Shown here: positions 1 through 42,307 of the stretch, one piece after another
How positions within the stretch are numbered: the stretch's first letter is position 1
How the letters are laid out: each line of letters begins with the position of its first letter
Source: an uncultured Sulfolobales archaeon
GTDB taxonomy: Archaea; Thermoproteota; Thermoprotei_A; Sulfolobales; NBVN01
Length of the DNA: 42,307 nt
Reading direction: 5' to 3'
Assembly: GCA_938045815.1 (NCBI GenBank)
Contig: CALIBI010000029.1
Coordinates: forward strand, 1 to 42,307
Translations under genes and position numbers: made by a program
Notes under the pieces: model-generated
What the model was told of the DNA's origin: nothing
The model's input: only the letters and a program-made list of their open reading frames with translations
The model's database searches: none

Positions 1-698
1 GTATCAAACAAGAATGAATTGAAAGACTTCAGCACGGGTACGCCCAGCTGGTTCAGCACTACAGTATCAAACAAGAATGAATTGAAAGTTAATGCTATAC
101 TTTATGGGTAACTTGATTACTCTTGTATCAAACAAGAATGAATTGAAAGTCAGCGCAGCAATCAATAACGCAACACTAGTTGTTATGTATCAAACAAGAA
201 TGAATTGAAAGAGTTTAGAGGGGACTACGCCTTTGGTGCGATATGCGGATGGTATCAAACAAGAATGAATTGAAAGACTTAAATGAACGGTTACCTTGGT
301 GACCATCACAAGTTACTGTATCAAACAAGAATGAAAGGAAACGGTTTCGGTTCTGGGTGTATCAAACAAGAATGAATTGAAAGACGCAGGAGGGTCTGCG
401 TAGACTTGGACTGAAAAGAGTCGTATCAAACAAGAATGAATTGAAAGTTACTCTGTATTTTGTGCCTTCCCTTATGCGGTGTACTGCGTAGGTATCAAAC
501 AAGAATGAGTTGAAAGTTCGAGCTCCGCTAGTGTTTCTTCATCAATCTTGAGTATCAAACAAGAATGAGTTGAAAGCACTTAGCTTAGCTTAGTTTGTGT
601 TTAGCTTATGTATCAAACAAGAATGAGTTGAAAGGAATCAGTATCACTACTCGGAGGCATGTGGGGTCACCTCGTATCAAACAAGAATGAATTGAAAG
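1..698 (+). CRISPR. CRISPR array, 12 repeats and 11 spacers, leader-distal end
   Basis: The 25-nt repeat starts GTATCAAAC and ends ATTGAAAG. Repeats start at 1, 64, 125, 187, 252, 318, 359, 423, 492, 552, 610 and 674. Spacers are 38, 36, 37, 40, 41, 21, 39, 44, 35, 33 and 39 nt. The ATTGAAAG end is the usual archaeal 8-nt crRNA 5' tag, so transcription runs left to right and the leader lies before base 1, outside the window. The repeat at 318 has lost 5 nt and is followed by a 21-nt spacer. The repeats at 492, 552 and 610 carry A18G, the first base of the tag. The last repeat is canonical, and no further repeat follows before the cmr promoter. Confidence 0.98.
318..358 (+). repeat. Shortened CRISPR repeat-spacer unit
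   Basis: This unit is 41 nt long, while its neighbours are about 58-69 nt. The repeat (318-337) reads through GAATGA and then ends AAAG, missing five bases of the ATTGAAAG region. Only 21 nt of spacer follow before the next perfect repeat at 359. The simplest reading is one deletion of roughly 20 nt across the repeat-spacer junction. In that case the terminal AAAG may be spacer or partial repeat. A crRNA from this unit would lack a normal tag. Confidence 0.9.
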
Positions 699-752
699 GG
701 TCTTACGGTTTTTGTGTGGTGGGTTTGGTTGTGTTGTTTGATTCTTTTGAAA

Positions 753-760
753 TTTAAATA
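753..760 (+). promoter_or_regulatory. TATA box of the cmr operon
   Basis: TTTAAATA lies 32 bases before the TTG start of cmr4, in the 93-bp gap between the last CRISPR repeat and the operon. A short transcript leader with the Shine-Dalgarno-like GGTGG at 783-787 would result. A TTTTT tract near 711-715 could end array transcription, but read-through into cmr cannot be excluded. Confidence 0.6.
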
Positions 761-791
761 GTGGTTCTGCATATATTTTATTGGTGGAATC

Positions 792-1895
792 TTGCATAGC
801 AGTAGGTTCTTAGTTGAGACTCCATCTGTTTATCAGTTTGTAGATCTCTTTCTGATTGAGGCTGTAACTCATCTTCATGTTGGGGTGGGTCGTGCTTCCG
901 GTGCTGTGGATTTGCCGATACAGAGGGATGAGTATGGTTTCCCATGTATTTACAGTAGTAGTTTGAAGGGTGCTTTCAAGACCGCTATGTTGTGGGCTTT
1001 TTACAAGAAACTTAATAATCTCGGTAACGCGAGAAAGTTAGTTGAGGTTTTGTTAGGTCCGGAACCAGAATCAGAAGAATCTTTTGAGTCAAGTGTTGCG
1101 ATTCTTGATGCGCGATTACTAGCAATGCCTGTGAGAAGTTTGAGAGGAATATACACTTACGTAACATCTCCACATCTACTTAAAAGACTACAAGACTACA
1201 TGATATTAAGCACTAGCGCAGATGAAAAACTAAAGAAAAATATAGAGGAATTATTGAAGAAAGCAGACCAACTCAATCAAGGTAAGTACATATGCATTGG
1301 TGACTGCAACCAACTAAGAGTTGATGAAGTTGGTGGGAAGATAATCTTGCTAGAGGAATTCTGGCTCGATCGCGAATCCTCAAGCCAGCCAGAACCACCT
1401 AAAGAACTACTCAACAAATTTAAGTTAGAGAAACCTCTGCTAATACTCCACGACGATGATGTAAGGGAAGTAGTCAATAGAGCTCTCATCAGGTTAACTC
1501 GAGTAAGACTAAAACCAGAAACAAAAACAGTCCATGAAGGAGGTCTGTGGACCGAGGAATACGTACCGATGAAGACCAGATTCTTCACAGTCATGCTCTT
1601 CAAGAAACCGCCTGCAAGCAAACAATTAATAAGAAACATCACTACGCAAGAAAACATAGATGACGACACCTACATAGAGACCCTAACAAGACTTGGGGTC
1701 CTCACTCAAGACACAGCTAAGGAAGTTAAAGAAAAGCTACAACAAAACAACGTAGACGTGAGTAAAGCTTCAGAAATAGTAGTGATGAACTTGAAGAACA
1801 CTTTACAAGAAGGACTGCGAGTACTAAACAATTACATAATCGTCGGAGGTCATGAAACAATAGGTAGAGGCATCATAAAGCTTGAGGTGGTGTAA
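792..1895 (+). CDS. cmr4: Type III-B RAMP protein Cmr4 (Cas7 backbone and target RNase)
   Basis: Cmr4 forms the backbone of the type III-B effector. Each subunit cuts the bound target RNA at 6-nt intervals. The N-terminal RRM-like RAMP fold is visible, with the signature VDLPIQR (residues 39-45), followed by YSSSLKGAF. Asp40 aligns by position with the catalytic Asp26 of Pyrococcus furiosus Cmr4. The C-terminus has the glycine-rich GGHETIGRG loop typical of Cmr4. The chosen start is TTG 792, with GGTGG five bases upstream and a TATA box at 753. It is the first gene of the operon and overlaps or abuts cmr5. The family runs about 280-370 aa, so 367 aa is long but acceptable. Confidence 0.93.
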   Translation: MHSSRFLVETPSVYQFVDLFLIEAVTHLHVGVGRASGAVDLPIQRDEYGFPCIYSSSLKGAFKTAMLWAFYKKLNNLGNARKLVEVLLGPEPESEESFESSVAILDARLLAMPVRSLRGIYTYVTSPHLLKRLQDYMILSTSADEKLKKNIEELLKKADQLNQGKYICIGDCNQLRVDEVGGKIILLEEFWLDRESSSQPEPPKELLNKFKLEKPLLILHDDDVREVVNRALIRLTRVRLKPETKTVHEGGLWTEEYVPMKTRFFTVMLFKKPPASKQLIRNITTQENIDDDTYIETLTRLGVLTQDTAKEVKEKLQQNNVDVSKASEIVVMNLKNTLQEGLRVLNNYIIVGGHETIGRGIIKLEVV

Positions 1896-1896
1896 G

Positions 1897-2307
1897 GTGG
1901 GAACTAGAGAACCAGCAGACCCAATATACTCAGCACTAGAGATATTCTCGAAGATTGCTGAGGAAGCTAATAGAAGTAACGCAGGATCTAAGCTACGCGC
2001 AAGAGCTCGTGAAGTAATAGGATTAATAGAGGAAGCAGGACTCGTACCAACGTTAAGCTTCTTCTACAGCAAAAAAGATAAAGAAGCTGAAAAAGGTTAC
2101 GAACTCATGCTGAGAGCTATCTTAGAATACCTGAAAAAACTAAACATAATTACGAAAAACGTTGAAACCCTCCTCAGTAACCATAACGAGATGATAGAAA
2201 CCTTAAAAGAATTACGAGGCAAAAGCAGTATCATTTCCCCATTACTCAGACCGTTCTTGATAGAGTTTAAGCGCCTCTGCGAAGCTCTGTGGGAAGAAGA
2301 AAGGTGA
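1897..2307 (+). CDS. cmr5: Type III-B small subunit Cmr5
   Basis: This is a small helical protein of about 136 aa in the position expected for Cmr5, between two RAMP genes. Cmr5 (Cas11 group) lines the inner filament opposite Cmr4 and stabilises the crRNA-target duplex. The N-terminal helix (YSALEIFSKIAEEAN) and the later EKGYELMLRAILEYLKKL fit the family, but there is no catalytic motif. GTG 1897 is chosen because GAGGTGG at 1884-1890 gives good ribosome-binding spacing. An in-frame TTG at 1882 inside cmr4 would add five residues. The identity rests partly on context. Confidence 0.85.
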   Translation: MGTREPADPIYSALEIFSKIAEEANRSNAGSKLRARAREVIGLIEEAGLVPTLSFFYSKKDKEAEKGYELMLRAILEYLKKLNIITKNVETLLSNHNEMIETLKELRGKSSIISPLLRPFLIEFKRLCEALWEEER

Positions 2308-3494
2308 ACCTAGTGAAGGAGAAAAACTCCCTATATGAGAATCTACAAAAAAGTATTGTAGACAAAGATCTTGTGTGTAGCCTGGAGCTAGAAGCAGTTA
2401 CACCAGTTTGGATTGGAGGCTATGACACAAGAACACTCCACAAAAACTCAGGAACAGGTCTCGACCTAGGAAGCGAGGGGTTAAGACCCTCTTCCGTGAA
2501 GGGAGTGTGGAGATGGTGGGCCAGAAGCCTAGTTTCAGCCGCAATATATAAACGCACAGGTAAATTCCCTACAATCCGGATAGCCGACGAACTCATCTCA
2601 GAATTTCTCGGTTCAACTAAATGTAGCTCACATTACCAGTTAGTGATAGATAGCCATGAATATAGCCATGAATTGCAATACGGTGATATAACGTTATCTA
2701 GAAACGTAACTATCAGAGGGATTTTATCTGCCGGAAATAAGTTTCTACTAAGACTCTACAGGCGGACTCAAACAGAGAGCGATCAAGACGCCTTTGCAGT
2801 GTACTCATTAGTACTAGCCCTCGTTCTAGGCGGGATCGGCAGAGCAACTACCCGAGGCTTCGGAAAATTCCTCGTGAAGTGTACGGGAAAGAATTCCTGC
2901 GTTGAGGTCTTGCGAGAAACGTGTATGAAACTTCATAATCTCTATACTAGAGGAGATATTAAGAGTGATGAAGTCGAGAAAATTGTGAGAGAACTTCTAG
3001 AAAGAGGTGTTGAATTAGCTGAGAACATACTAAAAAATAAAGAGCTAAAGCTAGATAAACTCCATGAAAAACCTCTTTTCGAGACACCAGTAAATGGTTA
3101 CTACCAAATTATTGTGTCACCAAGGATCTCTGATACTCGTGGGACAGGAGAGGACATACTTCAAAAAGTAAGGTACATAATCAATAGAGTAGATATGAAT
3201 GAGAAACTAAGAAACGAACACAAATTAATCCTGGGACTACCTCGCCCTAAAATAGAGACGCGTGAAAAATCACTTCGTAGAAAATCACCCATAATTTTCA
3301 CGCCTATTAAGTTACTAGGAGAAGGTTCGTACTACATACTAGTTCTAGGCTTCAAAACATATGATTGGGAAGAAAAAAGATTCAAAATTAATGTTGATGA
3401 AATTGATGTTGATACTGCCTTCATGAATGTCATGAATAACATTAAGAATAATTTAGAGATATCAGGTGAGTCTAATGAGAAAGCCGCGAGATAA
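2304..3494 (+). CDS. cmr1: Type III-B RAMP protein Cmr1
   Basis: Cmr1 (a Cas7 group member, two RRM-like domains) caps the end of the Cmr complex distal to the crRNA tag. The strong signature is RPSSVKGVWRWWAR (about residues 61-74), the Cmr1 version of the RAMP glycine-rich segment. A second glycine-rich stretch, GGIGRATTRGFGKF, lies mid-protein. Length is about 396 aa, normal for the family. GTG 2304 overlaps the cmr5 stop in a GTGA junction. An in-frame GTG at 2289 would add five residues. Confidence 0.9.
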   Translation: MNLVKEKNSLYENLQKSIVDKDLVCSLELEAVTPVWIGGYDTRTLHKNSGTGLDLGSEGLRPSSVKGVWRWWARSLVSAAIYKRTGKFPTIRIADELISEFLGSTKCSSHYQLVIDSHEYSHELQYGDITLSRNVTIRGILSAGNKFLLRLYRRTQTESDQDAFAVYSLVLALVLGGIGRATTRGFGKFLVKCTGKNSCVEVLRETCMKLHNLYTRGDIKSDEVEKIVRELLERGVELAENILKNKELKLDKLHEKPLFETPVNGYYQIIVSPRISDTRGTGEDILQKVRYIINRVDMNEKLRNEHKLILGLPRPKIETREKSLRRKSPIIFTPIKLLGEGSYYILVLGFKTYDWEEKRFKINVDEIDVDTAFMNVMNNIKNNLEISGESNEKAAR

Positions 3495-4389
3495 GTCTCA
3501 AAAACCTATGACGCTCTTCCCGAAAGTACAGAAGATTAAAGGTAGTATAGAGGATCTCAATTTATTCACGTATGTTGTTCTTGCTGGTTCATATGTGAAT
3601 TCTTTGGGAAGTGGTAGTCGGCCGAAGAAGAAGAGGGAGTTTCTCGAAAATCTGTGCAGAATGAGTATTGTAAGTGTTGGTTCTGCTACCTTATCGCGGG
3701 TTCGTGAGAGCTTAGATAATATTAGGGATGCGTTGCTTAGGAATGGCTATCACGTGAAGAAATGTCGGATAGTGAGCGAGTGGAGAGGGCTCGTAGGTGT
3801 TGGTAGTACGTTTGGGAAGACTCTCTTTGAGGTAGGTCTTTCTTTTGATCCTGTTCTTAACGTGCCTTATATTCCGTCTTCTTCGTTGAAGGGAGCGTTT
3901 AGGCACGTGCTCGAGCAGCAAGGTAAGAAGAATGAAGCAACACAGATTTTCGGGAGTGAGAAGAGCATGGGACTTGTTGGGGTTACTGACGCTTATCCTG
4001 TTCCTACGGCTTCCGAGCATGGATTCAGGTTGTTTGATCCTGATGTCCTAACACCGCACTACTCTGGTGAATATGTGAGGACGGAGCTTGACGTGAAGCC
4101 AGTGCCCGTAGTTTTTGTTGCGATAGCACCGGGAGTGGAGTTTGAGTTCTACATATACTACGATAGGAACTTGCAGGTTTTGCAGAGAGAGCAGTCGCGC
4201 AAAGTAAGTGGGGTTCATGTTTATGAGGGTGACTTAGCTCAAGCACTTAAGGGAACTCAGGTATCAGTTGATCAGTTACCGTTGGTTGATTATGCGGTTA
4301 TTTATGCGTTAACACGTGGTATTGGTGCTAAGACATCGATCGGTTACTCTAGGTTTAAGTTACTTGAGTATATAACGGTGAGTGACTGA
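3475..4389 (+). CDS. cmr6: Type III-B RAMP protein Cmr6
   Basis: Cmr6 is a Cas7-group RAMP at the head of the Cmr filament. Diagnostic segments are YIPSSSLKGAF (residues 132-142), the DVLTPHY motif, and the C-terminal GAKTSIGYSRFK (from about residue 285). All are typical of Cmr6. The start is ATG 3475, with GGTGAG at 3465-3470. An in-frame GTG at 3466 is an alternative. It overlaps cmr1 by 20 bases and shares a base with the cmr2 start (TGATG), so translation is probably coupled. Coding-strand composition turns sharply G/T-rich from about base 3530. Confidence 0.9.
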   Translation: MRKPRDKSQKPMTLFPKVQKIKGSIEDLNLFTYVVLAGSYVNSLGSGSRPKKKREFLENLCRMSIVSVGSATLSRVRESLDNIRDALLRNGYHVKKCRIVSEWRGLVGVGSTFGKTLFEVGLSFDPVLNVPYIPSSSLKGAFRHVLEQQGKKNEATQIFGSEKSMGLVGVTDAYPVPTASEHGFRLFDPDVLTPHYSGEYVRTELDVKPVPVVFVAIAPGVEFEFYIYYDRNLQVLQREQSRKVSGVHVYEGDLAQALKGTQVSVDQLPLVDYAVIYALTRGIGAKTSIGYSRFKLLEYITVSD

Positions 4390-7300
4390 TGCAGGAATTC
4401 TATAGGTTGAAGATTGCGGCTCTCCTGCATGATCCACCAAGCAAGCCTTGGCTAATAATTAGTGATAAGAATCACGAAGAAAAAGCTAAGGAAATCATTA
4501 AGCAGTTAACAGGTTTTAATGAGATACCGGGTAAGGTGAGAGAAGCTGATAGGCTGGCTGCTAGCATTGATAGATACCTGCTCTCTATCGTGATGGGTAA
4601 AGAAAACATACATGGCTTCCTTCCAGTGAAGGAGTTAAAACTCAAAAATACTATTAATCCGCTTTTCGAGACGGAAATACAGAACGTACTTGATGAGAAA
4701 GCTGAGAAGAATTACTGGGACGAACTCAAGATTCTAAGTAGGGTAGGAGACTTAAGACTCAGGTACTTACTGCTTTACGGTCTCTACGAGCTACTCTGGA
4801 TTAATGCGGGACTCCCAGTCGGTCCTGCAGACACACGTGTACCAACTCACACAGTCTTCGATCACAACTACGCTACAGCAACAGCTCTTAACTGGGTTTA
4901 CGGGAAAGGAGGTATTCTGGTAGGTCTTGACGTAGCTGGCGTTCAGGAATTCATAAGATCGAGCAGAAAGTTGAGAGACGCGTGGACTTCAAGCTACATA
5001 GTCTCAGCACTACTCTGGTACACGATACTACCCCTAGTGAGTCAGTTAGGTCCTGACGTAGCTATCATGCCATCACTGAGACTCAACCCATTATATCATC
5101 ACTGGCTCTTCTGGGAATTAGTGAAGCAGCAAGGAGACTTAGCTAATGTTAAGCAGGAGCTTGAGAAGGTGCGAAGTCTCGTCTACTTAGGCACCCAGAG
5201 TATGTATGAGGAACTCCAAATCCCACCCTACGCAACCCTGCCCGAGAGAGCTGTTCTCCTACTCCCGAGCACTGGTTTAGTGGCTGGGTTACTTGGTAGT
5301 AACGTTGAGGAGGGGTTAATGAAGAGATTTGAAAGAGGTTGGAAACTGCTCTGGAGTATTGCACGAGAACTAGCTAAAAAGAAAGTAGAGGTAGCTTCAG
5401 GACGTAGAGACTTGTGCTGGGAATTCATTCACAAAGTTTTCGAGACATACGAGAAGGAGTTTAGAGAATCACGTTTTGATGAAGTACCACCACTCACTCT
5501 ACGTGTTGAGGTTACGCAAATTCGGAAGAGTGAGAAGGATAAGTGGAGGCTCTATAGCGATGCTTACAAGAAACTCTCGAAAATTATGGGGCTCAGCAAG
5601 TATAGGAGGCTGGATCCAGCGGCTAAGCTAGGTCTCGACGCGTTAACTGAGAAAGTATTTGGTAGTAGCATCGGTTACCCGAGGAGATCCGGGAAAGGAT
5701 TCGAGTACTGCACGTCCTGCGGGGTTTTGCCGGCGCTCGTAGTCTTGCCTGCCAGAGAAGGCAGAGAGTTAAGAGAAGACGAGTACGGTCTCTCCATAAT
5801 CATGGCGGTAGAAGGTGTTGAAGCAGAGAAAATAGAAGAGTATTTACGTGCTCTAAGGAGAGGTGAGGAACCTCCAGAACTCAAGAGGTTTACGGAGCTA
5901 CGCAGCCAACTCATGAGCCAGCTCGAACGCCTTAAGCAAGTCTTCACACCTGGTGAGAGATTATGTCCGTGGTGCTTTCTCAAGAGGATTATCGGTCTCG
6001 AGCCAGGAATACTTAATACTCTCCTCCTCGGCGTGGAGGAGAGAGGAATCGAGAAGTTCATCAGCAGTTTCTTACTGGAGAAACCCACAGAAGAAAGAAG
6101 CTTTCTTGAGTTCCCATCAGTTTCCGACGTAGCTTCACTCAGACTCAAGGAAAGACTTGCTGAGCATGAGGAAGGAATAATAGAGAAGATTGAGGAAGCT
6201 AGACAGAAAAATAGGGAGCTAGTGGAGGAAGAATTACTAACACTAGTCAAGGCCGCGGCAAGAAGATCACGCACGATGTGGCTTAGTGAAAAGAAGTTAA
6301 TAGAGAGAATCGAGAAAGCACCACTCAGTGAGGAAAGTAAGATGATTCTTAAGGGGCTCTTACTACTCAATCCAGAGCTGCTCTGGCTTAGTAGTGACGT
6401 AATAAAGAGGAATTGGTGGGATAAAATACTTGGTGAGCTCGGAGTATCCGGATATCTCTGGAAATATTATGGATTACTGATTGCTGACGGAGATAGTATT
6501 GGTGAGTTGGTCGAGGGTAAGCCCACAGTCTTTAACCCGTTCAGCGAGCGTGAGGAACGAGAGAAGTTACCGGAATGGGTGAGAGAGTTACTTGTTAAGT
6601 TATTGAGTGCGTCAGGTGAAGGAGATTTCCAGAAACTCCTTAAAGCAATGATAGAATGTGCTATGGGTGAGTGCAGTTCCCTTGATGAGTGGGCTAAGAT
6701 CCTCAGTAGAGAGCTAAGGCTACCACGAGAAACTATTGATGAAAGACTTAAGCGAGCTAAAGAGATCATTGAATCCATCCTCTCAGAATCTGAACTCCCT
6801 ATAAGCATCTCGTATCATACAGCACTGAGTGCGACTCTAGCAAGGCAGGCATTACTGGATACCTCAGTCATCGCTAATCTCGGCGGCTTCGTGGTATACG
6901 CGGGTGGTGATGATCTCCTAGCTTTCCTGCCTGTTGATGAACCATTATACGCGACCTACGTTAGTCGTAGGTTATTCGCGGGAGCTGATCTTCGCGAGAG
7001 CGACAAGCCGCTGGTACCGCGTGTCGAGCCAGGTAAGGGCTTCGTGAGAGTAGTGAACGCGTATCTCCCCGCATTACCAGGTGTTGGCAGGAGTTACTGT
7101 GTCTATGTTGCTCATTACCTCTACCCGCTCCAAACAGTGCTTCGCCGCGCACGAGAGGCACTAAAGACTGCGAAAAACAGCATGGTGTTGAAGCTCCAGC
7201 TACATGGTCGCAGAGATACGCTATATAAGGACTTCCAGGTTATTGTTTATAGTCCCAGAGGTGGTGAGGAAGTAACGGCGATACCTCTCTCACTCAGCAG

Positions 7301-7751
7301 GGTAACACATCTCGAACAACTTGAACATTACTCACTCAACTACCTCGATGGGGTGGGCACCTTATCTCTGGTCGCGAATGACTTACTAAGGAAGCTCAAA
7401 CCCCTCACCGATAAACCCGAATACTCCGTAAACCTCCTCAGAGACGCGGAGGAAGTAAAAGAGCAGATTCTCCAGACCGCAAAGAGATTCGCCGACAGAA
7501 GTGAGGGTTTGGACCTAACGTTTAAGTTGTTTGAGAGGATCCTCCAACGCAACTCTACTGAGAAAGTGAAGAGGGGTCAGAAAGTCGTGTGGCCGAGTCT
7601 AGAGAACTTAGTGAGTAGTGAAGTATGGCGTACTCCGTTCCTCGCTAGCTGGGTCGAGCACGTGAGCGAGGACGGTAGGGTTGAGGAGTGGCATCTCCTA
7701 ACAAGTCTAACTCGCTCAGTCCGCCTCCTTAGAGGGGGGATGAGAACATGA
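4389..7751 (+). CDS. cmr2: Type III-B large subunit Cmr2 (Cas10), cyclic-oligoadenylate synthase
   Basis: Cas10 is the signature large subunit of type III effectors. On target RNA binding its palm domains make cyclic oligoadenylates from ATP, and the HD domain can cut ssDNA. At 1120 aa it shows all modules in order: the HD motif H14-D15 in LLHDPPSKPW; a zinc-ribbon with C441-x2-C444 and C526-x2-C529; a first palm with D700-G-D702; and a second palm with the cyclase motif GGDD at 839-842. Nothing essential is visibly missing. A C-terminal helical domain follows. It shares a base with the cmr6 stop and overlaps cmr3 by four bases. The downstream Csx1 effector supports a working cOA pathway. Confidence 0.96.
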   Translation: MQEFYRLKIAALLHDPPSKPWLIISDKNHEEKAKEIIKQLTGFNEIPGKVREADRLAASIDRYLLSIVMGKENIHGFLPVKELKLKNTINPLFETEIQNVLDEKAEKNYWDELKILSRVGDLRLRYLLLYGLYELLWINAGLPVGPADTRVPTHTVFDHNYATATALNWVYGKGGILVGLDVAGVQEFIRSSRKLRDAWTSSYIVSALLWYTILPLVSQLGPDVAIMPSLRLNPLYHHWLFWELVKQQGDLANVKQELEKVRSLVYLGTQSMYEELQIPPYATLPERAVLLLPSTGLVAGLLGSNVEEGLMKRFERGWKLLWSIARELAKKKVEVASGRRDLCWEFIHKVFETYEKEFRESRFDEVPPLTLRVEVTQIRKSEKDKWRLYSDAYKKLSKIMGLSKYRRLDPAAKLGLDALTEKVFGSSIGYPRRSGKGFEYCTSCGVLPALVVLPAREGRELREDEYGLSIIMAVEGVEAEKIEEYLRALRRGEEPPELKRFTELRSQLMSQLERLKQVFTPGERLCPWCFLKRIIGLEPGILNTLLLGVEERGIEKFISSFLLEKPTEERSFLEFPSVSDVASLRLKERLAEHEEGIIEKIEEARQKNRELVEEELLTLVKAAARRSRTMWLSEKKLIERIEKAPLSEESKMILKGLLLLNPELLWLSSDVIKRNWWDKILGELGVSGYLWKYYGLLIADGDSIGELVEGKPTVFNPFSEREEREKLPEWVRELLVKLLSASGEGDFQKLLKAMIECAMGECSSLDEWAKILSRELRLPRETIDERLKRAKEIIESILSESELPISISYHTALSATLARQALLDTSVIANLGGFVVYAGGDDLLAFLPVDEPLYATYVSRRLFAGADLRESDKPLVPRVEPGKGFVRVVNAYLPALPGVGRSYCVYVAHYLYPLQTVLRRAREALKTAKNSMVLKLQLHGRRDTLYKDFQVIVYSPRGGEEVTAIPLSLSRVTHLEQLEHYSLNYLDGVGTLSLVANDLLRKLKPLTDKPEYSVNLLRDAEEVKEQILQTAKRFADRSEGLDLTFKLFERILQRNSTEKVKRGQKVVWPSLENLVSSEVWRTPFLASWVEHVSEDGRVEEWHLLTSLTRSVRLLRGGMRT

Positions 7752-8761
7752 ATGAGGCTAGAGTTAAGGTCACACCACTCGAGCCTCTGTTGCTCAGAGG
7801 GCCTGGTGAGTTTGACCCGTCGGCCAGGGGCGTTACGAGCAGTGCACAGTCCATTGCTTGGCCATCCCCAAGCACGCTAGCAGGCCTCCTATTAACTCAT
7901 CTTACGAAGCACTCATCAAGGAAAGCTTCCAGCTGGCCTGATCTCCTGGAAAAATATAAAGAACTCATGAGGAGCAGCGGGTTGATGTGGGTTCGCGGAC
8001 CTTACTTCATTGATGAGGAGAAAGAGATTTACGTCCCTCTCCTACTGGGGGACTTCATTCTCGTCAATCTAAGGCAGCTTAGATACTACTTTAAAGAATT
8101 ACTGAGGGGTCTAGAGAAACACGGGGACATATCTAAAGTAACTAGATATCTCCGTAAACATAGTAAGAAAACCTGGTATCAGGAGAGGGTAGTGATATCA
8201 CTTCGTAGCAGGGAGGGAGTAAAGACCGTGAGGGAGGGCTTCCTCTACTCCACCACCCTCGCATGCTTTCAGGAAGGCAGCTTCGCTGTGGAAATCGGGA
8301 TCAAGAATGATGTATCGTCGCTGAGTAATCGCGCGGCAGTATTTGGTGGAGAGGGCAGGGTCGTGAGGATCGAAGTAGATAGTGAGAAACCAATTACAGA
8401 AGAACTCTCTAAGTTTAAAGGAGGATATGTCCTCCTCCTCTCACCCCTCATAATCCCAGCCGCTAGCCCCACATTAGTGAGGAAAGATGGAAAGGCTCTA
8501 GTAGTTGTTACGGGCAGGCAACTAATCGCTGAGCTCTTGATCGGGAGGGTTGGGATTAGGGGGCTTGGTTACGCTATGGCTGAACACGTAAGGAAGCCTA
8601 TATATCCTGCAATACTAGAAGGATCAATTCTACGTCTTGAGGAATGCAGTAATGATGTAAAAACCTACTCTGCGTACGCTTGTCTTCCTAGTCAGTTCTG
8701 GGCAAAGATTGAGTCGCTCGCAATGCTTGGATTCGGTAGCTTTGTACCTCTAGAATCCTGA
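7748..8761 (+). CDS. cmr3: Type III-B RAMP protein Cmr3 (Cas5 group)
   Basis: Cmr3 is the Cas5-like subunit that, with Cas10, holds the 5' tag of the crRNA. The family signatures seen are the N-terminal LEPLLLRGPGEF (residues 11-22; usually LEPLLFRDGRPF), the PSPSTLAGLLLT segment (39-50), and the mid-protein REGFLYS and FAVEIGI elements. Length is 337 aa, normal for Cmr3. The ATG lies inside the cmr2 stop (ATGA overlap). A 14-base gap separates it from csx1. Confidence 0.9.
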   Translation: MNEARVKVTPLEPLLLRGPGEFDPSARGVTSSAQSIAWPSPSTLAGLLLTHLTKHSSRKASSWPDLLEKYKELMRSSGLMWVRGPYFIDEEKEIYVPLLLGDFILVNLRQLRYYFKELLRGLEKHGDISKVTRYLRKHSKKTWYQERVVISLRSREGVKTVREGFLYSTTLACFQEGSFAVEIGIKNDVSSLSNRAAVFGGEGRVVRIEVDSEKPITEELSKFKGGYVLLLSPLIIPAASPTLVRKDGKALVVVTGRQLIAELLIGRVGIRGLGYAMAEHVRKPIYPAILEGSILRLEECSNDVKTYSAYACLPSQFWAKIESLAMLGFGSFVPLES

Positions 8762-8775
8762 GTCTGGGGGGTAGG

Positions 8776-10449
8776 ATGGGAACACCTAAAGAAGAAGAGA
8801 GAAAGCTTCTTTTCGCGACTTGGGGAGATCCTGAAACCTGGGTGCAGGTCAAGTATCTTGTCGTTAAGGAAGAAGATGATAAACTTAAGATTGAAGAGGT
8901 GGGTGAAGAGTTATTTTCTTCTACTACAGCTCTTATGAGACTGCTTAAGCCCACACGAACTAGGATCTTCGTTCAGGATTCACTATACCTGAAGGAGATT
9001 ACGAGAGGAAAGGAGAAAAGAACACATGATCGCCTTAAAAGGTCGGCTATTGAAGAGAGAGTTAAGAATTTAGTATTGGACGCTAAGAAAGAAAGAAGAG
9101 ATGAGGAAGAAAAGAAGAAATTTAATGAGGAGATACGTGAGTTAGGCTTAGAAAATATATTGGTAGTGCCTGGCATAATCTCTTATAGGGACGGGGCAAA
9201 TATCTACGTATGGCGGGGTGATAATTTCTATGAAGTGTTGGTCGGCAGTCTTATTGAGCACATACTTAGTGAACTCAGAATGGAGAATGCTAGCAGGATC
9301 GGGGTTGTGATAGACACTACGCACGGCGTAAATTATTTTGTAGTAGCTCTTACCGAAGCGTGTCGACTGGCTTCCGCAATCTACTTGCTGGAGAGATCTC
9401 CTAGCATCAAAAATATAAATATTAGGATACTTCGTTACAATTCAGATCCTTTACTTCTTAAGGATAGTGATATGAGAGGAGCTTCAGTTAAGGTCAACTT
9501 AATTGCTAGGGAAGAGCTTCGAGGAGTAGCGTCTAACTTCGTACTACCTACGCTAGAAAACTTAGTAAGTAGGGGACTTTCCGAAGCAGCAAATACTCTA
9601 AACAATCACTGGCATGAAGAAGAACCTGGAGAGTGGAAGAGAGAGTGGGAAAAAGCTCTTGCAGCTTGCCTGCTCTTCTTCAGAGGCTTGCCGATATGGG
9701 CCTTACGCATTGCCCAAGAAACCAGAGTGCCAGACACGCGTGAGTTGCTCGAGGTTATGAAGAACATCGAACTCAAGCACGAGAAGGAATCAGAGGAAAG
9801 GAACGTGGTAAGACACAAATACACCTACGAGTGGGGTCCTAAAAAACCGAGAGTAGAGGTAGTTGTCGTGAGTGAGGTCGTGAAAGCACTTAAGAATTTC
9901 AAGGAGAAACTCCACAGCGAGGAGTGTCGCGAGAGAGTTGAGAAAATGTTGACTGAGTTTTTACACGAACTTAAGAACACGCCTGGGCAGGATGCTAAGT
10001 GTCCCTGTGTAGAGAAGTTCGTAGAAACTATTGAGAAAGCGGAACAACACATTTCTGGAACGTTCTGTTATGACTTGGAAGAATTAGTAAGCATTGTAGA
10101 GAATGTTTATTCCAAAAACGTAAGCAGACTTCTCACTTACGAAATCAACAAATTGAATAAACGCTTAAAGAGAAACCCTGACATAAAGAGAAAGCTTGAC
10201 ATGTCGTGCACGACTAACAACATAACCTACAGCGTAGATGACTGTAAGCATCCAAAATATCTCACGGCACGTAATAAAGAGCTCACGATACTTATTCCAT
10301 CCGAAGAAGGAACTAGTATAAGAAACTTATACGCTCACGCAGGTTTTGCAAGAGGTTCGCTCTATGTTGCCGCCCTTTTCAACGAAAAACTCTACGCCTG
10401 TCCAATAGATTGGGAAAAATACCTAGACGTATTAAAAACTAACTGCTAA
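8776..10449 (+). CDS. csx1: Csx1-family CARF-HEPN ribonuclease (DxTHG family)
   Basis: Csx1 proteins sense cyclic oligoadenylate with an N-terminal CARF domain and degrade RNA with a C-terminal HEPN domain. The CARF hallmark DTTHG is at residues 180-184, and the upstream segment LVVPGIISY is also typical. The C-terminus has an RX4H HEPN catalytic motif, R516-N-L-Y-A-H521. At 557 aa it is longer than the compact Csx1 proteins (about 450 aa). The extra length is a charged, helical region between CARF and HEPN plus an early K/E-rich helix at about residues 75-125. The start ATG follows a G-rich ribosome site. It is the last gene of the operon, so it is probably co-transcribed with its activator Cas10. 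Confidence 0.92.
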   Translation: MGTPKEEERKLLFATWGDPETWVQVKYLVVKEEDDKLKIEEVGEELFSSTTALMRLLKPTRTRIFVQDSLYLKEITRGKEKRTHDRLKRSAIEERVKNLVLDAKKERRDEEEKKKFNEEIRELGLENILVVPGIISYRDGANIYVWRGDNFYEVLVGSLIEHILSELRMENASRIGVVIDTTHGVNYFVVALTEACRLASAIYLLERSPSIKNINIRILRYNSDPLLLKDSDMRGASVKVNLIAREELRGVASNFVLPTLENLVSRGLSEAANTLNNHWHEEEPGEWKREWEKALAACLLFFRGLPIWALRIAQETRVPDTRELLEVMKNIELKHEKESEERNVVRHKYTYEWGPKKPRVEVVVVSEVVKALKNFKEKLHSEECRERVEKMLTEFLHELKNTPGQDAKCPCVEKFVETIEKAEQHISGTFCYDLEELVSIVENVYSKNVSRLLTYEINKLNKRLKRNPDIKRKLDMSCTTNNITYSVDDCKHPKYLTARNKELTILIPSEEGTSIRNLYAHAGFARGSLYVAALFNEKLYACPIDWEKYLDVLKTNC

Positions 10450-10543
10450 GAACAGAACTCTTCAATCACTGATTTGTGGGTGGTGAGGGTGTGTTAATTA
10501 GTGTTGCTGATGTTGGGTTGTTTTGTTTTGAGTATTAACAGTG

Positions 10544-10551
10544 TTATATTT
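10544..10551 (+). promoter_or_regulatory. TATA box of the YHS-copA unit
   Basis: TTATATTT lies about 40 bases before the GTG chosen for the YHS protein, in a strongly G/T-rich gap after csx1. It argues for the short version of the YHS gene, because a longer reading frame from 10501 would place this promoter inside the coding region. Metal-dependent control is expected for such a unit, but I could not pick out an operator. Confidence 0.5.
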
Positions 10552-10587
10552 ATTTGTTGGTGTTGTAGTTTTTGTTGGGTGGGTGGT

Positions 10588-10782
10588 GTGTCTTTTGAGG
10601 TGGATCCTGTTTGTGGGATGAGGGTGGATCCTGTGAGGGCTGTTCACAAGACGGTGTATGGGGGGAGGGTGTATTACTTCTGTAGTAAGCATTGTAAGGT
10701 TTTGTTTGAGGGGGATCCTGAGTATTATCTTAAGCACGGTCCTGTGGGTATGTTGAGTGGTCGTGGTGAGGGAGAAGATTAA
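10588..10782 (+). CDS. YHS-domain heavy-metal-binding protein
   Basis: This is a 64-aa protein that is almost entirely a YHS/TRASH-like metal-binding domain: VDPVCGM at residues 5-11 and YFCSKHC at 30-36, giving Cys9, Cys32 and Cys36 as likely metal ligands. Such domains occur fused to or beside copper ATPases and are thought to bind or hand over Cu or related ions. GTG 10588 is chosen because it follows GGGTGGGTGG and a suitably spaced TATA box. Residues upstream (from 10501) are Cys/Trp-rich and unlike the family. The 3' end overlaps copA by 26 bases, so the two are surely co-expressed. Confidence 0.85.
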   Translation: MSFEVDPVCGMRVDPVRAVHKTVYGGRVYYFCSKHCKVLFEGDPEYYLKHGPVGMLSGRGEGED

Positions 10783-13165
10783 GATAGTAGGTATTGATTG
10801 CCCTACCTGCGTCTACTCTATTCAGAGTAGACTGAGGAGGTTGAGAGGTTTTCGTAGGATAGAGATAGATCCTTCCTCGGGAGATGCTTTCGTAGAATAT
10901 GATGATGAGGAGTGTAGGCTGAGAGACATATACAGAGCTGTGAGAGACGCTGGGTACGACATCCTTAAAGAGAAAACAATCTTCACCATACGAGAGTTAA
11001 GTGAGGATGAAGTAGGATTAATCGAGTCAAGAATCTTGAGAATACCTGGAGTCCTAGAATGCCACGCTTCCTCAGTAACCAAGCTAGTAAGCATAACATA
11101 CAACCCACTAACAACAAACCCTGACGAAGTACTTACCGAGATTAAGAATCTCGGATTAAGCATCGTTAGTCTTACTGAGGAATCTCTCGGTAAGGAACCC
11201 CAAGAAAAATTCTTGCTCTACAGAAGACTCACGACATTCCTCATCGGGTTCTTCGCAGTAACTCACGCCATGCTGAGCATGTACTACGAAACACTACCAC
11301 CACACGAGAACGAAATACTACTAGCGCTACTAGCCGTAATAGCCGTCAGCACAGGATACGACATAATCGTTAGGGGGGTGAAGTCCCTAACCAGACTATC
11401 ACCAACGATGGACTCACTAATAACTCTATCAGTCCTAACAACCCTAACAGCCGGCATAGCAGGAATACTGGGTCTCCTAGAATGGCGTGAAGGACTCCAC
11501 AACACATCATTTTTTGAAGCATCAGCAGGCGTCATAGGCTTCATGAGTTTGGGGAAGTATCTTGAGGAGAGACTAAGAAAAAAATCCCTAAAATCACTTG
11601 AAGACCTGACGAAAACACTCTACGGGAAAGCAAGAGTAATCGAGAACGGGGTAGTGAAAGAAAAGAACGTCGCAGACATCACGGTCGGGGAGGTAGTTGA
11701 GGTCAAGGCCGGAGAGATCGTGCCGGTCGACGGGGTAGTTACTGACGGTTGGGGCTACGTAGACGAATCAAGCTTCACAGGAGAACCAGTACCGAGACTC
11801 AAGAAAGCTGAATCAAGAGATCCCGTACTAGCAGGAAGCATCTTAACGAGCGGCTACCTAAGAATCAGAGTAACCAGAACCTCCAAAAACACGACCCTCT
11901 ACCAAATCATCGAGACCGTCAGGGAAGCACAGTTCCACAAACCCGAAATAATGAGGATCGCTGACAAGATTGTAGGACTCCTCACCTGGGGTGTTATTGC
12001 CGTAGCTGCCCTCACACTAACCTACTGGTGGCTCGTAGCCGGTGAAGCAGCTCTAGCCCTAACGTTCTCCGCGGCAGTACTAGCTATAGCGTGTCCCTGC
12101 GCTCTCGGAATAGCGGTGCCGATGGTTATCTCAATAGCTGTCCTGAGAGCCACCAGAAACGGAATACTGGTGAGGCGTGGGGACGTTTTCGAGAGAGCGA
12201 GTGAGGTGAGGCTAGTACTATTCGATAAGACAGGAACACTGACTGCGGGGAAGCCAGCACTCAAGAAAACCTACCTAATCAACAACGTTAACGAGGACCT
12301 AGTACTTAAGCACGCCTGCAGCATAGAATCCAGGAGCGAGCACCCGATCTCGAAAGCCATCCTAAACTACTGCGTGGAGAGAGGAATCAACGTGGAAGAA
12401 CCAACAGAGTACGTACACATGCCCGGGATGGGGGTAGCCGGCACAGTCAACGGAGTGATGGTTGCTGTGGGGAACCTGGAACTCATGAGGAGATCCGGAG
12501 CGAACTACAGCGAGGAGATAACGAAACTGATTGAAGAGATCGGGGGCAGGGGCTCCATAGCAGTCCTAGTCAGTGTTGGGGGCGAGATATCAGCAGTACT
12601 GGAGATCGGGGACTCACTAAAACCTGAAGCAGAGGAAGTCATTAAGGAACTGAAAACACGAGGCCTGAAAGTAGGTCTCGTAAGCGGTGATAGTGAAGCC
12701 AGCGTAAGATACTACGCGAAAACACTCAACCTAGACCTCGCGTACTCAGAACTCAAGCCAGACGAGAAAGCAGAACTAGTAAAGAAAATACAGAACGAAG
12801 GAACTAAAGTAATGTTCGTCGGGGACGGAGTAAACGACGCGCCAGCCATAACATCCTCATCACTCGGAGTAGCAGTAGGGAGTGGAGCCGAAATATCTAG
12901 AGAATCCGGAGACGTAATACTCACCAAAAACAAACTAACAGACCTCATCAAGCTCCTAAACCTAAGCAAAATAACCAAGAAGAAATCAATCGAGAACATC
13001 GCGTGGGCATTCATATACAACGCAGCCCTAATACCGGTCGCGGCAGGCCTACTCTACACAACCCACGGAATAATAATCAAACCAGAAATGGCTGCCCTAG
13101 CAATGATACTGAGCGACATAACAGTAATACTAAACGCCGCAACACTACTAACCAAGAAACTCTAA
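10757..13165 (+). CDS. copA: Copper-translocating P1B-type ATPase CopA
   Basis: This membrane pump exports Cu(+) from the cytoplasm using ATP. The order is an N-terminal HMA domain with GIDCPTC (C15, C18); a second HMA-like domain at about 72-142 in which the metal site reads PGVLECHASS, so CxxC is lost; transmembrane helices; the actuator loop with SFTGEP; the CPC ion-binding motif in a membrane helix (446-448); the phosphorylated Asp490 in DKTGT; the HP locus (SEHPIS); and the hinge GDGVNDAP. The length of 802 aa is typical. The start is GTG 10757, inside the YHS gene; GTG 10763 or 10766 are alternatives. Coding-strand composition changes from G/T-rich at the 5' end to A/C-rich. Confidence 0.95.
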   Translation: MVVVREKIKIVGIDCPTCVYSIQSRLRRLRGFRRIEIDPSSGDAFVEYDDEECRLRDIYRAVRDAGYDILKEKTIFTIRELSEDEVGLIESRILRIPGVLECHASSVTKLVSITYNPLTTNPDEVLTEIKNLGLSIVSLTEESLGKEPQEKFLLYRRLTTFLIGFFAVTHAMLSMYYETLPPHENEILLALLAVIAVSTGYDIIVRGVKSLTRLSPTMDSLITLSVLTTLTAGIAGILGLLEWREGLHNTSFFEASAGVIGFMSLGKYLEERLRKKSLKSLEDLTKTLYGKARVIENGVVKEKNVADITVGEVVEVKAGEIVPVDGVVTDGWGYVDESSFTGEPVPRLKKAESRDPVLAGSILTSGYLRIRVTRTSKNTTLYQIIETVREAQFHKPEIMRIADKIVGLLTWGVIAVAALTLTYWWLVAGEAALALTFSAAVLAIACPCALGIAVPMVISIAVLRATRNGILVRRGDVFERASEVRLVLFDKTGTLTAGKPALKKTYLINNVNEDLVLKHACSIESRSEHPISKAILNYCVERGINVEEPTEYVHMPGMGVAGTVNGVMVAVGNLELMRRSGANYSEEITKLIEEIGGRGSIAVLVSVGGEISAVLEIGDSLKPEAEEVIKELKTRGLKVGLVSGDSEASVRYYAKTLNLDLAYSELKPDEKAELVKKIQNEGTKVMFVGDGVNDAPAITSSSLGVAVGSGAEISRESGDVILTKNKLTDLIKLLNLSKITKKKSIENIAWAFIYNAALIPVAAGLLYTTHGIIIKPEMAALAMILSDITVILNAATLLTKKL

Positions 13166-13192
13166 ACACACTGGCAGCGAGAGAATCTCCAA

Positions 13193-13200
13193 GCTTATTA
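13193..13200 (+). promoter_or_regulatory. Probable TATA element of the DGC gene
   Basis: GCTTATTA, 43-50 bases before the GTG start, is the only A/T-rich element in the short gap after copA. The GGTGG at 13234-13238 would serve as the ribosome-binding site. Read-through from copA is equally possible. Confidence 0.35.
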
Positions 13201-13242
13201 ACCTTGACCTCAACTCCTACAGGAGATCTGACGGTGGTATAG

Positions 13243-13647
13243 GTGGCGAAAACAGTTGAGAAAAAGTTGTTGGAGGCTTGTCATAAAGCTGCTGAACATA
13301 GTGACATGATTTGGGTTTGTGGTGGTGCTTCTAATGTTGGTCTCATAGCACATGAAGCCGGAATCCTACTCACTAATGGTGGTAACGGTAGGATGTGCTG
13401 CACAGCCGCGATCGGTGCTGGGTCGGTAGTACACGCTGAGATTGCCTTGAAGGCTAAGAGAAACATAGTTATTAATGGGTGCGGTAATAGGTGTGCTTCC
13501 AAAATCCTAGAGAGAGTTGGGGCAAGGATAGACTATGAAGTAATCGTATCAAACTACATACAGAAACTACCAACCCTAGATATTTCTGAGGATGAAGTAA
13601 AGAAAATAGCTGCGAAAATCGTTGAGGATCTGAAGTCTAAAACCTAA
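13243..13647 (+). CDS. Putative zinc-binding protein, DGC domain
   Basis: This 134-aa protein has the conserved cysteine pattern of the DGC family: CGGASNVG (Cys26), GRMCC (Cys52, Cys53) and NGCGNRC (Cys80, Cys84). The family is named for a conserved Asp-Gly-Cys-type motif and is thought to bind zinc; its biochemical role is not known. The GTG start at 13243 follows a GGTGG ribosome site. It sits between copA and a broken DUF134 gene, so a role in metal or redox handling is possible but is only inference. The whole frame is intact. Confidence 0.8.
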   Translation: MAKTVEKKLLEACHKAAEHSDMIWVCGGASNVGLIAHEAGILLTNGGNGRMCCTAAIGAGSVVHAEIALKAKRNIVINGCGNRCASKILERVGARIDYEVIVSNYIQKLPTLDISEDEVKKIAAKIVEDLKSKT

Positions 13648-13664
13648 AACTCATACGAAGATTT

Positions 13665-13880
13665 TCAATCCAACGCATTAATACCAGAACCCCCCGTCTC
13701 TGTGGGAGAGAACCCGTACACCTAGACTTAGCCGAAGTAGAGGCCTTAAAACTCATAGACGTCGAGAAGCTGCCATTTAGAGAGGCTGAGCAAGTGATGG
13801 GCGCTTCGAGGTCTACGATCTGGAGACCTGTGAACAGCGCTAGATAGAAGATAACTAACGCGGTCCTGGAGATAGGAGAA
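13665..13880 (+). pseudogene. Broken second copy of a DUF134 regulator
   Basis: This stretch is clearly homologous at DNA level to the intact DUF134 gene at 16878-17198. Both share AACGCATTAATACCAGAACC, then the LDLAEVEALKLI coding segment and the helix-turn-helix segment. The copy is missing the first 28 or so codons (the Cys/Arg-rich N-terminus). It has a net 2-base insertion between the CCAGAACC and GAACCC positions, which changes frame. It also has an in-frame TAG at 13845-13847 where the intact gene has GAG. Homology fades near 13880, where the next remnant begins. It cannot make the full protein. Confidence 0.88.
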
Positions 13881-13884
13881 GTAG

Positions 13885-14465
13885 TCTACGAGATTGTGTG
13901 GAGTGAAAACTTAATCTCAGCCCACGTGAGAGCCGAGAACAGCGAGAACGTGGAGAGAATGGGGTTCCAAGTATGCACCAAGCTATGTGGGCAAGGTCTA
14001 CCAGACAGCGTTCAACGATGTGGAGAACGGAAGGCCAGTCCTCTTCTCAGGAACGCCATGTCAAATTGCCGCACTTAACAAGATAACGTCAAAGAAGAAA
14101 GCCTTTATTAACGAACAATTGTTTACAGCAGATATAGTTTGCCATGGTGTTCCATCCCTAAAGGTTTTCAAGAACACTTGAAATACATCGCAAAAGAAAG
14201 AAAAAATTTATCCATAAACCTTAGAGATAAGAGCAGAGGATAGTCTAATTATCAAATGAAAATACTGTTTGACGATGGAAGCATCTACACTAAATCTCAT
14301 CGTGACGATACATTCCTCTTCTTCTTTCTTTGGAATCAAATTTTAAATAATATATGCTACAATCGCCTGTTCTCTAAATCTCAAGACAGGGAGACATAAC
14401 GCTTGAGGACTTCTGGGGAATTCCTAAAATTCCGCGACGAGAAAGGAGTGTCTGTTTTATTAATC
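13885..14465 (+). pseudogene. Decayed F420-hydrogenase beta-subunit-like gene
   Basis: Pieces of the FrhB/F420-dehydrogenase beta family can be read in shifting frames: SKYAPSYVGKVYQTAF, then VLFSGTPCQIAAL and DIVCHGVPSLKVFK, a stop near 14181, LRDKSRG with another stop, and finally GDITLEDFWGIPKI near 14393-14433. This is the expected order of the C-terminal half of the family, which carries iron-sulfur and flavin sites in intact members. The Cys-rich N-terminus is absent and several frameshifts and stops are present. Copies of this family are common in archaeal polysaccharide loci, which fits the glycosyltransferase gene just downstream. Confidence 0.82.
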
Positions 14466-14502
14466 ACCTGTATTAATCAATAGCGAGAGAGGAAGTAGGG
14501 CT

Positions 14503-15657
14503 ATGAAGATAGTCATCACAAGATTCGAGTCTACCCTCATTCCAGACGGTGTCAATACGTTTATATTTGAGTTAAGTGCCGCGTTGGTTAGGAAGGGTCA
14601 TGAGGTCTGTGTCGTGAGTGGTTGGGGGCTTCCTCCCTACAGAAATCAGGAGGAAGTACGTCGTTTATTCGATATCGATGTAGTTCCTGAGATCCACTAC
14701 TTGAAGAGGGGGCAGTTCGGGAGCAGAGTTGAGGGGGTTCTTTACTGGCTTATCTACGGCAACAGGTTCTTGAGGGAAGTTGAGCCTGATGTAGTGATAA
14801 TGAACGGGGTCGTGCCGTGCTGGTCACGAGGAGTGAGGATAGTGGTGTCTCATGGTCTAAGAACTTCGGGTTCCTTCACGATAGTGCATAGAGCGTATGA
14901 TTTCGTCATGTACCGAGTTGTAGGTTCTCTGGTAGCAGTCTCCCAGACACTCAAGCAGGAGATTGAGAGGGAGCTCGGAATAACTGATATAACAGTGATA
15001 CCAGTAGGACTAGATACTCGTAGATACTCTCCGCTGCCTAAGAACCAGAGAGAGCAGGCAATCCTACACGTAGGAACCAGGTCCGTGAAAAACTTAGCAA
15101 CTACCTTGAGAGCCTTCAGGATCCTCTCTAAGGAGATACAAGAAGTTAAGCTGTACGTAACTGGCAGTGATGCTGCCCAGTATCGGGATCTCGTGGAGAA
15201 CGAGGTGAGGGATAAAGTGTTCTTTCTTGGAGTCATACCAAAATGGAGACTTAGGGCACTTTATTCGAGGGTCCTGGCTATTTCTGCCCCATCCTTTTAC
15301 GAAGCTTTCCCCTACACGATCCTAGAAGCCTTTGCATCGGGAACTCCCGTCGTAGGTTCAAATGCTATACCCGAGGAGCTTCTCATTGATGGTTATAACG
15401 GCTACAGGATCCAGCCCCCAGAGAATTATCGAGCGCTCGCAGAGAGGCTGCTGGACCTTCTCCTAGAAGACTCAAAATGGAGGTTCATGTCTTCTAACGC
15501 GAGGGCTACAGCCCTTAATTACGACATTCAAAAGATAGCGGAAGCGTACCTGGCTCTAGTCCATAGGCTGCAGAGTTATGATGAACGACAGCATCAAAAG
15601 CTTCGTGGACAAGCACTATTTACAGGCTTTTTTCGAAGGAGCGGAAGCAATGGATAG
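14503..15657 (+). CDS. Family 4 glycosyltransferase (GT-B fold)
   Basis: This is probably a retaining sugar transferase using an NDP-sugar to build a surface glycan or glycolipid; acceptor and sugar cannot be told. The N-terminal Rossmann domain opens with MKIVITRFES and a DGVNTFIFELSAAL helix. The C-terminal GT4 domain has the EX7E motif (Glu267 and Glu275 in FYEAFPYTILEAFASGTPVV). It is 384 aa, normal for the family. ATG 14503 follows AGGAAGTAGGG. The last 20 or so residues are basic and unlike the family, so the end may be altered where the frame runs into the degraded region. It is the only intact gene between two pseudogenes. Confidence 0.87.
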   Translation: MKIVITRFESTLIPDGVNTFIFELSAALVRKGHEVCVVSGWGLPPYRNQEEVRRLFDIDVVPEIHYLKRGQFGSRVEGVLYWLIYGNRFLREVEPDVVIMNGVVPCWSRGVRIVVSHGLRTSGSFTIVHRAYDFVMYRVVGSLVAVSQTLKQEIERELGITDITVIPVGLDTRRYSPLPKNQREQAILHVGTRSVKNLATTLRAFRILSKEIQEVKLYVTGSDAAQYRDLVENEVRDKVFFLGVIPKWRLRALYSRVLAISAPSFYEAFPYTILEAFASGTPVVGSNAIPEELLIDGYNGYRIQPPENYRALAERLLDLLLEDSKWRFMSSNARATALNYDIQKIAEAYLALVHRLQSYDERQHQKLRGQALFTGFFRRSGSNG

Positions 15658-15685
15658 ATGTTGAGACCTGGTCTGGAGCTCGTGA

Positions 15686-16300
15686 GGACGGGAGATAATC
15701 ACGTCCACACCGAGCCTGGAGGCTCTCTTTAGAAAACACGGGACCTCCTCGGCCGCGCTGGCTGTGGGGCTCCTCGTAGTAGTGGTGGCCTCGGCGAGCT
15801 CCCTCATGAACTACGTCGGCGCCCAGTCCGAGGCGCTGACCGGCTTGGTGCGGGTGAGCGAAACCTACATAGTCATGAGCCAAGACGTAACGGCCCTCAC
15901 GAATAGTCAGGTGGACACGGGAATGAACCACCACCTGTCGGAGGACGATGAGGTTGATCATGTCTTCCTTCAAAAGCTCCTGGAGGCGGAGCTCGAAGCG
16001 CCTTCGGCGATCCTGAGGGTGAGCGTCAGGGTCTTGGGAGACCTCGAAGGGTACCTGAGGCTCAGAGCAGTGAGCCTGAATGGGACCTTCGCGAGGAGCG
16101 GCCTTGAGGCGAGCGTGGGCGAGCTCTTGGCCAGGAGGGCGGACATCTCCGTAAACGAGACACGACCCTTTCGGTTGGCGGGAAGGTCGTCAGCCTCAGA
16201 GTCGTCGGCGTTCACTGAGTCTATGTTAACGTCGCATCCGGTGCAGGAAGCCCTCTCACCGAGCCATAAACTTGTTACCTCTCGACCAACGTCGCTCTGA
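15686..16300 (+). pseudogene. GC-rich remnant of an FtsX/MacB-type ABC transporter permease
   Basis: The open frame encodes LEALFRKHGTSSAALAVGLL, a hydrophobic helix, then a long extracytoplasmic part with LLARRADISVNET. This resembles the N-terminal helix and periplasmic-type domain of archaeal MacB/FtsX permeases. There is no good start: an in-frame TGA at 15683 precedes it. At about 16160 the expected sequence moves to another frame, reading TTLSVGGKVVSLRVVGVH before a TGA at 16216. The other three membrane helices are missing. One 60-base line (16081-16140) is 72% G+C, while a line of the upstream glycosyltransferase is 48%, so it is probably foreign DNA. Confidence 0.72.
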
Positions 16301-16446
16301 CCAACCCTAATTAATCCCATGATTGCAAACGAGGCTACGAAGGGGGCGACGAACACCATCCACATCCTGTATTAAGAGGATTTCATGACGATCGCTGATA
16401 ACGACCTCTACGAGTTAAAAATAAGTTCGTCGGTCTAGGAGTTGAA
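16301..16446. other. Non-coding, degraded stretch
   Basis: I see no gene here. Short frames after the permease remnant end quickly, and composition falls back from GC-rich to the local average by about 16380. It is probably further decay product of the island. Confidence 0.5.
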
Positions 16447-16469
16447 GTGTTTAAAGATTCCTTAAACAC
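16447..16469. repeat. Perfect 8-bp inverted repeat
   Basis: GTGTTTAA and TTAAACAC are perfect complements separated by 7 bases. The hairpin lies in non-coding DNA between the permease remnant and the DUF5320-type gene. It could be a regulator site, a relic of a mobile element end, or chance. No promoter or gene is close enough to decide. Confidence 0.6.
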
Positions 16470-16539
16470 GCAATTCTTAGCGGAAGGCCGAACATCTTAT
16501 AAGCTTGAGGGATCGTCGGGAGCTCAGACTAAAAAGAGT

Positions 16540-16556
16540 GTTTTTACAATAAAAAC
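16540..16556. terminator. Hairpin terminator after the DUF5320-type gene
   Basis: GTTTTTACAATAAAAAC is a perfect inverted repeat with 7-bp arms, a 3-base loop and a T5 run on either strand. It begins 14 bases after the stop of the minus-strand gene at 16570. Archaeal termination needs mainly a T-run, which both strands supply here. Confidence 0.55.
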
Positions 16557-16569
16557 TGCTTCTAAATAA

Positions 16570-16776
16570 CTACGTAGCACCGGGCTTTTTCCTAAGCTCT
16601 TCTATCCTCTTCTTTACTTCGTCTAGCTCGGCTTCCAGATCCTCCTTTAGCGACTCTAGGAACCTAAGCTCTTCTTCAGGGCTCAGAGGGTAACACCAGG
16701 GCAGCGCTCCATGACACCAGCACCACCAGCGTCGTGCTCCGGCCCAGTGCCTATACTTCCACCAAGGTCCCCACAT
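16570..16776 (-). CDS. Small tryptophan-rich DUF5320-type protein
   Basis: This is a 68-aa protein with two parts. The N-terminus (residues 1-30) is rich in Trp, Arg, Cys and His (MWGPWWKYRHW, RRWWCWCHG). The C-terminal half is a charged coiled-coil helix (LSPEEELRFLESLKEDLEAE through KKRIEELRKK). This layout is that of DUF5320-type proteins, whose function is unknown. They often sit near DUF134 genes and nitrogenase-cofactor-like (NifX/NifB) proteins. Here it is divergent from the intact DUF134 gene, sharing a 100-bp promoter region. ATG 16776 is the only good start. Call based on architecture. Confidence 0.7.
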   Translation of the reverse strand: MWGPWWKYRHWAGARRWWCWCHGALPWCYPLSPEEELRFLESLKEDLEAELDEVKKRIEELRKKPGAT

Positions 16777-16822
16777 TCTCGATCACTTCTGTGACATATT
16801 TCAAAATTATATGCGTATGGAG

Positions 16823-16832
16823 GTTTATAAAC
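16823..16832. promoter_or_regulatory. Palindromic TATA region between divergent DUF5320/DUF134 genes
   Basis: GTTTATAAAC is a perfect palindrome that can act as a TATA box on both strands, 46 bases from each start codon. ATAAACTTTT at 16827-16836 is repeated in inverted form as AAAAGTTTAT at 16870-16879, the second copy covering the ATG of the DUF134 gene. The arrangement looks like a shared promoter with paired operator half-sites, possibly bound by the DUF134 protein itself (inference). Confidence 0.55.
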
Positions 16833-16877
16833 TTTTCTGTTACAGTAAACTGAGGCTGTGCTTTGCGGGAAAAGTTT

Positions 16878-17198
16878 ATGAAGGGGTGTTGCTGTAGGCG
16901 AAGACGCGGGAGGTTTGGCAGAAATCCGAAGCCTGTCGCAGTACGTAGCATCCCTCAAGTCAACGCATTAATACCAGAACCTCATCAATGTGGTGGGGAA
17001 CCCATATACTTAGACCTAGCTGAAGTAGAGGCTTTAAAACTCATAGACCTAGAGAAACTTTCGTTCAGAGAAGCAGAACAACTAATGGGAGTATCAAGAT
17101 CCACAGTCTGGAGGCTCGTGAGCAGCGCCAGAGAGAAGATAGCTAAAGCAATCATCGAGTGCAGAGAAATAAAAATACTGAAGCTCGAAAACACTTAA
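16878..17198 (+). CDS. DUF134 family helix-turn-helix protein
   Basis: This is an intact 107-aa protein. Its N-terminus MKGCCCRRRRGRFGRNPKP matches the basic start of DUF134 proteins (usually GRPxKPR). A Cys at position 38 or so and the segment YLDLAEVEALKLIDLE follow. Then comes a sigma-70-region-4-like helix-turn-helix (SFREAEQLMGVSRSTVWRLV) and SAREKIAKAI. It is probably a DNA-binding regulator, possibly metal- or redox-responsive given the Cys residues (inference). ATG 16878 is preferred over TTG 16863. A broken duplicate lies at 13665-13880. Confidence 0.87.
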   Translation: MKGCCCRRRRGRFGRNPKPVAVRSIPQVNALIPEPHQCGGEPIYLDLAEVEALKLIDLEKLSFREAEQLMGVSRSTVWRLVSSAREKIAKAIIECREIKILKLENT

Positions 17199-17232
17199 GA
17201 CCTCCAACCCCCACCACAACAAACCCCTCAAG

Positions 17233-17237
17233 AAAAA
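17233..17237 (-). terminator. T-tract terminator downstream of rpl14e
   Basis: On the minus strand this reads TTTTT, followed by G-rich sequence, about 95 bases after the L14e stop. It is the first T5 run after the gene. Weak evidence. Confidence 0.35.
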
Positions 17238-17306
17238 CCTAAATAAACATCATTGAGGAGTTAATTAAGCAAAGAAACCACGTGTGAAAAACCACGCACA
17301 AACACG

Positions 17307-17325
17307 GTATCTAGCAAGAGTGAAT
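17307..17325 (+). repeat. Orphan sequence resembling the CRISPR repeat
   Basis: The 19 bases from GTATC to TGAAT differ from the first 19 bases of the array repeat at three positions. The next bases (GAGA) partly match the tag after one missing T. There is only one copy and no spacer-repeat unit around it, so it is not an array. It lies between DUF134 and rpl14e, at the edge of the degraded island. Confidence 0.4.
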
Positions 17326-17329
17326 GAGA

Positions 17330-17668
17330 TTATTTAGTTACGGGCTTGAGTGTCTTGATTTGAAGTAGTTCTTTACTGGTTATTTTGGTTTTTTCTTTCA
17401 TGAAAGACTCTAGATTATCTGTTTTTATGGCTTCCAGGACTTCTTCGTCTGTGGCTCCTTTTCTGATGTTTATTTTCTTGTCCGTAGGTTCGATGTGGTT
17501 TATGTTGACTTTTCTGCGTTTAACTCCTGAGAGGTTTTTAGGGCCTGTCACTAGGACGAAGTTTTCGTCTATAATATCGATCACGACGCATTTCTTCCCT
17601 GCTTCCCTCCCGTACAGCTTCACACATATCCTGCCAATCTCGATAGCCGCCAAGTTGATCACCTTCAT
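17330..17668 (-). CDS. rpl14e: Ribosomal protein L14e (eL14)
   Basis: Large-subunit protein found in archaea and eukaryotes. The KOW-type core is clear: [20 protein letters not shown], then [19 protein letters not shown] and HIEPTD. The frame opens with ATG at 17668 ([12 protein letters not shown]), giving 112 aa. A TTG at 17653 preceded by AGGTGAT fits the normal family length better (107 aa). It is the last gene of the L34e-cmk-L14e group. The usual next gene, cbf5/truB, is absent and the degraded island begins instead. Confidence 0.93.
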
Positions 17669-17743
17669 TCATGGTTCTAGTAGAATTACGAGCACCCCCT
17701 TTTAAGTTTATTTTCCTGGTTCAGGTCTCGGGAGATGAGTAGC

Positions 17744-18307
17744 TTACTCTCTACACGGTCTCCCTAACCTTAACTCGATAGCTTTCTTAGAAATCTCGAA
17801 GACCTCGTCAGCGTTGAAGCTAGCTGTGTTTATTACTAAGTCAAAACCACTTAAGTCTTTGATGTCTATGTTGTAGTATGTTTTGAATCTCCTCCACTCA
17901 GACTCTTCCCTAACCCTTAACTCACTTAAGGCTTCCTCATAACTCTTACTATCTCTCTCAGCTATCCTCTTAGCTCTCACATCCTCAGGAGCTACGAGGT
18001 ATATCCTGAAGTGCGCCACACCCCTAAGTATCCACCCAGCTATGTGTGCATCAATAACTACACAACCCCTACTAGCTTCACTCAAAGACATCTCATCAAT
18101 GACTCTATCAATCGACGGATCCTCCTCAGCAATCCTAGATAACTCACTCAACGTAAGTCCTCTCTGAGCAGCTAAACTCCTAAACAAACCACCAGCAGAA
18201 ACCAGCCTCAAACCAAGCCACTCAGCAATCTTCCTAGCAAGCGTAGACTTCCCGCTCCCAGGCATCCCGCTAACCGCTACGACCAACCCACACAAACAAC
18301 CACTCAA
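17744..18307 (-). CDS. cmk: Cytidylate kinase
   Basis: Transfers phosphate from ATP to CMP/dCMP in pyrimidine nucleotide metabolism. The P-loop GMPGSGKST is at residues 14-22. The typical archaeal cmk segments SAGGLFR and VIDAHIAGWIL (CMP-binding region) follow, as do RIAERDSKSYEEA (lid) and RFKTYYNIDI. At 187 aa it has normal length. It lies ten bases after rpl34e on the same strand, the standard archaeal neighbourhood. Confidence 0.93.
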   Translation of the reverse strand: MSGCLCGLVVAVSGMPGSGKSTLARKIAEWLGLRLVSAGGLFRSLAAQRGLTLSELSRIAEEDPSIDRVIDEMSLSEASRGCVVIDAHIAGWILRGVAHFRIYLVAPEDVRAKRIAERDSKSYEEALSELRVREESEWRRFKTYYNIDIKDLSGFDLVINTASFNADEVFEISKKAIELRLGRPCRE

Positions 18308-18317
18308 TAAAATTCCC

Positions 18318-18584
18318 CTAAGAACTTCTTACAGAAAGCTTCAACACTGCAGACAAGCAGGAAGGACAAAGAACACCGCCAAAAAACCTCTCAGGCCTCT
18401 TAGAAGACTTAGCAACCTTCCTTAAGGAACCAGCAGATGCGGGAACCCCTCCCAACCTACCGCCACAAACCCCACACACAGCGACGTAAGGCTTGGACCT
18501 CCTGTAATGAATTACCGCCCTACCACCAGGCGTGCGTCTCCAGACCCTCTTAAGAGACCTAGACCTAACTGAAGCACCCGACAT
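18318..18584 (-). CDS. rpl34e: Ribosomal protein L34e (eL34)
   Basis: Large-subunit zinc-ribbon protein of archaea and eukaryotes. The N-terminus RSRSLKRVWRRTPGGRAVIHY is diagnostic. The zinc site is C-x2-C (CGVC) and CPSC near the end. ATG 18584 is chosen because GAGG lies just upstream. A TTG nine bases earlier would add three residues. It starts a new transcription unit with its own TATA box at 18623-18630. Confidence 0.94.
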   Translation of the reverse strand: MSGASVRSRSLKRVWRRTPGGRAVIHYRRSKPYVAVCGVCGGRLGGVPASAGSLRKVAKSSKRPERFFGGVLCPSCLSAVLKLSVRSS

Positions 18585-18622
18585 ACGCCTCAACCATAAA
18601 CTTACTGTGAACAGCTAAAAAA

Positions 18623-18630
18623 GCTTTATA
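18623..18630 (-). promoter_or_regulatory. TATA box of the rpl34e-cmk-rpl14e unit
   Basis: TATAAAGC on the minus strand lies about 40 bases before the L34e ATG, placing the transcript start near 18600. The adjacent TTTTTT (minus strand, 18617-18622) may also stop transcription coming from the DUF106 gene. Confidence 0.65.
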
Positions 18631-18693
18631 GACCCGACCCCCACACCAAACAACTAGGCACGAACTCAAGAACGAAGCAAGAATTACTGAGGA

Positions 18694-19170
18694 TTAAGCA
18701 GCCCCCTCCCTCCTAATCAGGTCTATGCCAGCAATCCTGTTATGAAGTACCTGATAACCAACGAGAGTAGCTAAAAACACGAACAACTCGTTCAAGAAAC
18801 CGTCAGGACTTGAAATCACCGGTAGCGTGAGAGGCGAAGGTATTGGCTTACCCCCACCATACGTCAAAACAAAAAACAAGTACATATACTCCGAAATAAG
18901 CATCGAGAAGAAAACACCACCCCACAAAACCAGTAAGTTGATCATGAAGAAGTTACTGAGCCTCCTCCTAAGCCTAGAAGCCCTCTCCTCAAGAATCTTA
19001 GCTTTCTTCTCCTGAGGTCTTAACCCCCTATACTCTTTCTCAATACTCCTCAATTCCTTAGCAACCTCAACGATCTTGAACCTACTCAACCCAAACCAAC
19101 CAACTAAGTAAGACCAGGGAAGCATAGCCACCAAAACACTCATCACGTACAACAAAGTAATCATACTCAC
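18694..19170 (-). CDS. DUF106 / EMC3-TMCO1 family membrane protein (Oxa1 superfamily)
   Basis: This is a 158-aa membrane protein of the archaeal DUF106 family, distant kin of YidC/Oxa1/Get1/EMC3 insertases, thought to help insert or fold membrane proteins beside SecY. There is an N-terminal helix (residues 5-25), a cytosolic coiled coil rich in charge (about 35-70, EKEYRGLRPQEKKAKILEER), and two more hydrophobic segments (72-100 and 125-145). The GTG start overlaps the adkA stop; ATG 19164 is also possible. The secY-adkA-DUF106 order is common in archaea. Confidence 0.87.
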   Translation of the reverse strand: MSMITLLYVMSVLVAMLPWSYLVGWFGLSRFKIVEVAKELRSIEKEYRGLRPQEKKAKILEERASRLRRRLSNFFMINLLVLWGGVFFSMLISEYMYLFFVLTYGGGKPIPSPLTLPVISSPDGFLNELFVFLATLVGYQVLHNRIAGIDLIRREGAA

Positions 19171-19787
19171 AACCTCTTAATCAACTCAGCCAGGAACCTA
19201 CCAGCCTCCTCAGCCTTACCCTCCTCATTCCTCACAACACTCACTGACGCACCAACCAACGTAGCGCTAGCTACAGAAAACATCCTTATGAACTCCATGA
19301 CCTCCCTAACCAACCCAACATCACTGTAGTCCCCCCTAAACCTACTCGAGTCTCTGCTCTGCCTCCCCACCACAGACTGAGGATCAGCCTCAACAACAAC
19401 TATCGTGTCCGGCATCAACTCCTTAACAACATACTCAGGCAAGCCCGGCCAGAAACCAGTGGCTGTTTTTATGACTGCGTGAGTATCCACGAAAACCACC
19501 ACATCACTCCCGGGATACTTCGCAGGGAGTGAGTCTATGTAGCTCCTCAACTCCCTAGCAACCAAGGACTGAATCCTCCTCTGCTCACTCAGCGGGAGAC
19601 CGCGTATCTCGTCCCTACTCCTACATATCCCTCTCTCGACTACGTATCTGAGCATGAAGTCCCCGTAATTCAGCGTCTCAACGACGTACCCACTCCCCTC
19701 AAGAACCTCCCTAGCGTGTGATAGCACCGTAGACTTACCAACCCCAGCCACACCAACCACAACAACAACCTTAAGTCCACGCCCCAC
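19167..19787 (-). CDS. adkA: Archaeal adenylate kinase AdkA
   Basis: Interconverts ATP + AMP and 2 ADP; the archaeal trimeric type. The P-loop GVAGVGKST is close to the N-terminus (about residues 12-20 from the chosen start). The segments NYGDFMLRYVVERG and RDEIRGLPLSEQRRIQ are typical, and ADPQSVVGRQSRDSSRFRGD is the lid region. GTG 19787 is chosen with GGTGAG upstream. GTG 19796 is nearly as good. An open frame extending back to 19829 lies within secY and looks unlike the family. It sits between secY and DUF106. Confidence 0.93.
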   Translation of the reverse strand: MGRGLKVVVVVGVAGVGKSTVLSHAREVLEGSGYVVETLNYGDFMLRYVVERGICRSRDEIRGLPLSEQRRIQSLVARELRSYIDSLPAKYPGSDVVVFVDTHAVIKTATGFWPGLPEYVVKELMPDTIVVVEADPQSVVGRQSRDSSRFRGDYSDVGLVREVMEFIRMFSVASATLVGASVSVVRNEEGKAEEAGRFLAELIKRL

Positions 19788-19788
19788 C

Positions 19789-21183
19789 CTACTCACCGAG
19801 CAACTTCTTAAGTAGTGGGTACGCCTCAAGAGCTCTCTCGTAAGTTATCTGAGCGTAGAACTGCTGCAGAATACCCACAGCCAGCAGAATACCCATACCA
19901 GAACTATAAACCCCGAAAATATCAGCAACGAGAGTCACTAAAGCAACAATTATTGAGCTAAGAATAGCTAGAGGGTATATGTACTTAGACAAAACAACCT
20001 CGAAAGCCTTAGGATTACTCCTGTGGCCAGGTATCAGTAAACCAGACTTAGCTAGATTCTCCGCCTGAGCGGAAGGATTAAGACCAGCAACCTCAACCCA
20101 CATAAGACCGAAGAGCACCGCCAAACCAATAAGCAGAACCGCGTACACACTAACCCTCACAGGATCAATGATTATCTCGAGCAGCGTGGATGGCGGGTTA
20201 AGATAATGCACTGCAGTACCGAAAGCCTCGATAAGCCACGGAACCCCCGAGAGGTAGGAGGAAGCAAGCCTGTAGAAGAGTATCAGGTCCGAGAAAAGAA
20301 TACCGACCAGCAGTATAGGTATGTTACTCACGTAAAGAAACTGGAGAGGCATCCCAGACTTAACACCAGGCATCCTGTGCGAGGTTATCGGGATGTTGAC
20401 TTTCATGTCCTGCAAATAAACAATAACTACAACCAACACGAAAAGAGCTGCAAGCCCAACTAGAGACGGCGCGTTAAGGTGCTCGGTACCAGTCACTACT
20501 ATACCGAACACCAACCTATTCACGTCTGGGGCACCCCCCTGAAAAACACTCACTAAGTAAGGCACTATACCGTAGTACTGATTGGTTCCGGAGATCTTGA
20601 CTGGAGCGAATATAGACCACAAGATAGTCCTAGCGATGCCGGCAAGAATAAACAAGCTAACACCAGAACCTATGCCGTACCCTTTCTGCATAGCCTCATC
20701 AAGAACCATCAGTATCAAAGCACCAGCCAGGAACTGAAGAAAGAGAGCAGCAGTCAGGAACGGGTTGAGTCTATAGTAGAGAGCGAAACCAAGACCCTCC
20801 ACAACAGCTATCAAGAGCGCTAAGCCCTTCTGACTCTGAGTAAACAACCTCCTATCCTCAGGATCCGTTAAGTCCAGATCAATAAGCTTAGCACCAACAA
20901 GTATCTGAATAATCAAGCCAGCCGTCACTAAAGGACCAATACCTAACTGCGTCAAAGAACCACTCTGCGAAGCGAATATAACGCTTATCAGTGTCGGCAA
21001 CTGAATACCCTGAATATGAGGATACGCAGACAGAGGAAACGCGTAAGTCGAAGACATTATGTAGAAAACCAGGAGAACAAGGAAAGTATACAGGAGCCTC
21101 CTACCTAGCTCAGGCTTCCTAGCAGGCTTAGGGGTTGAGGGCACGTACTCGCCGATCCTAGCTAACCAAGACAGCACACCCAC
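19789..21183 (-). CDS. secY: Protein translocase subunit SecY
   Basis: Central channel subunit of the Sec translocon, with ten membrane helices. The 464-aa sequence shows the plug/TM2 region, IPTLISVIFASQSG-like features, the QDMKVNIPITSHRMPGVKSG loop, and MPLQFLYVSNIPILL, all conserved in archaeal SecY. The start is GTG 21183. It has its own TATA box just upstream and is followed directly by adkA, whose start overlaps or abuts its stop. Confidence 0.97.
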   Translation of the reverse strand: MGVLSWLARIGEYVPSTPKPARKPELGRRLLYTFLVLLVFYIMSSTYAFPLSAYPHIQGIQLPTLISVIFASQSGSLTQLGIGPLVTAGLIIQILVGAKLIDLDLTDPEDRRLFTQSQKGLALLIAVVEGLGFALYYRLNPFLTAALFLQFLAGALILMVLDEAMQKGYGIGSGVSLFILAGIARTILWSIFAPVKISGTNQYYGIVPYLVSVFQGGAPDVNRLVFGIVVTGTEHLNAPSLVGLAALFVLVVVIVYLQDMKVNIPITSHRMPGVKSGMPLQFLYVSNIPILLVGILFSDLILFYRLASSYLSGVPWLIEAFGTAVHYLNPPSTLLEIIIDPVRVSVYAVLLIGLAVLFGLMWVEVAGLNPSAQAENLAKSGLLIPGHRSNPKAFEVVLSKYIYPLAILSSIIVALVTLVADIFGVYSSGMGILLAVGILQQFYAQITYERALEAYPLLKKLLGE

Positions 21184-21211
21184 TATCTATCCCTAATGAG
21201 TAAAAACCAGA

Positions 21212-21225
21212 AAGTTATAAAGCTT
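21212..21225 (-). promoter_or_regulatory. TATA box of secY
   Basis: The minus strand reads AAGCTTTATAACTT 29-42 bases before the GTG start of secY, in the 116-bp gap after rpl15. A leader of about 5-10 nt would follow. This suggests that secY-adkA-DUF106 can be expressed apart from the ribosomal genes. Confidence 0.7.
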
Positions 21226-21299
21226 AAATGAACCGAAAACCCACGCGGGAAAACCGAACCAGTAGGGGAGAAATACTGACGAATCTCAGCACGACCGAG

Positions 21300-21767
21300 T
21301 TACTTCGAGGGGGTAGTAACTACTACCTCCCCGCCAGCCTCCCTAACCTTCTCTATAGCTGCCTTAGTAGCTCTTGGAGTCACTATCTTCATAGGTCTTG
21401 ATAGGTTCCCCTCACCGAGGAGCTTATTATAACCCAGCTCCACTAAATCAACCACAACTAAGTTGTTTTCTAGTCTTAGCTTGTTCTCCTGAAGTAATTC
21501 CTCCACCTTCTCTGAAAGTTCCTTAAGATTGATGGCCTTAATCTCTTTCTTCACTATCGTTGGGTTAGGATTCCTGAACCCGTGCTTACCGAACCAGTCA
21601 GGATGGTACTTAACGACCCACGTCCACTTATGCTTATGCAGGCCTGCAGCACCCCTACCACCCCTGCTACCAGCTTTCCTGTGCTGCCCTACCCTGCCGT
21701 AGCCGTGCGTTCTACTACCCCTCAGCTTCCTGCTCTTCTTCTCTTTCCTAACTACCACCAGCACCAC
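21300..21767 (-). CDS. rpl15: Ribosomal protein L15 (uL15)
   Basis: Large-subunit assembly protein. The basic N-terminus RKLRGSRTHGYGRVGQHRKAG and GGRGAAGLHKHKWTW are diagnostic of archaeal L15. The C-terminal half has the L18e-like fold ending KIVTPRATKAAIEKVREAGG. Several GTG codons cluster at the start (21767, 21764, 21758); 21758 has the better ribosome-site spacing. It is the last gene of the main ribosomal run before the secY promoter. Confidence 0.96.
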   Translation of the reverse strand: MVLVVVRKEKKSRKLRGSRTHGYGRVGQHRKAGSRGGRGAAGLHKHKWTWVVKYHPDWFGKHGFRNPNPTIVKKEIKAINLKELSEKVEELLQENKLRLENNLVVVDLVELGYNKLLGEGNLSRPMKIVTPRATKAAIEKVREAGGEVVVTTPSK

Positions 21768-21771
21768 CTAA

Positions 21772-22245
21772 CTACATCATTCTCCGGAGAAGCTTATTTA
21801 TTTCAGAACCCCTATACCCTAACTCACCATCACTACCTACCGGCTTCCTAGTACTCTTCTTGAAGCCACCCTTAGGTGGGTGAAGCCTGAACACAGGCTT
21901 CACGACGTCCTCAAGCTTATGAAGCTGCAACTTACCGTTAATCAACGCCTTCACGAAATCATCAATACCCATACCGAGCACCTCCTTAATGTGTTCCTCA
22001 GTGAAGGGCTTATTCCCAGCCAGCTTACCACGCCTCACAAGCAATTCCTTGAGAGTTTCCTCATCTATCTCTCCCCACGTCACCCAATCCTTCACGACGG
22101 CCAGCATCCCATCAACAGATGGGTTCTTAGGGTAGATCACAGCCACATATTTCCTGCTCAACCTAAGCTTCCTCAAAGTCTCTGCGACGTCCGGTGGAAC
22201 GCCGCTACGACCCCTCAACCTAATTATGGCGTAGAGTACGCTCAT
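21772..22245 (-). CDS. rpl30: Ribosomal protein L30 (uL30)
   Basis: Large-subunit protein of the archaeal/eukaryotic long type (157 aa). It opens LYAIIRLRGRSGVPPDVAETLRKLRL, then VAVIYPKN, KDWVTWGEID and the ending FRLHPPKGGFKKSTRKP, which match archaeal L30. The ATG shares a base with the S5 stop (TGATG). Confidence 0.96.
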   Translation of the reverse strand: MSVLYAIIRLRGRSGVPPDVAETLRKLRLSRKYVAVIYPKNPSVDGMLAVVKDWVTWGEIDEETLKELLVRRGKLAGNKPFTEEHIKEVLGMGIDDFVKALINGKLQLHKLEDVVKPVFRLHPPKGGFKKSTRKPVGSDGELGYRGSEINKLLRRMM

Positions 22246-22877
22246 CAGGAACTACCCCTAACCCAGTCATACGAAGTCACGAACTTGTAGGTTCTCCTTA
22301 AAGCATCGAATACCGCGTAAGCGAAGTTTATGGTCGTTCTCGTCTCACCCTTAGACCAAGTCCACACGTCCTTTATTCCAGCATACTTCAAAACAACCTT
22401 ACCTATATCACCAGCAACAAGTCCTGTGCCCTTCGGCGCGGGAGCCAGCATCACCCTTACAGACCCGCTCTTACCCTCTGTCCTGAACGGCACGCTGTGA
22501 GGATCCGTGCAAGAACAAACCCAACTCCCACAACCTCTCCTCACAGGCGTTATGTTCAGCTTAGCTTCCCTGAGCGCCTTATCTATGGCTTGCCTTATTT
22601 GCTTAGCTTTACCGACACCCAAACCTATGTACCCGTCGAGATTACCAACCACAACAACAACCCTGAACTTACTCACCTCACCAGCGTCAGTCTGTTTCTG
22701 AACTATAGCGACATCAAGAACCTCGTGCTTAAGGTTAGGCAGCAGATAATCAACGATCTCCGGCTCCCTAATTATGAGGTTCTGATCGAATATTTCCTTA
22801 ATACTGGATATCCTGCCCTCCCTAACCATCCTACCCAACTTAGTCTTCGGAACCCACTCACTCAAAACCTCACTCAA
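22245..22877 (-). CDS. rps5: Ribosomal protein S5 (uS5)
   Basis: Small-subunit protein at the mRNA entry tunnel, involved in accuracy. The S5 double-stranded RNA-binding part ([20 protein letters not shown]) and the C-terminal [12 protein letters not shown]-like region are seen ([20 protein letters not shown]). The CGSWVCSC insertion is typical for archaea. TTG 22877 overlaps the L18 stop by four bases. Confidence 0.96.
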
Positions 22878-23482
22878 GCTTCCTCACCCGAAGAAAGTAA
22901 TCCCAGTATTCTCTCACGCACTTCCCTGAAGTGTTGAGGTAGGTTAGCAGGATCAAGACCTCTCTTCAAGTACTCCCCGAAGCACCTCCTGAATAAGTCT
23001 TCGTTCTCGGAAGAAAGCCTCCTAGCATACTCAGCTATGTGCTGACCCTCAATCCTCTCCTGAGGTGGTATGACTTCCTCAGACACAGGGATCTGAACAC
23101 CAGCATCCAGCAAACCCTTCATCGCAGCAAATACTCGAGCACCTTTAGACGCTTTATGAAGCCCTATGTCAGGGATTACCTCCCTCACGTTCTTCTTGAT
23201 AGCTAGGACACCTGCTAGGAGCCCGGTCAAGTAAGCTGCAGGCGTGTTGTTTAAGTCTCCTAACCACCCGTACCTACGTAAAGACTTACTACTAACACCA
23301 ACTACCGTCACGTCACCACTCACTGAAAACCTCACTATCTGAACAATCACTTGCGTGTTAGTTTTCCTCACGACCGCTCTCAACGACCTCCCTGACTTCA
23401 CCATCCTGTAACGCTTGTAGTAGTCTGTCTTACCTTCTCTCCTCCTCCTGAAAGGAACCTTATACGTCGGCCCGCGACCCAT
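22874..23482 (-). CDS. rpl18: Ribosomal protein L18 (uL18)
   Basis: 5S-rRNA-binding protein of the central protuberance, long archaeal form (203 aa). [21 protein letters not shown] and [20 protein letters not shown] are diagnostic, and the C-terminal extension ([10 protein letters not shown]-like) matches archaeal relatives. ATG 23482 fits the GGTGAGG site in the L19e end. GTG 23485 is three bases upstream. Confidence 0.96.
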
Positions 23483-23484
23483 CA

Positions 23485-23937
23485 CTACCTCACCTTAATG
23501 CCTAACTCAGTCAAGTGCCTCTTAAGATCTGAGAGGTTCCTAAACATGCCTCCCTTAATCCGTGAGTACAAAACCCTGTATGTCTTCCTATCAATCACTT
23601 CCTCATCCCTCAACCATCTCAAGTACCTCCTAAGCTTCCTAGCAGTGAAGACGTAAACCTCCCCCACATCACTCCTAGACTTCCTGCTACCCTTCCTTTT
23701 CCCGTAGCCCCTCCTATGGCCTTTCTTCCTCTTCTCGTGGAGTTCTCTCCACCTACCCCTAGAATTCCTCCTAGTTTTCTCAGCCCAAATAACACCATTC
23801 TCAATCAACTTCCTAACATCTTCCTTAGTCAGCGCTGACTCCACATCCTCCACCCTAGCAGGGTCTATCCTGACCCTAGACACACCGACCCCTAAGATCT
23901 CGGCAGCTAGCCTTTTCTGCAGACTCAGATCACTCAT
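23485..23937 (-). CDS. rpl19e: Ribosomal protein L19e (eL19)
   Basis: Large-subunit helical protein of archaea and eukaryotes. LQKRLAAEILGVGVSRVRIDP and the very basic segment HEKRKKGHRRGYGKRKGSRKSR are diagnostic, followed by the C-terminal helix with YRVLYSRIKGGMFRNL. The ATG overlaps the L32e stop (ATGA). Confidence 0.96.
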   Translation of the reverse strand: MSDLSLQKRLAAEILGVGVSRVRIDPARVEDVESALTKEDVRKLIENGVIWAEKTRRNSRGRWRELHEKRKKGHRRGYGKRKGSRKSRSDVGEVYVFTARKLRRYLRWLRDEEVIDRKTYRVLYSRIKGGMFRNLSDLKRHLTELGIKVR

Positions 23938-24320
23938 TGCGCGACACCCTCATTCGCGATCAAAAAACCTAACTCCCTAGCCTTACTGATTATCTCAGCT
24001 TTCTTACGCTTACCCACAGTCCTACCAACATAAACTATTACTTCCGAAGGATTCAGCGACTCAAGCTCCTTAACGTTACGCACCACCACAGGCCTTAAGC
24101 CAGACGGGTGAAGCCCTCTTATCTCTCTAGGGGTGCCGAACCCGGACGAAGGTCTTGGAGGCATCCCCTTAAGCCTCAGCCGCATAGGGTTGTCTATGCC
24201 TTTAGGTCTCCTCCACTTCAGATCATTAACGAACTTCCAGAACTTCCACCACTGATGCCTCAAGAACTTGATCCTCCGCTTACTCCTCAACAACCTCAAC
24301 TTCCTGCTAGCACTACTCAA
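23934..24320 (-). CDS. rpl32e: Ribosomal protein L32e (eL32)
   Basis: Large-subunit protein of archaea and eukaryotes. The core KFLRHQWWKFWKF, WRRPKGIDNPMRLRLKGMP and GFGTPREIRGLHPSGLRPV match the family. At 128 aa it is the short archaeal form. TTG 24320 overlaps the L6 stop by four bases, with GGAGGGTGGTGAG upstream. Confidence 0.95.
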   Translation of the reverse strand: MSSASRKLRLLRSKRRIKFLRHQWWKFWKFVNDLKWRRPKGIDNPMRLRLKGMPPRPSSGFGTPREIRGLHPSGLRPVVVRNVKELESLNPSEVIVYVGRTVGKRKKAEIISKARELGFLIANEGVAQ

Positions 24321-24886
24321 AACTCACCACCCTCCATAAATTCCCTCTTGTATATGTATATGCCGTCAGAAAACACACGCCTATCAAGACCTCTAATCTT
24401 GGTTGCTTGCTCTATGTTAGCGGCAGTCTGACTAACCTCCTCCAGATCAATACCCTCAACAACTATGTCGTTCTTCATCACCTTAACCCTCACATTACCG
24501 ACGATCCTAGCAACCCTAGGACTCCTCTCACCTATGAAGTTCTCTATGAGTACCTTATCACCCTCAACCTTAACACTTATGGGGAAGTGCGAGTACACTA
24601 TCCTTAACCAATACCTGAAACCCTTAGTTACCCCGAGAATCATGTTCCTTATGTGTGCTGAGATAGCGTACACCTGAGCTACGTCCCTCTTCCTAGCAAA
24701 AAACTTGGAAACCTCAACCCTACCACCCTCAACAAAAATCCCGACATTCTCAGCGAAGCTGAAATCTCTTGCTACCTCCCCCTTAGGACCCTTAACAACC
24801 ACCCTACGCCCATCAACCACCACAGAAACACCCTCAGGAATATCCACGTAATCCCTAACCACAACAGCCCTAACCACACGAACCAC
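24317..24886 (-). CDS. rpl6: Ribosomal protein L6 (uL6)
   Basis: Two-domain large-subunit protein near the factor-binding site. The N-terminal repeat VDIPEGVSVVVDGRRVVVKGPKG and the C-terminal repeat with ENFIGERSPRVARIVGNVRVKV are archaeal L6 signatures. Length is 189 aa. The start is GTG 24886, three bases after the S8 stop. Confidence 0.96.
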   Translation of the reverse strand: MVRVVRAVVVRDYVDIPEGVSVVVDGRRVVVKGPKGEVARDFSFAENVGIFVEGGRVEVSKFFARKRDVAQVYAISAHIRNMILGVTKGFRYWLRIVYSHFPISVKVEGDKVLIENFIGERSPRVARIVGNVRVKVMKNDIVVEGIDLEEVSQTAANIEQATKIRGLDRRVFSDGIYIYKREFMEGGEF

Positions 24887-24889
24887 CCC

Positions 24890-25288
24890 TCAATAGACGT
24901 AAGCCAACAGAATACCCCCAATCCCTCTCTCCAGAGCTTCCTTATGAGACATGACACCCTGAGGAGTCGAGAGTATTAACAACCCGATATCTCTGGAAGG
25001 CAGTATCTTCCTCAACCAGTCAGGCATGCTACGCAGCTCCGCGTACTTTATGGACATCCTAGGCTTTATCACACCAGCGTCGTTAATCCTCCCCAACAAC
25101 TGAACCTTAATCTTGCCTGACCTCCCGTCATCTATGTACTCAAACTCCCCTATGTACCCGTACCTCTGAAGAGTCCTTAAAGTCATGGCTACGAGTTTGG
25201 AAGCAGGCATTATGACAGCTTCTCTCTTACCTCTCAACTCACAGTTCTTCAACGTCACCAAAGCGTTAGCTAGAGTATCCATCATCAC
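24890..25288 (-). CDS. rps8: Ribosomal protein S8 (uS8)
   Basis: Primary 16S-rRNA binder of the central domain. [20 protein letters not shown], and the ending [26 protein letters not shown], are diagnostic. The frame is open to GTG 25300. GTG 25288 is preferred because GAGGTG lies nine bases upstream and the protein then starts like its relatives. Confidence 0.95.
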
Positions 25289-25301
25289 CGCACGAAACAC
25301 C

Positions 25302-25466
25302 TCACATATACTTCCTGAAACCTAACTCACTAGCTACCTCCCTAAAACACTGCCTACATAAGTAGAGGTTATATTTCTGAATCACAGCGTCACGAGACCC
25401 GCAACGCTGGCAAACCTGCACACCCCTACCGTACTTCCTAACCTTAGGAGGTCTGAACTTCCCCAC
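25302..25466 (-). CDS. rps14: Ribosomal protein S14 (uS14), zinc-binding type
   Basis: A 54-aa protein with four zinc-ligand cysteines, CQRC and CRQC, the C+ form found in archaea. [14 protein letters not shown] and SELGFRKYM are diagnostic. GTG 25466 immediately follows the L5 stop and has AAGGTGGTG in front of it. The frame continues upstream to 25520, but those 18 codons lie within L5 and have no family similarity. Confidence 0.95.
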
Positions 25467-25467
25467 C

Positions 25468-26046
25468 CTACACCACCTTAGTATTGAGTTCCTTAATAAA
25501 GAAAACAATAGCCTCCGCACGAGAAACTCTCTGCCTGTAAGGCACGCGCGACCTCTTAACCCTCCTCCTCATCACCCTCAAACCAGGCTTCTCCAAAGTA
25601 ATACAAACATCCATGCCGAAAATCCCTAACTCAGGGTCGTACTTAACGCCTGGAAGCATTATGTGCTCCCTAATACCTATCGAGACATTACCGTAGTCAT
25701 CAAAACTCGAACTCTTGACTCGCCTGCCCACCGCGTCAAGAACCTTATTAAGGAAACTCAAGGCTTTCTCACCCCTCAAAGTCACTGCGACAGCTATAGG
25801 CTCGCCCTTCCTAACGTTGAACTCCTTAATAGTTCTCCTAGCTCTCCTCTCAGAAGGTTCCTGACCAGTAAGCGTCTCAAGAATCTTAGCAGCTTTCCTA
25901 AGCCTCTCACCAGACTCCCCAACACCAATATTCACGGTGACTTTAGCTAGTCTCGGCTTCCTCATCGGGTTAGACTCCCAGACCTCCAGAACCCTCCTAA
26001 CAACCTCCTCACTTACCTCAGCCCTAGCACCACGAGCAACACTCAT
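25468..26046 (-). CDS. rpl5: Ribosomal protein L5 (uL5)
   Basis: 5S-rRNA-binding protein of the central protuberance. [24 protein letters not shown] and [21 protein letters not shown] are diagnostic. At 192 aa it is of normal archaeal length. The ATG overlaps the S4e stop by four bases. Confidence 0.96.
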
Positions 26047-26801
26047 AAAGCTCCCTCAGGAACCTTTATCACTGGTTTCTCAGAACCCAAAACAAAGACC
26101 TTATCTAGGGTCGTGAAGAACTCACTACCCCTAAAATCACTCAACTGAACCTGCTTGCGGTAATGCCTCACACCCTCATATATCTTAAGTATCTTAGCAA
26201 CCCTACCAACATTCTTACCACCAACGATTATAGCTACGGAACCCTCCCTCATAGGGTAGTACTCCTCAACCCTACCATCCCTCAACGACAACTTAACAGT
26301 ACCTAGAGTCTCGTAAACATCCTCAACAGGGTTCCTAGGATCAGAAACCCTTACTAGGACGTTCCTGCCGTCATGAAGATTCAACTGTATGTGGCCTCCC
26401 CTAACCGTTGTCTTGTCCTCGACCCTACACAACTTGAAGGAAGCCTCATCCTCAGGTATAGGTAATAAACCCAAAACCTTAGTCGGTACCGGTAACACCC
26501 TGAAGTACTCACCAGTCTTAACAACCTCGATCACGTCCATAATACCGACAGGGAACTTGTAGTCTTTACGAACCCTACCATCAACTCTTATGTTACCTTC
26601 AGCAATGATCTTCCTAGCCTCACTGCTAGTTTCAGCCAAACCCATAAAATCCCTCACAACAATCAATAAAGGAACAGACCTACTAATCGGGTGAGGTCCT
26701 GGGGAAGTCTTCACTGTCCACTTATGAGCCTTCCTAAGTATCGGCCAGAAAGCCGGCGCGCCGAAACTCTTTACGTGTCTACTACCTCCCATCCTACCCA
26801 C
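26043..26801 (-). CDS. rps4e: Ribosomal protein S4e (eS4)
   Basis: Small-subunit protein of archaea and eukaryotes, with an S4-like RNA-binding domain ([21 protein letters not shown]) and a C-terminal KOW region. [28 protein letters not shown] is diagnostic. GTG 26801 lies six bases after GGAGGTG inside the L24 end, so the start is well supported. It overlaps L24 by 8 bases. Confidence 0.96.
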
Positions 26802-27252
26802 TCACGTCACCTCCTTTCATAGGTTCTGACTCCTTATTAGCGTTACTAGTTTCTTTCTCTTCCTTAGGTTTCTCCTTACTCCTACCACCCCTCCTCTCCA
26901 CGATCTTAGAGCGTTTCTTATCGCTGAGATCCAGCTTAATGATCACTACCTTAGATGGGTGGATAGGGTAATAAACAGGCGTTCCGTCAGCTTTCTTTAT
27001 TGTTACGCCCTCAACATGTAGAGCGATCTCCTCATAATCTACCTTAACTACCTTACCCTCGTGACCTTTCCAGTCCCCCCTCACTATCTTGACCGTGTCG
27101 CCAGCCCTCACGTAAATCCTCTTAATACCTAGCTCCTCCCTGAGCTCCCTGGAGAGAGGAGCAGTCACGTACTTATGTCTTGCGTGGAGAGGTGCTTCAC
27201 GCACACTCAATCTCTGCTTTCCTGGCTTAATAGAAGGACTCACGCGGATCAC
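26794..27252 (-). CDS. rpl24: Ribosomal protein L24 (uL24)
   Basis: KOW-domain large-subunit assembly initiator. [25 protein letters not shown] is the archaeal N-terminus, and [18 protein letters not shown] is the KOW motif. The C-terminal tail from about residue 110 is charged and low-complexity ([16 protein letters not shown]), longer than in many relatives, giving 152 aa. Confidence 0.95.
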
Positions 27253-27253
27253 C

Positions 27254-27673
27254 CTAAACTATGATTGAGACTAGAGTAGCTATCCTAGGCCACCTCTCCG
27301 CAGCCTCCCTAGCCATAGGACCTCTGATTTCCGTCCCTTTAGGGGTGCCGTCAGGCGCTATAATCACGCAAGCATTATCCTCGAAGCTAAGCCACCTACC
27401 ATCATTCCTCCTGAAAGGCTTCTTCTGCCTTATAACGACTGCCTGAAGAACCTGACCAACCAACTCAGTACTACCCTTCTTCACAGTAACAACAACTAAA
27501 TCCCCCACCGTCGCTGAAGGACGCCTACGCAGCCTAGTCTTAACTCCAGGAATACCTACCACCATCACTACCTTAGCACCACTATTATCAGCTACCTTAA
27601 GATTAGTACCTATAGTCACGCCAGCAACCCTACCGAAACGACTGAGAGCCGCGCCACCCTTCTTCTCAGACAT
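27254..27673 (-). CDS. rpl14: Ribosomal protein L14 (uL14)
   Basis: Beta-barrel large-subunit protein at the subunit interface. [17 protein letters not shown] and [15 protein letters not shown] are diagnostic, as is [23 protein letters not shown] 27673 shares a base with the S17 stop (TGATG) and has GGTGGT upstream; GTG 27676 is one codon earlier. Confidence 0.96.
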
Positions 27674-28029
27674 CACTGACCACCTTTCTTGAGAACACCT
27701 AACACAACCCAGCTAACAGACTTAGCTAGAGGTCTTGTCTCCCCTATCAAGACATTATCTCCGAGACCTAAAGAAACGCACGGAGGCACCCTAGCGTGGA
27801 TCCTGGACCTACGCTTCTCGTACCTCTTATACTTACGCACGTAAACCAAGTACTCCTTCTCAATAATCGCTAACTTCTTAGCTCTCAACTTAATAACCCT
27901 ACCTACAGTGAGTCCTCCCCTAACCTTAAGATGCCCGTGCCACGGACACTCAGGATCGTCGCAAGCCTTACTAGGAGGCTCAAGACCCTCAAACCTAACC
28001 CCAACATCACGCGTCACAGACTCACCCAT
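27673..28029 (-). CDS. rps17: Ribosomal protein S17 (uS17)
   Basis: OB-fold primary rRNA binder of the small subunit. It has the archaeal N-terminal zinc-like motif CDDPECPWHGH and then VGRVIKLRAKKLAIIEKEYLVYV, with the C-terminal GDNVLIGETRPLAKSVSWVV. ATG 28029 best fits the GGGTGGT site. ATG 28032 and TTG 28035 are alternatives. Confidence 0.95.
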   Translation of the reverse strand: MGESVTRDVGVRFEGLEPPSKACDDPECPWHGHLKVRGGLTVGRVIKLRAKKLAIIEKEYLVYVRKYKRYEKRRSRIHARVPPCVSLGLGDNVLIGETRPLAKSVSWVVLGVLKKGGQ

Positions 28030-28031
28030 CA

Positions 28032-28310
28032 TCAACCACCCGCAATTCTCTTCATACGGTCTTCAGGCCTACCCACTATAGCATCACCACATACCGTAAC
28101 ACTAGTTCCGTCATCGAGCTTAAAAGTAAAAAGACCGCTAATCTTCGGGATCTTAACCACCCTACCACCACTCAAAACCTCCAGAATATTCTTAGACTCA
28201 CCAACCACCAGACCCCTCACACCAACTAAAGAAGAGCTAGTGTGTGAACTCACAAACACCTCAAGCCCAACAAACTCATGAAACACTAAGTTCTTCGGAG
28301 TCCTCCTCAC
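28032..28310 (-). CDS. rnp1: RNase P protein component 1 (Rpp29/Pop4)
   Basis: Protein subunit of archaeal RNase P, which matures tRNA 5' ends. The 92-aa Sm-like barrel is visible, with HEFVGLEVFVSSHTSSSLVGVRGLVVGES and then KIPKISGLFTFKL. Its place between S17 and L29 is the conserved archaeal position, which firms up the call for such a short protein. The GTG start overlaps the L29 stop (GTGA). Confidence 0.92.
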   Translation of the reverse strand: MRRTPKNLVFHEFVGLEVFVSSHTSSSLVGVRGLVVGESKNILEVLSGGRVVKIPKISGLFTFKLDDGTSVTVCGDAIVGRPEDRMKRIAGG

Positions 28311-28531
28311 TCAGCCTCCCCCCTAACCGGTTTCTTAAGCTCCTCCTCACGATTTATCGTCAGTATCCTGGCTATGTTCTTCCTCACGATTCTTATCCTA
28401 GCGGTGTCCTTCAGAGTACCTACCTGAGCTTGAGTCCTCAACTTAATCAACTCTGTCCTCAGCTCAGCTAGTAGCTTGTCTCGCTCCTCCCTACTCTTAC
28501 TCCTTAACTCCTTAGCAGAAAGACTCAACAC
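28307..28531 (-). CDS. rpl29: Ribosomal protein L29 (uL29)
   Basis: Small two-helix protein at the exit tunnel. SAKELRSKSREERDKLLAEL and then TARIRIVRKNIARILTI fit the family, 74 aa. GTG 28531 and TTG 28528 are adjacent starts, both after GGGTGGTGAG. Confidence 0.94.
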   Translation of the reverse strand: MLSLSAKELRSKSREERDKLLAELRTELIKLRTQAQVGTLKDTARIRIVRKNIARILTINREEELKKPVRGEAE

Positions 28532-28540
28532 TCACCACCC

Positions 28541-29200
28541 CTACGACAACTCACCACCCTTAGGCTCCGACACTGCTTGAGCTTCCGCAGCCTCAGACAC
28601 GGGAACCTCGGCACCAGTCCTAATCACGTCGTCAGGCTCCCCAGGCTTCACTATGAGTACCTCGATACCGTAGATACCTGGCTTAAGGAGTAAGTGAACA
28701 ACCGCTCTATCTAGGAGTCTGTCTAGGTGTTGCCCCGTCTTATAGACTTTCCCGGCTCTCAGCTTCTCATACCTAGCTCTCTCACTAACTATCTTACCGC
28801 TAATCACTACCTCAACCCCCTGAGCGCCAGCAGCTAAAACCCTCCTCAAAGCCACGAAAGCAGCTCTACGGAAATGATAGCCTTTCTCAATAGCTAACGC
28901 GATCCTGCTAGCAACTATCCTGGCGTCTAGGTCAGGATCCTCAACCTGAGTAACTACTAGTTGAGGATTCTCAATCTTGAAGTACTTCTCAAGAACCTCC
29001 GTAAGCTGCTTAATCGTCTGCCCCTTCCTACCTATAATCATTGAAGGCCTGTCAGCATACAGAACAACCCTAGTACCTAGAGGAGTCTTTATTAACTCAA
29101 CCCGAGAATAACCAGCCCTAACAAAATTCTTTGAGAGGAACTCATCTACCTTCAGCCTAACGAGATTCAAGCCTATGAAGTGCTCCTTAATATCAACCAC
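28541..29200 (-). CDS. rps3: Ribosomal protein S3 (uS3)
   Basis: KH-domain protein at the mRNA entry site. RPSMIIGRKGQTIKQLTEVL is the KH GXXG segment. GYHFRRAAFVALRRVLAAGAQGVEVVISG and the YKTGQHLDRLLD region are diagnostic. GTG 29200 gives the family N-terminus (VDIKEHFIGLNLVRLKVDEF) and follows GGTGAGG. GTG 29209, overlapping the L22 stop, is the longer option. Confidence 0.95.
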   Translation of the reverse strand: MVDIKEHFIGLNLVRLKVDEFLSKNFVRAGYSRVELIKTPLGTRVVLYADRPSMIIGRKGQTIKQLTEVLEKYFKIENPQLVVTQVEDPDLDARIVASRIALAIEKGYHFRRAAFVALRRVLAAGAQGVEVVISGKIVSERARYEKLRAGKVYKTGQHLDRLLDRAVVHLLLKPGIYGIEVLIVKPGEPDDVIRTGAEVPVSEAAEAQAVSEPKGGELS

Positions 29201-29205
29201 GCACC

Positions 29206-29685
29206 TCACCTCTCCATCACTATCACTTCAACGTTAGCGGTAGTCCTGATCTTAGGTGTGGCTCTAGAGAAAGCTCTAGGCATCCACCTCTTGAGGTACC
29301 TACCCTTATGAACAGCTATGTGGTGTACGTACAGACGCTCAACATCCAAGTTCTTGTTCTCAGCGTTATTCTCCACATTCTTAAGAAGCTTGAGAATCTC
29401 TCTCGCAGCCTTGACAGGATACCTACCCACGGGTGACTTCCACCTAGGAAACATTGTAGATAAGCCCTTCTTATGAGCAATACTCAACTTATACCTAACG
29501 TACGGGACAGGAGTCTCCCCCCTAATAACCTTCTCCAAGAAAGCCTCAGCATCCTTCAGCCTCATACCTCTTATGACCTTAAGAATCTCGTAACTCTCCT
29601 TCAAAGAAATAGGCACATCCCTAACTACAGCTTTAGCTACCTTACCCTCATCCTCCACCCTAACAGAGTATCTCCAGACCGGCAC
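29206..29685 (-). CDS. rpl22: Ribosomal protein L22 (uL22)
   Basis: Tunnel-lining large-subunit protein. WRYSVRVEDEGKVAKAVVRDVPIS and RYPVKAAREILKLLKNVENNAENK are archaeal L22 signatures, as is HHIAVHKGRYLKRWMPRAF. GTG 29685 follows GGTAGGTGA. It is the first gene of this run. S19 and L2, which normally come before it, are not here; the divergent rtcB gene lies upstream instead. Confidence 0.96.
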   Translation of the reverse strand: MPVWRYSVRVEDEGKVAKAVVRDVPISLKESYEILKVIRGMRLKDAEAFLEKVIRGETPVPYVRYKLSIAHKKGLSTMFPRWKSPVGRYPVKAAREILKLLKNVENNAENKNLDVERLYVHHIAVHKGRYLKRWMPRAFSRATPKIRTTANVEVIVMER

Positions 29686-29724
29686 TCACCTACCCCCCAA
29701 ATCCTCAGCAACTACCTAATCTAA

Positions 29725-29744
29725 ACTATAATAACCTTAAAAAG
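29725..29744 (-). promoter_or_regulatory. Promoter region of the rpl22-rps3-... ribosomal operon
   Basis: The minus strand reads CTTTTTAAGGTTATTATAG 40-60 bases before the L22 start, with two possible TATA elements. Either would serve the long ribosomal run that starts with L22. The choice between them is not decided by sequence. Confidence 0.55.
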
Positions 29745-29800
29745 CTAAATTGATGCTCTGATAGCTAGTAAACCCATCACCCCACCAACACACGCACAGT

Positions 29801-29808
29801 TATTTAAA
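29801..29808 (+). promoter_or_regulatory. TATA box of rtcB
   Basis: TATTTAAA lies 37-44 bases before the GTG start of rtcB. A transcript start near 29830 would leave about a 15-nt leader containing AGGTGAGG. Confidence 0.6.
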
Positions 29809-29844
29809 ACCGACTAAGATTCCTAATATATTAGGTGAGGAATC

Positions 29845-31290
29845 GTGAAAATACCTCTTAAGAAGGTTAACGAGTATGAGTGGGAGATACCGTCCTCCTA
29901 CAAGAACTGCATGAAGGTACCGGCAGTAATATTCGCTGACGAATTCCTAATCTCTAAAATGATTGAAGACTTAACACTGGAGCAAGCAGCAAACGTGGGC
30001 TGCTTACCAGGTATTGAGAGAGCATCATACGTGATGCCTGACGGTCACCAAGGATACGGGTTCCCGATCGGGGGAGTTGCTGGTGTGAGGGCTGAGGACG
30101 GGTACGTATCACCGGGTGGGGTAGGTTACGACATCAACTGCGGTGTCAGACTACTGAGAACCAACCTAAGCTTAAGTGACGTGAAGGACAAGATCAAAGA
30201 TCTCGTTGACACGATCTTCAGGAACGTCCCATCAGGCGTTGGTAGTACGGGCAAACTAAAACTAAGCTTCACAGAACTAGATAGGGTCCTCAACGAAGGA
30301 GTTGATTGGGCTATTAGTAGAGGGTTTGGTTGGGAGGAAGACAGAGAATACATAGAGAGTTACGGCAGGATAGAATACGCTGACGCCAGCAAAGTAAGCA
30401 ACACAGCTAAGTCTAGAGGTGCTGACCAGCTAGGCACCCTGGGGGCAGGAAACCATTTCCTGGAGATCCAGGTCGTCGACAAAATATATGATGAGAAGCT
30501 AGCTAAGGCTATGGGCATAGACCACGAAGGACAGATAACCGTAATGGTTCACACAGGTTCTAGAGGATTAGGACACCAGGTAGCGAGCGATTACTTAGGT
30601 GTTATGGAGAAAGCTATGCGTAAGTACGGGTTCACACCACCAGACAGAGAACTAGCTTCAGTACCCTTCAACTCTAGAGAAGGTCAGGACTACTTCAAAG
30701 CTATGGCAGCCGCCGCAAACTACGCGTTCACTAACAGACAAATAATAACTCACTGGGTAAGAGAATCCGTAGCCAGGGTATTCGGAACGAAGCCCGAGAA
30801 CCTTGACTTGAGAGCAATATACGACGTAGCACACAACATAGCCAAGCTAGAAGAACATGAGGTGGAGGGCAAGAAAGTAAAGCTAGTGGTGCACAGGAAA
30901 GGCGCTACGAGAGCTTTCCCGCCAGGACACCCCGAAATACCTAGAGCATACAGAAACATAGGGCAACCAGTCCTAATACCCGGGTCTATGGGGTCAGCCA
31001 GCTACTTAATGGCGGGGATCCCGGAAGGCAAGAGAACATTCTACTCAGCAGCTCACGGAGCAGGTAGGTGGCTCTCCAGGAACGAAGCACTAAGAAGAAG
31101 TAGAGCCGACGCAGTACTAAACAAACTACTCAGCTCAGGGATCTACGTGAAAGCAACCTCTAAAGAAACAGTAGTGGAGGAGATGCCGGAAGCATACAAA
31201 GACGTTGACAGAGTCGCTCTAGTATCTCATAAAGTCGGCATAGCAACCCTAGTAGCTAGGATGCGACCCCTCGGAGTAGTTAAAGGATAA
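29845..31290 (+). CDS. rtcB: RNA-splicing ligase RtcB
   Basis: GTP-dependent ligase that joins 2',3'-cyclic phosphate ends to 5'-OH ends. In archaea it seals tRNA exons after intron removal. The sequence has PDGHQGYGFPIGGVAG, GGVGYDINCGVR (metal ligands D96 and C99), LGTLGAGNHFLEIQ and SAAHGAGR, with His404 as the guanylated residue, the same number as in Pyrococcus. At 481 aa it is intact and intein-free. It starts at GTG 29845 and is divergent from the ribosomal operon. Two intron-bearing tRNAs lie in this window. Confidence 0.97.
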   Translation: MKIPLKKVNEYEWEIPSSYKNCMKVPAVIFADEFLISKMIEDLTLEQAANVGCLPGIERASYVMPDGHQGYGFPIGGVAGVRAEDGYVSPGGVGYDINCGVRLLRTNLSLSDVKDKIKDLVDTIFRNVPSGVGSTGKLKLSFTELDRVLNEGVDWAISRGFGWEEDREYIESYGRIEYADASKVSNTAKSRGADQLGTLGAGNHFLEIQVVDKIYDEKLAKAMGIDHEGQITVMVHTGSRGLGHQVASDYLGVMEKAMRKYGFTPPDRELASVPFNSREGQDYFKAMAAAANYAFTNRQIITHWVRESVARVFGTKPENLDLRAIYDVAHNIAKLEEHEVEGKKVKLVVHRKGATRAFPPGHPEIPRAYRNIGQPVLIPGSMGSASYLMAGIPEGKRTFYSAAHGAGRWLSRNEALRRSRADAVLNKLLSSGIYVKATSKETVVEEMPEAYKDVDRVALVSHKVGIATLVARMRPLGVVKG

Positions 31291-31345
31291 AAACGAAGAC
31301 CCACACTAATTCCCCCAACACTACCGCGTAGCCCGCTCCCCAGAC

Positions 31346-32287
31346 TCAGTAACCCACCCTATTAATACATTGTGTGGGTTCATCAAAACATATGGAGGTA
31401 GTTGTGTCGAGAGACATGTATGAAGCATACCTGTTATAGTACGGCTCCCCCATACGACTGAAGAGAGTGACTACCCTGCTCCTATGATTTAGTTTAAACC
31501 CCTCGTACGAGGGTTCATGTCCCCTGACAACCAGCTTAACCCTAAACCTCCTCAGAACCCACTGAGTAACAGGCACCCCGAATAAGTAGCCAGCACCCCT
31601 AGGAGACGGAATCCTCCCAATATTGAGGTCTACCGGGTCATTCCACAGTATCTCCTCAAGCAACTTACTTCTCTCGTAATCGTTACTCCCGAGAAAATAC
31701 TCCGCTAAAGTGATTTCTGTGTTGTAGTTTAGTGTAGGTAACCCACCATGCAAAGCTATGAAGGAATTCCTCACGTACAGAACCAACGGCATATTACTGA
31801 ATAACTCCATGAAATCGCGATACAGCTCAGCACCCTTAACGTAGCCGTAAGTAGTCTTGAGTACCTGAGGAAAATCGTGTGGCAACGGTATTAGGTGGGG
31901 CGGGGGTTCGTGATTCCCCCTAAGAAGAGTAACGCTGTCTGGGAACTCATTCTTAAGTAGTAATGCCGCTAGCAGGCACTCCAGCTGGTGCGAGCCCCTA
32001 TCAACGTAATCACCCAAGAAAACCAGCTCTACCAAGCCATCCCTCACCAAATTAATGTTGAGCTTAGTTAAGATTCTCCTCAGAGTCTCTAAATCACCGT
32101 GAATATCACCCACAATAAAGAATGTCTTGCCGCTCTCCTTAGTCACTATAGGCCCGCCATACTTCCTCAACTCGTTAATGATTACGTTACTCATCGAATC
32201 TCTCACGAAGTCTCTCACCCTAGAGTAATCACTCAGCAAAGAATCGAGGACCCCCCTAACATAGTCCCAAACACTACCCACACTCAC
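31346..32287 (-). CDS. PPP-family serine/threonine protein phosphatase
   Basis: A metal-dependent phosphatase of the PP1/PP2A-like archaeal group that removes phosphate from Ser/Thr residues. The three signature blocks are in order: GDIHG (60-64), GDYVDRG (92-98) and GNHE (124-127), followed by LHGG with His180 and a later RGHEP. At 313 aa it is complete. The GTG start at 32287 has GGAGTGAG upstream. Its targets are unknown. Confidence 0.93.
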   Translation of the reverse strand: MSVGSVWDYVRGVLDSLLSDYSRVRDFVRDSMSNVIINELRKYGGPIVTKESGKTFFIVGDIHGDLETLRRILTKLNINLVRDGLVELVFLGDYVDRGSHQLECLLAALLLKNEFPDSVTLLRGNHEPPPHLIPLPHDFPQVLKTTYGYVKGAELYRDFMELFSNMPLVLYVRNSFIALHGGLPTLNYNTEITLAEYFLGSNDYERSKLLEEILWNDPVDLNIGRIPSPRGAGYLFGVPVTQWVLRRFRVKLVVRGHEPSYEGFKLNHRSRVVTLFSRMGEPYYNRYASYMSLDTTTSICFDEPTQCINRVGY

Positions 32288-32394
32288 TCCATCATCGCCT
32301 ATCAGCGTCTTGGTCTAAATAATATTCACTAAATAGCGTTTTTAATGTTAACTCACAACCACCACGTTAAGGCACGACACAACTAGGAAGTAGG

Positions 32395-32495
32395 TGGTGG
32401 GCCCGCGGGGATTCGAACCCCGGACCGCCCGGTTATGAATCCCGTAGGTCTCAACGACCTATGCCGGGCGCTCTACCTGGCTGAGCTACGGGCCC
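32395..32495 (-). tRNA. tRNA with CAU anticodon (elongator Met or Ile2), intron-bearing
   Basis: The minus strand folds as acceptor GGGCCCG/CGGGCCC, D-arm GCTC/GAGC, anticodon stem CCCGG/CCGGG and T-stem CGGGG/CCCCG with TTCGAAT loop. Discriminator A73 and an encoded CCA follow. After removing 24 nt the anticodon loop reads CTCATAA. The anticodon CAT fits elongator tRNA-Met or the AUA-reading tRNA-Ile. The D-loop length and GCCCGG stem resemble elongator Met, while the GGGCCCG acceptor with A73 resembles tRNA-Ile. I could not decide. Confidence 0.93.
32439..32462 (-). other. 24-nt non-canonical tRNA intron (between positions 32 and 33)
   Basis: A bulge-helix-bulge can be drawn: exon CCCG pairs with intron CGGG (4 bp). 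The 3-nt bulges are GCA and ATT, and a 6-bp inner stem TAGGTC/GACCTA closes a 5-nt loop. Cutting after the second base of each bulge gives exactly the 7-nt loop CTCATAA. The outer exon helix is missing, so it is a relaxed form. The usual site is 37/38. Confidence 0.82.
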
Positions 32496-32520
32496 TACCC
32501 CCACTAATCCTTGTTCTCTA

Positions 32521-32531
32521 GTTTTTAAATT
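32521..32531 (-). promoter_or_regulatory. TATA box of the CAU tRNA gene
   Basis: AATTTAAAAAC on the minus strand lies 26-36 bases before the tRNA 5' end, the spacing expected for a transcript that starts at or near the mature 5' end. Confidence 0.65.
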
Positions 32532-32603
32532 TTTGCTACGTTAACTTAACACAGCGTCATATTTATTTTGGTTTAGTAGATTATCTTATTGTGGTGAATT
32601 AGT

Positions 32604-32831
32604 ATGCCTCTAAAAGTAAAGGTTGACTGGAATCTCTGCATAGCTGACGGCGTGTGTTACGCATTATGTCCTCAAGTGTTTGAGGCAGGGCCTGACGGTA
32701 AAGCCCAAATAATTAAGGAGTACAGAGGTAGCCACGTTACTGAGGGCATAGTACCTGACGACTTATCTGATTGTGTGGAGCAAGCTAAGACAGCGTGCCC
32801 TGTAGGAGCCATATCCGTTGAGAAAGCTTAA
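32604..32831 (+). CDS. [4Fe-4S] ferredoxin with Asp ligand
   Basis: A small electron carrier of 75 aa for oxidoreductases such as archaeal 2-oxoacid or aldehyde oxidoreductases. The cluster motif is C12-x2-D15-x2-C18 with C65 in ACPVGAI. Asp replaces the second Cys, just as in Pyrococcus furiosus ferredoxin. C22 and C57 match the disulfide pair of that protein. ATG 32604 follows GTGGTGA, and a TATA element (CATATTTA) lies about 50 bases upstream. It stands alone as a single-gene unit. Confidence 0.95.
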   Translation: MPLKVKVDWNLCIADGVCYALCPQVFEAGPDGKAQIIKEYRGSHVTEGIVPDDLSDCVEQAKTACPVGAISVEKA

Positions 32832-32900
32832 AATAATGTTTTTAAAAGAAACACGTGTAAAACCTCATTAAGTTTTTCATCAACTGATTAAAAACACGTT

Positions 32901-32910
32901 AGTTTATAAG
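32901..32910 (+). promoter_or_regulatory. TATA box of the SSB-PqqD unit
   Basis: AGTTTATAAG lies 47-56 bases before the SSB ATG. Downstream are three copies of ACGTA (32918-32939), two of them within TACGTA palindromes, which could be a regulator site over the transcript start. GGAGAGG precedes the ATG. Confidence 0.55.
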
Positions 32911-32956
32911 TCTTGATACGTAGCATTATACGTAACGTAAATCGGAGAGGAAGAAA

Positions 32957-33415
32957 ATGGGAGAAACAAAAACAAAAATAAGTGATTTAAAACCCGGAAT
33001 GAACGGAGTTAGTCTCGTAGCACGTGTGATTAGCGTAGAACCCTCAAGAACCATAAGCACGAGATCCGGACTCAGAACAATCACCGAAGCAGTAGTGGGA
33101 GACGAAACCGGGAAAGTTAAGCTAACTATGTGGGGTAAAGCACTAACAAGCAAACTCAAAGAAGGAGACTCAATAGAGATCAGGAACGCCTGGACAACAG
33201 CGTTTAAGGGAGTAGTCCAGCTCAACGTTGGGGGAGAAGAAAACATAAGAGTAGGTTTAGAAGAAGCTTTACCGGAACCTGAAAAAATACCGGAGAAATA
33301 CCCACAAGCACCAGAGGGTTATAGACCGGAGCGTAGAGGGGCTCCAAGAAGATTCCAGAGACCTAGGAGACCCTACAGGAGAGAAAGATCTACAGACTTC
33401 AGCGAGGAGGAGTGA
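32957..33415 (+). CDS. ssb: Single-stranded DNA-binding protein, crenarchaeal OB-fold type
   Basis: A 152-aa protein with one OB-fold (about residues 5-105) and a flexible tail rich in Arg and Pro ending in acidic DFSEEE. This is the layout of Sulfolobus SSB and RPA-like archaeal SSBs. Core features are KISDLKPGMNGVSLVARVI, VGDETGKVKLTMWG and GDSIEIRNAWTTAFKG. It would protect ssDNA in replication, repair and transcription. The stop is followed one base later by the TTG start of the PqqD-like gene. Confidence 0.9.
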   Translation: MGETKTKISDLKPGMNGVSLVARVISVEPSRTISTRSGLRTITEAVVGDETGKVKLTMWGKALTSKLKEGDSIEIRNAWTTAFKGVVQLNVGGEENIRVGLEEALPEPEKIPEKYPQAPEGYRPERRGAPRRFQRPRRPYRRERSTDFSEEE

Positions 33416-33416
33416 A

Positions 33417-33728
33417 TTGAGCAGCACACTCACGTACGAAAACATCAGAAACAAGAGACCAGTAAAGCAGGGAGTTGAGCTAGGGATTGAGGGAGACAAC
33501 TACTTAGTAGGGATCAGTGAGGAGAAAATATATTCCCTCACACTAAGCGCGTTCTACGTATGGCAATTATGTGACGGGACTAGAAGTGTGGAGCAATTAG
33601 TCGGGCGTGTCATGGAGGACCTGAAAGAAGCTTCTCAGGAGATAAGCGAGAACGAATTAAGGGATATACTGACACTAATTCTAGGACAGCTTCACGAAGC
33701 CGAACTAATTAAGTTTAGTGAGGAGTGA
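33417..33728 (+). CDS. PqqD-like small protein
   Basis: A 103-aa protein with a PqqD-type fold (LGIEGDNYLVGISEEKIYSLTLSAFYVWQLCDGTRSVEQLV). PqqD domains are peptide-binding RiPP recognition elements or stand-alone homologues of unknown role. The start is TTG 33417, with GAGGAGGAG in the SSB end, so it is co-translated with the SSB. No radical-SAM or precursor gene lies nearby, so a peptide-modification role cannot be supported here. Confidence 0.75.
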   Translation: MSSTLTYENIRNKRPVKQGVELGIEGDNYLVGISEEKIYSLTLSAFYVWQLCDGTRSVEQLVGRVMEDLKEASQEISENELRDILTLILGQLHEAELIKFSEE

Positions 33729-33772
33729 TTCTCCTAATCAAGGAAAGAATCTCACCCCATTATTTCGTGTTT

Positions 33773-34240
33773 TTAATTTAAGATCACCTCAATCTCACTA
33801 CAGAGTACTCTAAGCACTGAAGAAAGACGACCCACAACCTCGTGAAGCAACTCCATACCCCCGCAAAACCTGAATAAGTGAGTTTTATGAGTCCCTCTAT
33901 AGTCACTACAACCGAAACCCTCAACACTCGGTGTTACGTAATCAGAACTCACGAGAATCTCGTAGAGGGTTTCCTCCCGAACCCCACCACATAGTAAAGC
34001 ACCAACAGGATCACACACACGAGTTAGGTAATCTACATGCCACCTAAGCTTCTTACCACTCTTCATTAAGTGCCTCACGACCCTCAGGTAAGGACGCTTA
34101 ATATTAGCGGAACCAACGTAAATGTAGTAACCCCTGCTTAAGGGTACCTTACTACGCTTAAGCTCTACTAACACGTCATCACACCACAAAATAAGCACGT
34201 AAGAAAAAGACTGTGACGACCTGCGAGACCCTGTAGACAT
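33773..34240 (-). CDS. DUF123 GIY-YIG-like protein
   Basis: A 155-aa archaeal DUF123 protein. The GIY-YIG-like core reads GYYIYVGSA, then VRHLMKSGKKLRWHVDYLT and GFGCSDYRGTHKTHLFRF. DUF123 also occurs fused to endonuclease III in archaea, so a role in DNA repair or nucleic acid cleavage is likely but unproven. It converges on the SSB-PqqD unit, with a 44-base gap. Confidence 0.82.
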   Translation of the reverse strand: MSTGSRRSSQSFSYVLILWCDDVLVELKRSKVPLSRGYYIYVGSANIKRPYLRVVRHLMKSGKKLRWHVDYLTRVCDPVGALLCGGVREETLYEILVSSDYVTPSVEGFGCSDYRGTHKTHLFRFCGGMELLHEVVGRLSSVLRVLCSEIEVILN

Positions 34241-34325
34241 CCCTCAACACTCCTTAAATAAGTTACTACACCAAGAAAACACTAAATTTAGTGGGTGTAC
34301 GAGCTATTACTGCTGGCTTAGTTAC

Positions 34326-34628
34326 TCAGGTAGTAGCTTGTTGTGTTTCTTGTGTTTGAGGAATCGTTACTTCTATGAGTGCTTTGTCAACCTCGTCTAG
34401 AGCTTTAAGGAGTTTAAGACCTAAGTCAGTTACTTTGTATACTTTGTAGTTGCCTTTCTCGTTTATTACTTCAACCATGTTGAGAGCCTCAAGCACGTGG
34501 ATGGTTGCCAGGACTTCATATCTAGGCAGCCCGGACAACGTCACTACGTCACCCGGAGTCACTATCCTACCAACCATCACTTCTAAAATCTTCTTTAGTC
34601 TTTCTCTAGATTCGTTCAAGTCTCGCAC
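34326..34628 (-). CDS. Winged helix-turn-helix protein
   Basis: A 100-aa protein with one winged-helix domain: GRIVTPGDVVTLSGLPRYEVLATIHVLEALNMVEVINEKGNYKVYKVTDLG. The C-terminal tail is Gln/Thr-rich. It may be a transcription regulator. GTG 34628 would be a leaderless start, since the TATA element TTTTAAAGATA (minus strand, 34652-34662) lies about 24-34 bases upstream. No target is evident. Confidence 0.75.
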   Translation of the reverse strand: MRDLNESRERLKKILEVMVGRIVTPGDVVTLSGLPRYEVLATIHVLEALNMVEVINEKGNYKVYKVTDLGLKLLKALDEVDKALIEVTIPQTQETQQATT

Positions 34629-34679
34629 CAAAGAAGTTCTTAAGGAGTAAGTATCTTTAAAAGTTGCAGGGTCTTAGAC

Positions 34680-35222
34680 TCATACACTTATTGATGCTTC
34701 AGCAACACACTTACTAGACTCTAGCTCAATGATTCTAGCTACTGCCTCATGATCTGAAGTAATTAATACTGCATAACTCTTAATCTCGGCTAAGTAGCCT
34801 GATAGAGTGCCGGGATTGACTGCAAGACACTTACCTACCGTACTTACCCTAGGAACGTGGGTATGTCCGTAAAGCACTATGTCGTAGAAACCGGAAACAC
34901 AGAGAGAATAAACAATCTTCTCTGTTAGTTTTTGGTCTTTAAAACCATGCATGATGAATGCTCTCCAACTCCCGAAAACCTCCTCAAGAGGCTGATCCAC
35001 TAATTGCGGCGCAAGACTCTTCAGCAAAACCTTATCACCATCGTTATTACCGAAAACCCCTACAAGCTTAGGCGCGAAACTAAGTAGTTCTCTCAGAGTG
35101 AAAGGCGATGTGAAGTCACCTAGAAACACCACTAAATCGTAATCCTCACTAAGAACTACAGACCTTAGTTTCGTAAGAGCTTCTAGGTTGTCGTGAATAT
35201 CTGAAACCACTAATACTCTCAT
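34680..35222 (-). CDS. Metallophosphoesterase, YfcE/MJ0936 type
   Basis: A 180-aa phosphodiesterase of the calcineurin-like fold. The metal-binding motifs are in order: SDIHDN (residues 7-12), LGDFTS, GNND and, toward the end, YGHTH. The family hydrolyses phosphodiesters in vitro and its physiological substrate is not known. ATG 35222 gives the standard N-terminus MRVLVVSDIHDN. A GTG at 35231 adds three residues. Confidence 0.9.
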   Translation of the reverse strand: MRVLVVSDIHDNLEALTKLRSVVLSEDYDLVVFLGDFTSPFTLRELLSFAPKLVGVFGNNDGDKVLLKSLAPQLVDQPLEEVFGSWRAFIMHGFKDQKLTEKIVYSLCVSGFYDIVLYGHTHVPRVSTVGKCLAVNPGTLSGYLAEIKSYAVLITSDHEAVARIIELESSKCVAEASISV

Positions 35223-35256
35223 AACTACCACTCACACAACACATAATTCTTTAATT

Positions 35257-35262
35257 AAAAAA
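35257..35262 (-). terminator. T6 terminator after cren7
   Basis: The minus strand has TTTTTT in the 65-base gap between cren7 and the metallophosphoesterase gene. This is a normal archaeal oligo-T stop signal. It would separate the two genes. Confidence 0.5.
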
Positions 35263-35296
35263 GGCGTTTTTAGTTGATTACGCTGACTAAAGCTCA

Positions 35297-35476
35297 TTAA
35301 GCTGGGTAGTCTTCAGGAATTTTAGCTCTGAAGTACTTCCCAGTTTCCGGACTCTTAAAGAGTCCTATCTTGACTCCTTTCCTACCCTTAGGAGCTAGAG
35401 TCCATACTTTCTCAGGAACTAACTCTACTTCCTTCCCTGTTGTTGAGTCCTTAACCTTAACAGGCTTCTTGCTCAT
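35297..35476 (-). CDS. cren7: Chromatin protein Cren7
   Basis: Crenarchaeal DNA-packaging protein of 59 aa with an SH3-like fold that bends DNA by minor-groove binding. [20 protein letters not shown], then [20 protein letters not shown] and [18 protein letters not shown] are nearly identical to known Cren7 proteins. ATG 35476 is preferred; the frame continues 11 codons upstream but has no family likeness. Its own promoter (TTAAGCTTAA region, 35513-35522) lies about 40 bases away. This gene is the best marker that the host is a crenarchaeon. Confidence 0.96.
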
Positions 35477-35559
35477 GGATATCACTTCATGAGTTAATGA
35501 ATTAACCACTACTTAAGCTTAACTTCAAATCTTCATAATAACCTAGCTATATTTTTGAG

Positions 35560-35588
35560 GCAATACTTCAGTTATTATAAAGTATTGC
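35560..35588. promoter_or_regulatory. Perfect 9-bp inverted repeat around a TATA-like core
   Basis: GCAATACTT (35560-35568) is repeated as AAGTATTGC (35580-35588) with an 11-base A/T-rich spacer that includes a TATA-like element. It lies between cren7 (minus) and the class V aminotransferase (plus), more than 80 bases from each start. It could be an operator or a small transcript promoter. Confidence 0.55.
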
Positions 35589-35728
35589 TTTAGATAATCC
35601 ATTAATAATAACTTCATGAGGTCTTGATCCTCATAGTGTGTTTTTACATGCTTGAGTAAAGATTAACCTATCAGAATCCAATACATGAACTCAAAAATAT
35701 TTTAATGTTTTAGTGTGTCTTATTGGTG

Positions 35729-36886
35729 ATGTTTCAAATGGATGAAAGATTCCTTCTAATGATTCCCGGACCTACGTTTTCTGAGCAAAGCGTCTTACTT
35801 AGCTTAGCAAGAATCACGAGATCACATGTTTCAGTAGAATTCGAGAATATCTTGAAGGAATCTCTTGAGATGCTTAAGAAGATTCTGAACACGGACGGTG
35901 AAGTAGTTATTATGCCTGGGAGCGGGACTTCAGCTATGGAGTTTTCTATAGCTAACTTCGTAGAGACTGGAAGCAGGGTACTCAACCTGGTTAGCGGGTA
36001 CTTCGGAGAGTACTTTATTCAAGCAACCAGAGCTAGGGGAGGAATACCTGTAGAGGTTAGGTCTCAGTTAGGGCGGGGATTCAGAGGTGACGGTATTTCA
36101 GAACTAGTAGAGAAAGAAAAAACTAAAGTACTCACAGTACAGCACGTAGAGACTTCAACAGGAGTAGCTAACCACATAAGGAGTATAGGTGAGGAATTAA
36201 AGAATACTGAAACCATCTACATAGTTGATGCTGTCGCTTCACTAGGTGGTATGGAAGTGAATATGAGAGAATGGGGAATCGACGTAGTCTTCACTGGTTC
36301 TCAGAAAGCTCTAGCCATACCTCCAGGACTAGCCATAATAGGTTTGAGCAAAAGAGCAGTAGAATTAATAGAAGACAAGAAGAAAGACTTATTCTTCTTC
36401 GACGGGCGTAGATGGCTCGCCATGATGAGGAACGTGAGAAACTACTTCTCAACAATGCCTATCAACATGGTTTACGCACTCAACGAATCACTTAAGAGAA
36501 TCATGTCAGAAGGGCTAGAAAACAGGTATTTAAGACACAAAGTAATTGCTGAAGCTATTAGGGGAGGGCTAGAAGCTATGGGTCTAAACATTCTTGCAGA
36601 CAAAGAATTCAGGTCAGACACAGTCACGGCAGTCTGGCTACCTGAAGGAGTCAAGTTCCAGGACCTAAATAACGAGATGACACGACGCAACATAATGATC
36701 GCAGGAGGCTTAGGAGAATTAGCAGGCAAGATATTCAGGGTAGGACACATGGGCTTAGTAAACCCCAACGACGCCATATCAACAATAGCCGCACTAGAAA
36801 GAAGCCTAAACAAACTAAATTACCCCATCAAGCTAGGTAGCGGTGTAGAAGCAACACAACAAATCCTCAGCAAGCACGGCTTCTGA
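35729..36886 (+). CDS. Class V PLP aminotransferase (alanine-glyoxylate / serine-glyoxylate type)
   Basis: A PLP-dependent transaminase of the AGXT/serine-pyruvate subgroup that probably moves an amino group between alanine or serine and glyoxylate/pyruvate. The PLP lysine is K193 in GSQKALAIPPGLA. IPGPTFSE at the N-terminus and PGSGTSAMEFSIANF (phosphate cup) are typical, as is VDAVASLGGMEV with the Asp that contacts the pyridine ring. The chosen ATG lies about 26-35 bases after a TATA element (AATATTTTAAT), so the transcript may be leaderless. GTG 35726 or TTG 35723 are alternatives. Confidence 0.92.
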   Translation: MFQMDERFLLMIPGPTFSEQSVLLSLARITRSHVSVEFENILKESLEMLKKILNTDGEVVIMPGSGTSAMEFSIANFVETGSRVLNLVSGYFGEYFIQATRARGGIPVEVRSQLGRGFRGDGISELVEKEKTKVLTVQHVETSTGVANHIRSIGEELKNTETIYIVDAVASLGGMEVNMREWGIDVVFTGSQKALAIPPGLAIIGLSKRAVELIEDKKKDLFFFDGRRWLAMMRNVRNYFSTMPINMVYALNESLKRIMSEGLENRYLRHKVIAEAIRGGLEAMGLNILADKEFRSDTVTAVWLPEGVKFQDLNNEMTRRNIMIAGGLGELAGKIFRVGHMGLVNPNDAISTIAALERSLNKLNYPIKLGSGVEATQQILSKHGF

Positions 36887-36957
36887 AACACGTGAGACCT
36901 GCGAGGAAGCAAACCACGTAATATTTTAAAAACCTCATAATGAAAACATTATTAGGT

Positions 36958-37034
36958 GCCGGGGTAGCTCAGCCGGGTAGAGCGCCGGGCTGTTAACCCG
37001 GTGGTCGGGGGTTCAAATCCTCCCCCCGGCGCCA
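36958..37034 (+). tRNA. tRNA-Asn (GTT), CCA encoded
   Basis: Acceptor GCCGGGG/CCCCGGC, D-arm GCTC/GAGC, anticodon stem CCGGG/CCCGG with loop CTGTTAA (anticodon GTT), T-stem GGGGG/CCTCC with loop TTCAAAT, discriminator G and encoded CCA. No intron. A TATA element (TATTTTAAAA) lies about 27-36 bases upstream. Confidence 0.97.
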
Positions 37035-37140
37035 CAGTAAAGCACTTGAGACCCATCCCAGATCTAGCACCTAACAAGTGAGCCACTTAATCTAGTGAGT
37101 AGTCTTGGTTTAATACGATTTTACTCGTAATAATGATGGT

Positions 37141-37767
37141 GTGAGTTGGTTGAGTTCGTGGGTCTCAGTAATTGAGAGTAAATTGAGTGAGGAGAGTTCC
37201 AGGATTAACGAGGTATTGAGTGCTCGTGACTCGATACGGGAGAACTTAATGAGGATTGGGCGTGAAGTAGTAAGAGATTCTGGTTACGTGATAACCTACA
37301 TACATTCTGGTAGGTGGAAGGAAGCTGAGGAAAGTCTTCGTAAGTTGAGGGGAAATTACGCTAAATTACGTGAAACACTAAGTAAGCACCCATGCTATGA
37401 ATTCTCTAATATGGTTATTGATTACCTAAGCGAATATGCTGAAGCAGAAATCTTCTACAACCTAGTTAAAAACAGAAAAATAATTGTTCCGGGAGAGCTA
37501 GGTATTGATTACGTGCCATACGTGCTAGGATTGCTTGACGTCATCGGAGAACTTAAGAGATTTGTTTTAACACTACTCTCAGAGAAGAAGCCGCTGTCTG
37601 AAGTCAACGAGTTCTTTAGGTTGATGGAGATAATATACGAGCACTTCCAACACCTAGACTACCCTGACGCGGTACTCCCCAGCGCGAGGAGGAAAATAGA
37701 CGTGGCTAGAGGCGTGATAGAGTCGTTGAGATATTTATTGATCGAGGTTTCACTCAAAACACGTTAA
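37141..37767 (+). CDS. Translin family RNA/DNA-binding protein
   Basis: An all-helical 208-aa translin homologue. In eukaryotes translin and TRAX form the C3PO nuclease, which trims pre-tRNA leaders and small RNAs. Archaeal members can be nucleases alone. Features are the C-terminal LGLLDVIGELKRFVLTLL and the acidic residues E101 and E103 (YAEAE) with D133 and E137 (DVIGE), in places matching TRAX catalytic residues. GTG 37141 begins MSWLSSW. It is between tRNA-Asn and intron-bearing tRNA-Tyr. Confidence 0.85.
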   Translation: MSWLSSWVSVIESKLSEESSRINEVLSARDSIRENLMRIGREVVRDSGYVITYIHSGRWKEAEESLRKLRGNYAKLRETLSKHPCYEFSNMVIDYLSEYAEAEIFYNLVKNRKIIVPGELGIDYVPYVLGLLDVIGELKRFVLTLLSEKKPLSEVNEFFRLMEIIYEHFQHLDYPDAVLPSARRKIDVARGVIESLRYLLIEVSLKTR

Positions 37768-37833
37768 GCAAGCAGAGAAGAAACCTCTACGTAGTTACGG
37801 TAAGACCACAAAATGTTTTGTGGGGGTCGTCAT

Positions 37834-37952
37834 TGGTCCCCCGGGAGGGATTCGAACCCCCGACCCCCCGGTTCCTGCCGGAGGACATGTTTCGATTCTG
37901 TGCCCTCCGGGGCTGACTACAGCCGGGTGCTCTACCGCTGAGCTACCGGGGG
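37834..37952 (-). tRNA. tRNA-Tyr (GTA), intron-bearing, CCA encoded
   Basis: The minus strand folds as acceptor CCCCCGG/CCGGGGG (C1-G72, as usual for archaeal tRNA-Tyr), D-arm GCTC/GAGC, anticodon stem CCCGG/CCGGG, loop CTGTAGA after intron removal (anticodon GTA), T-stem GGGGG/CCCTC with loop TTCGAAT, discriminator A and CCA. The 44-nt intron lies at 37873-37916. Confidence 0.95.
37873..37916 (-). other. 44-nt tRNA-Tyr intron at the canonical site 37/38
   Basis: Exon CTGT can pair with intron GCAG (one G-T pair). The 3-nt bulges AGT and GAA would be cut after their second base, giving the loop CTGTAGA. Inside the intron CCGGAGG pairs with CCTCCGG as a long stem. An unpaired CAGCC on one side makes the fold less regular than usual. 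Confidence 0.78.
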
Positions 37953-38099
37953 ACCCAATATTTACAGATTTTAGGGAGGTTAAAAACGTTTCTGTGTTGT
38001 TCCGGTATTGGGGGTGTGTTCTTAAATACTTACATGAGCTTTAGTTATTGTTAGGGGACTATTATATTTGGGTGGAGATCTAGGGGGCCTAAGCTGAAT

Positions 38100-38588
38100 T
38101 TGAGGAATGTTGGTAAGTTTATAATTGATTTGAAGCAACTACATAAGAGGGTCTTCTTTTATAGGTCTAGAGTTCAGGAGAATATAAATAGACTTCAAAA
38201 CAGGCTTGCTCAGACTGAAGAACCGCTACTAAAGAATGAGATAATACGAAACATAAAAATCTACGAGAATCTTTATAGGTCGCTTGTTAAGGTTGAGGCG
38301 CTGCTGGAGGTTCTCATAATTAAGTTGGAAACTATCGGATTCATCAACATCACAACTAATGACATCCTAGTAGTTAAGGATGTGCTGGGCAAGATGGCGG
38401 GGGACGTGAGAGAAATCCCGGATATCTCAGTAGTTGTCGAGGACCTGGTAGATAGAGCGAACGATATTCTTGACACGTTCCCGGAGTCGAGGAGCATGCT
38501 CCTCCCCAGCGTGGAGGAAACCAGGAAGATTATTTCAGAAGCTGAAGTCATAGCTAAGGAGAAACTAAAAGAACTCACTACGTATTAG
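38100..38588 (+). CDS. ESCRT-III-like protein (CdvB/Snf7 family)
   Basis: A 162-aa helical protein resembling the Snf7 core of archaeal CdvB paralogues: helix 1 with LHKRVFFYRSRVQENINRLQ, then helix 2 with EIIRNIKIYENLYRSLVKVEALLEVLIIKLET, a short break, and a helix with DILVVKDVLGKMAGDVREIP. Crenarchaeal ESCRT-III proteins polymerise at membranes for division and vesicle budding. No MIM2-like or winged-helix C-terminal part is clear. TTG 38100 is the only standard start, but the frame is open to 38055 with no better codon, so the start is uncertain. Other Cdv genes are not nearby. Confidence 0.72.
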   Translation: MRNVGKFIIDLKQLHKRVFFYRSRVQENINRLQNRLAQTEEPLLKNEIIRNIKIYENLYRSLVKVEALLEVLIIKLETIGFINITTNDILVVKDVLGKMAGDVREIPDISVVVEDLVDRANDILDTFPESRSMLLPSVEETRKIISEAEVIAKEKLKELTTY

Positions 38589-39256
38589 GTAGTTAATACG
38601 TAGTAACCTCTCTCGAGCTTGAGAACACCGTTCTTAAGAAGCCACTCAACAGCGTCTCTATAGTAATCCTCCCCCACATCTATCTCGTACCACTCTCTAA
38701 ACTTACTCACCAATTCTTGGTAAGTCCAGGACTTCTTGTACTTCCCCTCCTCACTCAAGATCCTCTTAAGAAACTGGTACGTGTCTTCTAGTCTGGTCCA
38801 AGGATATTGGAACCATATCCACTCACGAACCTCAACACTGTAGTAGTCTGGCCTGAACTTAGCTACGGGGGATATCCACTGAAGTACAGCAACCCTCACA
38901 TCACCCACGTTCCAGTTCTTACGTATGAACTCCTTAGCTAGCAGTACTGAGTCACCAGTATCCACAATATCATCAACTATCAAAACCTTACTATTACTTA
39001 GGTCTAGCTTGTAAGGATACTTAATAACTGCTTTCTCCTCAACCTTAGCAGCTTCAGTCCAGTGTTGTGACTGAATAGAAATTAAGTTCTCGATCATTAG
39101 GAAATCACAAACAAGTCTTGCTGGAACGAAACCTCCTCTAGCTATAGCTACCACGACGTCGGGTCTGTAACCAGATTCTTCAACCTTTCTCGATAAGTCG
39201 CGTGCCCAGCCTACTATCTCCTCCCACGAAACTAATTTAGTCCTGACTTTAGGCAT
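38585..39256 (-). CDS. Phosphoribosyltransferase (xanthine-guanine-like)
   Basis: A type I phosphoribosyltransferase with the PRPP-binding motif VLIVDDIVDTGDS (residues 91-103) and the N-terminal VVVAIARGGFVPARLVCDFL. It is 223 aa from ATG 39256, longer than a bare Gpt domain, with an extra C-terminal winged-helix-like part (SWTYQELVSKFREWYEID through VLKLERGYYV). The base specificity is unknown; the family includes Gpt-like purine salvage enzymes. The ATG at 39256 is about 26 bases after a TATA element, so probably leaderless. Its 3' end overlaps the ESCRT-III-like gene by four bases on the other strand. Confidence 0.87.
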   Translation of the reverse strand: MPKVRTKLVSWEEIVGWARDLSRKVEESGYRPDVVVAIARGGFVPARLVCDFLMIENLISIQSQHWTEAAKVEEKAVIKYPYKLDLSNSKVLIVDDIVDTGDSVLLAKEFIRKNWNVGDVRVAVLQWISPVAKFRPDYYSVEVREWIWFQYPWTRLEDTYQFLKRILSEEGKYKKSWTYQELVSKFREWYEIDVGEDYYRDAVEWLLKNGVLKLERGYYVLTT

Positions 39257-39275
39257 TGAACATCCCAATACTATA

Positions 39276-39284
39276 TCTTATAGT
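39276..39284 (-). promoter_or_regulatory. TATA box of the phosphoribosyltransferase gene
   Basis: TACTATAAG on the minus strand lies 20-28 bases before ATG 39256. That spacing places the transcript start at or next to the ATG, consistent with a leaderless mRNA. On the plus strand, CTTAAAATAC at 39443-39452 serves ileS. Confidence 0.6.
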
Positions 39285-39487
39285 AAGCAGTATTAAAACG
39301 TAACGAGCTACTCCCCTCCACAGAAATTAACATAATAATGTATAAAAATGATGATGCGTAAAACAAGTCGTCACTACGGAGATGTAGTAATATATGGTGT
39401 GCGGTGCTTCCCTCTTAAGTGAGCTGTAAGCTAGCTATTTTACTTAAAATACTAAGACTTATTAAGACGTGGGGTAGGGTGATATTG

Positions 39488-42307
39488 GTGTCCAGTATTG
39501 ATTTGGGGCGCTTGAGGTTAGGTGAGGTAGAGAAAGAAGCGAAGAAATTCTGGGAAGTAAATAATATACCCGCTAAATGGAGGTCTTGGGAGGGAGGGAA
39601 ACCAGTATTTTCGTTCTTGGAGGGACCACCTACAGCTAACGGGGTTCCCCACATAGGGCATCTGAGAGGCAGAATATATAAAGACTTCGTCCTCAAGCTC
39701 ATGAGGTTACGAGGCTATAACGTGTGGGCTCAGGGAGGGTGGGACGAGCAAGGACTTCCCGTCGAGGTAGAAACAGAGAAGAAGTTAGGAATAAAACATA
39801 AGAAGGAGATAGGGGAGAAGATATCGCATGAGGAATTCGTGAGGAGATGTAGTGAGTTAGTAGACTACTACCTGAGGTTCTGGGAAGCGCAAGCCACCGC
39901 AGACATAGCGCTCTGGCTAGATCTGGAGAACGCTTACGAGACTAGAGAACCAGAGTATATAGAGCACGTATGGCACCTAATAAAGAGAGCTTACCAAGAA
40001 AACCTACTGTATGAGGGCTTCAGAGTACTCCCCTTCTGCCCTAGATGTGAGACGGTCTTAAGCGACGCGGAAGTGGATCTGGGCTACGAAGAAAAAACAT
40101 CCCCATCCATAATAGTGAAGTTTAGGGTCAAGAACAGTGAGAACACCTACCTCCTAGTATGGACCACAACACCGTGGACTCTGATAGATAACGAAGCAGT
40201 TGCTGTGAGCCCTAGGGGCAGGTACTGCAGACTCAGCATCAGCAACGAGTTCTGGTGGGTTGCGGAATCTAGAGTGAGGGAAGTCATGAATCTAGCTAAC
40301 GCTGAGGGCGAGTGTGTTGAGGTGGTCTCGGGTGAGGAGCTTGCCGGGCTTGAGTACGAGCACCCACTAGCTGAGGAGGTACCAATACATAAATCACACG
40401 GAAACGCACACAAAGTATTCACAGCTGAATTCGTTTCGCTAGATGAGGGAACTGGATTAGTACACATAGCTCCTGGACACGGTCCGGAAGACTTCGAGCT
40501 AGGTTCTAAGCAGAACCTACCAATAACTAGTAACGTAGAGATTAACGGAGTGTTTAATAGTGATGCCGGGATCTTTCAGGGACTCTACGTTGATGATGCC
40601 TCAAAGAAAGTGATCCACGTCTTAAGAACTAAGGGCCTACTGATCTACTCAGGCACCATAACCCACACATACCCTCACTGCTGGAGATGCCACACACCAC
40701 TAATATACAGAGCCGATAAACAGTGGTTCATAGACATAAGCAAAATAAAGAGTAATCTTACGGACCAGCTAGAGAAGGTAAACATATTCCCGCCGAAACT
40801 TAAGGAAAGATTTACTAATTGGGTAGCTAACGCTAAAGACTGGACCCTCTCCAGATCACGTATCTGGGGAACACCACTACCTATATGGAGATGTAGGAGC
40901 AACCAAAACAAGCTATTAGTCATAGGTAGTCTAGAAGAACTAAAGAGAGTAGCAATCAACGCAGACCAGTTTAGTGATTTTGAATTAACGCATAAGCCCT
41001 GGATAGATAGAGTCAAGATACGCGCGAACGACTGTGACGAATGGGTTAGAGAACCGTTCGTGATTGATGTCTGGATTGATAGCGGGATTGCTTGGTATGC
41101 CGGTATTGACGGTCTCAGGAATAAAGACTTATTCAGTAAGTTATTCCCTTACGACTTCATAACTGAGGGAGTAGACCAGACTAGGGGTTGGTTCTACTCA
41201 CTACTAGTGACTTCAGTCATACTGACAGGAAAAGCACCGTATAAGAACATCCTGATTCAGGGGCTAATACTAGATAAGTACGGACGCAAAATGTCTAAAC
41301 ACCTAGGCAACGTTGTTTACGCGGAAGAAGCTCTCAAGAAGCACGGCGCGGATGCTCTGAGACTCTACATACTGAGTACCTACCCGCCTGGCGACCCATT
41401 CATATACAACGAAGACGAGATCAGGAACGTCATAACCTCACTAAACATAGTGTGGAATGTCTTCAGGTTCGCACACACGTACATGACTCTAGATAAGTTT
41501 AGTCCGGAGACACATAAGCTGAGTGAGTTACTACGAGACGCGAGGATAGAGGATCGATGGATCCTCTCCAGAGTAAACACAGTAGTGAGTCAATACCTGA
41601 ATGAGTTAAGAATGTATAACATACACATAGCTGTCAAGAACCTCATCTCATTTTTTGTTGAGGACCTGAGTCACAGGTATCTCAGACTCATAAGGAGGAG
41701 AGTGTGGGAGGAGGAGAGTAGTGACAGGTTCGTGGCTTACTCAGTTCTCTACTACGTCCTGAAGAAAGCACTCAAGATGTTAGCTCCCGCAACCCCGCAC
41801 CTAGCTGAGATACTCTGGCAGAAGTTCTTCAGATATTATGATAAATCATTAGAGGAAAGCATACACTTAAGCAGTCTTGAGGAAGTAGATGAAGAGTTCG
41901 TGAATCCCGAGCTAGAGGAAGCATTCGAGGAGGTTTTCAAGGCTTTCAGCGCTGTTGCAGCTCTAAGAAACTCACTAGGTCTGAAACTCAGATGGCCTGT
42001 GAGGACTGTCTACGTATCAGCTAAACAAGAAACTCTCGAGAAACTCAGAAAACTTAACGAGATACTCAAGTTCTTAAGTAACGCTAAAGAAGTAATTCTC
42101 ACGGATAGTCTACCACCCGTGTGCGAGGAAAACGAGTACTCTACACTAACATCAGATGAGTTCGTTGTCTGCATGCCTAAGAAACTCGATAAAACACTAC
42201 TTAACGAAGCACTCTCACGCGAATTAATTAGGAGAATCCAAGTAATGCGTAACAAAGCAAACCTATACGTAGATGAGTTCATAGAAGTAGCTATAGAAAC
42301 CGAAGAA
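39488..42307 (+). CDS. ileS: Isoleucyl-tRNA synthetase, 3' end outside window
   Basis: Class I synthetase that charges tRNA-Ile. The first 940 codons are here; the archaeal enzyme is about 1050 aa, so the C-terminal end is cut off by the window. The catalytic HIGH motif is HIGH55-58 in PHIGH, and the KMSKH loop is at 601-605. FLEGPPTANGVPHIGHLRGRIYKD and the CP1 editing segment (WTTTPWTLIDNEAVAV) are typical. CPRC and CHTP-type pairs, including HCWRCHTPL, are visible as zinc-binding. GTG 39488 is chosen because AGGGTGAT precedes it; GTG 39479 is an alternative. The open frame is intact up to the end of the window. Confidence 0.96.
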   Translation, partial: MSSIDLGRLRLGEVEKEAKKFWEVNNIPAKWRSWEGGKPVFSFLEGPPTANGVPHIGHLRGRIYKDFVLKLMRLRGYNVWAQGGWDEQGLPVEVETEKKLGIKHKKEIGEKISHEEFVRRCSELVDYYLRFWEAQATADIALWLDLENAYETREPEYIEHVWHLIKRAYQENLLYEGFRVLPFCPRCETVLSDAEVDLGYEEKTSPSIIVKFRVKNSENTYLLVWTTTPWTLIDNEAVAVSPRGRYCRLSISNEFWWVAESRVREVMNLANAEGECVEVVSGEELAGLEYEHPLAEEVPIHKSHGNAHKVFTAEFVSLDEGTGLVHIAPGHGPEDFELGSKQNLPITSNVEINGVFNSDAGIFQGLYVDDASKKVIHVLRTKGLLIYSGTITHTYPHCWRCHTPLIYRADKQWFIDISKIKSNLTDQLEKVNIFPPKLKERFTNWVANAKDWTLSRSRIWGTPLPIWRCRSNQNKLLVIGSLEELKRVAINADQFSDFELTHKPWIDRVKIRANDCDEWVREPFVIDVWIDSGIAWYAGIDGLRNKDLFSKLFPYDFITEGVDQTRGWFYSLLVTSVILTGKAPYKNILIQGLILDKYGRKMSKHLGNVVYAEEALKKHGADALRLYILSTYPPGDPFIYNEDEIRNVITSLNIVWNVFRFAHTYMTLDKFSPETHKLSELLRDARIEDRWILSRVNTVVSQYLNELRMYNIHIAVKNLISFFVEDLSHRYLRLIRRRVWEEESSDRFVAYSVLYYVLKKALKMLAPATPHLAEILWQKFFRYYDKSLEESIHLSSLEEVDEEFVNPELEEAFEEVFKAFSAVAALRNSLGLKLRWPVRTVYVSAKQETLEKLRKLNEILKFLSNAKEVILTDSLPPVCEENEYSTLTSDEFVVCMPKKLDKTLLNEALSRELIRRIQVMRNKANLYVDEFIEVAIETEE

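What the first reader, a model, noticed from the sequence alone, without database searches (positions are those of the whole stretch)
32395..32495. Small tRNA intron at position 32/33 with a relaxed splice motif
The intron is 24 nt and splits the anticodon loop right after its first base. The fold uses the anticodon-stem bases CCCG for the splice helix, so the pre-tRNA cannot form its anticodon stem and the splice motif together. The outer helix is missing. Such introns need the heteromeric crenarchaeal splicing endonuclease.
Basis: partly seen in the sequence, partly recalled or inferred. Interest (0 to 1): 0.5.

Follow-up and report, generated by a model that had tools for sequence, protein, structure and literature searches.

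The report
Archaeal tRNA intron, split in relatives
This archaeal isoleucine tRNA gene carries a small intron at an unusual place; that is a known kind of intron, but in close relatives the same gene is broken at exactly that point into two separate genes, which makes the family a good place to study how tRNA genes come apart.

Summary
Confirmed. The minus strand of 32395-32495 is a tRNA gene (Rfam 55.2 bits) with a 24-nt intron between positions 32 and 33. The splice helix CCCG/CGGG reuses anticodon-stem bases and has no outer helix (relaxed HBh' type). By body sequence the tRNA is tRNA-Ile2(CAU), not Met (68 of 74 identical to the genome's own tRNA-Ile(GAT)). The intron hairpin covaries across 13 distinct versions (63 of 65 pairs standard; shuffles at most 53). 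The genome has both EndA-type subunits, and the ligase RtcB lies in the window. So the window gene is an ordinary noncanonical archaeal tRNA intron.

What goes beyond the finding: at this junction, of 25 readable genomes of the family, 11 have a cis intron, 7 have two half genes with complementary trailer and leader, and 7 have nothing there. The split genera do not form a clade (AU p = 9.5e-5), although two of them share an almost identical joining helix. In the same family the initiator tRNA is encoded in two or three pieces. No RNA data were available.

The parts
32395..32495 (-). tRNA-Ile2(CAU) gene with encoded CCA (32397-32395)
   Evidence: RF00005 55.2 bits over 32398-32495; ARAGORN with introns; 68 of 74 identical to own tRNA-Ile(GAT), against 48 of 75 to iMet and at most 59 of 74 to eMet
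32463..32495 (-). 5' exon, tRNA positions 1-32
   Evidence: sequence; C32 in all intronless orthologues read
32439..32462 (-). 24-nt intron at 32/33
32398..32438 (-). 3' exon, positions 33-73
   Evidence: sequence
32465..32468 (-). CCCG: anticodon-stem bases 27-30, 5' strand of the central splice helix
   Evidence: sequence; energies
32441..32444 (-). CGGG: intron side of the central splice helix; present in every intron-bearing or split orthologue read
   Evidence: part of the patterns used, so not an independent test
32456..32461 (-). TAGGTC: 5' strand of the intron hairpin (h')
   Evidence: covariation
32445..32450 (-). GACCTA: 3' strand of the intron hairpin (h')
   Evidence: covariation
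32522..32529 (-). TATA-like box TTTAAAAA, 27-34 nt upstream of the tRNA
   Evidence: same element as the consensus found upstream of 25 Ile2 genes, this one included; no experiment
29845..31290 (+). RtcB, tRNA-splicing ligase, 1.1 kb from the tRNA gene
   Evidence: PF01139, E = 1.5e-175
32604..32831 (+). ferredoxin-like gene; neighbour of Ile2 or of an Ile2 half in 10 of the family's 11 genera (not g8)
   Evidence: the name ferredoxin is by eye
32957..33415 (+). OB-fold single-strand-binding protein gene; also a neighbour in g1, g2, g3, g5, g9, g10 and g11
   Evidence: PF21473

Best explanation
A cis intron in tRNA-Ile2(CAU). [quoted passage not shown] The two-subunit EndA cuts after C32 and before U33; the anticodon stem then re-forms, and RtcB, encoded in the window, joins the exons to give loop CTCATAA. 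Shown: anatomy, comparative junction, covariation, presence of the enzymes' genes. Inferred: cutting, joining, and the conformational switch. In related genera (g5, g9, g11) the same junction is, by inference from gene layout, served in trans: two separately encoded halves whose trailer and leader pair in place of the intron hairpin.
For: Rfam and ARAGORN calls (3, 15); junction supported by invariant C32 and variable last intron base; hairpin covariation 63 of 65 pairs, shuffle mean 37.6, maximum 53 in 5000; two EndA-type genes in this genome and at least two matches in 26 of 31 family genomes (the five with one are G008, G020, G021, G023, G045); catalytic Tyr, His, Lys and loop Lys conserved in 29 of 29 catalytic-type subunits; RtcB. 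Split state: 5' and 3' halves in 7 genomes; halves on opposite strands about 4.5 kb apart in G016 and on different contigs in G021; 3' half upstream of 5' half in g9. So one linear cis precursor in normal order is excluded for g9 and for G016.
Against: No RNA data. The predicted ensemble of the full pre-tRNA at 80 C favours the anticodon stem (about 0.90) over the splice helix (about 0.05). The literature warns that predicted junctions can differ from real ones (S. tokodaii tRNA-Met(CAU-1), PMC4307357, passages). The central helix itself shows no covariation, because its 5' strand is fixed by the anticodon stem. TATA-like boxes before the 3' halves are clear in g9 and g11 but weak in g5 by the matrix used.
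Confidence: 0.93

Rival explanations
1. The junction is shifted by one base (after G31; loop TTCATAA) or lies elsewhere in the loop.
For: A one-base shift also leaves a seven-base loop with U33; predictions have been wrong before (PMC4307357, passages).
Against: C is the 5'-side base in 20 of 20 loci and equals base 32 of 11 of 11 intronless orthologues, whereas the 3'-side base is A, T, C or G. A cut after the second bulge base gives the unshifted junction.
Confidence: 0.05
2. The gene is a tRNA-Met (elongator or initiator).
For: Anticodon CAT; ARAGORN names it Met.
Against: The genome has a separate elongator-type CAT tRNA (L020) and an initiator encoded as two halves (L100, L120); the body is 68 of 74 identical to own tRNA-Ile(GAT), 48 of 75 to iMet, at most 59 of 74 to eMet.
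Confidence: 0.03
3. For the relatives: the split genes arose at least twice, independently, by breakage inside a longer ancestral intron hairpin whose stem survives as trailer and leader.
For: Parsimony on the tree needs two cis-to-split changes (g9; g5+g11); split genera are not a clade (AU p = 9.5e-5; g9+g10 in 60 of 60 bootstraps); an inherited stem explains the g5/g9 helix likeness (14 of 15, one base-pair indel).
Against: No cis relative with such a long stem of that sequence was found; the cis hairpins read are mostly 4-7 contiguous pairs and differ in sequence. g5 in the tree is a composite of G021, G016 and G008.
Confidence: 0.5
4. For the relatives: one ancestral split, followed by fusion back to a cis intron in g10 and in g1+g2, or transfer of the halves between g5 and g9.
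For: The trailer and leader of g5 and g9 are nearly identical (0 of 5000 shuffles as good on either strand), g11 resembles them weakly (2 to 12 of 5000); g9 and g10 are sisters. Fusion of halves was proposed for ancient tRNAs in PMC2237900 (passages).
Against: Needs three changes rather than two; the first six pairs of g5 recur in a Njordarchaeota MAG, so part of the likeness may be convergent.
Confidence: 0.25

Closest known systems
Noncanonical archaeal tRNA introns with relaxed BHB (HBh') motif
   Same: short intron outside 37/38, 4-bp central helix, one helix missing, (alpha beta)2 EndA with loop lysine (PMC4090602 sections 4 and 7; PMC6379350 passages)
   Different: position 32/33 is not among the positions listed in the section read (that list ends in 'etc.'), so the position may well be known
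Nanoarchaeum equitans split tRNA-Gln(UUG), joined at 32/33
   Same: same junction, in trans (Table 1 of PMC3218864)
   Different: other tRNA and phylum; the window gene is contiguous, only its relatives are split
Recently split tRNA-Asp and tRNA-Lys of Desulfurococcales (Aeropyrum, Thermosphaera, Staphylothermus)
   Same: split genes with nearby halves, joining helix of 13-14 bp, proposed recent origin (PMC3218864, parts 1-3 of 5 read)
   Different: here cis, split and absent states occur at one syntenic locus of one family, in tRNA-Ile2
Tri-split tRNA-Gly of Caldivirga maquilingensis
   Same: three separately encoded pieces; compare the initiator tRNA of G012, G023, G046 and G008 here
   Different: initiator tRNA rather than tRNA-Gly; breaks at about 30/31 or 37/38 and at 59/60; expression shown for Caldivirga, not here

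Membership tests
Archaeal BHB tRNA intron (noncanonical) | removing the insert leaves a normal tRNA | tested here: met
   RF00005 over model 1-71 of 71; spliced form 68 of 74 to own tRNA-Ile(GAT)
Archaeal BHB tRNA intron (noncanonical) | central 4-bp helix between splice-site bulges | tested here: met
   CCCG/CGGG with GC^A and AT^T (sequence; energies); also in the relatives read
Archaeal BHB tRNA intron, strict hBHBh' form | outer helix next to the second bulge | tested here: not met
   no pairing possible between the bases 5' of CCCG and CATAA; hence relaxed HBh' (sequence)
Archaeal BHB tRNA intron (noncanonical) | paired intron structure under selection | tested here: met
   63 of 65 standard pairs in 13 distinct versions, shuffle maximum 53
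Archaeal BHB tRNA intron (noncanonical) | cut by (alpha beta)2 EndA and joined | not testable with these tools
   genes present only
Split (trans-spliced) tRNA: the window gene | halves encoded apart | tested here: not met
   exons 24 nt apart in one gene
Split (trans-spliced) tRNA: orthologues in g5, g9, g11 | halves encoded apart, with complementary trailer and leader | tested here: met
   14 bp in g9, 14-15 in g5, with one bulge in g11
Split (trans-spliced) tRNA: orthologues in g5, g9, g11 | own promoter for the 3' half | tested here: inconclusive
   best TATA-like site in the top 0.25% of positions in g9 and top 0.02% in g11, but top 0.5-5% in g5; in g11 the best site lies only 25 nt before CGGG, next to the leader, with further A+T-rich sites upstream
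Split (trans-spliced) tRNA: orthologues in g5, g9, g11 | halves transcribed and joined | not testable with these tools
   no RNA data
tRNA-Ile2(CAU) | CAU anticodon on an Ile-type body, distinct from both Met tRNAs | tested here: met
tRNA-Ile2(CAU) | agmatidine at C34 by TiaS | not tested

The most novel reading that the evidence does not exclude
In this archaeal family tRNA gene breaks run in both directions: the 32/33 intron of tRNA-Ile2 became a split gene and, in g10 and in the lineage of the window (g1+g2), halves were fused again into a cis intron, while the initiator tRNA of the same family keeps changing between cis introns, two pieces and three pieces, even within one genus (g9).
Probability: 0.18. 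Interest if true: 0.85.

Novelty: new member of a known kind. Interest (0 to 1): 0.58.

Why it matters
The intron itself is of a known kind. Its orthologues matter more: one junction at one syntenic locus is absent, cis or split within a single family with a resolvable tree. Whether split tRNA genes are primitive or derived, and whether introns and splits turn into each other, has been argued from scattered cases (PMC3218864, PMC4033280, PMC2237900); here it can be tested by comparison. The essential initiator tRNA of the same family appears to be encoded in two or three pieces in several genomes.

Tried and rejected
Met identity of the tRNA: rejected. Chance hairpin: rejected (one search held one mis-parsed row, G006, corrected). 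Permuted-gene reading for g9, where the 3' half precedes the 5' half: disfavoured, since a few hundred bases and a TATA-like box lie between the halves; not excluded for g9 without RNA. For g5 the halves lie on opposite strands (G016) or different contigs (G021). Single long intron in g11 (halves in normal order, about 180 nt apart): not excluded; a read-through precursor is possible, as discussed for A. pernix tRNA-Asp in PMC3218864. The first tree (2012 columns) did not reject a clade of the split genera (AU p = 0.116); the larger one (4384 columns) did (p = 9.5e-5). tRNA-Trp, not among the 45 Rfam matches, was not looked for. Njordarchaeota MAG contig L112 was not checked for misbinning.

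Counts left out: of 31 family genomes, Ile2 was not read in six (G008, G041, G042, G043, G044, G045); of 15 genomes of other families, Ile2 was read in seven, all intronless. The covariation count uses 23 rows, 10 of them repeats of another row in the 12 bases compared.

Full report
Observation. The minus strand of 32395-32495 is a tRNA gene. Rfam's tRNA model matches 32398-32495 at 55.2 bits. ARAGORN without introns misses it; with introns it reports a CAT tRNA with a 24-nt intron. The intron is 32462-32439.

Junction. In 11 of 11 intronless orthologues and in 3 of 3 orthologues with only a 37/38 intron base 32 is C. In 20 of 20 intron or split loci where it was read the 5' exon ends in C, while the base before U33 on the intron side is A8, T7, C7, G1 of 23. 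That fixes C32 to the 5' exon.

Identity. The genome holds three CAT tRNAs: an elongator-type one (L020), an initiator (L100 and L120), and this one. Spliced, this one matches own tRNA-Ile(GAT) at 68 of 74, the initiator at 48 of 75, and the elongator at no more than 59 of 74 whichever of six splice points is taken. It is therefore tRNA-Ile2(CAU). Agmatidine and TiaS were not tested.

Structure. As isolated arms the splice fold and the anticodon stem plus hairpin differ little (-14.3 and -13.6 kcal/mol at 37 C, -2.4 and -0.9 at 80 C). In the full pre-tRNA the 37 C optimum is neither, and at 80 C the ensemble gives the anticodon stem about 0.90 and the splice helix about 0.05. So if the enzyme uses the splice fold, it captures a minor conformer or acts during folding; this is inference. 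Selection on the intron hairpin is shown by comparison: 23 rows, 13 distinct, first five pairs standard in 63 of 65 cells; re-pairing of strands among the 13 gave a mean of 37.6 and a maximum of 53 in 5000 shuffles. The rows are related, so the shuffle count is not a probability.

Enzymes. The genome has two proteins with the tRNA_int_endo domain. One (168 aa) is like solved archaeal subunits of the catalytic kind (2cv8_A, 3p1z_B); the other (198 aa) matches 5x89_A, 3p1z_A and 2zyz_A and has no His in the stretch where the first has its catalytic one. At least two matches occur in 26 of 31 family genomes. Tyr, His, Lys and the Crenarchaea-specific-loop Lys are conserved in 29 of 29 catalytic-type sequences; that lysine is needed for broad specificity in A. 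pernix (PMC6379350, passages). RtcB, the archaeal tRNA ligase by general knowledge, lies at 29845-31290 (PF01139).

Relatives. The window belongs to a family (f1, 31 genomes held) that includes Zestosphaera tikiterensis: its L107 has the same tRNA sequence as G005. Readable Ile2 genes: 25 of 31. Cis intron at 32/33: 11 (five of g1, one g2, two g3, three g10; g10 has a second intron at 37/38). No intron: 4 (g4, g6, two g7). Only a 37/38 intron: 3 (g8). Split at 32/33: 7 (four g9, one g11, two g5; g5 also has a cis 37/38 intron in its 3' half). A ferredoxin-like gene lies beside the gene or one of its halves in all genera but g8, so this is one locus. [quoted passage not shown] in g5 the halves are on opposite strands about 4.5 kb apart (G016) or on different contigs (G021); in g11 they are in normal order about 180 nt apart. 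A pattern for the 3' junction gave 14 loci in a scan of 84,980 named genomes: five with halves apart (L109, L110, L111, L115, L116) and nine cis, among them Tiamatella (Acidilobaceae in NCBI taxonomy) and one Njordarchaeota MAG. That pattern holds part of the central helix, so it finds only this kind.

Tree. Ten protein alignments, 4384 columns, 25 taxa, g5 as a composite. In 60 FastTree bootstraps: intron-bearing genera 60, g9+g10 60, g1+g2 60, six genera (g1, g2, g5, g9, g10, g11) 59, g3+g8 57, g1+g2+g9+g10 49, g5+g11 48. Clades of the split genera were rejected (g5+g9+g11 AU p = 9.5e-5; g5+g9 p = 4e-5); g5+g9+g10+g11 was not (p = 0.186). Two splits are the fewest changes. Yet the joining helices of g5 and g9 agree in 14 of 15 positions with one base-pair indel, better than any of 5000 shuffles. 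Either both broke inside a shared longer hairpin, or one split was followed by fusions, or halves moved between lineages. The data do not decide.

Initiator tRNA. In the same family the initiator is intronless (G005), has cis introns (g4, g6, g7, g8), or is encoded in pieces. Two pieces: own genome, G002 and G004 (on different contigs), G001 and G003 (in normal order, 190-280 nt apart), and G006 (broken at 59/60). Three pieces: G012, G023, G046 and G008, with 12-18 complementary bases at each break. Some of these pieces lie in normal order 0.75-1.4 kb apart, so that long read-through precursors are not excluded; in G012 the first piece is on the other strand. Published tri-split tRNAs in the papers I saw are tRNA-Gly of Caldivirga (PMC4033280 passages; PMC4090602 section 4).

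Literature. Searches listed no paper that by its title or abstract start treats split tRNA-Ile2 or a three-piece initiator tRNA; only open-licence papers are held, and most hits were seen as listings. Split at 32/33 is known from N. equitans tRNA-Gln (PMC3218864, Table 1). Read: PMC3218864 parts 1-3 of 5; PMC4090602 abstract and sections 4 and 7; passages of PMC6379350, PMC4033280, PMC2237900, PMC8450103, PMC4307357, PMC10714607 and PMC12397907.

Verdict. The window feature is a well-supported, ordinary noncanonical tRNA intron. The family around it is the interesting part.

Noticed in passing
own genome G000:C59 (L100) and G000:C15 (L120/L293): Initiator tRNA is encoded as two halves broken after the anticodon loop; trailer and leader share a 14-bp perfect helix (17 with G-U) and the 3' half has a TATA-like box by eye.
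   Followed up: yes
G012: L239, L285, L300; G023: L241, L287, L302; G046: L242, L288, L303; G008: L221, L270, L296: Initiator tRNA appears to be encoded in three pieces, with 12-18 complementary bases at each break; break positions differ within genus g9. No RNA data; some pieces are in normal order about 0.75-1.4 kb apart.
   Followed up: partly
G006: L237/L284 and L299: Initiator tRNA with a 3' piece broken off in the T loop (59/60), 17-base complementarity, besides cis introns.
   Followed up: partly
L048, L050, L057 (g10): tRNA-Ile2 with two introns, at 32/33 and 37/38.
   Followed up: partly
L112:2168: A Njordarchaeota MAG contig carries the same Ile2 intron position, with the first six hairpin pairs equal to g5; may be misbinned or convergent.
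   Followed up: no
37837-37952 (-): Second intron-bearing tRNA in the window, probably tRNA-Tyr(GTA) with a long intron of about 40 nt; ARAGORN calls it His.
   Followed up: no
own genome: No tRNA-Trp(CCA) recognised among the 45 Rfam matches; it may have a long intron or be split.
   Followed up: no
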